Source: Patiria pectinifera
Lineage: Eukaryota > Echinodermata > Asteroidea > Valvatida > Asterinidae
Length of the DNA stretch: 64,000 nt
Assembly (NCBI GenBank): GCA_029964075.1
Contig: CM057149.1
Span: 32,508,900-32,572,899 of the forward strand
Direction of reading: 5' to 3'
Numbering within the stretch: the first letter of the stretch is position 1; every line of letters starts with the position of its first letter. Below, piece by piece: positions 1-64,000 of this stretch. A program made the translations under genes and the position numbers. The notes below the pieces were generated by a model that ran no database searches, was not told the DNA's origin, and worked only from the letters and a program-made list of their open reading frames with translations.

Positions 1-248
1 CGATCATTTTACTTTTGAAGTCTTGGAGTACGAACTCCTTGGGTCCTAGCTCTATGCTAGCATAAGGCTTGCCCCGAATCACGTGATATAGTAACAGTCT
101 CTTTGGTCGGGAGAATGCTAGGTTAAAACGTGCAGAGCATTGTATTAAGTCAGCGTTCCAGATTTTATTCAAATTTAACACGCAAGTGGCTTATTGGTTA
201 CACAAAAGAAAGGGTATACAGACGGCTATTGGGGATAGCACATAGCGG
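1..248. other. Unassigned flank before the hairpin minisatellite
   Basis: No gene, RNA or recognisable repeat is visible in this first stretch of mixed composition. It leads straight into the hairpin minisatellite. Confidence 0.5.
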
Positions 249-600
249 ATGCACTTTTTAGCTGTTCCCAATTTCGATTGGGAACAGCTCTTGTTTTCGT
301 TAAGGTTTTTTTTTCCTTTTTTTGGCTTTTCCGCAAAAAAGTGGAAAAGCCTTTCTTTTTTTTTCTCATTTTTGGCTTTTTCGCACAATTTGCGAAAAAG
401 CCTTTCTTTTTGTGCTGATTTGTTTGGCTTTTCCGCATTATTGCGGAAAAGCCTTTCTTTTTGTTCTGATTTTTTTCTTTCTTCTCTAGTTGGCTTTTCC
501 GCAAAAAAGCGGAAAAGCCTTTCTTTTTGTTCTCATTTTTGGCTTTTCCGCAAAAAAGCGGAAAAGCCTTTCTTTTTGTTCTCATTTTTTTTCTTTCTTC
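249..600. repeat. Minisatellite of perfect hairpins (GGCTTTTCCGC..GCGGAAAAGCC)
   Basis: About five units of 50-66 bp each hold an 11-bp-arm hairpin: 324-351, 374-402, 426-453, 492-519 and 541-568. The spacers are T-rich (CTTTCTTTTTGTTCTC). The arms read GGCTTTTCCGC and GCGGAAAAGCC; the loops vary (AAAAAA, ACAATTT, ATTATT). In the unit at 374-402 both arms are changed together (GGCTTTTTCGC with GCGAAAAAGCC), so pairing is kept. A sixth hairpin of quite different sequence (AGCTGTTCCCA..TGGGAACAGCT, 260-289) starts the block. Open frames here are only low-complexity shadows. A half copy (GCGGAAAAGCC) recurs at the unit junctions of the satellite near 3415 and 6303. Confidence 0.9.
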
Positions 601-3489
601 TTCTTCTTCTTTTTGTCGCCTAAATCCCATAGACTTTGTACACGTTTTTTCTCAGTGCCACTTTTGGTACTAATCTTTGTCATACATCATTCAAATTAAG
701 CATAGTCATAGTCCTTATAGCAGAGATGTGCCCCGAAGAGTGACGTCATGGTGACGTCATCGACTAATTTATTATAGATTTTTGAATATTTAATTTGTCC
801 CATAGACTTTGAACACAAAAATTAAGGAAAAAATGTCGATTTTCAAAGGGCATTTTCGACTGTTTGCCAGTAATTCATTTATATCACTCTTTGTCCAAGC
901 AAAGACCCTATTTCAAACAACATTGTGTAATGATGACGTCATGATGACGTCATCAGGTGTTTATTTATAGGCAATTAAATTGTGACACTTTTAATATTTA
1001 AAAATGCATAAGAAATCAACCGTAGGCGTCCGCAGCATTCTGTTGCCGGCAAGTGGTAGAGTAGGTTAAGGTCTTTATTTCATTCCGTGTACGTGAAATC
1101 ACGTGACCCTCGCTTCCGGTCGAAAAAGGCCCAAACCGGAAGTGGCTTATTATTTAAAAGTGGTAATAGAAATGAACTTGCTTTTAACGGTGTTAGTCTC
1201 TTGGCCGATAGTAGCTTTCAAATCATCTACCGATGACGTCATGCAATCTTCGAGCGCCCTCTAGCGACAGGTTGAAAATTAGCAAAAATGTATTTTGAAT
1301 AGATGTCTGTGGCGAAGTTTGTCGGAATCGCCTAAATAATGGTGTATATAATGACCTTGACCACCCTAAGACGTGTGCGAAGTTTTAGGCGAATGACGTC
1401 ATCAGACCGGAAGTTATAATGAAAAGACCCTTTTTCATTTGAAAATTCCTAAAAAATCAACCATGGCAGTTTTTATATTTGTTTTTACTTTAATTGTTGA
1501 TTGGAGGGTAGGTCTGAAACATTTCAAAGTTTCGAGGCGATAAGCGAACTCGAACATACCCTGCGCAAGCTTAACACTTCACGTTGACAATACCTCTGCT
1601 TCAAAACATGCACAGGACAGGACGTCCACAATGTACATGTATATGCACGTACGTTGTACATAGGCACATACATCGTAGTCAGTCAGCCTGCAGCGCACGT
1701 GTTGCTGAGGTCAAATCCTGTCCACAGTGACCGTTTTAGCCGATTTTCGGCTAACTTTGACAGATTTTATGTTCATGCATGCGCATAGACAGGGACGTAT
1801 TATAGCACTTTTGGCATTAATCTTCGTCAGATATCATTGAAAGTTGGCATAAACATAGTCCCTATAGCCAAGTTTTGTCCCGAAGAGTGCAACAGGGTGA
1901 CGTCTTCATGTGATTTATTATGGATTTATGAATAATTAATTTTTCTCATAGACTTTGTACACAGCTTTCTCCACAAGTCTTTCCCTATACAACACTGATA
2001 TATTTTACTGAGTAGTTCTGAACTTCGGCTGAGAATTACTATGAGAAGGAAAAAGAAATCGTATTTTTTTACGCCTGTCATTTGATTGAAAATATTCCCA
2101 AGAGTTAGAATAGCAAGTAATATTTTATAAAAATGTTTCAGTTTAAAGGAAAATCACGCATTTAAAGGTGCAGTTTTTCTGCTGTGGGATTTTTAACCTA
2201 TTGACTTTGTATACGTTTTCAAGCCACCATTTTTATAACTTGGCGATCTGGAATCGTCATCAAAGTTACAGCCAAGGAAGACCCTCATACAAAAATTATG
2301 CCAAGGCTATGACATCATGATGACGTCATCATCAAGTGATTTATTATGGATTCATGAATAATTAATTTTTCTCATAGACTTTGTACACAGCTTTCTCCAC
2401 AAGTCTTTTCCTATACAACACTGATATATCTTACTGAGTAGTTCTGAACTTCGGCCGAGAATTACTATGAGAAGGAAAAAGAAATCGTATTTTTTTACGT
2501 TTGCCATTTGATTGAAAATATTCCCAGGAGTTAGAATAGCAAGTAATATTTTATAAAAATGTTTCAGTTTAAAGGCAAATCACGTATTTAAAGGTGCAGT
2601 TTTTCTGCTGTGGGATTTTTAACCCATTGACTTTGTACAGGTTTTCAAGCCACAATTTTTATAACTTGGCGACCTGGAATCGTCATCAAAGTTACAGCTA
2701 AGGAAGACCCTCATACACAAATTATGCCAAGACTATGACGTCACGATGACGTCATCACCTAATTTTTTTATTGATTTTTGAAAATTTACGTACATATTGT
2801 GAAGTCTTATATCTACAGAAATGTAAGTCCGATTGGGTTGAAACTTGGTATGTGGCTATACCAGGATGTGTTATAGATTAAAAATGAGGTGACGTCATGA
2901 TGACGTTATTCTGAGATTTTATATGAATATTTATTTGTTTGGACCTTTTAGCCATATCTCCCGAACGCAACATGCAAAATGCAAAATTCTTTTTTGCATT
3001 TGGTCTGTTATGTAATAGCTATTCGCACAAAACTTGAAAAATGTGTTACGTCATCATGACGTCATCAAAATGCGATTTTTCAAAACTCATATTAGGAAAG
3101 GTCCAATTGTCATGAAATTTGGTTGGTAGGTAGTCAATCATACTAGTATGCAAAGTTCGAAGTGACGTCACGATGACGTCATCAAAAATTTAAAAATAAT
3201 TGTCGATTTTCAAAGTGCGTTTTCGACTCTTTGCCAGTAATTTATTAAGATCACTCTTTGTCCAAGCAAAGATCTTGTACACGCGCACATACATCGTATT
3301 GCCGAGGTCAAATCCTGTCCACAGTGACCGTTTTAGCCGATTTTTCGGGTAACTTTGACATATTTTATGTTCATGCATATTCAAGGCATATTATTGATTA
3401 AAAAAAATTATGATGCGGAAAAGCCCTATGTTCTGTTGCAAACAGACATAGACCTCTAGTTTTTCTTTCTTCTTCTTCTTCTTCTTCTT
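601..3489. repeat. Long satellite unit A (~2.9 kb), CRE-rich
   Basis: The unit begins with a (CTT)n tract and the phrase TTTTTGTCGCC, and ends where the same tract returns near 3466-3490. It contains an internal ~430-bp doublet (about 1910-2330 and 2331-2760, both with TGATTTATTATGGATT and CTCATAGACTTTGTACAC). TGACGTCA palindromes occur throughout, often as pairs 11 bp apart, for example 741/752 and 934/945. No protein longer than a chance frame is encoded. A composite of TGACGTCATCA, one base, then ACCGGAAGT lies at 1394-1414. Confidence 0.9.
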
Positions 3490-6389
3490 TTTGTCGCCAA
3501 AATCCCATAGACTTTGTACACGTTTTTTCTCAGTGCCACTTTTGGCATTAATCTTTGTCATACATCATTCAAAGTTAGCATAGTCATAGTCCTTATAGCA
3601 GAGATGTGCCCCGAAGAGTGACGTCATGATGACGTCATCGACTAATTTATTATAGATTTTTGAATATTTAATTTTTCCCATAGACTTTGTACACAAAATT
3701 TTAAAAAAAATTGTCGGTTTTCAAAGGACATTTTCGACTGTTTGCCAGTAATTCATTTACACCAAACTTTGTTAAAGCAAAGACCCTTATTCAAACAACA
3801 TTGTGTAATGATGACGTCATGATGACGTCATCCTGTGTTTATTTATAGGCAATTAAATTGTGACACTTTTAATATTTAAAAATGCATAAGAAATCAACCG
3901 TACGCGTCCGCAGCATTCTGTTGCCGGCAAGTGGTAGAGTAGGTTGAGGTCTTCATTTCATTCAGTGTGCGTGCAATCACGTGACCCTTGCTTCCGGTCG
4001 AAAAAGGCCCAAACTGGAAGTGGCTTATTATTTGAAAGTGGTAATAGAAATGAACTTGCTTTCAACGGTGTTAGTCTCTTGGCCGATAGTATTCTTCAAA
4101 TCATCTACCGATGACGTCATGCAATCTTCGAGCGCCCTCTAGCGACAGGTTGAAAATTAGCAAAAATGTATTTTGAATAGATGTCTGTGGCGAAGTTTGT
4201 CGGAATCGCCTAAATATTGGTGTATATGATGACCTTGACCCACTTAAGATGTGTGCGAAGTTTTAGGCGAATGACGTCATCAGACCGGAAGTTATAATAA
4301 AAAGACTCTTTTTCATTTGAAAATTCCTGAAAAATCAACCATGGCAGTTTTTATATTTGTTTTTACTTTAATTGTCGATTGAAGATTAGGTCTAAAACAT
4401 TTCAAAGTTTCGAGGCGATAAGCGAACTCGAACATACCCTGCGCACGCTTAAAACTTCACGTTGACAATACCTCTGCTTCAAAACATGCACAGGACAGGA
4501 CGTCCACAATGTACATGTACATGCACGTACCTTGTACATAGGCACATACATCGTATGTCAGTCAGCCTGCAGCGCACGTGTTGCTGAGATCAAATCCTGT
4601 CCACAGTGACCGTTTTAGCCGATTTTCGGCTAACTTTGACAGATTTTATGTTCATGCATGCGCATAGACAGGGACGTATTATAGCACTTTTGGCATTAAT
4701 CTTTGTCAGATATCATTGAAAGTTGGCATAAGCATAGTCCCTATAGCAAAGATGTGTCCCGAAGAGTGACGTCATGGTGACGTCATCAAGTGATTTATTA
4801 TGGATTTATGAATAATTAATTTTTCTCATAGACTTTGTACACAGCTTTCTCCACAAGTCTTTCCCTATACAACACTGATATATCTTACTGAGTAGTTCTG
4901 AACTTCGGCTGAGAATTACTATGAGAAGGAAAAAGAAATCGTATTTTTTTACGCCTGTCATTTGATTGAAAATATTCCCAAGAGTTAGAATAGCAAGTAA
5001 TATTTTATAAAAATGTTTCAGTTTAAAGGAAAATCACGCATTTGAAGGTGCAGTTTTTCTGCTGTGGGATTTTTAACCTATTGACTTTGTACACGTTTTC
5101 AAGCCACCATTTTTATAACTTGGCGATCTGGAATCGTCATCAAAGTTACAGCCAAGGAAGACCCTCATACAAAAATTATGCCAAGACTATATGACATCAT
5201 GATGACGTCATCATCAAGTGATTTATTATGGATTCATGAATAATTAATTTTTCTCATAGACTTTGTACACTTTCTCCACAAGTCTTTTCCTATACAACAC
5301 TGATATATCTTACTGAGTAGTTCTGAACTTCGGCCGAGAATTACCATGAGAAGGAAAAAGAAATCGTATTTTTTTACGTTTGTCATTTGATTGAAAATAT
5401 TCCCAAGAGTCAGAATATCAAGTAATATTTCATAAAAATGTTTCAGTTTGAAGGCAAATCACGTATTTAAAGGTGCAGTTTTTGTGCTGTGGGATTTTTA
5501 ACCCATTGACTTGGTACACGTTTTCAAGCCACCATTTTTATAACTTGGCGATCTGGAATCGTTATCAAAGTTACAGCCAAGGTAGACCCTCATACAAAAA
5601 TTATGCCAAAACTATGACGTCACGATGACGTCATCACCTAATTTTTTTATTGATTTTTGAAAATTTACGTACATATTATGAAGTCTTATATCTACAGAAA
5701 TGTAAGTCCGACTGGGTTGAAACTTGGTATGTGGCTATACCAGGATGTGTTATAGATTAAAAATGAGGTGACGTCATGATGACGTCATCCTCAGATTTTA
5801 TATGAATATTAATTTTTTTGGACCTTTTAGCCATATCTCCCGAACGAAACATGCAAAATGCAAAATTCTTTTTTGCATTTGGTCTGTTATGTAATAGCTA
5901 TTCGCACAAAACTTGAAAAATGTGTGACGTCATCATGACGTCATCAAAATGCGATTTTTCAAAACTCATATAAGGAAAGGTCCATTGTCATGAAACTTGG
6001 TGGGTAGGTAGTTAATCATACTAGTATGCAAAGTTCGAAGTGACGTCAGGATGACGTCATCAAAAAAATTAAAAATATATTTGTCGATTTTCAAAGTGCG
6101 TTTTCGACTCTTTGCCAGTAATTTATTTATAATTTATTTATCACTCTTTGTCCAAGCAAAGACCTTGTACACACGCACATACATCGTATTGCCGAGAACA
6201 AATCCTGTCCACTGTGACCGTTTTAGCCGATTTTCGGCTAACTTTGACAGATGTTATGTTCATGCATATTCCGGTCATATTATTGATCAAAAAAAATTAT
6301 CATGCGGAAAAGCCCTATGTTCTGTTGCAAACAGACATAGACCTCTAGTTCTTTCTTCTGCTTCTTCTTCTTCTTCTTCTTCTTCTTCT
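3490..6389. repeat. Long satellite unit B (~2.9 kb)
   Basis: This unit repeats unit A in the same order at high identity, including the internal ~430-bp doublet (about 4790-5215 and 5216-5650). It keeps the CRE doublets (for example 3619/3630) and the CRE-ETS composite at 4272-4292. It ends in a long (CTT)n tract at about 6357-6400. High identity to unit A implies recent duplication or homogenisation. Confidence 0.9.
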
Positions 6390-7645
6390 TCTTCTTCTTT
6401 TTGTCGCCCAAACCCCATAGACTTTGTACACGTTTGTTCTCAGTGCCACTTTTGGCATTAATCTTTGTCATACATCATTCAAAGTTAGCATAGTCATAGT
6501 CCTTATAGCAGAGATGTGCCCCGAAGAGTGACGTCATGATGACGTCATCGACTAATTTATTATATATTTTTGAATATTTAATTTTTCCCATAGACTTTGT
6601 ACACAAAACTTTTAACAAACTTGTCGATTTTGAAAGGGCATTTTCGACTCTTTGCCAGTAATTCATTTACACCAATCTTTGTCTTAGCAAAGACCCTAAT
6701 TCAAACAACATTGTGTAATGATGACGTCATGATGACGTCATCAGGTGTTTATTTATAGGCAATTAAATTGTGACACTTTAAATATTAAAAAAATGCATAA
6801 GAAATTAACAGTACGCGTCCGCAGCATTCTGTTGCCGGCAAGTGGTAGAGTAGGTTGAGGTCTTTATTTCATTTAGTGTGCGTGAAATCACGTGACCCTT
6901 GCTTCCGGTCGAAAAAGGCCAAAACCGGGAGTGGCTTATTATTTGAAAGTGGTTAAAGATATGAACTTGCTTTTAACGGTGTTCGTGTCTTGGCCAATAG
7001 TATTCTTCAAATCATCTACCGATGACGTCATGCAATCTTCGAGCGCCCTCTAGCGACAGGTTAAACATTTTCAAAAATGTATTTTGAATAGATGTCTGTG
7101 GCGAAGTATGTCGGAATCTCCTAAATATTGGTGTATATGATGACCTTGACCCACTTAAGACTTTTGCGAAGTTTTAGGCGTATGACGTCATCAGACCGGA
7201 AGTGATAATGAAAAGACCCTTTTTCTTTTGAAAATTCCTGAAAAATCAACCATGGCAGTTTTTAAATTTGTTTTTACTTTAATTGTCGATTAAAGGGTAG
7301 GTCTAAAACATTTCAAAGTTTTGAGGCAATGAGCGAACTCGGACATACCCTGCGCATGCCTTGAACTTTAGGTTGACAATACCTCTGCTTTAAAACATGC
7401 ACGGGACGTCCACAATGTGTACATGTACATGCACGTACGTAGTACATCTCGTATGTCGGTCAGCCCGCGGCGCAAATGTTGCTGAGGTCAAATCCTGTCC
7501 ACAGTGACCGTTTTAGCCGATTTTCGGCTAACTTTGACAGATTTTATGTCATGCATAGTCAGGGACGTATTATTGATAGAATAAATCATAATAGGGAAAA
7601 GCCCTATGTTCTGTTGCAAACAGACATAGATCTCTAGTTTTTTTT
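6390..7645. repeat. Satellite unit C, internally shortened
   Basis: The unit follows the order of A and B but jumps from the CCGATTTTCGGCTAACTTTGACAG region straight to the unit-end phrase AAAGCCCTATGTTCTG. About 1.6 kb, including the internal doublet, is missing. The CRE-ETS composite is kept at 7183-7203. Divergence from A and B is visibly higher than between A and B. Confidence 0.85.
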
Positions 7646-8500
7646 TTTCTTTTTGTCCCCCAAAATCCCATAGACTTTGTACACGATTTTGCTGTCCAGC
7701 ACTTTTGGCAATAATCTTTGCCAGACATCATTCAAAGTTGGCATAAGCATAGTCCCTATAGCAAAGATGTGTCCCGAAGATTGACGTCATGAAGACGTCA
7801 TCGACTAATTTATTATAAATTTTTGAATATTTAATTTTTCCCATAGACTTTGTACACAAAAATTAAGAAAAAAATGTCGATTTTCAAAGGGCATTTTCGA
7901 CTCTTTGCCAGTAATTCATTTACAACACTATTTGTCCAAGCAAAGACCCTAATTCAAACAACATTGTGGAATGATGACGTCATGATGACGTCATCCTGTG
8001 TTTATTTATAGGCAATTAAATTGTGAAACTTTTAATGTTTAAAAATGCATAAGAAATCAACCGTACGCGTCCGCAGCATTCTGTTGCCGGCAAGTGGTAG
8101 AGTAGATTGAGATCTTTATTTCATTCAGTGTGCGTGAAATCGCGTGACCCTTGCTTCCGGTCAAAAAAGGCCAAAACCGGAAGTGGCTTATATTTAAAAG
8201 CGGTAATAGATATGAACTTGTTTTTAACGGTGTAAGTCTCTTGGCTAATAGTATTCTTCAAATCATCTACCGATGACATCATGCAATCTTCGAGCGCCCT
8301 CTAGCAACAGGTTAAAAAAATTCAAAAATGAATTTTGATTAGATGTCTGTGGCGAAGTTTGTCTGAATCGCCTAAATATTGATGTATATGATGACCTTGA
8401 CCCACTTAAGACGTGTGCGAAGTTTTAGGCGTATGACGTCATCAGACCGGAAGTTAAAATGAAAAGACTCTTTTTCCTTAGAAAATTCCTGAAAAATCAA
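7646..8500. repeat. Satellite unit D, partial and most diverged
   Basis: This is the first ~850 bp of the unit again, with more substitutions. It keeps the CRE-ETS composite at 8434-8454 and breaks off near 8500, after GAAAAATCAATCCGTACAG, into unrelated DNA. It looks like the old edge of the array. Confidence 0.8.
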
Positions 8501-8783
8501 TCCGTACAGATATAATCTTGAATTGCCCATTAAATGATAGCGTAAACATTTGCCTCAACAGTACCAAGTTCCCAGCTTGTCAAATGGTTCACACACTTGA
8601 CGCGACGTCGGCAAAAAAATACCCTTGCCCAAGTTGCGGTAGAGAGCTTTAAAACATGCACAGGACTTCCACAATGTGTATAGCACAACGTCGTTCAATG
8701 TACATTACGTCCCTTCATTCTCGCCAAAAGAGGGCAGTACATAACTTTAACGGTTGTACGGGCGCGCAGGCTAGGCTGTGCTA
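8501..8783. other. Spacer between satellite array and inverted-repeat element
   Basis: No gene is seen. Near its end it carries TAACGGTTGTACGGGCGC, which recurs in the tandem pair at 9205-9500. The inverted-repeat element therefore appears to have inserted into an older copy of that repeat. Confidence 0.4.
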
Positions 8784-9200
8784 GGCAGCGTAACTTTTAT
8801 TCCTAGGAGGGTTAGGGGCAATGTCATGAATAATTCAGTAGTTTCGATGGGAAAATTATGTTTATCCATGAGAACGGACAATGACATCAACAACATTGAT
8901 GTTAGTTACTCAACTAGTTACAATATTTTAAAGCATTTTAAAGAACGATTGTCGTCGAGCTACCACACAGTAGCCTAGTGGATAGCGAGATGAGCTTATG
9001 GATACAAAGATCCCTGGTTCGAATCCACGTCGTCGCTGCTTATTTTCATCAGCTATTTTTCTTCTCCAAATTTATCGCTGAGATAATTTTAATTTAAGGA
9101 GAAAATAGAACGAGAACCTAAGTCTTGCAATGATTCAAAGGAAAAACTGAATTATTCATGACATTGCCCCTAACCCTCCTAGGAAAAGAATTACGCTGCC
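8784..9200. mobile_element. Inverted-repeat element with ~55-bp arms and tRNA-like core
   Basis: The left arm 8784-8839 (GGCAGCGTAAC..CCTAGGAGGGTTAGGGG) returns inverted at 9147-9200 with very few changes, giving a ~417-bp element with terminal inverted repeats. The sequence GGCAGCGTAAC also follows the right arm directly, consistent with a duplicated target. No transposase is encoded, so it would be non-autonomous. The interior holds a tRNA-like segment. Confidence 0.8.
8964..9036 (+). tRNA. tRNA-like sequence, probably a pseudo-tRNA or SINE head
   Basis: An A-box-like stretch TAGCCTAGTGGATAGCG (8971-8987) is followed 28 bp later by a good B box GGTTCGAATCC (9016-9026). The T stem has one mismatch. 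The acceptor arms (8964-8970 and about 9030-9036) do not pair, and the anticodon arm is unclear. It is therefore not a credible working tRNA. It most likely is a tRNA-derived promoter carried inside the inverted-repeat element. Confidence 0.5.
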
Positions 9201-9204
9201 AGGC

Positions 9205-9500
9205 AGCGTAACGTGCGGCACAGAGTCTCATCTAATTAACACTTTTACGGGATCAAAAGGATAGCGCGTTACAAAAAAATATAACGGCACACCGTATAAA
9301 GTGAATGGACCCCTATTCGCCAAGCAGAAACTCTAACGGTTGTACGGGTGCACAGACTAAGCTATGCAAGGCAACTTAACGAGCGGCACAGAGCCTGATC
9401 TGAACACTTTTACGGGATCCAAATAAGAACAGCTGCGCGTCACCAAAAAAAATATAACGGCAAACCGTATAAAGTGAATGACGCCCCCATTCGCCAATCG
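9205..9500. repeat. Tandem pair of ~145-bp repeats
   Basis: The order CACTTTTACGGGATC, AAAAATATAACGGCA, CCGTATAAAGTGAATG, ATTCGCCAA occurs twice in direct orientation (about 9238-9330 and 9402-9500), joined by TAACGGTTGTACGGG. No coding potential is seen. Confidence 0.7.
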
Positions 9501-9689
9501 GTAGACTTGTCTCAATGATTTTTGTTCTGCTTTAGGTTAAGTTGGACACTTATGCAATTTCAAATATATATCACACGTTTTTATTCTACAAGCCACTTTG
9601 GGAACTATTTTAAATCCGATCAACTTTAAACTCAGCATAGTCATTAACCATCATCTGAAGATGTATGCCGAAACTTTTCGTCATCGTGA

Positions 9690-10480
9690 CGTCATCAGGG
9701 GTCACGTGACATCTATTTATTGATTCAATTTTTACAGCTTTATAACTATAGAACTATTTGACCAATTGATCTCAAATGTAATAGGTATACAGACAGGGAA
9801 GTGTTATAGATGAAAATGGATATGTCAAGGTCACGTGACCTTCACTTCCGGTTTTACCGGAAGTGGTAATTTTAGACCCCTATGTCATATCTCATGAATT
9901 GCACCGGTTCTCATGAATTATTAACCTCACATTGATACAAAGCTATATTGACAGATAATTATATTGCATTATTATTACTGTGTACTTAATTATTGTCATG
10001 TTATGACGTCATGAATATTTAATGAGGCAATATTTACAGTCCTATAACTATAGAACCATTTGACCGATTGATCTCAAACCTGGCAGGTATACAGACTGGG
10101 AAGTGTTACAGATAAATATTGGTATGTCCGGGTCATGTGACCTCTACTTCCGGTGTTACCGGAAGTGTTAATTAAGACCCTATTAAGCATATCAATGAAT
10201 TAGAAATTTAGTGGGTTGACACCTTACATTAGTATTAACAAAATTAAAGGATAAATATTTAGCATTATTATTAATGGGCAGTTTAATTTTTTCATGTTAT
10301 GACGTCATGAATAATTAATGAGTCAATTGTGTAGTCCTTTAACTTTAAAACTATTCTAAAACTCAAACTTGGTAAATATATAGACAGGGAAGTGTTATAA
10401 ATGAAAAAAGTATATGTCAAGGTCTCGTGACCCTTACTTCCGGTTTTCACAGGAAGTGCAATTATGTAAGATAATAATTT
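9690..10480. repeat. ~300-bp tandem repeat, about three copies, with ETS-type palindrome
   Basis: Copies near 9690-9990, 9995-10290 and 10300-10480 share TATAACTATAGAAC, TATACAGACAGGGAAGTGTTA and a palindrome made of ACTTCCGG and CCGGAAGT. CRE-type TGACGTCA occurs at about 9690, 10002 and 10298. Composition and motifs resemble the satellite upstream, but the sequence is distinct. Confidence 0.75.
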
Positions 10481-10732
10481 CAATTTTAAGAGTTAGAGAT
10501 TTTAAAAAAATCATTACATTATTTTCTACTATCCAATAGACAATCAAAAACAAGTTGGGAACAGCTCTGTGATTGTTCAGTTACAACCACATCTAGTTAA
10601 GTGTGTTTTTGTATGCCGGTTCCCGATGAGGAGGTAAATGTACACATAAATCATATGTTAAGCGATGTATTGGTAGTTATTACAAGTGTACTGAAAATGC
10701 TTATTCAGTATAGGCCTTTCATAGCATTTAAT

Positions 10733-11940
10733 TTGTTTTTCTTCTTCTTTTCTTTGCTTTTTATGCTAGATAAAATTTTAATATTTGAAATAACGGAAAT
10801 ACCTCAATGCCTTTATTATTTCAAATAGGTGAACAGGTGTTATGCCATTAATAAATGTAACTTTATAAAATATATAGAGGCCTATGAGTTATAAAAGACG
10901 ACTAAACAAAGAGATACGAGACACGTAAAATAAACACAGCATCACATTTTACAATTCATTTACAAGTTCGTGTCAACAGTTTATATTATTTCACACCACA
11001 CTTTAATCAATGACAATTTAATGACTTCTATATAACGATATTCTTGCGCTTTTCGTGCTCACTTTATCATTTTATTTGCTCGTTTCATTCCTTGTTCATT
11101 TGGCTAAGTATTGCTCATTTCTTGCTCACTTGCTCTTTCCTTGCTCTTTTCGTGCTCATTTGCTCATTTCTTGCTCATAATTTGCTCATTCCCTGCTTAT
11201 TTCTTGCTCATTTACTTTTTTTTACTCATTTCTTGCTCATTTCTTGCTCATTTCCTAATCAATTCTTGGTCACCATCTGCTCATTTCGCCGGCCTTTCAC
11301 AAATCGTTGCTATGCTCATTCTTTGATCAGTGAAAAGAGATTTGCGGATGGGCGGCCAAATGAGCAGATCAGCACGAATTGATCAGGAAATGAGCAAGAA
11401 ATGAGCTAATGAGCAAGAAAAGAGCAAGAAATGAGCAAATAAGCAAGAAAAGAGCAAGAAATGAGCAAATGAGCAAGAAATGAGCAAGGAAAGAGCAAGT
11501 GAGCAAGAAAGACCAAGTGAGCAAGAAACGAGCAAATATGAGCAAATTAGCAAAAATGAACAAGGAATGAAACGAGCAAGAAATGATCAAGTGAGCACGA
11601 AAAGCGCAAGAATATCGTGATATAGAAGTCATTAAATTGTTATTGATTGAGTGTGGTGTGAAATAAAATAAATTGTTGACACGAACTTGTAAATGAGAAT
11701 GTAAAATGTGATGCTGTGTTTATTTTACGTGTCTCGTATCTCTTTGTTTAGTCGTCTTTTATAACTCATAGGCCTCTAAATATTTTATAAAGTTACATTT
11801 ATTAATTTCATAACAAGTTCACCTATTTGAAATACTAAAGGCATTGAGGTATATCCGTTATTTCAAATATTGAAATTTTAAATTATTTGGTCCAATCAAC
11901 ATCATCAAGCATAAAAATCAAAAAAAGAAGAAGAAGAAAC
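10733..11940. mobile_element. Large foldback element, copy 1 (~1.2 kb)
   Basis: The whole segment is a near-palindrome centred near 11340. The outer left TTTGAAATAACGGAAATACC (about 10785-10804) matches, inverted, GGTATATCCGTTATTTCAAA near 11848-11868. The inner arms are a minisatellite of TTGCTCATTTC on the left and GAGCAAGAAAT on the right. Apparent Leu/Ser/Phe-rich frames are translations of that minisatellite. A second copy lies at 30938-31765. No transposase is present. Confidence 0.85.
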
Positions 11941-12035
11941 TTTTGAATGGCCCCTTAGTACCATTGGCATTGGGATACTATTCACAGTCAGTTCGCAGGA
12001 TAGTCCACTCTGTGTCCCTCCCATATCGGGTCAAA

Positions 12036-12243
12036 ATGGACAGCCATGCCGTACCACTGTCACCTCCTCACCCTTGGAGATGGATGATCATAGTTTCACG
12101 CTTCTTTTGGGCCTTCATTTGCCTGGGAAGTGTCAAGTCGCTGGGCGTGCTCCTACCCCATTTTGGAGACAGTTTGTCCACCAGTACGGCAGTGGCTGGC
12201 TTGGTTAGCAGTTTCCTGCTAGGTTTTGGCCTGCTGAGCTTCG
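12036..12243 (+). CDS. Lone first exon of a monocarboxylate-transporter-like protein (SLC16/MCT family)
   Basis: Sixty-nine codons and one base run from ATG at 12036 to a consensus donor (TTCG|GTAAGT; GT at 12244). The peptide contains PHPWRWMIIV, then KSLGVLLPHF and STAVAGLVSSFLLGF. This is the pattern of the first two membrane segments of MCT-type proton/monocarboxylate symporters: a PW/GW turn, a K-S-F/L-G-V motif, then a helix. No further MCT exon was recognised on the plus strand in the window. Either the remaining exons are too diverged or too short to see by eye, or this is an orphan exon or pseudogene. The frame stays open upstream to 11943, so the start could be earlier. It begins within about 100 bp of the foldback element's right end. 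Confidence 0.6.
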
Positions 12244-12329
12244 GTAAGTCTATCGGTCGAGGCCATAGGTTTTAAGTGCTTTACACTCGGTGATTATCCG
12301 AACATTTAGGAATCTCAATAATGTGTGTG

Positions 12330-12780
12330 CAGTGGCGTAGCACAGTCATTTTTATGGGGGGAGGGGGTAAAAATTGTTTTAAAGGGCACTTGCACATCCA
12401 TTGTGAATTGTACACAGGTTTTTTCTCCGGACACTTGCCCTCCGTAAAATCAAAAAGCGGGGCTTGGGCTGGTATGGTCTGTCGATGGGGGCGCTGTTCA
12501 AAACCGACAATTATGCACACAAAGGGCCAATATATGGTGCTTTTCAGGGCGATACATGTGCGAAATTCTAAAAAAAAAAAAGGCACCCAGTGCACTTCTT
12601 TTTTGAAAAGGGCACTTGTTAAAAAAAATAGGCACTTTGTAAAAAAAAAAGGGCAATCTTTATAAATAATTGGGGGGGGGACGTTAAAAAAGGGAATTTG
12701 AATGGAAAAAGGCAGTATTTACAAAATATTGGGGGTAAAAAGCCCCTTACCCCCCACCCTCCCCGCTGGCTACGCCTATG
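12330..12780. mobile_element. Non-autonomous element with GGCGTAGC / GCTACGCC ends, copy 1
   Basis: The left end AGTGGCGTAGC is matched by CTGGCTACGCC at the right end. Inside are G-runs and poly-A tracts, CACTTGCCCTCCGTAAAATCAAA and TATATGGTGCTTTTCAGGGC. A related copy at 53514-54012 carries the same ordered phrases, which shows a dispersed family. It interrupts the region just after the MCT-like exon. Confidence 0.7.
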
Positions 12781-13114
12781 GTGTGTGAGAGTCCAAAACC
12801 TTAAGGTATTGAAAACATGCAGTGCAAGAAAAGAGACTGACACGTTAAACAACCAGTCCAACAAAAAATATTACATCAATCAACTGTGAAGAAACATCTG
12901 GCATGTCTGGATCTAGTCTCTATTTCTACACATTTCTCCACAGTCATAAACGGAAAATATTAAAGAAAAGTTTCCTTTAAATATTGAATGGAGTCTTCAA
13001 ATTAATATTGAGTCTTGAAATCTAGTTGGTGAAGTATTGCAGACCTTTTCCTTGCCCAATGACAATTTTGGTGAATTTTGCTGGCTAAAGAGTGAGTAAA
13101 AATGGCCTTATTTT
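12781..13114. other. Unassigned spacer
   Basis: No gene or repeat is recognised between the GGCGTAGC element and the start of LINE homology. Confidence 0.4.
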
Positions 13115-14501
13115 ATTTGACAGGCAGCACGAATTCGCCCAGGGTAAATCGTGTTTGACAAACTTGCTTGAAACACTAGAAACGGTTACCCATGACCTAG
13201 ACGAAGGCAGCGGAGTAGACATCATCTTCTTGGGCCTTCGACTCAGTCCCACATAGACGACTACTAGGAAAACTGTCTACGTATGGAATTGAAGGAAAGA
13301 TAGCCAAGTGGGCGATTGAGGGTTTTCTAGTTGACAGATCTCAGGTAGTAGCAGTAAGGAATGCTGGATCAAGTCATGCAGAAGTTGCAAGCGGGTTCCT
13401 CAAGGCTCGGTCCTAGGACCGCTTCTTTTCATCCGGCACATCAACGACTTACATGGAATAGTAAATTCAAACGTTCAGATGTTTGCCGATGATATTAAAA
13501 TGTTCACAACGATAAAGTCACCGGAAGACGCAGTCAAACTTCAAAGTGATATCGATGCACTGCTGAACTGGTCCAAGATATGGATCCTACGATTTATGCA
13601 GACAAATGCAAATCCATGCATATGGGAAACAACAACCCGGGATGTGTCTACCATGCAGATGAGAGACACCAAATTACAGGAAACGGCTCAAAAAAGGCTT
13701 GGAAGTGTATATCTGCAACAACTGTAGGAAAGATTCCCACATCTCGCCATCAGTAATTTTCCCCTTAAATGACCTATCAGCCATCAGAAAGTGATAATAT
13801 GTCCTAAAAAGTGGAAATTAGCAGGGACATATTGAGTTTTTACTAAGAAAACACTTAGAAATTTTCAGACCAGTCCCATAGGTTTATGTACAGGGTTACA
13901 AGTGATGGCCAAATATGGGATTCTTTCCCAACTGTAAGTCGTCTGTTCAGTGTGCAAAGTCTGCTCAGAGTTATCAAAAAAACTTTCAAGCACATAACCA
14001 AGGATAGTTTTGCTGTTTTGTACAAAACATACATAAGGCCTCATCTTGAAAACTGCGTCCAAGCATGGAACCCAGGACTGCGGAAAGACATCTACACATT
14101 GGAGAAAGTGCAAAGAAGAGCAACCAAACTGGTTCCTGCTGTAGGACATCTGCTATCCGGACAGGCTAGAGGCACTCAACTTGTATAGCCTAGAACAAAG
14201 GAGATCAAGAGGCGACCTTATAGAAGTGGTCAAGATTTTCAACGGATTTGACAAAACAAAACCAACAAGATTCTTCAAAATCTCCAACACAACAGAAACA
14301 AGAGAACACAACATGAAGATCTTTCAGACTGGGATGACCAAAGCTCTGAGATGCAGGCAAGATTTTTTCTCCCAGAGAGTAGTCAACACCTGGAACAATC
14401 TACTAAGTTATTTTGTGAATGCCAAGACTACAAATTCTTTCAAACATGAGCTCGACGGGTACTGGAAGAGATATGGGGCCATAAAAGCTTATGAAGCCTA
14501 A
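13115..14501 (+). pseudogene. 5'-truncated, decayed LINE (CR1/L2/Rex-like reverse transcriptase)
   Basis: Translations read as fragments of a non-LTR reverse transcriptase. A GKSCLTNLLETLE-like stretch starts near 13140, and HRRLLGKLSTYGIEGK comes from about 13255. A degraded VPQGSVLGPLLF block lies near 13395-13430, followed by the catalytic FADD box at 13479 onward. The thumb region follows, with YIRPHLENCVQAWNP (about 14025) and YSLEQRRSRGDLIEV (from 14184), then FFSQRVVNTWNNLL. At least three frame changes separate these pieces, so it cannot make a protein. Endonuclease and ORF1 are absent. The clade is inferred from motif flavour only. Confidence 0.85.
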
Positions 14502-14611
14502 TTAATACTTATTCCCATTAAATCGGAAGTGTAAGTGTTAGTGATTTTGTTTTGCATGTTTTTCAGCACTCAAGGTCCAGTCTGGCTCAGTGATGAGTGA
14601 TACACTCTGTG

Positions 14612-14680
14612 GATCGGTCGGGTCGGTCGGTCACCGGTCGGTCGGTCGTTCGTTCTTTCGGTTGGTCAGTCAGTTTTTTC
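14612..14680. repeat. (GGTC)n-type microsatellite
   Basis: Imperfect GGTC/GTTC repeats lie downstream of the LINE remnant. Confidence 0.75.
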
Positions 14681-14884
14681 CCTTCCCACTTGTATATAAG
14701 AACCGAGCATAGACTTGGGCCATTTGTTTTGCCTCGTACAGTACAGGGCCCGGGAGTAAGGCTTTTACACAGCTATCCAATGCTAAACAATGGATCGAGT
14801 TCATCTCATACCTCAAATCATTAATAAGAATAGGCACTTTTTTGTTCCCTTGTAAACCGGACAATAGTTGCGGGAAGGACGTAG

Positions 14885-14968
14885 TTAAGTTGGAGAAACG
14901 ACTCAAAAGGTGGAGATTCTTTGATTCATTCGAATAAAAAAAATCTCCACTTTTTCGTCGTTTCTCCT
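14885..14968. repeat. Short hairpin element (~26-bp arms)
   Basis: GGAGAAACGACTC plus AGGTGGAGATT is repeated inverted as AATCTCCACTTT plus GTCGTTTCTCC around an AT-rich loop. It looks like a small MITE core. Confidence 0.65.
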
Positions 14969-14969
14969 T

Positions 14970-17292
14970 TACATAATATCAAATCAGCCTCTATCCTTCA
15001 ACTTTGTAAGGCCCTTGTAAACAAAACAGTTCCTCCTACCAGTCGTCAGACATTAAGGACAGTTCTATATTTAATTAGTCACTCAACAAATCACGTAGAC
15101 AATGAAATCATTTAGAAGAATTTACAGAAAATTCAGTATTTGTTTGTACTGAATGAACGTATTCTACTATAATTCCTTTTTTGGGCCACTGTGCGGTTAA
15201 TTACTACGACCACTTATCTTGTTTCTTTGACTTATTTTATGGCTTTTCTTTGCTTGGTATTTGAAGAATAACGACTCTCCCTTTTTTTTCAATCAATTAT
15301 TTTTTCGCCTAAATTCCAGTGTATTTCCCTATTATAGAAAGACACCAAAAAGTCGAACCTGCAACCGTGCAGCTATATACCAGTGCAAGAAATACGAGAA
15401 AAAAAAATCCTCAATAAAAGTGAAGAGTGCAAATAATACTGGTCTTTTATTTTCTCTGAAAATGTGTGTTTTTTATTCTCCAACTAACTTTGTTATTAAC
15501 TCATATTATTTCTGAATTCCATATTCTTTCGATAACTTGTTTTTAACTTATCTTCGCTCAACACGTTTGAATTGCATACAGCTTTTATTCTTAATAAGTG
15601 TCTTTGGTGCATTATACTTTTATTGTCGTTCCTTTATCCCGTGTGTATAAAGTCGTTAATTGTTCCATTGATTTACTTTGTTATGTGTTATGTTTTCATT
15701 TCAAACATTATGTTCTCTTTTAAATCTGTTTACTTTTACTTCTTTACATCTTCTTAATCGTCTTTAAAATTGGTACTTCTCTTTTTTTATTTTTCCTTTA
15801 CAAGAATAGTGTCACAAGGTCCGCCATGATCTGGACGATGCGAGAGGATACAGTTAAGGAAAACCTCAGAAATGTACAACACCGACAAAGGAAAGCCAGA
15901 CACGACCAAGTTATAACGAATTCAAAACATTTAATTCCAATAAACCAAACCTAAATAAACCAAACTTACAATTAACTTAATATTGTTTCAATTTACATTA
16001 CACATCGAGAAATTAATACAATATAAATAAAATACCCATCACCAACTCCATCGTGGTACCGGGACGGACAAATGGAACGGGGACAGCAGCACACGGGAGC
16101 ATCGGCGGCTTCCAGCGGGTGACGTCAGGTCGACTGATGCATGCTTGGACGACGGTCGGCACAGCACTCCCCGCTTAGAATCACGGTGTCCCGATCCCAA
16201 CCGAAAAAGCCCTGAAATTTAATGTGTTTGTGCTAATAAATACACTCGTACAATTACAGTTCAATTTAGTGTCATAAAACTGCAATTTTATAAATATCTT
16301 AACACCAAGAAACCTCAACATTCTAGCGAAAAGACATCTTTGACATAAAAACCAGGTTTTTTATGTGCATGCAGGCTATGTAAACCTGAAACAGTTCAGT
16401 TGTAACCACGCAAAATTTCACAAGTGTTCAATGATGATTTTAAATTAAAGAAATCACAACTTACAGAATAAATCTAGCTTTTAAGACTTGTGACTTAGTG
16501 GAATTACGAGCTCCCTCGGAAAGCCCACAGCCCAACGGGTGTCCTCAATCATCGGCATCGCCCGGCACCATAAACTTCCGTCGGCTTTCCCCAGAACTGG
16601 GGATCCAATTCAAAAAGGGCCTCTGTGTCTTAAGAGACTTCGAGCTGAGTTGCTTGCCACTAAGTGACGTGCCACTCCCTAAACCTTGCTTTTATACACC
16701 CACAAATATTTAATTGGAATGTGCCGCACCCATGCATGGGTACTGGGCGACCAATCCCATACATCACAATACGTGCGTGGTAGTCTGCGTGACAATTTAC
16801 GCTTGAACTATTTGCATATTTAACCCAAATACTTGACAGGGGCACGACGGCCGTACTAGTATGTCTAAAACTCTGTCGGGTGTGAAACTTTAAAAGAATA
16901 CTTTTTATCCGAATACCCCTGGTTTAAAGTGGCATCTCATACCTTTAGTTTCGCGTTTCACTTAAACCAATTTTGGATTTCCGAATATTGCTCAATATAC
17001 ACCGGGATGTTTTGTATAATCATAAACACCAGAATTATACAATTATCACAAATCGTCTTATAAAATAATAATTTCCAAATACCACTTCAATTGAACTTAA
17101 CCCATAAGATTATTACAAACAAAATTCGTCATCTGTGACAAATAGTATCTATAAGGCCAGCATCTGTGTCTAATGTTGCCACCCTACCAAAGCAACACTT
17201 CCGATTTAAAAATAAGGACGTAACAAATGATAATAATTATCACCACCTTGGATGCTGGTTGTTTCATTAATTAATTAAAACAAAAGACGCGT
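14970..17292. other. Long intergenic stretch without a recognised gene
   Basis: The stretch is AT-rich with scattered short frames and no family match. 16020-16200 is more GC-rich and 16860-17290 is AT-rich. Part of it probably holds the 3' UTR of the minus-strand anion transporter that ends at 17293; no clear minus-strand AATAAA was found close to the stop. Confidence 0.4.
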
Positions 17293-17558
17293 CTACACTG
17301 AAGCTGTTACGGATGTCATGGCCGGCACGCCACGGCGTACCGTCGATCGGTGATTTCGACCGGTCGGCCACAGGAGCACCAGAAACATGACGGCGGCGCT
17401 GAAGATGCCCACGGCCAACGCCAGGCCGTTGTAGGCCAGCCGGTAGGGGCGGTTGCCGTACAGCAGGCACGCCCCTTGTTGGCCCCCGCACGATTCCTGC
17501 CACACTTCGCACGCCCCGTCGATAACCATTCCGAATACCTGGCCTGAGGCGACAACCC
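17293..17558 (-). CDS. OATP exon 8: helix 12 and C-terminus
   Basis: The acceptor TTTGTTTAG precedes GGGTTGTCGCC; the stop is TAG at 17293-17295. It encodes GQVFGMVIDGACEVWQ, ESCGGQQGACLLYG, then helix 12 (LALAVGIFSAAVMFLVLLW) and a short tail ending TASV. Confidence 0.92.
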
Positions 17559-20500
17559 CTAAACAAAAAATAGAATTACAGGTCATAGGCAGTGGTGTAT
17601 ATAAACTGGGGTCAAATTTGCTGGGCACAATTTGCTTTTCAACCCTCCTTCACCCCCGCTCCTCCTCCCTCCTCCCCCGCCCCCCCACTAAAAAATTTTC
17701 CCCAAATTCTGATGTGCCTTTGACGATAAGTTACTTAACTGGGCTCGCCTTACGAGAAAATGTCCAAAGTACTTGTTTGTGTTCCTATAACGCACATCAT
17801 TTGACACGAGGGGACGCGGTTCAAGCCACGCCTCTGTCCCATTCCCAAATTGTATATTCTACCATGCAAAGTGTAAAAACTCATTGTGAAAACTGTGCTA
17901 CAGTGCCGCTAAATTGTGTTTTTATAACTTCATCACGCGTCATCATAACTTCATGAGCTTACCAATAACTTGCGTCAAATAGGCCACAGACAACGCCACA
18001 AGTCTGCTCTCTGACGTCACAGATCTGTTTCAGAGTACAAAAATAGACGTGTAGCATTGATGTGACGTCGATATCAAGCCGGGTACTCACAATCACAAGT
18101 CGAATCACGAGTCAAATTTAACAAGCCAGTCAAAAGTCTAACTGGAAGTTATCGCGTCACAACTATATCACTTATCAGGTAATTTGAAAAGCTTATTACT
18201 CGCGCAAGATTACTTGCGAGGACTTGTAAGGACTTATGATGGTTTGTGAGAACTCGTGGGGACTTGTGAAGACTTGTACGGACCTGTGAGGATCCTGTGA
18301 GGATTTATGAGTACTTGTGAGGACTATGTGGACTTGTGAGGACGTTTGAGGATTTGTGAGGAATTATCGTCGCGTCAGTGCAACAAGGTCGTAACTCGAT
18401 TCTGCCACAAAGTCGTATCTCGCGCGAATACGCTCCGTGCATGCAACAAGGTCGTATCTCGACGTCCATTGACTTTGCGTGTACATCCGGGTTATTTTAA
18501 GTGAGATACGACCTTTTGCCATTCTAAAACTCGCGTTTTGCGTTGGTGTCATTTTAGGAGATACGACCTTGTTGCACTGACGCGACTTTATGAGGATTTG
18601 TGAGGACTTGTGAGAACTTGTTTAGACCCGTGAGGACCTATGAGGACTTGTGCAGACTTATGCGGACTTAAATACAACCTTGTTTTCTATTTCACTGAGG
18701 TTAGACCCTCCAAATTCTTGGAGGTTAGACCCCCCCCCCCCAAAAAAAAAATGAAAACTGAAAACGTTGGCCTTGCCAAAGTTATGGGCCTTAGTGTAAT
18801 AAATCAGTTGAAGACCTTGGTTGAGTTTTCGCTAGCTTGAACTTATTGTCTCAACACCGTCATAATTATCTTACCTCACAATTATTGTAAGACGGAGGAG
18901 ATCTCCAAAAGTCGCCAAGACAAAGACACCAGTCAGAACGAGGAGAAACGGCACGGCAGCTGTACACTGCGTCCCGCAAGCGCCCTCTAAGACGGAGGCA
19001 GAACGAGCGGTGGAGTACAAACTTCCATCGCCGAGCATCATCGGGCATGCGCAGTCGGAGTAGTTGCCCTGCATTTTCAGAGTAAAACGGGTTAAAGAAA
19101 TCTGCATCCAAGGAGAAGTTTGAAGCAGTCTACCTACTGGTGTTAAAATATTCAGTCAACTATTAATTCATTCGTATATCACTTATCGAAAAGCAACCTT
19201 TTTCTTTAAATTAACAGAAAAATTAAAAATAGTTTATTTAACACGGTTATAACCTTTGGGATAGTCCGAATGACGCAATTAAGGCATCCTTAACTTTATG
19301 TACCCCCCCCCAAAAAAAACACCATAATTTTAATGACATTTCCGCCGATTATTTACGAGGTATAACTTCTCAGCTGATAGACGAACACGACTTGGACTTG
19401 ACTATGATGTCGTTTGGAAGGTTTCAGTTAGCAAGCTAAATTTTCTTTATAGGAAATTATTTTCATTTTACTTGGGCACCGATGACGTTACACCCAGCAT
19501 GGCACGGTGAGAAATACGTCAGACCCGCATCAGAGCACACGGGTGCGTACAGGGCCATGGAGCACGAGCAGTTCTGGTTGCAAGGTGCTTCCAAATCAAC
19601 AGAAGCCGAGCTGCATAAGATAAAGAAACAAAAGGAAAAGGGGAGGGTAAATTAGAAAGGCATGACAGTATCGAGGACTGAACGTCGTGAAGATGCAATC
19701 TAAGCACACAGTTGTTTCGCTATAATACAGATCTCCGTCCCGTTTGAGGGGGCGTAAGCAGTATAACCGTTTCGAAGACTTCACTCGCACCCACTGCCCT
19801 ATGAAAGGCAGTCTAGGGGCTAGACGTTGCATGGTTTGATACGCGATAACCCGCCGCCGGCCGCTAACACGACCAACCGATATCGCCCACTGACTTGCCA
19901 GCAGCAACGTCTAGGGCAATTCCTATTGGTTTTGTAATGAGCACGCACCTATTTGGCCTAATATATGCAGCGCACAATTCAAAAAAATTATGGTAGTAAA
20001 CTCTCAAATTTCTTAGAGTACAATAAAGATGCAGCAAGACCTTTGTGCAGCTTCACTGGTCGGCTCTTTTGCTGTGAGTTGTATGTGTGGGACTGAAAAT
20101 GGACCGTTATTGCCTGCAAAAGTCGCGCATGCATGCGCACTGGTTTCCCTCATTTTTCGGGGGAAGATTTCAGGAGACACCCTGGGCCAAGTTTGGGAAA
20201 GGACCATTAGTCGACTAGTGGTAGATTTGTAACGTACCTTACGCCTGCGCACTAATAGCAATGTGTCTCTAGTCAAACACTGGTCAATGTCATCGCAAAA
20301 CTTCTGGGCCCTGGCTCCCTGCTGTACGTTATGAATGCGCGCGGCTATTGGCTACCAGTGATGCAACCAGCCTCCAGTAAGTTGGTTCGACTAGCAAAGT
20401 CAACAACCGTCCACTAGACAGAGTTCGGGCAAACTCGAACTATGGTTAACCAATGGTCTTGCGCGAACTTGCCCCTAGACGTTGCTACTGACAAGTCCGA

Positions 20501-23500
20501 GGGCGATGTTGGTTGGTCGTGATAGCGCCCTCGCGCGGCAGCAGGTTATCGCAGCGGCGGGTTACGCGTATCAAAACATGCAACGTCTAGCCCCTAAGGG
20601 TGCAGACCAGTAAATCGGTCCGAAATTGCCTACGCCGGCCAAATCACGATTTGCATGCCCTCAAAATCTTCAGTATTTGAGCATGCTGTGGGCCATGAAC
20701 TTGAGGGTTTGTAAATAATATGGGTGGAGGCCGTGCACAGGACTGGGAGCTTGCAGTTCTGTGTAATTCGGATGTAATTTGGACCCTAAAAGCGCTCTAT
20801 TTGGCAATGGAGAGTAGGCATCGTTTTCAAAATGGCGATGGGCTTCAGGACTATTTTCAGGGGTGATCATCTTCAGATGGACATTTCTCCTAAAAGTCAT
20901 CAGTTGACCCCCACAAATTTAGAAGAAAATGAAAAATGATGAAATAAGCTTTAATTTGATGTGTGTCTCGAACACCTTGGAGAGTTGTGAGTATTTTTCC
21001 CGAGTTTTTGAAGTGGGAGGATTTACCATTGGGGTCTATGGAAGTTTATTTACTGGTCTGCTACCCTAGACTTAAGGGCACTGGTGAGTCCATTTTCTCA
21101 AGCCGGGGAAAGATTATATAAGACAAGCCCCGGAGAGCTTGGGAGAAATGTTAATTTTTGATCAGCCATCAAGAAGGCATCCATCCTTCATGCATCAGCT
21201 CTGCAAAATGTTAGTCACATCAGGAGAGGGGGGGGGATGGACGGTTTGTCTTAAAAGGAATTTACATAATTGGCTTTTGCTGTAATTTTCAGAAATGAAC
21301 TATTTGAGGGGTTAGTATAATTGATCAATTTTTGTTACACTGACATTTTTGAAGTTTTGTGTTCGAAAAGGTTGGAAAAACCAAAAGAAAAATGTTCAAG
21401 TAGTCTGGTTCCTTGACTCCACTAAAGATAAAATGGATCAATTTATAGATGCCGGAAAATTGTAAGGCAAGGGAACCAGTCTAGCTGGCCTGCACCCGTT
21501 CATGAACATGTAATCAATAGCAAACAAAATTTGGACTGAAAAAAATGGTAAATTTGGAGCAGTAGTTGAAAAATAGTTAGGTTTTTCCAACGCTGGTCGG
21601 CCGACCACCGTTGGAAATGTATACAAAAATTCCATTTTCTTGAAAATGACTTCACATCAAGTGCCATAATTTTACAAGATTGAGACTTTCATTTACCAAC
21701 ATCCTAGTTAGGTATTTCGTAAACACTTGGTAATTTTATTTTTCGATGTTTGCAAATGTTGTATATTCCCTTTAAACCATGTCGAAGCGTGCAATTCATC
21801 TCAAATTTGTCATTATTTTGTCGACCCCTTCGTGGAAAATGTAATAGCTCTAGAGAATGCATATGGTACGTTAGAATGTTATAAAACTGGTCTCAAATCG
21901 TGTGCAATACGTTAACTGTTTAATCATTCAAAGGCTTGGCTCTAAAACCAGGTGCATTCACGTGGCAATGATATTGGGGGAACAGCCCTCATGAGGAGGT
22001 AGGACAAATATTAAACCTTTCAATTATTTATTTGCATCATGCGTATAAATGGGGCCGTATCGTAACTCCGACGCCTCATAAGACCGACGCCTGATAAGTC
22101 CGAAATTTCGGAATCATGAGGCGTCGGATTTATGAGGCATTTGGACTTGGGGATTCTGCTTATAGCTCTGAGACTGTACTGTCGCAAATGTTGTCTCTCT
22201 AGCATTCCTCACATGTGGTAAGGGCTACCTCAAGATGTACAAAAACAACTGGTACGAAGCCCTTTCTGCGCGCCACACATTATTCGATATATAACATTTA
22301 TGTTGTGGACGGTGAGATGTACCAGGGGCGATGTTCAACCTCTTGTGCCTTTGGGAGGTGTAGATTCCCTACCTGCTCACGCCATCGTAGGTGGAGAACA
22401 CACCAGCTACGTTGTCGTTGGCGCAGCCTATAACCATGAGCAGAGCCATGCCGACTACACACGCCGTCAGCACGACGCAGGTCAGGCGGACAGTACCGTG
22501 CAGTGTTAGCTCCAGTTTCTTCACCAAGAAACCCGCCAACAATTCCCCAACGGCGTAGGCAGGGGCGAGCAGCACACCTGTTGAAAACACGTGCAGATAA
22601 ATCGTAGCTATGAAAATAATAAGTAATATAGTGTATATTTATAAAGTGCATGTAACCACCAGTATTGGTGGCAAATGCGCCACATCATTATTATCCCAGC
22701 TCATTTGAGTCAATGAAACATTTCAAAGACATCTCATGGGGAGCATACACCACCATTCTTCCATTTCAGCACGAGACAGCTTAAATCAATCACCAATCAT
22801 CTGTGCCGTCATGGGTTTAATCAGTAAATGACAAAACATCTTGCAAAGGGACACACACACACACATACTCTCGCTAGCAAACGTTACATACCTAGTGGGG
22901 ACATTCTTTTGTTTTCGTGTATTTATGAGAAAAAAACTGTGGGGAAAAAACTCATTTTACTCACACTGTGAAAACTCTTTCAACCCAATTTTTTTTCTCT
23001 ATTTTTCCCTTTAGTGTTTCTCTTCATTTTGCCACGGATAAACCTAACCCAAAAATGCATCTAAACCTGTTTTCGAGAGAGGAGGAAACATTGTGTGGAC
23101 TGGGCAAGTCCACACAACGTCGCTGCTACCTGGTTTATGTGGACATCTTTTGTTGGGAAGTCCACACTGAGAATGTAATGCTTGTAATTTGCCTGAAGTC
23201 TGGGACCCCTATTGTCCTTCTTTTGTTTGTACTTTTTAGGAAGACCTCCCATATGTTTCGTACACGAATCAAACTTGGCGACCTCTCGGGAATTGGGGAT
23301 CCTATTATCCTTATCTTTGTTCAACGTCCCCAATGGAATGCAGAAACAAACTCACGCACACAAGACCGGCAGAATTACATGCAGTTCACGAATTCAATGC
23401 TCCAGACCACGAAGTGTCTCAACACATTGCGTGAGTAACCGTCAAAACAATGGACAGCAATGTTTCATTATGCTTTCTATAGGTTCGATGGGCACAATAT

Positions 23501-26500
23501 GAGAGCGGTATTTAGAGTGGGTAAGTATGAGTAACTACAACAGAGTTTGCCCTATCGAAAATAATAGTGGCGTAGCATCATGGGCGTCGCGAGGGCAGGG
23601 GCACTTGCCCCTGAAAGCCAAAAAAAAAAAAAAAAAGGAAAAAAAAAAAAAAGAAAAAAGAAAAGAAAAGAAAAAGAGGCGCGGAGACAAAGTGGTGTAA
23701 ATTTAATGAGTTGGGGGGGGGGGCAGAATGTCCCTGCCCCCCTCTAAAACTGATAAATCGAGAATGTGTTGAGAAATACAAGCATTTTTTGGCAATTTTT
23801 TTTTTTTGCCCCCCTCTAGAAAAAATCCTGGCGACGCCCATGCGTAGCATCCCTTATGTTTTGTCGCAAGAGTCCTTTTTTTGCACAAGTGCATGTTTTA
23901 ACGAGTCCCTTTTTGTCATGGATACCCTTTTTTTAACGTTCCGCGAACGTCGACAGTTGTGCAGCCATGACAAGAGCCACCTTTTGTCCCATAGTGCCCA
24001 TGAACGTCCGCTTTGAACAGCGCCCCTAGTAGAGAAATGGTGTAAAGTTTTCAACCAAGTTGCCAATGAATTCAGTAGCGAGTTATAATCTCCCTTGACT
24101 ATATATATTTCTCTCAGATCATTGTAACTGCATAGAGTAATAACGGTCCTGTTACATCCTGTATTCCAAACATACCAGTCAAGAGATCAGCAGTCTGTCT
24201 GTCGTACCCAAACTGTACCTCCAGATATTTGGGGACAAACATCCCGTAGCCGTACATGATGAAATAGAAGGTACTCTGGGACAGACACGTCAGGGAACAT
24301 GTCGGGTTCTTCAAAGTCCTCCAGACAGTCCACACGAACTCTGTATCAACCGGAACAAATCCCACCACGATTACAAAAACAAACATCAACGGAGTTTATT
24401 GTTTTTGACGAAAGACACTAATCACACTGAAAGACACTGATCACTGTTGCCCGTCATAATTAAAGAACACAAGTTTCCTTCCCGATTTTGTCTTCAATTT
24501 CTACTCCTATAAAACAGGTTAAATAAACAGTAAGCCTACGTAACATCGCGTACTGCAAAGACGTCCACAAACGGATTGTAGAAGTTGACAACGATTATGA
24601 TGAATACGTCATTGACTTCAAAATGATAGGGTTTAAAAGCTCGTGGCTTTCTAAAAGGCCGAAAGTGCCATCAAAGTCTAATCCGATTACATGTTAATGC
24701 ATGCCTGTTTTTCCTCTAACAAATCCAAATCGTGGGTAATACAGAATTTCTTTTGGTCTTGATTAACTGTCACACTTTCAGAATAATCAGGCCGATTTTG
24801 TCCCTTCCTTTCCAGGATGGATGAAAAATCCTGCAAGGTGTCATTCGACAGGATCACACAATTTTGGTAATTTATCTCATTGTTTTTGACGGAGCAGCGG
24901 AACCGCTGATTGAACACTAGGAGGTGAAGCATTAATAATAGGAAGGGAAACCTTAAGTGACGTCATTTGCAGTATAGTTTTGCTATGCTCAATTTTTGTG
25001 CCTCTGCCATTTCTTTTCTTTTGAAAAGCGGCTGGAAGGGCTTAGCTTAAACCACAAACTTCACGTCATGAAACGTTTGCGGCCTCGCTTTTAAAGAAAG
25101 GCCATTTTGGATTAGTTATTTATTATGCTTACCTTTGATGTCCAGAAACTGATGGTTCCCTTCGTTGTCGTTCTCAGCCTCGTGCGTCTCGTTACTTGTG
25201 AACTTCTCCGTTGTCTCGTGCTCGTCATCAGGCTGGCGATGTGCTGATGACGGCATCCGGCGCGGGAAAAGCGGGAAGAGAGCGGCCGAGAGGCAAAAGA
25301 GAACAGCAAGGACGATGAAGCCCAGCCACCACGCTCCGATCCAGTGCGGGTCTCCCGGGCCCAGGGACAGGTCGGTCTCAGCTCCAACCAGCCGGTAGAA
25401 GTCCACCCAGATACCGATGAAGGCTGCGGCCAGCATGACCCCGACAACTGGTCCAATGCCCAGGACCGCATTGATGATGCCTGAAATCGAGACGTGCTGC
25501 AGGTTTTAAAACTAAAACCCTTGATAAAAGGAGGTTACCACAATTACCCTCCAGGCATATTGTAACCTACAGTTGTGTCACTGAAGAGTCACCGAGGAGT
25601 GCAGTTATCCAGATCCAGCCCCCGTTATTTGTTTTCAATCGGCTCGAGGATGCCGATGACAATGTCATTTTAAACGAAGTTACCTACATTTTTACTACAC
25701 TTAGTCAGCTGGCTTATGTAAAAAATATCATCTTACATATGCAATTTGAAATTTTCAGGGATTATGAAACACTATAAAACCAAAATCCACTTGATGCCAA
25801 TTTCAATCCCAGCAGAGTGTTTTCCTAGTAATGTTCTTTAGCCGAAGTGAAGAATGTACAATTGAATACCCATTTTAATATGATGTGACATGTAAACATT
25901 CGTCCTCCCCGTTCACTATGATACTGGATGGGAAACAAACCACAAACGAAAAGTGAAATATAATTATCTGAATCGTTTTTTGCGCGCGAAGCCCCCAGGT
26001 TTTTAAAGTAATGACCCGCCCATAAAAGGCAGCAAGTGGTTTTGAACTTCTTGAGGTATCGTTAAGTCATGATCCTGTGAGTTTCAAAGATTTTACCCGA
26101 AAATGAATATGGGCCCCAACAAGCCCACTGACTAACTGTTATCAACAGGCAATACACTCGGAAGTGAAACTTTGGGAATGCGCGTAAAACGGGGATTGTA
26201 CGAAATGGAGCACGCGTATACAAGACTTGAATAGAACACCTACTAAATGCAGAAATGGCGCATCCGCCCCTACTACCCGGGAACAATATCCAGGAGGTGG
26301 GGGCACTAAATGAGCACTTGTCTTTTGGTGATTTAAACAACAGAAAGTTCATTTTGTAAAAAAATAAATCCCAAGGGGGGGGGGGGTTGTTACCGACCTC
26401 CAGCTCAGGGGCGGTTAGTCCCATAAATGTGACGGAAATACTGGACTACCTCCATTTAATTAACGTCACACATCCCACATGCGGTATAAGCACGGAGGGT

Positions 26501-29500
26501 CCCGTTACTAGGGGAGCCAAAAATGATTAAAGATCGAAATTATTTTGTCAGCAGAAAATCAACCCAGCTAGAGTTTGCATGCTAAATAGCACACAATCGT
26601 TAAATTTGGTACCTTCAGAGGTCTAGTTATCCAAAAATCATGGTAATTCGTCAAAGAATGCAGACGGTTTTGAAAAAGCATGGCGTCTGTGATATTTACC
26701 AGACTGTTTCCCGGCCGCCCTAATTATAGTCGAAAGGCCAATGGGGTCACGGAACCAGACAAGGGCTTTAATCATCTACTGAGCGTGCGTCAACTTTGGC
26801 AAAGTGCAGCGTTGCTGTCGCCTGTCATTCCAAAATCGTTGAAGCCCGGTCTGCAGTGAAGCGCGCCCTCTTGTGTGCGCTCTTCATCCTCGGCAGCGTA
26901 TTGTATAGGTCTGGGTACTTCACAGAGCGCCAAAGATTTTGGAATGACATGCAAGTGATATGGGTGCAGACCAGAAAATCGGTCCGAAATTGCCTGCGCC
27001 GGCCAAATCACGATTTGCATGCCCTAAAAATCTTCGGTATTGTGCATGCTGTGGGCCATGAACTTGAGGGTTTGTAAAAAAAAATGGGTGGAAGCCGTGC
27101 ACAGGACTGGGAGCTTGCAGTTCTGTGCTATTTTGATGTAATTTGGATCCTAAAAGCGCTCTATTTTGCAATGGAGTGTAGGCATCGTCTTTCAAAATGG
27201 CGATGGGCTTCAGGACTATTTTCAGGGGTGATCATCTTCAGACGGAAATTTCTCCTAAAAGTCATGAGTTGACCCCCCAAAAATTGAAAAGAAAATTAAA
27301 GATGATGAAATAAGCTTTAATTTGATGTGTGTCTCGAACACCTTGGAGAGTTGTGAGTATTTTTCCCGAATTTTTGAAGTGGGAGCATTTACCATTGGGG
27401 TCTATGGAAGTTTATTTACTGGTCTGCTACCTATAGTTTCAAAATGGCGCCTTCCATCGTTTGTTGTCAAATGTTTGCGAAGTGGTTTTTTTTCAGGGGG
27501 CGGAACCTGGGGGGCAGCGTTTCAAAAGGGGTCACCCAATGGCGGTTCCGCAACAAATGCGCCCAAAATCTGAATAGGCCGATGGACTGTCGTCCGATCA
27601 CAGCAATTTCGAGCGAACAAGGGGGGGGGGGTTAATTTGCCGTCTGGAAGGAGCAAAAACTCAATAAACGCCCGTTGGGGGCTCCCTGCAGTAAGGTAGC
27701 CGCAAACAGAGGGCTTGTTTTCAGGCCAGAAATCGCAGTCAGAAATTGTTTTTCTTGCAATTTTTTGATGAAATATGAGTCATCCATCCTTCCTCGTGCC
27801 GTACAAGTGGTTTGGGGAAATTTTTCAAAACCTCGCTTCTTTATAGTTTCAAATGGCGCCTTCCATCGTTTGTTGTCAAAAGTTTGCGGAGTGTTTTTTT
27901 TCAGGGGGGCGGAACCTGGGGGGGGGGGCAGCGTTTCAAAAGGGGTCACCAATGGCGGTACCGCAACAAATGCGCCCAAAATCTGAATAGGGCCGATGGA
28001 CCGTCGTCCGATAACAGCAATTTCGAGCGAACAAGGGGGGGGGGGGGTAATTTGGGGTCGGAAGGAGCAAAAACTCAATTAACGCCCGTTGGGGGCGCCC
28101 TGCAGTAAGGTAGCCGCAAACAGAGGGCTTGTTTTCAGGCCAGAAATCGCAGTCAGAAATGTTTTTTTCTTGCAAATTTTAATGAAATATGAGTCATCCA
28201 TCCTTCCTCATGCCGTACAAGTGGTTTGGGGAAATTTTTCAAAACCTCGCTTCTTTATAGGGTGCAGACCAGTAAATCGGTCCGAAATTGCCTGCGCCGG
28301 CCAAATCACGATTTGCATGCCCTAAAAATCTTCGGTATTTGAGCATGCTGTGGGCCATGAACTTGAGGGTTTGTAAATAATATGGGTGGAAGCCGTGCAC
28401 AGGACTGGGAGCTTGCAGTTCTGTGTTATTTTGATGTAATTTGGACCCAAAAAGCGCTCTATTTTGCAATGGAGTGTAGGCATCGTTTTTCAAAATGGCG
28501 ATGGGCTTCAGGACCATTTTCAGGGGTGATCATCTTCAGATGGAAATTTCTCCTAAAAGTCATGAGTTGACCCCCCAAAAATTGAAAAGAAAATGAAAGA
28601 TGAGGAAATAAGCTTTAATTTGATGTGTGTCTCGAACACCTTGGAGAGTTGTGAGTATTTTTCCCGAATTTTTGAAGTGGGAGCATTTACCATTGGGGTC
28701 TATGGAAGTCTATTTACTGGTCTGCTACCATATGCCAAAGTTGACGCACGCTCTGTAGATGATTAAAGCTCTTGTCTGGTTCCCTGACCCCATTGGCCTT
28801 TTGACTAAGATTGACTTGTATATTTTGGTACTTTATACTTACGTATGTTTACTTTTTGTACAGCGCTTCGAAACACTGCGTATTAAGCGCTATATAAATG
28901 TTAATTATTATTATTATTATTATTATTAGGGTGGCCGTGAAACAGTCTGGTAAATATCACAGACGCCATGCTTTTTCAAAACCGTCTGCATTCTTTGACG
29001 ATTTACCATGATTTTTGGATAACTAGACCTCTTAAGGTACCGAATTTATCGATTTTGTGCTATTTAGCAAGCATACTATAGCTTGGTTGATTTTCTGCTG
29101 ACAAAATAATTTCGATCTTTAATTAATTTTCGGCTCCCCTAGTAACGGGACCCTCCGTGCTTATACGGCATGTGGGATATGTGACGTTAAATATGGAGGT
29201 AGTCCAGTATTTCCGTCACATTTATGGGACTAAGGGGGGGGGGTATTCACATCATTTAATGGGGTTGTAAATAAAAAAATATCCAATCTTGCCTCCCCCA
29301 ATTTCTGAGCGGGGCACGAAAGGGAGAGAGTTCCCCAGCGAAGAGAGGGGGGGGGGTAGGGGGTGGGCGTGGGGCCCTATAAGTTCACCACTTCTACCCG
29401 TGGCGATCTTCCCAAATGTCGAACACTTTTCTGTCTCTGACGTCTTACTTAGTCTTTGTCCGTCAGTCAATCGTGTCAAAAACAAATGTTGTTGGTTTAA

Positions 29501-30193
29501 TTTGGTGGGGTGCTATCGCTCAGTATTTCCCTTACCCATGTAAACCGCAGTGGTTCCAGGCGATGAACAATCAGCTACGTATGCCATACCGATCGGATAG
29601 GATACCATACCAACGCCTTGCAAAAACATCCCCAGGTAGAATAGCGACATGGAGGCAGAATCGATGGCAACATCGTCACTCACAGATGAGCATTCCTCGG
29701 TGATGTCCGAGTCGTAGCAGGCAGAAGTCTCACCGGCGAAGCCCTGCGTGGAGTTGTCGCCAGTTGCCAGCACAACACTTGGGGGAAGGTAAAGATCATG
29801 AAGAAAGGCCGGCAGGGCATACATCAACGCACCAAGGCCAAGTGATATCCCAGAGACACCAAGCAGGCAAGGCTTGCAGCCGGGGACCACCGTGCCGATG
29901 CAGAAGGCCAGGAGGATACCGAGGATTCCCCCGACGCAATAGACGGTAGTCATGCTTCCCAGCTCGGTCAGCGTGAGCTGGAAGTGAGCTTCCACGGTGG
30001 TGATGGTGCCCGTATGCATACCAATGTTGATGCCATCGATGGCTGTGTAGACACACATTGCCACCAGAAACACCCAGGGCCGAGCCAAGCGCTTTAGGAA
30101 AGGCGGCTCCCAGCAACAAATGCCGCACCCATCCGCTTCGGGAGCCGGTAAAATGTCCAGAGTTTTCGAGTATTTTGCAGAAGATTCCGCCAT
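17293..30193 (-). CDS. Organic anion transporting polypeptide (SLCO/OATP family), 8 exons, 678 aa
   Basis: Eight exons join in frame with matching phases: 30193-29536, 25480-25133, 24340-24176, 22577-22373, 19610-19472, 19068-18875, 18024-17963 and 17558-17293 (2,037 nt with stop). The product is a 12-helix sodium-independent carrier for amphipathic organic anions in the plasma membrane. Family marks are the DPHWIGAWWLGF signature at about residues 263-274 (family usually has RW; here HW), FVPKYLE after helix 7, a Kazal-like extracellular loop 5 with PVC..YFSPCHAGC and SDCAC (about 468-515), and ESCGGQQGACLLY before helix 12. The length is typical. An upstream in-frame ATG at 30232 would add 13 residues; ATG 30193 was chosen because MAESS starts a normal cytoplasmic tail. 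The subfamily cannot be fixed by eye. Introns are full of MITEs. Confidence 0.93.
17963..18024 (-). CDS. OATP exon 7: 62-nt micro-exon, helix 11
   Basis: The exon is too short for an ordinary ORF search and was found from the phase gap between its neighbours. The acceptor is GAAACAG|ATCTG and the donor TTATTG|GTAAGC (phase 2 in, phase 1 out). It encodes VTSESRLVALSVAYLTQVI, matching the RSLALGVQWVIVRTLG block that vertebrate SLCO genes carry on a small exon at the same place. Confidence 0.88.
18210..18670. repeat. Minisatellite of GAGGACTTGT units in an OATP intron
   Basis: Imperfect 10-11-bp units (ACTTGTGAGG) run on both sides of the MITE at 18369-18586. The MITE therefore inserted into an existing minisatellite. 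Confidence 0.8.
18369..18586. mobile_element. MITE with GTCGCGTCAGTGCAAC ends
   Basis: GTCGCGTCAGTGCAAC(A)AGGTCGTA at the left end is repeated inverted as TACGACCTTGTTGCAC plus TGACGCGAC at the right. The 218-bp element has no coding capacity. AGGTCGTATCTC and its complement recur internally, giving extra hairpins. Confidence 0.85.
18875..19068 (-). CDS. OATP exon 6: end of Kazal-like loop and helix 10
   Basis: The acceptor AATGCAG precedes GGCAACTACTCC and the donor is GTGAG|GTAAGA (phase 0 in, phase 2 out). It encodes NYSDCACP, then GACGTQC and the hydrophobic FLLVLTGVFVLATFG helix. Confidence 0.92.
19472..19610 (-). CDS. OATP exon 5: first part of the Kazal-like loop
   Basis: The acceptor is TTATGCAG|CTCGG and the donor CCCAA|GTAAAA (phase 2 in, phase 0 out). 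It encodes APCNQNCSCSMALYAPVC and YFSPCHAGC, the conserved cysteine loop between helices 9 and 10. Confidence 0.92.
19813..19916 (+). mobile_element. Small MITE with CTAGACGTTGC / GCAACGTCTAG ends, copy 1
   Basis: A ~104-bp element in an OATP intron. The same sequence, inverted, lies at 20471-20596, so the pair forms a large inverted repeat about 0.8 kb long. Confidence 0.75.
20471..20596 (-). mobile_element. Small MITE with CTAGACGTTGC ends, copy 2 (inverted)
   Basis: The element holds GGTTGGTCGTGATAGCG and GGTTATCGCAGCGGCGGG, the complements of phrases in copy 1. It abuts the 470-bp MITE that starts at 20598. Confidence 0.75.
20598..21066 (+). mobile_element. 470-bp MITE (GGGTGCAGACCAGTAAAT ends), copy 1
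   Basis: The left end GGGTGCAGACCAGTAAAT is matched by ATTTACTGGTCTGCTACCC at the right end. Internal phrases such as GCATGCTGTGGGCCATGAAC and ACCTTGGAGAGTTGTGAG are shared with copies at 26962, 28260 and, diverged, 32043 and 32558. It is non-autonomous. Confidence 0.9.
21067..22372. other. OATP intron DNA with small palindromes
   Basis: No exon was found here. TAGTCTGGTTCC with GGAACCAGTCTA (about 21400-21482) and GGTTGGAAAAACC with GGTTTTTCCAAC (about 21370-21595) form nested inverted pairs. CCGACGCCTCAT / ATGAGGCGTCGG is inverted at 22067-22140. These look like decayed MITE ends. Confidence 0.5.
22373..22577 (-). CDS. OATP exon 4: helices 8-9
   Basis: The acceptor CAACAG precedes GTGTGCTGCTC and the donor is AGCAG|GTAGGG (phase 1 in, phase 2 out). 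A closer donor, GGC|GTGAGC, does not fit the phase of the next exon. It encodes LLAPAYAVGELLAGFLVKK and helix 9 (CVVLTACVVGMALLMVIGC). Confidence 0.9.
22604..22830 (-). mobile_element. Diverged partial SINE in OATP intron
   Basis: TATTTATAAAGTGCATG, CACATCATTATTA, GCTCATTTGAGTCAATGAAAC and CCATTTCAGC match, in order, the SINE at 62611-62980. The tRNA-like head is missing. Confidence 0.6.
22850..23200. repeat. Dispersed ~330-bp repeat with (CA)n, copy 1
   Basis: The repeat starts in (CA)n. It then carries GGACATTC(T)TTTGTTTTCGTGTA, ACTGTGAAAACTCT, CAACCCAA, TAACCTAACCCAAAAATGC and TGTGGACATCTTTTG. The same order occurs at 33104-33425. The family is unknown. Confidence 0.75.
23580..23842 (+). 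mobile_element. MITE with ATGGGCGTCGC / GCGACGCCCAT ends, copy 1
   Basis: The left end is ATGGGCGTCGCGAGG and the right end CTGGCGACGCCCATG. Poly-A and G/C runs lie inside, with AAACTGATAAATCGAGAATGT. Relatives occur at 41550, 42850 and 60453. Local frames rich in F, K or G come from its homopolymers. Confidence 0.85.
24176..24340 (-). CDS. OATP exon 3: helix 7
   Basis: The acceptor is GATACAG|AGTTC and the donor GACTG|GTATGT, phase 1 in and out, 165 nt. It encodes WRTLKNPTC, helix 7 and FVPKYLEVQFGYDRQTADLL, matching the LKNPTF..FLPKYLE block of the family. Confidence 0.92.
25133..25480 (-). CDS. OATP exon 2: helices 5-6 and family signature
   Basis: The acceptor TTTCAG precedes GCATCATCAAT and the donor is AAAG|GTAAGC, phase 1 in and out. 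It encodes GIINAVLGIGPVVGVML, the DPHWIGAWW signature and a charged cytoplasmic loop rich in E, T and N after FPLFPRR. Confidence 0.93.
26822..26948. repeat. Inner hairpin within the 2.8-kb foldback element
   Basis: TGTCATTCCAAAATC near 26822 is complemented by GATTTTGGAATGACA ending at 26948. Confidence 0.7.
26962..27431 (+). mobile_element. 470-bp MITE (GGGTGCAGACCAG family), copy 2
   Basis: Nearly full length and very close to copy 3. It has GGGTGCAGACCAG at the left and GGTCTGCTACC at the right, and ATA on both outer sides. It lies inside the 2.8-kb foldback element. Confidence 0.9.
27432..28259. repeat. Tandem pair of ~410-bp repeats
   Basis: Units 27432-27841 and 27842-28259 share, in order, GGCGCCTTCCATCGTTTGTT, GGGGCGGAACCTGGGG, AAATGCGCCCAAAATCTGAA, AATTTCGAGCGAACAAGGGG and GGTAGCCGCAAACAGAGGGC. 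G-runs differ in length. High identity suggests a recent duplication between the two 470-bp MITEs. Confidence 0.85.
28260..28729 (+). mobile_element. 470-bp MITE (GGGTGCAGACCAG family), copy 3
   Basis: Full length, same orientation as copy 2 and almost identical to it. The right end GGTCTGCTACC is followed by ATA, and the left end is preceded by TATA. Confidence 0.9.
28802..28930 (+). mobile_element. 3' tail of a SINE/LINE inserted in the foldback arm
   Basis: GTACAGCGCTTCGAAACACT and AAGCGCTATATAAATG are followed by (TTA)n. This is the usual 3' end of L2/CR1-type LINEs and their SINEs. It interrupts the right arm of the foldback element, so it is younger than that element. Confidence 0.75.
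29536..30193 (-). CDS. OATP exon 1: N-terminus and membrane helices 1-4
   Basis: 219 codons plus one base. The exon covers the cytoplasmic tail, helix 1 (RPWVFLVAMCVYTAIDG), helix 2 (GGILGILLAFCIG), helix 3 (LLGVSGISLGLGALMYALP), extracellular loop 2 with an NST glycosylation sequon, and helix 4 (LFYLGMFLQGVGMVSYPIG). It ends TACATGG with donor GTAAGG, phase 1. Confidence 0.93.
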
Positions 30194-30297
30194 GATATGT
30201 TCCTTCTCCCTATGCGCACGTGAAGCGGTCACGGCCGCGGCCGCTAATCCTCATTTGAATACAGTTGCCAGCTGTGGTATAATTTTAACTTTAATTT

Positions 30298-30910
30298 ATG
30301 CAAATTAATATATGACATTTATGCAAATTATTAATCCGCATTTGGCAAATTTGGGAAACATAGGGATCTTGAAATTTACCTAGGACTAGAATAATGATAA
30401 AATCAATGTAAAAGGACTAAAATTGTTGTTTGAAGTTTCTCAAGAAGCTATCTAGTATGAGAAATATGACCAAATCAATGTAAAAGTCCTAAAATATGCG
30501 GCCATTTTGGATTTATGCAAATTAGGCATATTTCCACCACTTGGATTTTTTTGGACTTTTAGTATGTCATTTTAGGGACCTTATAGAAATGCACTGTGGT
30601 GAAAAAAATTCTGTTGCAATTTGTTTGAGGTCAAACCTTATATTGCCTGGACTATAGTATTAAAGTAGTTCCACAGCTGCTGCTTTTGAGCAGTCCCGCT
30701 ACCACACAAAGGCTGTGCAGTCATGCGGGCCACTTGCTCTATGTGTGGAGGAATGTCCCCTTACACCCCGTACTTAAGGGGTTAAGGAGAACGGACGAGG
30801 AACTGTGGATTCGTGCTGATGCAGTTCGCCTCCATTCTTGCGCGAATCTACAGGTCCTAGTCCATTCTCTGACTTAACCTATTTCCTAAAACAACAATAG
30901 TTTATGCAAA
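30298..30910. promoter_or_regulatory. Four ATGCAAAT octamers upstream of the OATP start
   Basis: Perfect POU-type octamers lie at 30298-30305, 30321-30328, 30515-30522 and 30903-30910. The first two are 23 bp apart (about two helical turns) and about 105-135 bp upstream of the OATP ATG at 30193. A role in OATP transcription is inference; all lie in AT-rich DNA with TATGCAAATTA-type phrases. Confidence 0.4.
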
Positions 30911-30937
30911 TAAGATCATGGTTTACCCGCATCATTC

Positions 30938-31765
30938 ATAACGGAAATACCTCAATGCATTTATTATTTCAAATAGGTGAACAGGTGTTATGAAATTAAT
31001 AAATGTAACTTTATAAAATATATATAGGCCTATGAGTTATAAAAGACGACCAAACAAAGAGATACGAGACACGTAAAATAAACACAGCATCACATTTTAC
31101 ATTCTCATTTACAAGTTCGTGTCAACAATTTATTTTATTTCACACTACACTCAATCAATAACAATTTAATGACTTCTATATTACGATATTCTTGCGCTTT
31201 TCTTGCTCACTTGATCATTTCTTACTCATCTGCTCATTTCGCAAATCGTTACTATCCTCATTCTTTGATCAGAGAAAAGAGATTGGCGGCCAAATGAGCA
31301 TATGAGCACGAATTGATAAAGGAGACGAGCAAATGAGCAAATTATGAGCAAGAAATAAGCAAATGAGCAAGAAAAGAGCAAGAAATGAGCAAATAAGCAA
31401 AAATGAACAAGGAATGAAACGAGCAAGAACTGATCCAGTGAGCAAGAAAAACGCAAGAATAGTGTTATATAGAAGTCATTAAATTGTTATTGATTTAGTG
31501 TGGTGTGAAATAAAATAAACTGTTGACACGAACTTGTAAATGAGAATGTAAAGTGTGATGTTGTGTTCATTTTACGTGTCTCGTATCTCTTTGCTTAATT
31601 TGTAACTCATAGGCCTCTATATATTGTATAAAGTTACATTTATTAATGTCATACCTGTTCACCTATTTGAAAAAATAAAGGCATTGAGGTATTTCCGTTA
31701 TTTCAAATATTGACATTTTAAATGTTGGTCCAATCAAAATCATCAAACATAAAAAGAAGGTCCAT
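30938..31765. mobile_element. Large foldback element, copy 2
   Basis: TAACGGAAATACCTCAATGC at the left and GGCATTGAGGTATTTCCGTTA at the right (spaced by inverted GAGCAAGAAATGAGC minisatellite arms) match the copy at 10733-11940. It is shorter because the minisatellite arms have lost units. Confidence 0.85.
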
Positions 31766-32042
31766 TTTAAGGTAAAAGAGATCGGATTTCATGGAACTCT
31801 AAATTTCAATTGACACCGGGACAAAGTCGAGGTTTGAGAAAAAAACTGTATGCCATGAGTTTACCTCCAGTCATTATATCGATATCATGCGTGATACTAA
31901 GGCACACACTGCATGACGGTGTTCAGGTAATAGCCCCATCACTCCAAGGCGGATTGTACCGTTTATCCTTTTTAAGGCTTACAAGGAAACGCAAGCCTTG
32001 CAAAGCATTGTGGGTACGTCACTTGCTATAAATGGTGTAGGG

Positions 32043-32511
32043 ATGCAACCCTGCAAATAAATTCCCATAGACATCAGTGCTAAATGCCCATGCTTTAAAA
32101 TTCTTTTTAAAATACTCAGAACTCTCACAGGTATTCAAGCTGCACAGAAAATTGATGATCAACATGTCATCTTTCGTTTTCTTTTCATTTTTTGGTGGGT
32201 TGACCTTTGACTCCACGAGATATTCTCACCCAAAGAAGACGACCCCTATTTTCCCCCAAAGCGGAAAAAGTAGCCATCTTGAAAAACGATCCCTCGACAA
32301 CATGGCAAGATAGTGCCACTTTCGAGCCCAATAGCATCCAAAAATGCTCAGAATTGGAAGCCCCAAGTCCGGGCCAGAGGTTCATTACCATATCTCTTCA
32401 ATTCCCCAATTTTACGGCGCTCGGAACTCTCTAATATAGAATATTTTGAGGGTATAACTTTTATCCTTGAGCTCGGCGGATGAATTTTGGCTTATTTACC
32501 GGTGTGCACCC
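32043..32511 (-). mobile_element. 470-bp MITE family, old copy (inverted)
   Basis: GGGATGCAACCCTGCAAATAAA at one end and CTTATTTACCGGTGTGCACCC at the other are diverged versions of the family ends. Internal TCCCATAGACATC and AGAACTCTCACAGGTATTC are complements of copy 1 phrases. Confidence 0.65.
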
Positions 32512-32557
32512 GTATGCACGTGGCGCCATTATAGGACGCCGTGGACGAAAGAATTAG

Positions 32558-32955
32558 GGGTTGCAGACCAGTAAATAAACTGCCATATATAGACCCCAAT
32601 GATAAATGCCCCCACTTCAGAAATTCGGGGAAAAAAATACTCACAATTCTCCAAGGTGCTCGAGACACACATCAAATTAAAGCTTATTTCTTCATCTTTC
32701 ATTTTCTTTTCATTTTTTCGGGGGGGGGGGGGGTTAACTAATGACTTTTAGGAGAAATTTCCATCCGAAGACGATCATCCCTTAAAATAGTGCTGAAGGC
32801 CATCGCCATTTTGAAAAACGGTTTCTACACTCCATTGGAAAATAGAGCACTTTTAGGGCCCCAATTTCATCAAAATTTCACTGAAACCCAAGCTCACAGT
32901 CCTGCACGGCTTCCACCCATATTTGTTTACAAACCCTCATGGGCCATGCAAATCT
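32558..32955 (-). mobile_element. 470-bp MITE family, truncated inverted copy
   Basis: The copy starts GGGTTGCAGACCAGTAAAT, then runs AATTCTCCAAGGTGCTCGAG and CATCGCCATTTTGAAAAACG as complements of the other copies. The far end is lost near CATGGGCCATGCAAATC. Confidence 0.8.
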
Positions 32956-33103
32956 TCGACTAAAGTCGTCCAACCATATGCATCCTGCGTGCGAGTGCCT
33001 TAGTCGAACTATATAAGGTTGTTTTGCCTCAATGACGCGTTGAAAACAGCGTGGCTTGTGCGTGTGGCAATATGATGCCAGTGTGGCAGGGAATTCTGCT
33101 CCC

Positions 33104-33425
33104 CCACACACACACACACATTATTTTGTATACGCTATGTGGACATTCCTTTGTTTTCGTGTAGTTAAGAAAACTCGGTACAAAAAAATAACTTTACTTA
33201 AACTGTGAAAACTCTGTCAACCCAAAATTTGTTTTTTGATGTCCTTGCATGTTTTTCTTCATTCTGCGACGGATTAACCTAACCCAAAAATGCCTCTAAA
33301 AAGCTGTTTTCCAAGAGAGGGCGAAACGTTATGTGGACACGGCTTAGTCCGCATAACGTCAACACAACCTGCATTGTGTGGACATCTTTTGAATTTTGGG
33401 GGGCACAGAAACTCCGTCCACACCG
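33104..33425. repeat. Dispersed ~330-bp repeat with (CA)n, copy 2
   Basis: Ordered phrase matches to 22850-23200, beginning in (CA)n and ending in TGTGGACATCTTTTG and TCCACAC. Confidence 0.75.
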
Positions 33426-33547
33426 GTATGGGCCAAAGTTTCTTTTGAAAGATTTACAAATTCGGTTAACATTCGGCTTGATTGACTGAACAGAATTGAA
33501 TTAAACAGAAGTGAAGAGAAAAACTCATGCATGGTAGCCATCGTAGC

Positions 33548-33735
33548 CATCGTAGCAATGGGGGCCGCGGGGGCGGGGGGAGACGGGGGCGACAGACATG
33601 AAACCTTGTCGCCCCCAGTCGCCCCCTACTGAGATTTTGAGTTTCTAAAAAATTCTCATTGATCTACATGACGCCCCCATAAAATGTTCCAGCCCCCAGC
33701 GCCCCCTGAAAAATTCCTGCCTACGCCACTGGCTG
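33548..33735. mobile_element. G/C-run element, possible MITE
   Basis: GGGGGCGAC..GTCGCCCCC and a right end CCTACGCCACTGG resemble the ends of the GGCGTAGC family. The left end is unclear. Confidence 0.4.
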
Positions 33736-33813
33736 GGTGTGATGCCATATCCACTGATTTTCAGATCAATGACCTCTGTCCTTGACAAGCTTTTCGGCTT
33801 GACCACAGAGTTA

Positions 33814-34003
33814 CAGTCAACTCTCTTTATAAAGAGCACTTTTATAGTTTAAAGAGTTCTGCTTACAAAGAGCAAATTCTGAGGTCCCAAATCTCAGGTT
33901 CTCTTTGTGTTTCTTTGTTTCACTGTCCTTTTATAACAACATTCCTGTTATACAGACGTAATTTGGCTAGTCCCATCGACCTTGTTATCACGAGAGTCGA
34001 CTG
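33814..34003. mobile_element. pogo/Tigger-like MITE with TA target duplication
   Basis: The ends CAGTCAACTCTC and GAGAGTCGACTG are inverted and flanked by TA on each side (33812-33813 and 34004-34005). This end type (CAGTC...GACTG, TA target) is typical of TcMar-Tigger/pogo MITEs. Internal TTTATAAAGAGCA and ACAAAGAGCAAA resemble the subterminal repeats of such elements. Confidence 0.75.
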
Positions 34004-34005
34004 TA

Positions 34006-35329
34006 TATGGTATTACGGTCGTCAAATCTTCTGCTGAATTTCATGTATAGTCTAGGTCTACGCGTGATACCAATATTCGGCGAACGAAGGTTCATTCATC
34101 CATGCACCGTTTTTTAATGGTGTTATCAGGAAACAGAGGTCAACAGACACAATTGGTTTCTCCTTCCACGTTTCAGTTATATGAATACGTATATCTCTAT
34201 ATATACGTACGAGGCACGTACGTACAACGACTCTGACAAGGGAATTTATTGTTCGTCTGCTTATAGAGCTCAATACCTTATGCATTGCAGGTATCTCAGA
34301 GGGCGCTTTTTGTTTCCTTTCATTTTGTTACATTGAACACATCATGCCCTCTAACCACTGCCCTCTAACTCCGCCTTAACGCATAAGGTTTATTTCAGCG
34401 GCGACATCAGCATGGAAGATCGCTTCATGCACTATTTTAAGACAACAAGCATATTCCCTTCGTTAATATAGTTACTTCTTCGGCCAGCTGAAAACACAAA
34501 TCATGTAGCACTCATGCACGGACTGGCCACATTCTGCAAGTCCAGAAGCTGTTGCGCATATCGCGCATTGCATCATGGGTGGCGATTTCCAGGCAACATT
34601 CAGCGGGACAGCTTCAAACAAGTGCGAGTGCACAATAAGCTCTGGTCGTGTTGCAAGAAGACCTGCATGAAACTTTTGCATGAAATCGATCAAAAAGACC
34701 CTTGCCGGAGCTGAAAAATGCGACGCCAAAAAAATGCGACGCCGATGGCACATATACGGGACACCATACTTTTGGTCAATATTCGGGACAGACAGACAGA
34801 CCGTTCAACAAGTGACATGTAGAAGATCCTGCCAGAGCTTAAAAATATTTTGGGAAAATGTGAAAATGGGACTTCACATTCCCCGCCAAAAACCTATGGG
34901 GGGGGGAGTGGCGGGCCATTGGCTGTTGTCTTGCGGCATAATTAAGCGCCGAATCTGTAGACATTTCATATTCAAATTGATGCACTTTGAAAATACGGAT
35001 CGTAAAAAGTTGGCGATTCCATCACTTTTTTTTGGTGTGGTAATTTCACATATACGCTACATCTCAATATTAATGTGAGACGTTCACAGCGCACATAGGG
35101 TGCCCGATGAAAATGTAATGACCAACTAAATGGTGATCAACATGCGACTTTTTTCCCGGCAGGATAGTCGCATGTGTCCGGATCCCGTACTCACATCATT
35201 TTCTAATAGTGTATCGAATTCGCTGCGCACACGGTATGTCATTTTGATCTTGATCTTGATTACTAGTGTAGCTTATAAACTCCTGCAGGAATATTACTCG
35301 GCTTTGAGGGGGTGGGCATGAATGGACTA
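34006..35329. other. Intergenic DNA without a recognised gene
   Basis: Short frames only. CCCTCTAACCACTGCCCTCTAA near 34345 recurs loosely near 61020, suggesting an old dispersed repeat. Confidence 0.4.
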
Positions 35330-35900
35330 TTGATGACTGCTGAAAGATCTGAGAGCATCACTAAATTGTTTGGTTTCAGTAATTTGCTGAGGGAGGTTGT
35401 TCAAATCATTGCTAGTCTGATAGAAGAATGAGTGTTGGAGTCATTTGATATTGGTGAAGGGGATCTATAGGTAGTGTACTAGTGTTGAGCATCAGGTTTT
35501 TATTTCTGGCTGTCTCATGGTTATTTCAGGTAGAAGTTTAAGGCCTATCTGTCCGTTGATGATTCTGTTGGATTTTGTGAGGCGCTGTACATATCTCCTG
35601 TTTTCCAGGGTGGAGTTTCAGTTTTGCAAGAAGAGCAGTACCAGATGTAGTATTGTCCCAGCTATAGGTGGTGGTGATAAGAGGGGCAGCTCTTCGTTGA
35701 ACCATCTCGATCTTCTGTTTATTGGTGGCTTTGAAAGGATCCCACACTGATGCACAGCAAACAAGATGAGGGCGGACTAATAGGCTTGGATTAATCTGCT
35801 TTACATGGAATGGCGCAAGTGTAAACGCAGTGGTAGTCAGGTGGCTTGGACCCAATTTTTGACAAGATCGTGACCGACTGGTCCAAAGCACCAAACCTGG
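35330..35900 (-). pseudogene. LINE reverse transcriptase C-terminal fragment
   Basis: The minus-strand frame gives LLVRPHLVCCASVWDP, NKQKIEMVQRRAAPLITTTY and LHPGKQEICTAPHKIQ. Further on comes FFYQTSNDLNNLPQQITET in another frame. These match the post-catalytic segment of CR1/Jockey-type reverse transcriptases. The 5' part and catalytic box are missing. It belongs to a different lineage from the 13.1-kb LINE. Confidence 0.8.
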
Positions 35901-36061
35901 CAGATATATTCATATTGCCTCAAAGAAGATAGCTAGGTGACACCTGAAATTCTTCTGGGAAGGGTGCCTAATTTGCCTAAACCGTAAAAATCAGCGGTGT
36001 TATATACTATTTTGATCCCATATTTGGGTATATATATTTTTTTTTTGAAAAGTATTTTTTG

Positions 36062-36885
36062 GTGATTTCACTTGCACATCCTTACACCAATAGCATTTTC
36101 TAAAGCATAAGTGACTGAATAATTACGAGGACATAGTAACGATCCAAAATGGCTACAATAATTTATACCCTTAAATTGCGTGCATTTCCCTTGTCTGCAG
36201 ATATCATCAAGTAGTCTTGCCAAATCTCAGAATTGTTGGGCTTCAAAATCACCTAGTTGCTTACTGGCACAATTACCCAATTAAACTTTATGGAAAATCA
36301 TGTGAAAAATGATAACATTGTGATATTTAAAGCAGAAAGCAAAAACGGGGTTTTAAAAACAAGGTGTCCGTAAATTGGGCTAAAAGTAGGTGAAGGGTTG
36401 GCTAACGTGGAAGACTTGAACAAGTTTAAGGAAATTCTCAAAATTATTGTTAAGGAAACGTTTCGACGTAGACATAATTATTGTAAACAACAATAATCTC
36501 TTATTTTGGGGGATTTCCTTCAACTTCTTCAGGTTCCCCATACCACGTCAGGCAACCCTTCGCCTAATTTTTAGACCAATTTACGGACACCTCATTTATC
36601 CCACTTTTTGTTTGTATTTTTTTAAAGGGGGGACTAAATATCAATATGTTGACATTTTTTGCCACATGATTTCCCATTTATTTTTGTTAGGGTACCTGTG
36701 CCAGTAACTTTGTGAAATTGAAGCTCATCAATACTGAGGTTTGGAAAGACTACTTGATGATATCTGAGGAAAAGGTAAATGCACGCAATTTTAGGGCATA
36801 ATGGTAGCCATTTTGGATCTTTATTATGTCCTTATAATCATCCAGTCTCTGATATGCTTTAGAAAACGTACAATCACATTGAAAT
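36062..36885. mobile_element. ~820-bp palindromic (foldback) element
   Basis: The left arm has CATTTTCTAAAGCATA, GATCCAAAATGGCTAC, ATTGCGTGCATTT, AGATATCATCAAGTAGTCTT and GTGTCCGTAAATTGG. Each returns inverted on the right (AAGACTACTTGATGATATCT, AAATGCACGCAAT, GTAGCCATTTTGGATC). The centre is near 36470. No coding region. Confidence 0.8.
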
Positions 36886-36889
36886 ATTT

Positions 36890-37552
36890 TGTTACTGTTG
36901 TTACTTTTTACTATATACAATGTACACCCACGTACGCTGTCTCGCCATTAAAAGTTTAAAAAGGGCAAAAAAGCGACCGTTTGTCCGCGAAACAACAAAT
37001 ACCTTGAGGGAAATGCTACTTGTTGTAGTCATGTATTTCAATAATAAAAGCATGGAGGCGCGTTTATAGGTTAAAGATCCTCGCTTTACCTGCAGTTAAG
37101 CTGAACCTTCAGACACAAAACCACAGACGGTTGAATATGAATTAGGCCTTGCTGTCAAGGGATTTAGAAAATCAGTCAGGCGGGACGCTCTTGTTCGTGT
37201 GGGCGCTCAACAATTGCGGCTTTCACTAGTAACGTATGTGTTCGTGGAATGTACACTACACGTAGAATGGTGTATGGGTATTTCTTGAACAGGAGAGGCC
37301 AACAACGTTACACATGTACATGTATATTTTGGAGCGCCAAATGAATGTTATAGACCTTTAGGGCGGACGAATATTAATATATCGAGAACACAGGACGTGT
37401 AGCTTGAGTGTTTCTGATCACGCAACATCACTACAGAGACTGTCAATTGTGTGAGGCACATCGTACCAAGCGGGCCCGTACACATGGAAACTTCTACCGA
37501 CCAATAACGGAAACACTATACCACACCGACTCCAAACTATACTCCATACACC
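36890..37552. promoter_or_regulatory. Upstream region of the potassium channel gene
   Basis: This stretch should hold the promoter and 5' leader. No clear TATA box was identified. A short upstream reading frame starts at 37408 and overlaps the channel ATG in another frame, so it could dampen translation if it is in the leader. Confidence 0.35.
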
Positions 37553-37889
37553 ATGAAACGTTGGCAACTGATGCTGATTGCCTGGTTTCTGTTCATTGGT
37601 TACCTTCTGGCGGGTGCTTTCTTATTCAGGGCAATTGAACACCCCGAAGAGAAGCTGGCGGAAGCCACCTTCTTCCAAGCCATGGAGGAGTTTCTGGACT
37701 CCCACCCCTGCATCTCCAGAGACGAGTTGTTCCACTACAGCAAAGTATTGGTAGCGGGGGCAGACAGGGGCGTGGTAGATTTCAACGAGGACCCTCTCCG
37801 TGGTCAAAATACTCATGTGGACGAGGAGAGAAGTGTCTGGGATCTTCCTAACTCCTTCTTCTTCTCAGCCACCATAGTCACTACAATCG
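37553..37889 (+). CDS. K2P exon 1: M1, cap and pore helix 1
   Basis: 112 codons and one base, ending ACAATCG with donor GTAAGG. It encodes LIAWFLFIGYLLAGAFLFRA (M1), HPCIS (cap cysteine) and FFFSATIVTTI up to the first filter glycine. Confidence 0.94.
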
Positions 37890-40316
37890 GTAAGGAGTTG
37901 CGTCCGTGCACGCAAAGATTTAGACCTAAACGTAAAAATTAGAAAGTGTTTGAGACGGCCCATAAGACACTGGCTTTTCGTGAACCTGTCTAAAACTTTG
38001 GAGGAAGATTTTAAGATCCTACCATGGTCATTAATGGTCAGGAACAAACAAAATTTTGAAATAAATCTTCAAAAGCATTTGAGGCAATTCCCTATATCCA
38101 CTTCAGCCCACTCAGAACAGAACACCCCAAACCACTTCGCCACATTGCCATTTAGCTTGTCGGAGATCGTCGGCTTGGCCCACAGTATGTGCGCATTGGC
38201 CAGAAGATTGCAAGTAATGTTTCAGGTTGTTTACTTACCAATATTTCAATGATGTATAGCTCAGAAAAAAGAAAACAATTCCATACAAGGCCACCACTCA
38301 TATTCCTTAATATGACCTGTAAAGTACCAAAAGTTGTAAATCTAATGAAGAAACACTATTGTAGGCGTGCAAAATTCTTTTGATAATACTTTATTTTTCT
38401 GTCTTGGCCCATTGACTTCGTGCAGGGGGTTTGAGTGGTGGCCTTGTATGGAATTCTTTCCAGAGAGAGTCCACACAATGTATGAAATTTGTGAAGAGGG
38501 GGTTTGAAAGCCCTGTTTGTTTACGCCAGACGACGGAGTCAGTTGTTGCCTTGGGTTCTTGTGCTTCGAACAGTGCATAAAGCCTTCCAAGCATGACAAG
38601 GCATTCAAAGCGTTCATTATTCGAAAACAATTTCATTGAGTTTTAAACATGTGAACCCCAAATCTGTGCAACTATATGTAATACGATCATTCGGGGGAAA
38701 CGCCGTTTATACAGAGAGGCATATTATCAACCAAATTACTTTTATTAAAGACCTTGCATAAGTTTTATTTGTGTTTTTTAACTGAGCAGAAACATAAAAC
38801 CTCCATTGAAACAAATGGGTATAAAATTATGGGTACGGTGTGTACTGTGGGTATACCACAGTTATCCTTTTGTCGCCAGTTTTTTTTTCACCGTAAATAA
38901 CTTTTATTATCGCCAGTAATTGCAAGTGTTATAAAAAAACATGATTTAGTGATTTACGAAAATGTACATGTAGTTAGAAAATACTGAAGAAAAAATTCAC
39001 GACTCCCAAAAGACTTTGGTCTATACACTGCATTTCACAAATAAGAGAAACGGTCTTTTGCAAATCGTGTTTGGTTGTACACGTTTTAAGAGAGTACATG
39101 TACTTCCGCAAATTGTGAGCCGTTTTAAATGGGCCGAGTGGCGATGGGGCAAAGTTTGAAACGGAATGTTTATGATCCATACCGTGGCACTTGTATATAC
39201 TACGTGTAGTAAAGAGTATTATTTCATGACCATGTACCATTGATATGAACAAGCCTTCGTACTAATTACAGGTAATGAGTTCGAACCCCCCCCCCCCATT
39301 CCATCATTAATCGTTCCATTGATTAATTTCAATTTTTTTTTGCCTGCACAGGCTACGGAGACATTACGCCTCAGACACCACTGGGCCGATTGGTCTGCAT
39401 GATCTACGGTGCCATTGGACTACCCCTTACAGCATGGGTTATAGGTGTCATTTCACGCTCTCTGACAGCATACTGGACCAAAGCACTGGACAAGGCTGAC
39501 AACATCCTACTTCTCTGCCTCAGGTTTGCCCGATTACGGAAGACCGTCATGGTCCTCCTGACCATAGTGGTGTTGTACGCGATACTGCTCCAGGTTCCGG
39601 CCGTCGTGCTTGGATACATTGAACAATGGTACACCTTGACGGCGGTGTACTACCTCTTCATCACCTTGACGACAATAGGATTTGGGGATTTGGTGGTGGG
39701 TAATCATCCGGACTTCACACTGCCAGCTAAGTGGGTGCTCAAGATTTGCATGGTGCTGTACGTGATACTGGGCCTCAGCCTCCTGGTGGCGCTATCATCG
39801 GCCATTGCGGAGCGTGCCAATAAAGCGGTCAAGAAATCAATCGTACCCTCAAACAGCTACCAGGTCGAACGCGTGAAGAGCAAGAAAGGGCGGGAACGCA
39901 TGAACGCCATGCTGGAAAATGAAATTGCGCTGAGTCACGTGCCGAATCTGTTATCCGCTAGGATGACAGATTCTTGCTCAGATTTTAAAACCGCGGACGA
40001 GGGACTGACTGACGCCGAAGAAGCGGCGTTTGAGATGCGGTCGCTTAGCAACCACAAGGAAGATGTACCACCGGATTATGAAGAGATCGTCATAGACACA
40101 TGCCTATCAGAGTCCAACGGCACCTTGTGCATAGTGTCACCGACCGATAGGTCTGACAGTAAGAAGTTAGCAGCAGACGAACTCTCTGTGCACCGGTCAT
40201 CCACGGGCAACGGTCACGTTACTGAAAGAAATGGGAATACATGTATCTATACTATTTCAAAGGACGAATACGGGCGTGCTGCTTTCAAGAGCCCATCCAT
40301 GGTGGATCACACGTGA
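37553..40316 (+). CDS. Two-pore-domain potassium channel (K2P/KCNK family), 2 exons, 433 aa
   Basis: Exons 37553-37889 and 39352-40316 join in phase 1. The protein is a background K+ channel of the plasma membrane: M1 (about 5-27), extracellular cap with Cys53 that can bridge the dimer, pore 1 TTIGYGD (GYG at 113-115), M2 (127-149), M3 (176-203), pore 2 TTIGFGD (GFG at 222-224), M4 (241-265) and a ~165-aa acidic/Ser-rich cytoplasmic tail. Both filters are intact. The pore-2 FITLTTIGFGD and the short M1 leader resemble the TALK/TASK-2 (KCNK5/16/17) branch, but the subfamily is inference. Start: first ATG (CACCATGA context) that puts M1 at the N-terminus. The intron lies inside the first Gly codon of GYG, a position known in other animal K2P genes. 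Confidence 0.94.
39352..40316 (+). CDS. K2P exon 2: pore 1 filter to C-terminus
   Basis: Acceptor TGCACAG, then GCTACGGAGAC (GYGD). It encodes M2-P2-M4 and the tail, ending with TGA at 40314-40316. The tail has an acidic stretch (LTDAEEAAFEM) and PPDYEE, and no ankyrin or coiled-coil domain is seen. Confidence 0.94.
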
Positions 40317-40703
40317 AACAGGATTCATTCTTGCCAACTAGTAATTTAACTTTCTATTATGCAATTTATGGAGGGTTTGGACTGACAAAAACTAACGCCA
40401 CGAGCACAAATATCGTATTTTTCATCGTCGAAATCATGTTTATTTTTGATAGTATTTTTATTAAGGTGCACAACCCAAGTTTTCTTTGTAACATACTGTT
40501 TAAAGATTATTTTCTTTTAAATTTAATATATGAAAACTCGTGTACAGGGAACAAAACAAATATAATATCCACAAGTATTTTTGTAACAACATGTATTATT
40601 TTTGTACGATGGTATTTGTTTTTAAGTGTATTAATGAATTTGAAGTTTTAGATTTAGTTTTAAACATGTATGGTTGACTAACATTATTTTTTCTAACATT
40701 TTA

Positions 40704-40709
40704 AATAAA
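40704..40709 (+). terminator. Poly(A) signal AATAAA for the K2P gene
   Basis: AATAAA lies about 390 bp after the stop codon in AT-rich 3' sequence and is followed within 30 bp by TTGTAGTGACG. It is the first good signal downstream. Confidence 0.55.
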
Positions 40710-40734
40710 ACATTTTCCATTTTGTAGTGACGTA

Positions 40735-41540
40735 ATATCTGTTTAATTTTTTTTAAATGTATTTAGCATTATTGTGGTCTATTGAGAGCTCTATAAAATT
40801 ATGGGTGGATTTAATTATTTTACGGTTAATTTCAATGTCCATTTTCAACACACCTTCTTAAGACATTTCATATCTACCGCGTCAGGAAAAAAACAACGGC
40901 CCATAATAATTATGGTCATAACACTGTTCAATCTGCAACGTACTGCAGTATCTATATATACTTCAAATGGCGAACTACCTGCATATTATACGTTGTTTCC
41001 CCCAAGCAATAGAATAATTATCTTTTAATCGCAAGGACGGGACGAAAATAATTGAATTAAAATTTAAAACAAGTTTGCCACCTGGATATATTATCGTTGA
41101 AGGTCATTTGTGCCTTTCCTTTGTTGGATGAAAATATCAGGAATGTTGGTTGGATCCCTTTATGTTTAGTCTGGTTCCCTGTCCCCGTTGTCCTTCGGAC
41201 TTAAAATATGGGGACAGGTAGCTGGCTGTGAATCTTGCATGCATACATCAGGAGGCATCCCTGCCGCCGCAAAATATCCGAAATTCTAGCAACTTTAGCT
41301 GTAACAGCTGTAACAGGCTGCTGCCTGGAATGACATCACAGTTTTGCTCATGAATATGGAAATTTGTATTAGCATAAAACCAAAAAGGCACAAAACACCC
41401 TGTAAAGTGGCAAAACGAAAATTGAGATAAGGTTAACTGAGACACAAAGGTGCATTAAAAAAGGCATGTATTAAAACATTTTAACTCCGCCAAAAAAACT
41501 GATTGTTTCTAATTTTCAGCGCATTTTAAAAGGATCACTA
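40735..41540. other. Intergenic DNA without a recognised gene
   Basis: No gene is recognised. CTGGTTCCCTGTCCC..GGGGACAGGTAG near 41165-41222 forms a small inverted pair. Confidence 0.4.
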
Positions 41541-41549
41541 TGTACTTCC

Positions 41550-41793
41550 TATGGGCGTCACGAGGGGGTGGGGGTGGGGTGGGGGGCCAAGAGGGGGACC
41601 TCCCCCCCCCCCCAAAAAAAAGCCATATTGCTGTTAATTTGATGTGGGGGGGGGGGGGTAGGGCAAATGTTCCCCTGTCCACGCTCGAAAAAAATGATAA
41701 ATTGAGAAAATGTTCAAAAAGTTAAGGAATTTTGGGGGAAATTGTGCTTTGGCCACCCCCCCCCCCCGGAAAAAAAATCTGGCGACGCACATG
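41550..41793 (+). mobile_element. MITE with GGGCGTCGC-type ends, copy 2
   Basis: ATGGGCGTCACGAGG at the left and TCTGGCGACGCACATGG at the right. It contains CCATATTGCTGTTAATTTGATG and AAAATGATAAATTG, shared with 60453-60624 as one subfamily. Confidence 0.8.
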
Positions 41794-42845
41794 GTACTTC
41801 CATTTTATAAAAATCCGGAAATAACGTTGAAAAAACTTTCTCTTGCATTGTAAATACGATGCACGAAATGTATACATTTAAAATGTAGAGGACAAAATGG
41901 GAGAACCATATTTTGGAGTGGGTATACATTTCGGTAAATGCCAAAACGCGTAATATAATAGTTCGCTCGTATTGTGTCCGCTTCCACAGCTGTGTGTGTA
42001 ATATTCATCCGTAGCCAAGTAATTCGGGCAAGGCCTTGGACACTGTAAAGACGCCACTATTAGCCTTTTTGAAATAATTATGGCAGGCACAATAAGAGGG
42101 CGCTGTTTGATTTGGTAAAGTCTTGGTTTTATTACACTAGCGGGATGCCGCGCTTCGCGCGGCACCCTCTGCATGCTGCAGACCCTCTGCATGCTGCACG
42201 CAAGCCTATTTGGACTCGCCATCAGTCTCACCTAAGTTGTATTTGCGTTTAGCAACGTGCGCGCACATAACGTTTCCTGCGGAGATTGTGCGAGGGTCCA
42301 GGACATATTGTCAATATAGGGGAAGGGGCTAGCTAGGGTGAAGGGTGCTAGTTGGAATGCCCAATTTCCGTAAAACCCGTCAACCATGTCACCAATATTT
42401 CCGGGGATTGGGAGAAATATTTCCAGGGATGGGGAGAAATGGTTTTTGTTATAGAGGGGAGATGGTGATATTGAAATCGCTGATATTGTGGAGGTTTATG
42501 TTTGAGCTGGGATTCATACCGTTTAAATGTTGTTTTAAATTGCGCGCCGATTAGGAAGGTCTTGCTGTCAACAGTTGAATGAAATTAAGTATTTATTGCC
42601 GACCGATTGTTTCATGCGATGTCTCATTATATAAAGCTCATAAATAATGTTGAGCTAGAATATTGTCCAGTCAATTTGAACATTGATTTGTCAAGGTGCC
42701 AAACCATTAAGGACGTATACACCAACTGTACAATTAGGTAAGTTAGATGAAACGCGGTTTGATCTTGGCCTATACAACGTCGTATCCATCGTACTCACTA
42801 CAGAGGAGAGAAGGGGGCAGCCAGTGGGGGTGGGGGTTGGATATT
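41794..42845. other. Intergenic DNA without a recognised gene
   Basis: No gene is recognised. A palindrome GATGCCGCGCTTCGCGCGGCA lies near 42146-42166, followed by a direct doublet CCCTCTGCATGCTGCA (about 42169-42198). Confidence 0.4.
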
Positions 42846-42849
42846 GTGT

Positions 42850-43079
42850 GGGCGTCGCCAGGATTTTTTTCTAGAAGGGGGCAAAACATATTTTTGCCAA
42901 AAAAAATTCCTGTTTTTCTCAATACATTCTCGATGTATCAGTTTTAGAGGGGGGCAGGGACATTTTGCCCCCCCCCCAACCCATTAAATTTACACCACTA
43001 TGACTTCGCGCCTCTTTTTTTTTTTTTTTTGCTTTTCCGGGGGGGGGGGAGTGCCCCCCGCCCCTCGCGACGCCCATGC
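42850..43079 (-). mobile_element. MITE with GGGCGTCGC-type ends, copy 3 (inverted)
   Basis: The inverted form of the 23.6-kb copy: GGGCGTCGCCAGGATTTT at the left, ACATTCTCGATGTATCAGTTT inside, and CTCGCGACGCCCATGC at the right, with poly-T and poly-G runs. Confidence 0.85.
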
Positions 43080-43868
43080 TTTTTATGTTACACCTGTGAA
43101 TGGTCACTTATATTTCCGGGGAAGTGGGCAACAATTTATATTTGTTATGGTGAAGGGGGTGTTTCTTATGTATTAAGTAGACGTTAATGTCATTATAGCA
43201 GTTGGTGTTTTTATTATGGTGATGGGGTTGTACAGCAAAGTATTGTAACACGTTTATTTGCAGAAGAGAGTAAAACTAAAAGAAAGGACATATTGGAGCA
43301 CTTCATAATTATGTCAAGCACCACATGTTAAATGTATTTATTACAAAACTGTGAAAATGAAATCAGGTATACGCGAATTATATTAGTAATAATGTATCTG
43401 CATTCATTACTGTACAGGGTAGTACTTCGACAAAACTCAGGGGATATAATTGTAGTCAGTTTTCGGAGCAATTTTCGCAAGGGACGTCGGTCCAGGCTTG
43501 TTTACCATAGGCACAAAAATTCCATGAAAGACTTTCAAGCAAGACGGCCAAAGGTTATTGTGCAATTGCAGGTTTTTTTTGTGTTAAAAGCTGTAATTAT
43601 AAATAATGACAGTGGCATTGTAAGTTACAGGACAACATTTTTTTTAATAAGAGTTGGTGAAAACTCATGAGAAATGGAGGGGTATGCGAGTATGAATATT
43701 TTGTTGTGAAATTTTAAGAGTGATTATGTAATTTGGTAATCAAAGACATTGTTTTGTTATCAAATAAGTTTGCCAGGATCGACACAGTCTGCTTGGCCAG
43801 TAATTATCGGGTAATCATTCCATTATTATTCTTGGGTACAACTAAGCCAAGGATATAATTTGAAAAAA
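43080..43868. other. Intergenic DNA without a recognised gene
   Basis: AT-rich with short frames only. Confidence 0.35.
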
Positions 43869-44102
43869 GGATGGACATAAAACAGGAATAGTCTACCCAT
43901 CCCTATCAGAAACTCCGATACTGTGCCAATCTTCAAGAAGGCTCTCAAAACCCATTTTTTCCCCACACCATAGCTGGTCGTACGCCCTTGCTGTTTTTCT
44001 GTTGTTCTTTCTGTAGTTCTTCTTTCTTTGTTTCAGCGCCTTGTATCCTTTGGCAATTTGGCGCTCTATAAATCCAGTTATTATTATTATTATTATTATT
44101 AT
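43869..44102 (+). mobile_element. 3' end of a LINE with (ATT)n tail
   Basis: The sequence translates as a decayed reverse-transcriptase C-terminus (SDTVPIFKKALKTH-like near 43915). It is followed by CAGCGCCTTGTATCC, TGGCGCTCTATAAAT and (TTA)n at 44080-44102. This is the usual end of L2/CR1-like LINEs. Confidence 0.75.
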
Positions 44103-45388
44103 AAGAGTGATTTTTTTGCACTATTTCATGACTTCAAAAAATAAAATAATGGCTAGAAGAAAAATGGTTTTTGAATGGATAAAGAGAAAAAGCAGGAATC
44201 TTGCAGTTGAACTGGAAAGAATAGGTGTGTCACGTCTTCGTCTTGAGTTGAGATTCTTGCTTTGGGAACTGGTTGAAGCATGCACTGGAGCATGCTTGGA
44301 GCATGGTTGGAGCTGGTCATGTGATGTGAATGTCATCGGGAGTCCTGTGTAGAGGAGTTAGAAAGAAAAGAATAACGACTAAGGTGAAGAAAACTTGTAA
44401 AAAAATACATCGGCTAACAATAGCTACAAATAAATTAGACAGGTGTTGCAATACCCCATTTATGCGGAATGCACTACTGAAGTACTAACCAAACATGCCA
44501 AACAACGAAACATGTCTTATAATGTTGTATTTTTGTGACCCCCCCCCCCGCATATGATTTTATCTCAGCAGAACAGCAGAGACACTGAACAGTCATCAAT
44601 GTATTAGTTTCCTCTTCATCCTGCTTGGGTTCATGTCTGTTGTCGAGTCATTTGATTTTCTGCCAGAGTGTATTCTCTCCACTATTCTAACTGTGTTGGT
44701 TTCAGATTTTAGTCTTTGCCTGTATTTTTTGGTTTTTGGCCTGAGGTTTGAACTTGATCACGTCTTTAATTTTGATTTGAGGGTTTCTTTATTAAGTTGG
44801 TTATTGGTCTTTGATTTGCAGTAAATTAATTTTGTTTTGCCTATGAGTATGAAAGTCATTTCTTTCAAGGAAGTTTTTAGTATGATTTGCCGTGTTCTAA
44901 GATTACCACAAAGATTTAGTTTGCATCATTTGTATGGAATGAATGTACATTTCATGGCCTATATACAAATGCAGCAGTTTTTTCTAGCTAGGCCTAGTAT
45001 AGGCAGTATAAGTTTATAACAAACTAAAGCAAAATCCAAAAATAAACTACAAACAAAGCCCAATTGTGAAATCAAAAGTTGACAAAGTTCTACAAACATG
45101 TTCGGGTACATGTTCCCAGTGAGGCCTGTATTTACGGAGGTCATGCAGTAAATTGGCCACATGAAGCCTAGCTAAGTAAACCCACGGCCAAACTCTCGAT
45201 GTCCGAGGCCTCCCCCCGTATAGCTCCATGGTACAACCCTCCCCGTACTACCACCAGACTACGCCATCATTGGACACTCACAAACTCACACTTTTCACAA
45301 ACAACAATGCTTCTCATTGCCAGCGGCGTTCGAAAGAATACCACTTTTCACAAACAACAATACATATCACAAATGAGACTTACCGTTC
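44103..45388. other. Intergenic DNA without a recognised gene
   Basis: No gene is recognised. CTTTTCACAAACAACAATGC and ACTTTTCACAAACAACAATA near 45289-45362 form a short direct repeat. Confidence 0.4.
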
Positions 45389-45451
45389 AAAGAAAAAACT
45401 GGAGCAAGGAACAGATACATCGCTGTGCTGAAGAAATGTGGGGCAAGTTGC

Positions 45452-45572
45452 ATGCGCTGCATGCTCATAACGAACGTATACGTGGCACGTCAATTATCCG
45501 GCCCATACGCTGCATGCTCATAACGAACGTACACATGTATACGACGTGGCCCGTCAATTATCCGGCCCATAC
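45452..45572. repeat. ~70-bp tandem duplication
   Basis: The order TGCATGCTCATAACGAACGT, ACGTGGC, CGTCAATTATCCGGCCCATAC occurs twice in direct orientation. Confidence 0.8.
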
Positions 45573-45725
45573 AGTACGCAAGATGGCCGGCGCGGTCCAA
45601 TGGGGAAGGGAATTATGGGAAATAGGGTGGAAATAGCCGGGCCCCGTTCCGCATCCCCCGCGGCCAACGCGCGCGGGCGGGACGGGAGACCGGTCGGAAA
45701 AATGGCAGCGCCCTCCAAATTTTCG
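45570..45725. promoter_or_regulatory. CpG-rich promoter-like patch
   Basis: A compact GC- and CpG-rich island holds AAGATGGCCGGCGC (YY1-like AAGATGGC), GTCCAATGG (CCAAT box), ATTATGGGAAATA and AAAATGGCAGCGCC. These are the elements of a TATA-less housekeeping-type promoter. No first exon of a recognisable protein starts here; the nearest gene (the secreted protein) ends at 46014 on the minus strand. The call is inference. Confidence 0.35.
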
Positions 45726-46013
45726 TTATTGTAGTATAGATGTAATGTCTACAGTATTTACTCAAACTAAATAGCGCCCTCCTAATATGTTGTTCACCAT
45801 ATCTCCAATAGTTGTAGGTAGATTCGAGTCGAAAATACGTGTACATGTATTGGGATATAATAGGGTTAATATTCTGCTACAACAAATGACATTTTGTTCT
45901 AGTGTTATTACCCAAAGAAATGTCGATGTAATACCCTCCTAGGATCTTTTACTTTAATACTTGACTCATTGCTCTAGGTATAATGGAGCATTTTTAACAG
46001 GGGAAAATATCAC

Positions 46014-46309
46014 TCAGCAGTTTTGGTGCCAGAGAAGATACCATTCGGCCTGTGAGGACGACTGAATACCAAACGCTCGTACGGGTATTGGATTACCGAG
46101 GACCCCTTTACCCATCGCCTCCATCAATAAAGGGTGTGTCTCGTCCTGATTTTCCACGCTGAGCGCCGCATCAGCCGGGTCAAAGGTGATCCAGAATCCC
46201 CGGAATTCATCGGGGCTGAGGGCTTCGAAGGTCAAGTCGACTTCGGTTATGGTGTCCAGGCCTTTAGCTGACCGTTCCCTGATGTAAGTGCCTTCCGTAG
46301 TGCTTATTT
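46014..46309 (-). CDS. Secreted FAMeT-like protein exon 9: second half of Methyltransf_FA domain
   Basis: Acceptor CAATTTTAG before AAATAAGCAC; stop TGA at 46014-46016. It encodes TTEGTYIRERSAKG, DEFRGFWITFDPADAALSV, HPLLMEAMGKGVLG and PIPVRAFGIQSSSQAEWYL, then LLWHQNC. These match the R-x-F-W-I-x-W and PLPV..(I/V)G(I/V)S core of the family. Confidence 0.83.
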
Positions 46310-49300
46310 CTAAAATTGACAAAATGATAATGGACAGAACAATGTATCCGGATCGTAAGTATCATCGTTATTTCTACTCAAACCACGCCCACTACACATG
46401 TTACACTTTGTTTACATGTATATTTTCCAATGGAGCCAGTGGGGGCGCGCGGTACACAAAGCACCCATAGGAAAGCACACGCGTAAACAAACTGTGACGT
46501 CATCAGTACTGAGGCTTATTGGAAACATTGGAACCCGGAAGTGGTAATGGGCCTTAGTAATCAGTGGTGCGTGCGTGTGATAGACGCAGTCGAGTCGCTC
46601 ACGGACCGGATACAGTATTATTATGTATAGTGGTGCCCCCTAACGTTGCGCACTTCAACGTTTCCCCTGAATATTTCCTCATGCATTTTGTTGCCAAACT
46701 ATTACATGTATTAATCATTTCTGGTAATGAAACCAAGGATTCCTCATAAGCGCCCTAGGCACTGTAGCTCGCAAGCCTGAAGAAACCTGTAGAGAGAAGA
46801 CAATGAGAAGAAATTACAGTTTGAGAGGTGGGAGGAAAAGCCCAGAAGAATATTCTGGGGAAAACCCACGGAATCAGGCAGGGACTGAAAACCCAATCCA
46901 CTATACTAAACTTTAAAACTGTACGTAAAATACTGGTACTTTTACCTTAATATGCTTGCCTGTTGAACCTTTGTGAACAAATTCAGTGTCACGAAAATAA
47001 GTCCGAAATTCAAAAACGGTAGCGCCCGGAAATTAGGCACAACATCAGCTGAGTGTTCCCTAACGTGGCGCACTTGAACAAACCTCGGAAAATCCCAATT
47101 AAACATGTAAGAAATGTCTTTAAAGTTGAAAAATTCTGATAAACCATTAATATCTCTACTCACATGTATACCCAACTAGAAGTTTGTCAGAAAACTATAT
47201 TCGGACTAAATTAACATTATTCTACATTCGGACTATCAAACCTTCGGTCAAATGAACATTCGGACTAACGAACCTTCGGACTATCGTTTTAAATGCTCGG
47301 ATAAACGAATCTTATTTCATTTTCGGACTAATAAACCCCCGGTTATGGAGAAATTTGTGTGTTCGGACTATCGAACCTTCGGTTCAATTAACATTCGGAC
47401 TATCGAACCTTCGGCTATCGAGCGGACCCCACTACAACAATCCGCCGGAACCGTGGAGCTGTAGATTATAGTGTTGTGTGGCCTATACCCTTTCTTCACG
47501 AGCCGGTCATAATAAACTGAAAATGAGGTAACCTATGCAAGTGTGGTCAATCTGTGCCGGCGAGTGGGGGGGGGGGATAATCAAAATCCAAAAATTGCCC
47601 GTCCATGGAAATGAGAAGGGGGTGCGGACACCACATTTCACTAGGGGTGTGCTCTTCAGGATACATCAATATGTATACTCGCGCATACATCAAAACGGCT
47701 CTTGAATACATTTTTGTTGTTGGCATGTTAAAAAAAATATCTCGAAATCCGCATTTTTTTTCGCATCACAAACAAGTGAATCCCCAACGTAACCTCCCCC
47801 CCCCCCGGATTTACGCCCCTGAACTCTTCATTTTCGAAATGAAAGTAATGAATAAAAGTTCATTAAAAGTTAATACCAGTCTGCTCTGATGACTAATTTA
47901 AAATTTGTGATTAAACACCATAATGTTTTTAAACCACATTTAAAAGAAAATGAAAGTGAGGCTTGGAACGCATACCAATCATAAAATAGTCTGGCACCAT
48001 CCCATTTAACAGTTTACAATTTATATAATAATAATAATACCGGATTCTTATATATAGCGCACGTATCTACCAACACTAATAGGTACTCAAGGCGCTGGAA
48101 ATTATGCCTTTTATTAGAAACAGGTAAATGAATTTTATGAGAAATATGAGACCCATTGTGTAGCATCTTACAAGAGTTACAAGGTGCTGCGGCGCATATT
48201 GCAGTCACTGCCAGAAACACCTGGGCGAACCCTTCTCTTAGCGATAAGTGTTACTGGGTTCTTTACTGTGCATTACACAACACACGGGACCTACGGCTTT
48301 ACGTCCCATCCGAAGGACGAAGCAATAATGGTAAAGTGCCTTGCTCAAGAGCACAAACACCATGTTCCCACGGTCAGGATTCGAACCCATGTACCACGGC
48401 ACACGAGTTGAACACTGTAACCATTAGACCACAGCACCCCAAAAAGACACAGGGAACACGATCAAAAATGGCTTCCTCGCGAATAAGGTCTATTCAGAAG
48501 GTCCAGCGAAGGGCATATAATAGTACGCGAGCGTTCGGCACTGTTTTGTAAATTCGAGCGATTTACAATGAAGTGCGCAACCAAGAGTTTGCCATGGAGA
48601 TGGACTATCTTTCAAGTTTACGGTCGACAAAACATGGCCCATTTGAATGAGTGTCAATAGGCAACTTGAGCTAATATGTTATAGATTGGGACACAGCGTT
48701 CTGCCGCCTTACAAAAGAAACCACCATAAAAAAAAACAGAATTTTTAAAGAAAATGGCAAACAGATTTTCGAATCATACGCTTACGAAACTACTGACCGG
48801 AAAAAAATAACAATTTCAAATGTCCCATGCTACGAATTTGTTGACCATCTCCCACAATGCACTGGGAAAATTAACTCTCCGTGGCAAACTCTTGGTGGCG
48901 CGCTGCATTGAAAAATAATGTCCGTAGTTCAGGCAGGTGAGGACTGACTTACGTATCTCGTAGTAGAGCACAGGTTCTGATACAGTGTGCAGGTACACAG
49001 TGACTGAAGAAGAAGATGTGCGCACAGAGAACTGAATCTGGAACGGTGTGTCAGGCAACATCAGCACATTGAACTGTACCACTCCGTTGTTTGTAGAGTA
49101 TGAGGGACAACCTATAAATACAATCGGGATGAAACCCATTCAAACTGGTATTTGTTATAAAGCCAAAAAAACTCTGGGGAAAAAATCCCCAAATATCAAA
49201 ATTTCGTTCTTTTGCTGTTTACTTTGACATTTGAACAGTAAAAAGCAAGTTGGATTTCGAAACAGGGTTCACTTGGTTGAAATCCTTTAAAGAACTCATG

Positions 49301-52300
49301 CTAGTCAAAGAGTGATCAAACTAAACTGGTAAGTTCGGGGCCTGTTGGTTTAATTCCAGATCCAGATCGAGATCTAACGCCGTGCGAAACAAACACAACC
49401 GCTCTCGTGCGTCGAATCCTTTAGGCGCACGCAAAATGTCCTCTGCTTTAGGTTTTGGACAGAAGGGCTATTTTTATATATATCATTCTATAATTTCCAG
49501 GTAAAGTAAATTAAGCGATTTATTTTAAATTGCGAAAATACATTCTAAAATAATAACGACGATTAATTGTCACAAAAGCTAATTTGATGCGTCCAAACAC
49601 TTTTTCTTTCCGTCCGTCGCGCACGTCGCCATCTGTGATCTTGCTAATCCACCTCGCGAGCAGGATCCGTTAAAACGTGATCTGGAGCAGCTATCGACGC
49701 GCCGGATCACTGATCGCGATCAGGATATGCGCCAAACAAACAGGCTCAAATTAAAGAGTATAAGCGCGCAAGTTTGCATTGTGTCATGTACAGCGCCCCC
49801 AAGTGTCATGTGGTGTCATCCCCTTCCCCCTCCCTCAAGCAATTAGGCAACTGATAATTGGTAATAAGATAAGGTTTACGGTAGCACCATGTGACAAATG
49901 TTCTCTTTTTTTCGTTTGTGAGGTTCTGAAAAAGAACCGGGGATCAACGTTTCGGACAGTATGCTCTGCCCGTCGTCAGGTGACTCATGACGACGGGCAG
50001 GGCATACTGTCTGAAATGTTGAGTTTCCCCGGTTCTTTTTGAGAGCCTTGCAAACTTACAAGGGACATTTATCACGTGGTGCTACCGTTAACGCTATCAT
50101 TGTGCTACTTTCACCATGCAAACATTTAAATCTTATCTGATCATTGATAATCACGCATGCGGCAGCTATGCATCGCAATACTGGTAAGATAACAACGTTG
50201 GCGCACAGGCGCAAGGTACCAGTCACGTGTTACCATAAATAGAGCACCGACAATCTTTGGTCGCCCACCCAACGCCTCACAACATCCATTTTATTTCGTG
50301 CTTGACTGACGTCTTTACTAACAGGAGTTACAACCACTTTAGATATCAATGTTTCATAATTCCCCCCGGCGTTGCCCGGGTTAAAAGGCGCTAAATTTAT
50401 GCGCACCATACGTACGTGAATAATTAACTAGGCTAAATCTAATAAAAATTTACGAGTTTTTAACTTAACTGACAGGCAAACTAATATGACGATGTGACCT
50501 CGCCAACGTTGTTTACATACAATCATAGACCATATTCAGTGTTACCCACGTATCTGTAGTAATTCATTGGCCGGTGTGTCGTTTGAGACATTGTTGGAGG
50601 CATCGCAAGAAACGTTTTTGCTAAAGAACATGAGCAATTCATCTTAAATTCGCAATCTATACTGATCAACCGGAAAATTACATCTAATTTGGTTGCTTTT
50701 TATATACTTACCAAGAGGCCTTAATTAAATGCTTCTGTTTGGCTTCCGAACCATCAACCCAGTCAACCTCGTCATAATCAAAATTCAAAATCTTGAGAGA
50801 TAACGAATATCTTGGATTGAATTTGGTAATCACCTGTGGCAGTCGTTGGGGGCGATGTTGCTGAGGTTGCCGACGATGATGGAATCTGCTCCGGCGGCTC
50901 TCGGGGATCATCCGCGGGAATTTCCTCTGATAATAGATTTATATTCAGCCGTAAGTGGGGCGCCTTTTATAAAAACAAATTTCGGATGATAACGTGACTC
51001 CGGCTGAGGGGTTTCAACAGCATCGCTGATATTTTTATACATATCATAATGTAATTAGATGAATGAAATAGTGACATGATAAATAATAACGATGATAAAT
51101 TGTCACAAAAGCTAATTTGATGCGTCCAAACACTTTTTTCTTTCCGACCGTCACGCACGTCGCCATCTGTGATCTTGCTAATCCACCTCGCGAGTGGGAT
51201 CCGTTAAATCTGGAGCAGCTATCAACGCACCGGATTACTGATCGCGATCAGGATATGCGCCAAACAAACAGGCTCAAATTGAAGGGATGTAAGCGCGCAA
51301 GTTTGCATTGTACCATGTGCAGCGCCCCCAAGTGTCACGTGGTGTCATCCCCTTCCCCCTCCCTCAAGCAATTAGGAAACTGATCATTGGTAATGAGATA
51401 AGGTTTACGGTAGTACCATGTGAAAAAAAATCTTCTTTTGTTGCGTTTGTGAGGTTCTGAAAAAGAATCAGGGATCAACGTTTCGGACAGTATGCTCTGC
51501 CCGTCGTCAGGGGACTCATGACGACGGGCAGGGCATACAGTCTGACTTGTTGAGTTTCCCCGGTTCTTTTTCAGAGCCTCGCAGACTCACAAAGGACATC
51601 TATCACGTGGTGCTACCGTTAACGCTATCATTGTGTTACTTTCACCATGCAAACATTCAAATCTTATCTGATTATTGGTAATCACGCATGCGGCAGCTAT
51701 GCATCGCAATACTGGTAAGATAATAACGTTGGCGCGCAGGCGCAAGGTACCAGTCACGTGTTTACCATGAATAGTGCACCGATAATCCTTGGTCGCCCAC
51801 CCAACGCCTTACCACCATCCATTTTATTTCGTGCTTGACTGACGTCTTTACTAACAGGAGCTACAACCACTTTAGACATCAATGTTTCATAATTTCCCCC
51901 GGCGTTGCCCGGGTTAAAAGGCCCTAAATTTATGCGCACCATACGTACGTGAATAATTAACTAGGCTAAATCTAATAACAATTTAAGTGTTTTTAACTTG
52001 ACTGACAGGCAAACTAATATGACGATGTGACCTCGCCAACTTTGTTACATACAATTAAAGACCATATTCAGTGTTACCCACGTATCTGTAGTAATTCATT
52101 GGCCGGTGTGTCGTTTGAAAGATCGTTGGAGGCATCGCAAGAAACGTTTTTGCTGAAGAACATGGGCAAGTTTCGCAATCTATACTGATCAACCGGGGAA
52201 AAAAAACATCTAATTTGGTTGCTTTATATATTAAGAGGCCTTAACTAAATGCTTCTGTTTGGCTTCCGAACCATCAACCCAGTCAACCTCGTCATAATCA

Positions 52301-55300
52301 AAATTCAAAATGTTGAGAGATAACGAATATCTTGGATTGAATTTGGTAATCACCTGTGGCAGTCGTTGGGGGCGATGTTGCTGGGGTTGCCGACGATGAT
52401 GGAATCTGCTCCGGCGGCTCCGGCGGCTCTCGGGGATCATCCGCGGGAATTTCCTCTGATAATAGATTTATATTCAGCAGTAAATGGGGCGCCTTTTATA
52501 AAACAAATTTCAGATGATAACGTGACTCCGGCTGAGAGATTTCAACAGCATCGCTGATATTGTTATACATATCATAATGTAATTAGATAAATGAAATAGT
52601 GAAATAGCTCTGAGCCTTATCAGCCTGCGTTGTTAGAAAGACCAACGCAAACCTCAAGTTTTGAAACTGAAACGTTGGCACGAAAATATTTTTCAATTAG
52701 TCTATGTCATACTCATAGAAATAAGAGAAAAAGGTTGGTATCCTACCTTGTGTGCCATTGAAGATACACCTATAACTGGTAGCCGTCTCCTCACATCGAT
52801 GCAGCTCTGGACACGGGTTGGAGAGGCAGGCTATTTGGCAGAGGTATAAAACAAATTGTCGTACTATTGATTTCAATTCGTAAAGACCAATCTGTACACG
52901 CTATACATCCACGGAGGCCGCCTTCAATGGCGAAAGCATTGTGCTAGCTATTGTTCAGATAAAAAACGTCACGGGACAATTGCTTTGTACAATAGCTGTC
53001 ACAGTGCTTTCGCCATTGGAGGGGGCCTCCGTATTATGTACTGTCGGGATCTTGGGATTTCCCAGTCATTTAACTGCTACGAATGTATACATTTGTCATT
53101 TTGACCCAAACGTGCTGAACTGGGCCTATACACGTCAGCATATTAACCCATGTGTCAACCTAGTCACAATTGAAATTCAAAATTTCGAGAGGGTACGAAT
53201 ATCTTCGATTCAATTTTATATTCACCTGTTGCAGTCGTTGGGGCCGATGTTGCTGGGGCAGCCGGCGTTGATGGAATCTGCTCCCGAGGCTCCGGGGGTT
53301 CATCCGCGGGAACTTCCTCTGATAACAGATTTATATTTAGCAGTAAATGGGGCGCCTTTCATAGACTTTCGCCGTTCTTTTGGATTTTAAAATTTAAGAG
53401 GACACAGGAGTTCAATTTTGTTCAAAAATGAAGTCTCAATTTTAGATTTGTTTTATGATGTCAGAAATACTTGGTCAAAGTGTAATCTTTCTACTGCAAA
53501 GGAAAATCAAACAGGGTCGTAGCTAGGTCATTTTTGTGGGGGGGGGGAGTAAACATTTCTTGAACAAGGGCACTTGCATACCCTTGCTTAAATGTAGACA
53601 CGTTAAGTTTGTTGTCGGGACACTTGGCCTCCGTAAAATCAAACAGTGGTGGGGGGGGGGGGCTGGCGCCATCCGTCGACTGGTATTATCTGTTCATAAC
53701 CGACGAGTATGCACGCTAACGGACAATATATGGCGCTTTTCAGGGCGAAACATGCGCAAAAAAATTTTGGGGGGAAGGCACTCGTTAAAGCCGCTGGTAC
53801 AAAAAAAAGGCTTACTTTTTTTTTTAAGGGCAGTCGGTCGGGAAAAGGGCACTTGTAAACAAAAGAAGGGCACGCTTTACAAATGGGGGGGGGTAAGCGC
53901 TAGTGAAAACGAGCATTAAAATGGAAAAGGAAAGTCAAAATATTGTGGGGTAAATACCCCAGTAACCCCCCCCCCCCACCAACACCCCCCACCCCCGCCA
54001 CTGATCGCCTATGATAAATGAAAATAACTGGAAAACGAAAACACTTTACTACAGTAATGTTAATTTCAATTAAGTTTAGTGAGTTTTCTTAACAACAGTT
54101 ATGAAGACTTCATCACCCAAAAGGCAGCCCCCTAGCACGTCAAGGAAAATGAATTTGTTAACCATGAACCTGTTTTCATAAAGTTTCATAATAATGGCGT
54201 CATTAACGTTGGCACGTTGTGAAGGAATATATTTCAATTGTGTCATACTCATAGAAATAAGAGAAAAAGGTTGGTATCCTACCTTGTGTGCCATTGAAGA
54301 TACACCTGTAACTGGTAACCGTCTCCTCACATCGATGTAGCGCTGGACACGGGTTGAAGAGGCAGGCTATTATGCAGAGGTATAAAACAAATTGTCGTTC
54401 CATGGATTTGAATTCGTAAAGACTCCTCCGTGCATGCTATACATCCACAGACTAGAGGGCCCCTTCAATGGCGAAAGCATTGTGCTAGCCATTAGTCAGA
54501 TAATGCGTCAAGGGACAGTTGCTTTGTACAGTAGCTGGCGGCCTCCTTAAATGTACAGTAAGTTGACCTTATTCACGAGGAAGCCATTTTCGATGGTATT
54601 CCCTGAATCTATTTTATACATTGTAAACTGTTGAATGGGATGGTGCCAGACTTGCATGGAGTGCGTGCCAAGCCCCACTTTTATTTTATTTTTTAATGTG
54701 GCACAAACATTACACTCTAAATAGTCCTGTGTGATCAACTTGACCCAGAATCCGGGCCCCATCATGGGGCCTGACACTTGTAGGGGTCAAAGGACACTTT
54801 TCGAGTCACAGAAGTGTAATTTTGACCCGGAAAATGTCATTGTTTGACCCGGGAAAAGTGTCATTTCTACTCGCAAATTCCCAAAAGGAAAAGTTTACCT
54901 ATACAGTCTACAGCGTGCTCGGATCGGTCTCGGTTAAGGTCTTAAAAGACCTACATGTACATACACGTCCGCCAGCAGTATGTACGCTGAAGTCACCATT
55001 AGTTACGGAAACGCTATCACTTTGACTGAGTCACTGGCGTAACTATAAGGGGGACGTGGCACAGTAATTTTTGGACGTGCGTGTAATCATCACTGAAGTC
55101 TATAGAAGTCGATTTACTGGTCTGTACCACCTGCACATAAACTGTTCCTGCCATTTGTGTGGGACGAGCCAAGATGGCTGCTCTCTCTCTCTTACCTGGC
55201 AGTGTGCACTTGGGGGGTTCCGGGCGATACCTGACTCGGCCCCCTCGTCTGATGACCGTATCCGGCTGTCGCTTAGCAACCATCTGGATCTTGGCCTTAC

Positions 55301-56737
55301 CGATCAGCTTCGTCGGACAGTCCAAACTCACGGGACAGGATTCAAAGTCTGAACTTCGTTCCTCTTGAAAACATTTCACTAATGAAAAGGACAAAGCGAA
55401 TTGACTTTCTATGAGAGTTTGTTTTTGGGTTTGTTTTCTGCGGCATTTTAAGCATCTTAACGCACTTTTAATGACGTAAAGGTCAAGTGTGGGGGGAGGG
55501 CTGGAGTATCAATCGTTTCGTTAATGGGAAGGGATTAAGTATTACAGTATCGTGCGCTAATTCCACATTCTATTAAAACTAGAGGGTATATGTATTCAAT
55601 TCAACTTCACATTATTTTATTTCCATGCTTCATGAGAAAAAATTGCAAACTTTTAGAGTAAACGGTTCAACCATAAATCAGTAAAATATCAAATTTACAG
55701 CAAAACTAGAGGATCGCGTTTGTTGAGTTACAAACGCAGAGTGGTCGGGCAGACAACTTTTTCTTTGGGCCTAAACACTGCCAAGTTAAAATATGAATAT
55801 GTTTATGTAAGAGCAAAGGATGACGAAATTGAGTCCTCTTGAGTACAATCAATTATTTTGTTTGAAAAATGCATCTCGAACGGTTTGATAAATTTCAGTA
55901 AACATTCTATGTACACATACAAGTAGTTATTTCTGGTTTGATGACGTCATCAGTTAAAAACGAGAAGTGAATACTGATTTAGTTCGGAGAGGATAAATGT
56001 TCATATTGAAGTTCAAATAACGTATGAAAATGTGGAAAATATAAGTGTAAGTTTTAATAATACCCAACTTCCGGTTTGATGACGTCACAGCATTAAAGAT
56101 CTAAAGGTCAACAATGTAACCAATACCATTATTTGGGCTACGAAAGCAGTCATAAGACAGGGATTACATGATAGAAGTTACGGGGAAAAATTACCATTTT
56201 CGAATTCCTCCTACAGTAACTTCCGGTCTGATGACGTCATAATTGTGAAACCTTACAAAGTTATATAATTATAGTTGATAACAAAATAACAAGGGGCAAT
56301 TTGGTAAAATTTGGACGGATAGTTTTTAAATTAAAACAAAAGGAAACCCTATTTAATGTTCCGCTAGAGGGCGCCCTTTCAAATGATGACTTCATAATGC
56401 TGCTTTGTGTCCTTTATTCCGTTCTTAACACTTCCATAATTTATTTGCAATAGTAAAGAGCTTCCGCTTTCGAGTTATATTCAATTTTCATTTCACTTCC
56501 GGTAACACCGGGCAGTCCCCCGTTGCCCCCCCCCCCCCCCCGATCTTCCAATGGACCAATTTCGGATGGGGTACATTGAGCAATATATGTTGTTACGTAG
56601 CTTAAAGGTTAACATTAAGCAGTAAAAAGGTGCGTATGAACATTCTGGCTTTCTGAACGGAAAGAATCACACTTACCACTGGTTGATAATGAGGTTATCC
56701 AAACTAGCAACAGCAGGAAATCCAACCTCAACCCCAT
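46014..56737 (-). CDS. Secreted modular protein with Methyltransf_FA (FAMeT-like) domain, 9 exons, 374 aa
   Basis: Exons: 56737-56677, 55348-55196, 54366-54283, 53318-53226, 52830-52747, 52455-52354, 50926-50834, 49111-48953 and 46309-46014 (1,125 nt with stop). Every intron is phase 1, so the middle exons are symmetric modules that can be duplicated without frame damage. Order: signal peptide, Cys-rich module ending CTLP, two EGF-like modules cut to four cysteines, Pro/Thr/acidic linkers, and a C-terminal Methyltransf_FA domain (from residue 224) with YLHTVSEPVLYYEI, TYIRERSAKGLDTITE, LSPDEFRGFWITFDP and PIPVRAFGIQSS. Despite the family name, such domains in animals have no shown methyltransferase chemistry; extracellular binding is likelier (inference). 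Inclusion of each linker exon in one transcript is unproven. Confidence 0.8.
46493..46541. repeat. Fragment resembling the CRE-ETS satellite
   Basis: TGACGTCATCAG followed by ACCCGGAAGTGGTAAT echoes satellite phrases. It lies in the last intron of the secreted protein gene. Confidence 0.4.
47220..47425. repeat. Minisatellite of TTCGGACTATCGAACC units
   Basis: Seven or so imperfect units of about 24-32 bp contain CATTCGGACTATCGAACCTT. Each unit carries overlapping short inverted repeats (TTCGG/CCGAA-type). Confidence 0.75.
48018..48441 (-). mobile_element. tRNA-derived SINE with (ATT)n tail
   Basis: On the minus strand it starts GGGGTGCTGTGGTCTAATGG (A box) and carries GGTTCGAATCC (B box) about 40 bp on. 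It then has GAGCAAGGCACTTTACC and ATGGGACGTAAAGCCGTAGG, and ends with a LINE-type tail and (TTAT)n at 48018-48037. It lies in the last intron of the secreted protein gene. Confidence 0.85.
48953..49111 (-). CDS. Secreted FAMeT-like protein exon 8: first half of Methyltransf_FA domain
   Basis: Acceptor TTTATAG before GTTGTCCCTC, donor AGATAC|GTAAGT, 159 nt, phase 1-1. It encodes GCPSYSTNNGVVQFNVLMLP then SVTVYLHTVSEPVLYYEI. The YEI strand is the usual start of the conserved core. Confidence 0.8.
49840..50160. mobile_element. Foldback MITE with strong central hairpin, copy 1
   Basis: Outer arms: ATTGGTAATAAGATAAGG and GGTAGCACCA on the left, TGGTGCTACC and CTTATCTGATCATTGATAAT on the right. 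Centre: AAAAGAACCGGGGA..CAGTATGCTCTGCCCGTCGTCA and its near-perfect complement around a ~9-nt loop near 49985. Confidence 0.85.
50834..50926 (-). CDS. Secreted FAMeT-like protein exon 7: linker 3
   Basis: 93 nt, phase 1-1. EEIPADDPREPPEQIPSSSA continues into TSATSPPTTAT. It lies in the first copy of the 1.5-kb tandem duplication and keeps acceptor TTATCAG and donor CACAG|GTGATT, so it should be spliceable. Confidence 0.72.
51370..51690. mobile_element. Foldback MITE with strong central hairpin, copy 2
   Basis: The same element carried along in the tandem duplication. The GCCCGTCGTCA / TGACGACGGGC core is kept. Confidence 0.85.
52354..52455 (-). CDS. Secreted FAMeT-like protein exon 6: linker 2
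   Basis: 102 nt, phase 1-1. EEIPADDPREPPEPPEQIP continues into SSSATPATSPPTTAT. It is three codons longer than exon 7 through an extra PEP/EPP-type unit. It lies in the second copy of the 1.5-kb tandem duplication. Confidence 0.72.
52747..52830 (-). CDS. Secreted FAMeT-like protein exon 5: four-cysteine EGF-like module 2
   Basis: 84 nt, phase 1-1, same splice sites as exon 3. It encodes CLSNPCPELHRCEETATSYRC and NGTQ. Intron sequence on both sides is also shared with exon 3 (TCATACTCATAGAAATAAGA), so exon and flanks were duplicated together. Confidence 0.78.
52907..53030. repeat. Inverted pair in a duplicated intron
   Basis: CCTTCAATGGCGAAAGCATTGTG near 52920 is complemented by ACAGTGCTTTCGCCATTGGA near 53000. 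The left half recurs at about 54460, with the duplicated EGF-like exon. Confidence 0.7.
53226..53318 (-). CDS. Secreted FAMeT-like protein exon 4: Pro/Thr/acidic linker 1
   Basis: Acceptor TTATCAG, donor CAACAG|GTGAAT, 93 nt, phase 1-1. It encodes EEVPADEPPEPREQIPSTPA then APATSAPTTAT, a flexible, probably O-glycosylated linker. It is the most diverged of the three linker exons. Confidence 0.72.
53514..54012. mobile_element. Non-autonomous element with GGCGTAGC-type ends, copy 2
   Basis: GGGTCGTAGCTAGG at the left, then GGCCTCCGTAAAATCAAA, TATATGGCGCTTTTCAGGGC and long G- or C-runs, and GATCGCCTATG at the right. It has the same phrase order as 12330-12780. Confidence 0.75.
54283..54366 (-). 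CDS. Secreted FAMeT-like protein exon 3: four-cysteine EGF-like module 1
   Basis: Acceptor ATAATAG, donor CACAAG|GTAGGA, 84 nt, phase 1-1. CLFNPCPALHRCEETVTSYRC has the EGF spacing C-x4-C-x5-C-x8-C, but cysteines 5 and 6 are absent before the exon ends at NGTQ. NGT is a glycosylation sequon. A near copy is exon 5. Confidence 0.78.
55090..55130. mobile_element. Solo end of the 470-bp MITE family
   Basis: GTCTATAGAAGTCGATTTACTGGTCTG matches the right end of the family; nothing of the left end is present. Confidence 0.55.
55196..55348 (-). CDS. Secreted FAMeT-like protein exon 2: Cys-rich module
   Basis: Acceptor AAGTTCAG, donor TGCCAG|GTAAGA, phase 1 on both sides, 51 residues. It encodes DFESCPVSLDCPTKLIGKAK, then IRRGGRVRYRPEPPKCTLP, with three cysteines. 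I do not recognise the fold. The exon makes sense only as the module between signal peptide and first EGF-like exon. Confidence 0.7.
55900..56420 (-). repeat. Diverged inverted relative of the CRE-rich satellite
   Basis: The minus strand carries TGACGTCATCA + base + ACCGGAAGT exactly at 56239-56219 and with one change at 56087-56067; a weaker version lies at 55949-55929. CGCTAGAGGGCGCCC near 56363 matches the satellite's GAGCGCCCTCTAGCGACAG inverted. It lies in intron 1 of the secreted protein gene. Confidence 0.7.
56677..56737 (-). CDS. Secreted FAMeT-like protein exon 1: signal peptide
   Basis: Twenty codons and one base encode MGLRLDFLLLLVWITSLSTS, an ideal signal peptide, before donor CAGTG|GTAAGT. 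The phase-1 exit fits exon 2. Confidence 0.8.
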
Positions 56738-57575
56738 TATTCTGATCTCAAGTTCTGATAGCTGGTTTCTAGTAGGCGACCGGCTGTAGCGATATGCATC
56801 GCTGGAAACATTTCGTCTTTCATCGGAGAGGTTTTAAAGTAAACTCCATAATGTGCAACTGCCAATGTTTTGAATCCAAACAGCAACGTAGAATTTTAAC
56901 AGCTAGTTTGGATTAATTTAGGAACAGGCAAAAAGGCTCGGGTCGAATGCTTGTAGTTTAGTTAAGACACACGGACCACTGACAATAGTTGAGAAGTGAC
57001 TATTGTTTTTCACTGACCACAAAACAGTGTGCCAACATTGTTCAGGATGCCTTGAGCTTTATCCAGAGTACGCACCATTGTCAGAATGGCGCCTAGCCTT
57101 GTGTCAAGAGAAGGATGAATAAGTAACCAGTACACGGCTCTTAATGTCTGCAATATTTATTACGAGTCAATTAACAGGGCTACATCGCACGCAAGGAATT
57201 GATAGTGTTTCGAACCACTGAAAACATATAAAGAGATGGTACAAGCAAAATGATAGGCAGTCAAAGTCGTCTGAAATAATGATCAATTGATTTTTTTTGG
57301 ATGAATGACATTGATATAATGCGTTCAGAAATTGAGATGCTGTCATAAAATTAGGGTTTATTTCAGATGCTTTGATTCCATCGTTCCTTGCTCTATATGA
57401 TTCCATCAAATGCATTATTTTAATACTGAATTGCCATTATTGCGCAGAAAAGGAAAATATATCGTATTGATCTTGGGGTAACATATCACCGAGATACAGT
57501 TTGTGTTATCAAAATTATATTAGTGTGAATTTTTCCCTTTTTGTTTCTGGTGAAATGTTGATAACATTGGGTCGT

Positions 57576-58762
57576 ATGAATAAACACTAGCAAATGCTTG
57601 GAAGTTTAAGCAAAATAGTGTAAAAGCAGTTACTTTGGAGTAAAAGCCTTAGGGAAAAAGCAAATGCTTGAATCAATAAGAAAACAAGATTTATTGTACT
57701 GTTCAACATTTTTCACTAGACTTTCAATGATGAGAAATACTTCTACCTAGCGCACACACACACAGGTTTCACACGTGCGGCAACAGTTCAAATCATCAAA
57801 GTGATGCATACACTACAGAGGTAGTAGAAGTAGTAGAAACATTTATTTCAATGTTGCCATTTCCACACAATAAAATGCTTCAATGCCGTGTAAACATATT
57901 ATACACAGAGCAAAATGCAATGAGTTATATAATTGTGTATAATAATGTCCATGGATCAAGAACAAATTTACGACAACATTAAGGTATAAGGTGAAGCGTC
58001 ACGCTTTTGTACCCTAACCTATCGACAGACAAGTGGACATGACCGAGAAAAACAGAGACAGTGACAAAGGACAAAATGGACAAGTTGATCCTCAAATCCA
58101 GCTAAAATGATGAAGAAAAATTTCCCCAGTTGCAGAAAGTGTCCTGTAGACGAAGTCACAGTTGCATAAAAAATATAGAAACATTTTTTTTCAGCCGGTA
58201 AAATCATACTGACATTTTGAAAATAATATTGAAACAAAAATAAACGTTTGAAAAGATTTATTACCGAATAGACGGGTGATTATTTCATTTTCATCATTTT
58301 TATCGTTATGTGCTGCATCGAAATTTCAAAGTAAAATTTCGCAGATCTCGAATAAAACGCGAAACTATCGTTTCTTCTAGTGATGAAATTAAAAAATGTT
58401 GTTTTTACTTTCGCGTAAATGTGAATGGAAATAATTTTTACTCATTTTACGCGATTAACATTAATAATAATGCAGCAGTTTTCGTGCAGATGCATTTGCT
58501 ATAAGTTTTAAAGGTAACCCCAATCCAGCCTTGAAAAATGACTAGTGAATACTTGAAATCTGAAGCATTTACTCCTTTTTCATTAATACGAATAAAGCAA
58601 ACGCTTATAGTCTAGGAAAAGCTAAAAAGTATAAAGTAGGCCTAATGCTTTAAGGTGTTGGCAAACGCTTTTTGGTAAAGCGTCTAGCTTCATTTTATTC
58701 ACACAGATGCAATGCTTAAAAAAAATAGCAGTAATAGCAAATGCTAGTTTTTATTCATAGCC
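57576..58762. mobile_element. Possible ~1.2-kb inverted-repeat element
   Basis: TATGAATAAACACTAGCAAATGCTTGG at the left (split by a few bases) corresponds inverted to AGCAAATGCTAGTTTTTATTCATAG at the right. GCAAATGCTT and GCAAACGCTT repeats lie near both ends. The interior has no recognised gene; its short frames are AT-rich. Confidence 0.5.
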
Positions 58763-59049
58763 CCATTGTCAACCCATATGCATCAGTGCTGTCTAGCTAT
58801 ATACAATACTGTCGGCACTTAGCGTGCGATTAGTATATGCAGGAGGCACATCAACCGCTTGCTTCGTCAACGACATAGCCTATGACGTCACAAGGAAATA
58901 AATTATAAAGCTCATAGTCTAGTGCATGCACAGCATCCATGCATACACGGACTGTCTATAGTGATATCAGGGCTAGGCTTGACAACAGCCATCATAATCA
59001 TCATTTTCTGGCTATACGGCATTTTTGCCAATGCGCGCCACATAAAAAA

Positions 59050-59568
59050 ATGGCGAAATGCCAAGTGCCCGAGTGCTTCAACCGGCGCGATAAGGACAAA
59101 GGCAAGAAGAGTTTCTTCCGCATCCCCGACCCGGCCAAGGGGTACCGGGACCTGGCCCAGAGGTGGCTGACCAACATCGGCTCGGGTAGGCAGGTGGAGG
59201 GCTTCGTCTTCTCCAAGAATAAGCTGGTTTGTGAGGACCACTTTGAGGTGACGTGTTTCAGGGAGGATCTGCAGGCCCGGGTGCTTGGTTACCGGCCGGC
59301 GCGCAAGAAGCTCAAGCCGGGCTCCGTGCCAACCATCTTCGCGAGCTGTCAGGACGGGAGACGGGACCCGCAGCGACTATGGCCCAGTCAGCATCTCACG
59401 GTTGGCCGCAAGGTGGGCAGTTTGGTGGGAATGTCAATTGTATTGACGACCTGTCATGAATATTCATGTTTGGTTATTATGAGCGCGTGCATTTCAAACG
59501 GTAATAGCTATGGCGGCATGCTCTTCAACAAGTTCTTTTTCCCCCTCTCAATAAATTTTGATCTTTGA
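59050..59568 (+). CDS. THAP zinc-finger domain protein, 172 aa
   Basis: A C2CH THAP domain occupies residues 1-98: MAKCQVPEC supplies Cys4 and Cys9, KKSFFRIP follows, W39 is in place, VCEDHF supplies Cys61 and His64, and GSVPTIF near residue 91-97 is the AVPTIF-type closing motif. THAP domains bind DNA and occur in host regulators and in P-element-like transposases. Only the domain plus a ~70-residue unconserved tail is present, with no DDE or coiled-coil segment visible. A donor-like AAG|GTGGGC at 59412 could instead splice to an unseen exon. ATG 59050 is chosen because it starts the domain exactly; the frame is open back to 58939. Confidence 0.85.
   Translation: MAKCQVPECFNRRDKDKGKKSFFRIPDPAKGYRDLAQRWLTNIGSGRQVEGFVFSKNKLVCEDHFEVTCFREDLQARVLGYRPARKKLKPGSVPTIFASCQDGRRDPQRLWPSQHLTVGRKVGSLVGMSIVLTTCHEYSCLVIMSACISNGNSYGGMLFNKFFFPLSINFDL
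59550..59555 (+). terminator. Poly(A) signal AATAAA near the THAP stop
   Basis: AATAAA lies just inside the end of the open frame and is followed by T/G-rich TTTTGATCTTTGAGCG. It supports a short transcript, although it overlaps the last codons. Confidence 0.4.
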
Positions 59569-59574
59569 GCGTTT

Positions 59575-60452
59575 TATTTAAGCCAAAAATCCTTTTAAAA
59601 GTGGGTGTTTATAACCCTAATCCAAAAAAAGGCTTTTATTTTGGATTACTTAAGCGGACAAATGAATTTGCCCAGTCCCGGTTCCATAAAGGTGGTTGGA
59701 AACCGTGGCGGCGCCAGACTCTTCAATTGCGGGGGCCGGGTAGTGAGGGAGTGAGGGGCAAAGAAATCATTAGGAGCGGGGGGGGGGGGGGCAACATAGA
59801 AAAACCACCGGAAGTGGAAAAATCGAAAGGGGGCGGGGGAGCTAGGACACAATTGGGTGCAAATTCCCGTAGCGCAGCTTCTGTGGAAAACATCCTACCC
59901 TTCGAAAACTGAATGATTGTCCGATCGCAAATAATTGGACAGGCCTCATTAGTCCATTACTAAATGCAGGCCGATTTTGGTCGATGTCTCAAAAAATGAA
60001 TTGCTTTGTATTTCTAAGGAAAACATAGCAATTTCAATTGTTCTGGTGGCGACACGCCCAGTCGTATTTCTCGTATCCCTCCGCTTAATTTAGAAGCGAT
60101 GTTTGGGAACATCATTCTGTTTGTCGTCACTGTTTAGGAAATGTTGTAGATTGATCTAGGGCTCAGTTTTACAATAAAAATAAAGAATGCTGAATTCATC
60201 TTTAAAATTATGCATGCAGGTCTACGTCTCATAAATATTAAAGGCACGTCACTCGCGCGCGCTTGGTTCACAGCAAAAATAACATCTGGCAATTGATCAT
60301 GAATGGACCAGCGAGAATTCGGTTCTCGATCATGAATATTGTATGAGGTATAATACATTCTACCTCAACATAACCTCCAATCAAAATCACGTGAGATTGA
60401 ATTCATGGCCGGAAAACGGGGGAAAAAAAAAGAAAAACGAAAAAAAAAAAGG
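59575..60452. other. Intergenic DNA with a G-run element
   Basis: 59700-59860 contains a long G-run and GTGGCGGCGCCAG, like the other G-run MITEs, but clear ends are not seen. The rest shows no gene. Confidence 0.4.
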
Positions 60453-60624
60453 AAAAAGAGGTGTGAAGCCATACTGCTGTTAATTTGATGGGCGGGGGGG
60501 GGGCAAATGCTCCCCTGCTCACGCTCGGAAAAATGATAAATTGTTAATATAATGAAAAAGTTAAGGAATTTTTGGGAAAATTTTGCTTCCCCCCCCCGGA
60601 AAAAAATCCTGGCGACGCCCATGA
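60453..60624 (+). mobile_element. MITE with GGGCGTCGC-type ends, copy 4 (left end eroded)
   Basis: GCCATACTGCTGTTAATTTG, CACGCTCGGAAAAATGATAA and the right end CTGGCGACGCCCATG match the 41550 copy. Confidence 0.75.
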
Positions 60625-61083
60625 TTGTATTATCTGGTTGTACTGAGGTATGCCACACATTTAAGTAACAAAAGAAAGCAGAAACGGGCCTGCCTACTAT
60701 AACCGGCCGTTTCGTGCTGATTCATTAGTTATTCAAAGTAGCATCTATTACACTGGCTGCACCCAAAATTATGAACGGTGGGGAACTTCTACTGAAGGGA
60801 GGGCCTCATGTGACTCCTCATTACGGTAGTGGATTGGTAGAATCCCAATCGAACTTCACTTCGTTCGTTTAATTGGAGACAATAGTTCGGACAATAGTCC
60901 TTTATGCGTTGCAGGTGTCTCGATCGCTGTCTGTTATTTGTTATTTTAATTTAGTAACAATTTAGTGACAATTAATTCACAAAAAGTTTACTCATGCCTA
61001 TCTTAGCGAGTCAAAACCACTGCCCTCTAATCCGCCCCAATGCACACAGGTCTATAGCCCTAAAAATTCATCAAAAATAATGA
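60625..61083. other. Intergenic DNA without a recognised gene
   Basis: TTTATGCGTTGCAGGTGTCTC and CACTGCCCTCTAATCCGCC (about 60901-61038) loosely match 34275-34380, suggesting an old repeat. Confidence 0.4.
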
Positions 61084-61605
61084 AAATTTTGAATCTGATC
61101 GTCTTATGATAATGTCATTTATATAGACCGGAATATTGTTAGCTACATTTTGATACCCCGTTTGCTACCAAAGACTGTAAATCGTCCAAACTTGACAACG
61201 GTTTATGAAAAAAATGGCGATTTGAAAAGTTGCAAATTTAAAGAGTACGGGAGTGGAAATTTCTGCGAGTGACAATGTCGCACTGCCCGAAACGAACGGC
61301 AGGGAATATCAGTCGCACAGTGCTTACGTGCATGGGAGCACGCGAATTGAATTACCCGTTCGGGCACTGTGCAGTCGATTGGGGCCAATTACGGGCATGT
61401 GTGGTTTACAATTTTGTGTGGTTTGCAATTTTTCCATGCGTATAATCTTTAATTTGCAACTTTTCAAACTGCATCATTTTTCATAAATCATTGACAATCT
61501 TGGACAATTTACAGTTTATGGTAGCAAACAGGGTATCAAAATGTAGCTAACAAAACTCTCCAAAGGTCTATATAAATGACGTCACCGTAAGACGATCACA
61601 TTCAA
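61084..61605. mobile_element. ~520-bp foldback element
   Basis: The left arm has GATCGTCTTATG, AATGTCATTTATATAGACC, GTTAGCTACATTTTGATACC and GAAAAGTTGCAAATTTAAAG. The right arm has these inverted (GGTATCAAAATGTAGCTAAC, GGTCTATATAAATGACGTC, GTAAGACGATC). A central inner hairpin lies near 61268-61375 (GTGACAATGTCGCACTGCCC / GGGCACTGTGC-type). Confidence 0.85.
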
Positions 61606-62029
61606 AATTATGACCCCTACAATGAGTGTGGACTTTTCTTTTTTGCGGTGATTATACGTACAAAATTAATGTATCCTTAATGATATTTTTTTTCGTCATC
61701 GGTTATACCTTTAATAGGGGACAAGGTTTTGATTTTCCTTGAATCGATTTGAAATAGTACAATTCTCGGTATAATGATAGTGACACAAATAATCTTTAAA
61801 AAAAAATCTGCAATAGACTTTTTTAAGTTTGTATTTTTGTTCTTAAATACAGAATTCCAAAATACGCTCCAGGCTTAAACCAGACATTTCAGTTCCGGTT
61901 CCGGGTGAACTTCAATCGATTTCCAGTTCTGTCTACGGAGCCGGTGAGATGAGCGGGCCAGCGGAACCACCGCACTCCCAGGCACGTGTAAGGATGGCTC
62001 TCAGCTCCTAACCCCATCCCACGTACTCA

Positions 62030-62100
62030 AACACCCCACCCCAAACCACCCCCAAACCACCCCCAAACCACCCCATCCTAAACCACTAAGCTACACCAAA
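62030..62100. repeat. C-rich minisatellite (CCCCAAACCAC)n
   Basis: About five 11-bp units. The complementary strand is G-rich and could form four-stranded structure. Confidence 0.8.
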
Positions 62101-62610
62101 AACGTGTGCGGTCACTCGCACTACATCCTTAACATCGCTGTACTGCAACGTCAAGAGCAAAATCCGGCAATTGGCACTTCTGTACACTATTGGTCATTTT
62201 CTACAAATATACTGATTTAATAAGAAAAAAGGATGGCTTAGGCCACACAAAAAAAGTTTCCGGTTTCTGGTATGCGCGCGCGTCGCCGTAGCCATGCGCG
62301 TCGGCAAAATGAAAAAGGTATTTTTTTCAATGAAAGATGATGTCTCAAAACCGCCAAACTCACTGGTTTGACTGGAATCCTGCTGCTGCACAATTTTAAC
62401 GTGTTTTTAGATTGGGTTATGGTCGAGAATAAGCTTTATGTGGCCTCTCTGGACTCCCATATATTTGCACTAAGTTTAGTCGGCCACCATTTGCAGTCAT
62501 CAGCCGACATTTTAAGCAAAAAAATCAGTAAAAAATAAAAGCCGCGTCGCCGCACCACTTTTTGGGCAAGCTCCATACCAGAAACCGGATACCTTTTTTG
62601 TGGCCTTACC

Positions 62611-62980
62611 AATAATAACAATAATAATAATAATAGTTGGTATTTATAAAGCGCACGAATTCACCAGGACTGGCGCTCAAGGCGCTACATCATTATTACC
62701 CCTGCTCATTGGGCCCATGAAACATTCCAAATACCATTTCAGCTCCCCAGCTCGATGATGCCTGTTAGGCGCAAGGAAGCTATTAACCATCGCTGCCCTC
62801 ACAGGTACCCATGTACTCCTGGGTTGTTGGAGAGAAGCAAAGAGTGACAAATTAAGTGCCTTGCCCAAGGGCACACGCACCATGACCCGGCCCCAGGCTG
62901 GACTCGAACCCACAACCTGCTGCAGCTTTACCCGCAGACCACGAATCCAATGCCTTTAACCACGAGGCCACAGCATTCCA
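62611..62980 (-). mobile_element. tRNA-derived SINE with (ATT)n-type tail
   Basis: On the minus strand: GCTGTGGCCTCGTGGTTAAA (A box), GTGGGTTCGAGTCC (B box), CAAGGCACTTAATTTG and CTTGAGCGCCAG, then GCGCTTTATAAAT and (TTA)n. It resembles the 48-kb SINE in layout but has a different body, which it shares with the fragment at 22604-22830. Confidence 0.85.
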
Positions 62981-63165
62981 CTCAAGCTAGACGAACGTAT
63001 TCCTCACCTGTTTCATGTATTCATTTGGACCAATATTCATAATGACATATGAGTGAGTGTTTATGAATGGAAAATCAGATGAAGCCACGTACTACATGCA
63101 TGTGCAAGCAAGCTTTTGACGGGACGGTGTTATATTCGAATCAATAACAAGTCATCTCAAGCCGA

Positions 63166-63351
63166 AAGCTGTTCAAATGAACTTGAGACAAAACTTCACA
63201 GCAACATTCCATTGTCATTATTGTTCATCCTGTTTCTCAGGGGCGGATCTAATTTTCAGGCTGTTCAAATGAACTTTGACAAAACTTCACAGAAACATTC
63301 CATTGTCATTATTGTTTATCCCGTTTCTCAGGGGCGGATCTAATTTTCAGG
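63166..63351. repeat. ~88-bp direct tandem duplication
   Basis: ACAAAACTTCACAG..AACATTCCATTGTCATTATTG and TTTCTCAGGGGCGGATCTAA occur twice in the same order. Confidence 0.85.
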
Positions 63352-63585
63352 AAACGGGAAGGGGGGGGGGGGTCGAGCGAAGGCTTGCCAGAGGCAGGTG
63401 GACACGCAACACAAACACCTCGGGGGGGGGGGGGTCGGGGGTTGCCTCCGGGAAAATGTTGAACTCAACGATGCTTTATCATATCCTTCTTTCTAAGGCG
63501 ATTTGAGAACATATTTAGGAAATTTAGCACTCCATTTATTTTTTGTGGCCCCATTTTACTAGTTTACTAATTTAGTCAGCGGGTG

Positions 63586-63612
63586 AACCCCCCCCCCCCC
63601 CCCCCCCCCCCG
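63586..63612. repeat. Poly(C) run
   Basis: A run of more than twenty C residues ends in GGATC. Several G-runs of 8-12 bases (63361, 63422) lie just upstream. Run length in the assembly is probably unreliable. Confidence 0.8.
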
Positions 63613-64000
63613 GATCAGCTACTGTTTCTTGTGACTGGACTTGTGAAAGGACTTGTGATATATATTCTTGACTGGACTTGTGATGGACTTTTGGCAGTGG
63701 ACCCGGCTCGACTAAAACAGTTTCTGTCATGTGAGAAAAGCTCCAATACCAAGTTCTTTGATTTTTTCCCCGTAGCAATTACCCAATTCCTTGCCAGCTG
63801 AGAGCACGATGGGAGACCAGGATGACGTCACGAGAGAGCCGGGTACCAGGCAAATTCTGACCCCTGTGGTCAGTGCTGCCATGAGTCCACCTGACACATT
63901 GAATCTGGCTCCTGGGAACCACCTCAAAGTATGTCAAGACCTTGTTTAATGCAGTTTGGTCGATGGCCGCAATTTTCTTTCTTATGTCTATGGCTAAGGA
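63613..64000. other. Window end without a recognised gene
   Basis: A GACTTGTGA-type short repeat lies at about 63635-63690; no gene is recognised. Confidence 0.35.

Follow-up and report, generated by a model that had tools for sequence, protein, structure and literature searches.

A sea-star gene built from phase-1 exons for a probable secreted EGF-like/FAMeT protein, with unequal cassette numbers in two near-identical copies

The window analysed here is a stretch of 64,000 nucleotides (C21:32508900-32572899 of a 613.5 Mb genome). We consider it fairly probable that the gene described below is a single-locus, apparently lineage-specific sea-star gene for a secreted, disulphide-rich glycoprotein of the adhesive, mucus or matrix type. 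The combination of EGF-like modules with a FAMeT domain (PF12248) is already known; the modules private to this locus and the difference in cassette number between its two copies are what is new.

The gene was rebuilt from the DNA and consists of a 384-codon open reading frame in nine exons on the minus strand, running from 56737 to 46014, exactly the span given by the first-pass annotation (Table 1). The eight introns are all GT-AG and all in phase 1, no internal stop codon is present, and the internal exons (183, 84, 93, 84, 102, 93 and 159 bp) are each divisible by 3. As phase was a criterion in the choice of the exons, the uniform phase by itself is weak evidence, and the splice junctions read from the DNA are putative. 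The predicted protein begins with a signal peptide (judged by eye), followed by the module of exon 2 (X2), by four-cysteine EGF-like modules (E) and Pro/Thr-rich linkers (L) in the order E-L-E-L-L, and by a FAMeT domain on two exons (F1 and F2). It contains 14 cysteines in 384 residues and two N-G-T sequons, one following each E module, and 68% of the linker residues are Pro, Thr, Ser or Ala.

Table 1. Features of the gene and its neighbours (positions in the window)
Feature	Position	Strand	Remarks
Exon 1	56677..56737	-	holds the start codon and, judged by eye, a signal peptide (MGLRLDFLLLLVWITSLSTS); donor in phase 1; open in second copy
Exon 2 (X2)	55196..55378	-	61-residue module with four Cys; elsewhere only in second copy
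Exon 3 (E1)	54283..54366	-	truncated EGF-like module with Cys 1-4 alone; an N-G-T sequon past Cys 4
Exon 4 (L1)	53226..53318	-	linker rich in Pro/Thr/Ala
Exon 5 (E2)	52747..52830	-	truncated EGF-like module, the second of two; matches exon 3 at 79 of 84 bases
Exon 6 (L2)	52354..52455	-	linker rich in Pro/Thr/Ser
Exon 7 (L3)	50834..50926	-	linker; in the other half of the 1.5-kb tandem repeat than exon 6
Exon 8 (F1)	48953..49111	-	first half of FAMeT domain; ends just past Tyr-Glu-Ile
Exon 9 (F2)	46014..46309	-	second half of FAMeT domain and stop codon
Candidate polyadenylation signal ATTAAA	45953..45958	-	3' of the stop codon; putative
Tandem duplication	49548..52605		halves 49548-51077 and 51081-52605, 92.1% identical; holds linker exons 7 and 6
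Reverse transcriptase fragment (PF00078)	13335-13727	+	E 4e-9
OATP organic anion transporter exon (PF03137)	29513-30250	-	E 1e-19
Ion-channel pore exons (PF07885)	37508-37942, 39327-40316	+	E 8e-4 and E 3.5e-21, respectively
THAP domain (PF05485)	58918-59568	+	E 4e-13; possibly transposon-derived

A second copy of the gene lies inverted at C21:32642632-32652448 (plus strand) and comprises ten exons coding for 411 amino acids. All ten exons are open, and AG and GT are kept at every splice site. Because this copy, an independent check, keeps all exons open and preserves every splice site, we regard the gene model as real and its coordinates as well supported. Together with the rebuilt gene, this intact copy bears out the earlier description of a modular gene with eight phase-1 introns; the signal peptide, which had also been claimed, was judged present by eye.

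Eight exon pairs were compared between the window and the copy, leaving out L2 of the window and the exons Ea and La of the copy and matching the E and L exons by similarity. They differ by 13 substitutions in 1053 bases and by no indel, whereas in those parts of three introns that could be aligned there are 85 substitutions in 3634 bases and 16 indels that are not multiples of 3 (Fisher p 0.027; Poisson chance of exons free of such an indel about 0.01). Outside the pairing, exon La of the copy carries one in-frame 6-base insertion relative to L1. The eight nonsynonymous and five synonymous changes correspond to a pN/pS of 0.51, a value that fits constraint but stems from too few changes to carry weight alone. 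Within the FAMeT intron, a stretch at about 46580-47550 is without counterpart in the second copy; 16-base tandem repeats (47227-47421) fall inside it.

The E modules resemble the EGF-like domain (PF00008, PF07645) in the spacing of Cys 1-4, in an N-P-C motif and in their phase-1 exon, but they have four cysteines where EGF spacing has six, and they lack Cys 5, Cys 6 and the loop at the C-terminal end. In the Pfam search proposed by the first-pass annotation no EGF model passed its cut-off (EGF 7.0 bits versus 21.5, EGF_CA 9.5 versus 27), and the best of the weak matches of the E-L-E stretch was not an EGF model but Lustrin_cystein (E 0.03; 15.1 bits versus 27). Apart from the locus and its copy, the E module matched the genome in two places, both of them six-cysteine EGFs and both weak (E 0.26 and 0.32), the better one being flanked by candidate phase-1 splice sites. 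With a true EGF of the same genome the E module shares 47% identity across 30 residues. The best reading of the four-cysteine modules is that they are truncated EGFs, and an EGF origin appears likely. The gene model supports both the truncated EGF-like modules and the Pro/Thr-rich linkers of the earlier description.

The linker DNA was found at six places in the genome, three per copy, X2 was found solely in the window locus and the copy, and for the F1 exon, with which the FAMeT domain starts, no further genome match was obtained either. X2 has no Pfam match. A structure prediction for exon 2, likewise proposed beforehand, yielded a beta-rich model for X2 alone (pLDDT 76), for which no match was found among the solved structures in the PDB. 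The modules are private to one locus and the gene is apparently lineage-specific. An expanding family with the same module order had been suspected; X2, E, linker and F1 turned up solely at the locus and in one copy, apart from the two weak matches of E to true EGFs, and that copy is probably the other haplotype (see below).

For the C-terminal FAMeT domain, which had also been claimed before, the Pfam support is borderline, and the domain would be a divergent one: PF12248, with a cut-off of 24.2 bits, scored 24.3 on exons 8 and 9 joined, 21.2 on the whole protein and 17.9 on exon 9 alone. Comparisons with paralogues add to this assignment. In an alignment with four genomic FAMeT domains (21-28% identity) 12 columns including YEI are invariant, the last of them, the final Cys, being helped by trimming of the sequences to that residue. 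A profile built from five paralogue exons gave exon 9 a score of 18.1 bits, compared with 2.3 for the best of 200 shuffles. Of the 13 paralogue matches examined, five have a candidate phase-1 acceptor just past YEI, at the equivalent place: L007, L008, L035 and two in L039. The rest have another intron, have none there or gave no clear picture. Donors past Tyr-Glu-Ile were seen at two of the seven paralogue loci scanned (L036, L041), and the six best genomic FAMeT matches (L001-L006) as well as one match in L034 have no intron at this site. The intron at YEI is common to some FAMeT members and not universal. By the 12 columns and this intron site the domain shares core residues and, with some of them, gene structure with other PF12248 members. 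The closest relatives of exon 9 in the genome are remote (E 0.14 and 0.30). Exon 9 alone gave a poor structure model (pLDDT 45).

At the level of the domain alone, FAMeT is expanded in this genome, with PF12248 at 90 places at E <=0.001 among 99 scored; the window gene is outside that set. The suggestion of an expanding family of recognition or matrix proteins fails for the architecture, which is probably single-locus. Two clusters of PF12248 exons, C18:1592610-1632076 and C18:22271427-22305139, with a spacing of about 3-6 kb, have the appearance of short FAMeT genes in tandem array (L039). L039, in such an array, and L035, elsewhere on C18, resemble the window gene in the candidate phase-1 acceptor at the equivalent place of the domain, and an aromatic C-terminus whose final Cys immediately precedes the stop codon is common to the window gene, L039 and L012 (on C13). 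In contrast, the short genes on C18 show no EGF-like pattern in the stretches examined, and linker DNA was found nowhere but at the window locus and in the copy.

We considered whether two adjacent genes had been misjoined, the upstream one coding for a small secreted protein of EGF-like modules and linkers and the downstream one being a short FAMeT gene in its own right. The same genome seems to include short FAMeT genes that have their own signal-peptide-like exon (L039), and exon 8 is preceded by a 1.7-kb intron that contains part of the duplicated stretch. However, the frame is in phase 1 to either side of the join, and the second copy has the same exon order. Moreover, a rough scan of the second copy (L029) for signal peptides gave two candidates; they lie at 309 and 9062 of the locus, and neither directly precedes exon 8 (at about 7413). 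We therefore judge a misjoin to be quite improbable and treat the nine exons as one gene.

Concerning the nature of the second copy, two alternatives were weighed. First, it could be the other haplotype of the same locus, left unmerged and placed head to head in the assembly; second, it could be a true inverted segmental duplication, so that the copies would be a young pair of genes instead of two alleles. Both copies are on one scaffold, about 77 kb apart, in an inverted, largely colinear block whose aligned sequence, about 54 kb, is 96.2% identical (inverted blocks of more than 500 bases near the main diagonal), as a duplication would also have it. But the homology on the window side ends at C21:32600344, 55 bases short of a run of 500 N starting at 32600400; the 184 kb examined contain no other N run. 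Because the homology stops at this gap, the second copy is probably the other haplotype. Close matches of X2, F1 and F2 were found at exactly two places in the genome, as two haplotypes predict, and a segmental duplication is accordingly unlikely. If the haplotypes are unmerged here, the assembly may overstate the number of genes. The inverted near-copy covers much of the right part of the window (about 22100-64000), and its arms meet at the 500-N gap.

The two copies differ in their cassettes, the order being E-L-E-L-L in the window and E-L-E-L-E-L in the copy. The last two linkers of the window are carried by the 1.5-kb tandem repeat; the second copy has repeated E-L units instead, and in a repeat comparison of both copies no 1.5-kb tandem repeat was listed for it. 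Symmetrical phase-1 exons would let whole cassettes come and go with the frame intact, and a difference of this kind between near-identical copies would be a snapshot of exon gain and loss. Misassembly of the repeats would be another explanation for the cassette difference. Rather tentatively, we propose that stalk length is a heritable trait varying between haplotypes by in-frame gain and loss of cassettes, so that the binding head would be the same in all individuals while the stalk varied in length and glycan load. A near-palindrome, perhaps a small mobile element, was seen by eye in each half of the 1.5-kb duplication (about 49950-50020 and 51480-51550).

The first-pass annotation had regarded the gene as its best candidate for an undescribed system, which was overstated, since secreted proteins with EGF-like and FAMeT domains are known from sea-star footprints (PMC9382459). 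According to the parts of this source consulted, footprint proteins of Asterias rubens carry FAMeT domains, some together with EGF, in adhesive gland cells, and the role of FAMeT in them is stated as unknown. Among them Sfp3, Sfp4a and Sfp7 combine EGF-like and FAMeT domains as the window protein appears to do, a likeness by domain description (PMC9382459). Sfp3 and Sfp4a bear the accessions OP067638 and OP067639. When the window protein is held against this combination in one secreted protein, its FAMeT domain is borderline, its EGFs are truncated and its signal peptide was judged by eye. The Sfps are described as longer (Sfp3 1184 aa; Sfp4a 769 and Sfp7 941 aa, though incomplete), Sfp3 and Sfp4a as having calcium-dependent EGFs, unlike the truncated modules found here, and the layout differs in that Sfp3 also has WAP or antistasin domains and Sfp7 a hyalin domain (PMC9382459). 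The exact module arrangement of the window protein was not found in the portions consulted of that account of sea-star footprint proteins. In arthropod proteins, as far as the excerpts consulted go, PF12248 is paired with a second PF12248 or with DUF3421 (PMC10015273), whereas in the window protein EGF-like/linker cassettes precede it. Passages from the respective papers also report FAMeT in abalone and mussel shell contexts (PMC6003135, PMC8194122) and name PF12248 as a domain of CPAMD8-type thioester proteins (PMC9363628). The terms 'farnesoic' and 'methyltransferase' are absent from the main text of the Patiria miniata skeletal proteome paper (PMC5460417).

The gene structure, the intact second copy, the FAMeT homology, the likely EGF origin and the difference in module number are grounded in the DNA itself, and on this basis we propose how the protein could work. 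The signal peptide would direct its export from the cell. Each short EGF-like module is predicted to have two disulphides and one N-glycosylation sequon, and together with the linkers, which are probably O-glycosylated, these modules would make up an extended stalk. At the C-terminus, the FAMeT domain would be a head that binds a glycan or matrix partner without acting as an enzyme; it is probably a beta domain. The likeliest workplace would be a secreted layer, for example tube-foot adhesive, mucus or matrix. The methyltransferase activity implied by the name FAMeT is doubtful for the family: in the sections consulted of one account, methylation has never been reliably demonstrated, and a fly mutant had unchanged hormone levels (PMC10015273). 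As far as these sources were consulted, FAMeT domains recur in the glue of sea stars, in the shell matrix of molluscs and in proteins of the CPAMD8 type, with no established function beyond a doubtful enzymatic one. A small protein in which a single FAMeT head is borne on a cassette stalk would lend itself to expression and to binding tests.

Alternatively, the protein could act in innate immunity, as a recognition or effector protein of the coelomic fluid whose FAMeT domain binds microbial glycans and whose cassettes vary among individuals. The apparent secretion, the abundance of cysteines, the unequal cassette number of the copies and the presence of PF12248 in CPAMD8-type thioester proteins, as given in the consulted part of PMC9363628, agree with such a role. 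A sign of diversifying selection is missing, however, as far as the few changes behind the pN/pS can tell, and this gene does not form a tandem family in the genome. We hold an immune function for unlikely and prefer the adhesive, mucus or matrix type of protein.

The neighbours in the window give no pointer to the function of the gene. The PF07885 exons at 37508-40316 (plus strand) are presumably those of a two-pore-domain potassium channel. A bindin match (E 1e-33) was obtained in the same genome and points to an echinoderm, bindin being of echinoderm range. The genome also contains an exon of a SALMFamide precursor with seven peptides, including GFNSALMF, AFHSALPF, GYHTGLPF and PAGSPVFHSALTY, all of which are reported for Patiria miniata in the part of PMC3594158 consulted. 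One Patiria miniata peptide ends in TALPF (same part of PMC3594158), an ending that is absent from the SALMFamide precursor exon of this genome. The sea star of this genome thus appears close to Patiria miniata and, because of the absent TALPF ending, may be a close relative of it rather than the same species.
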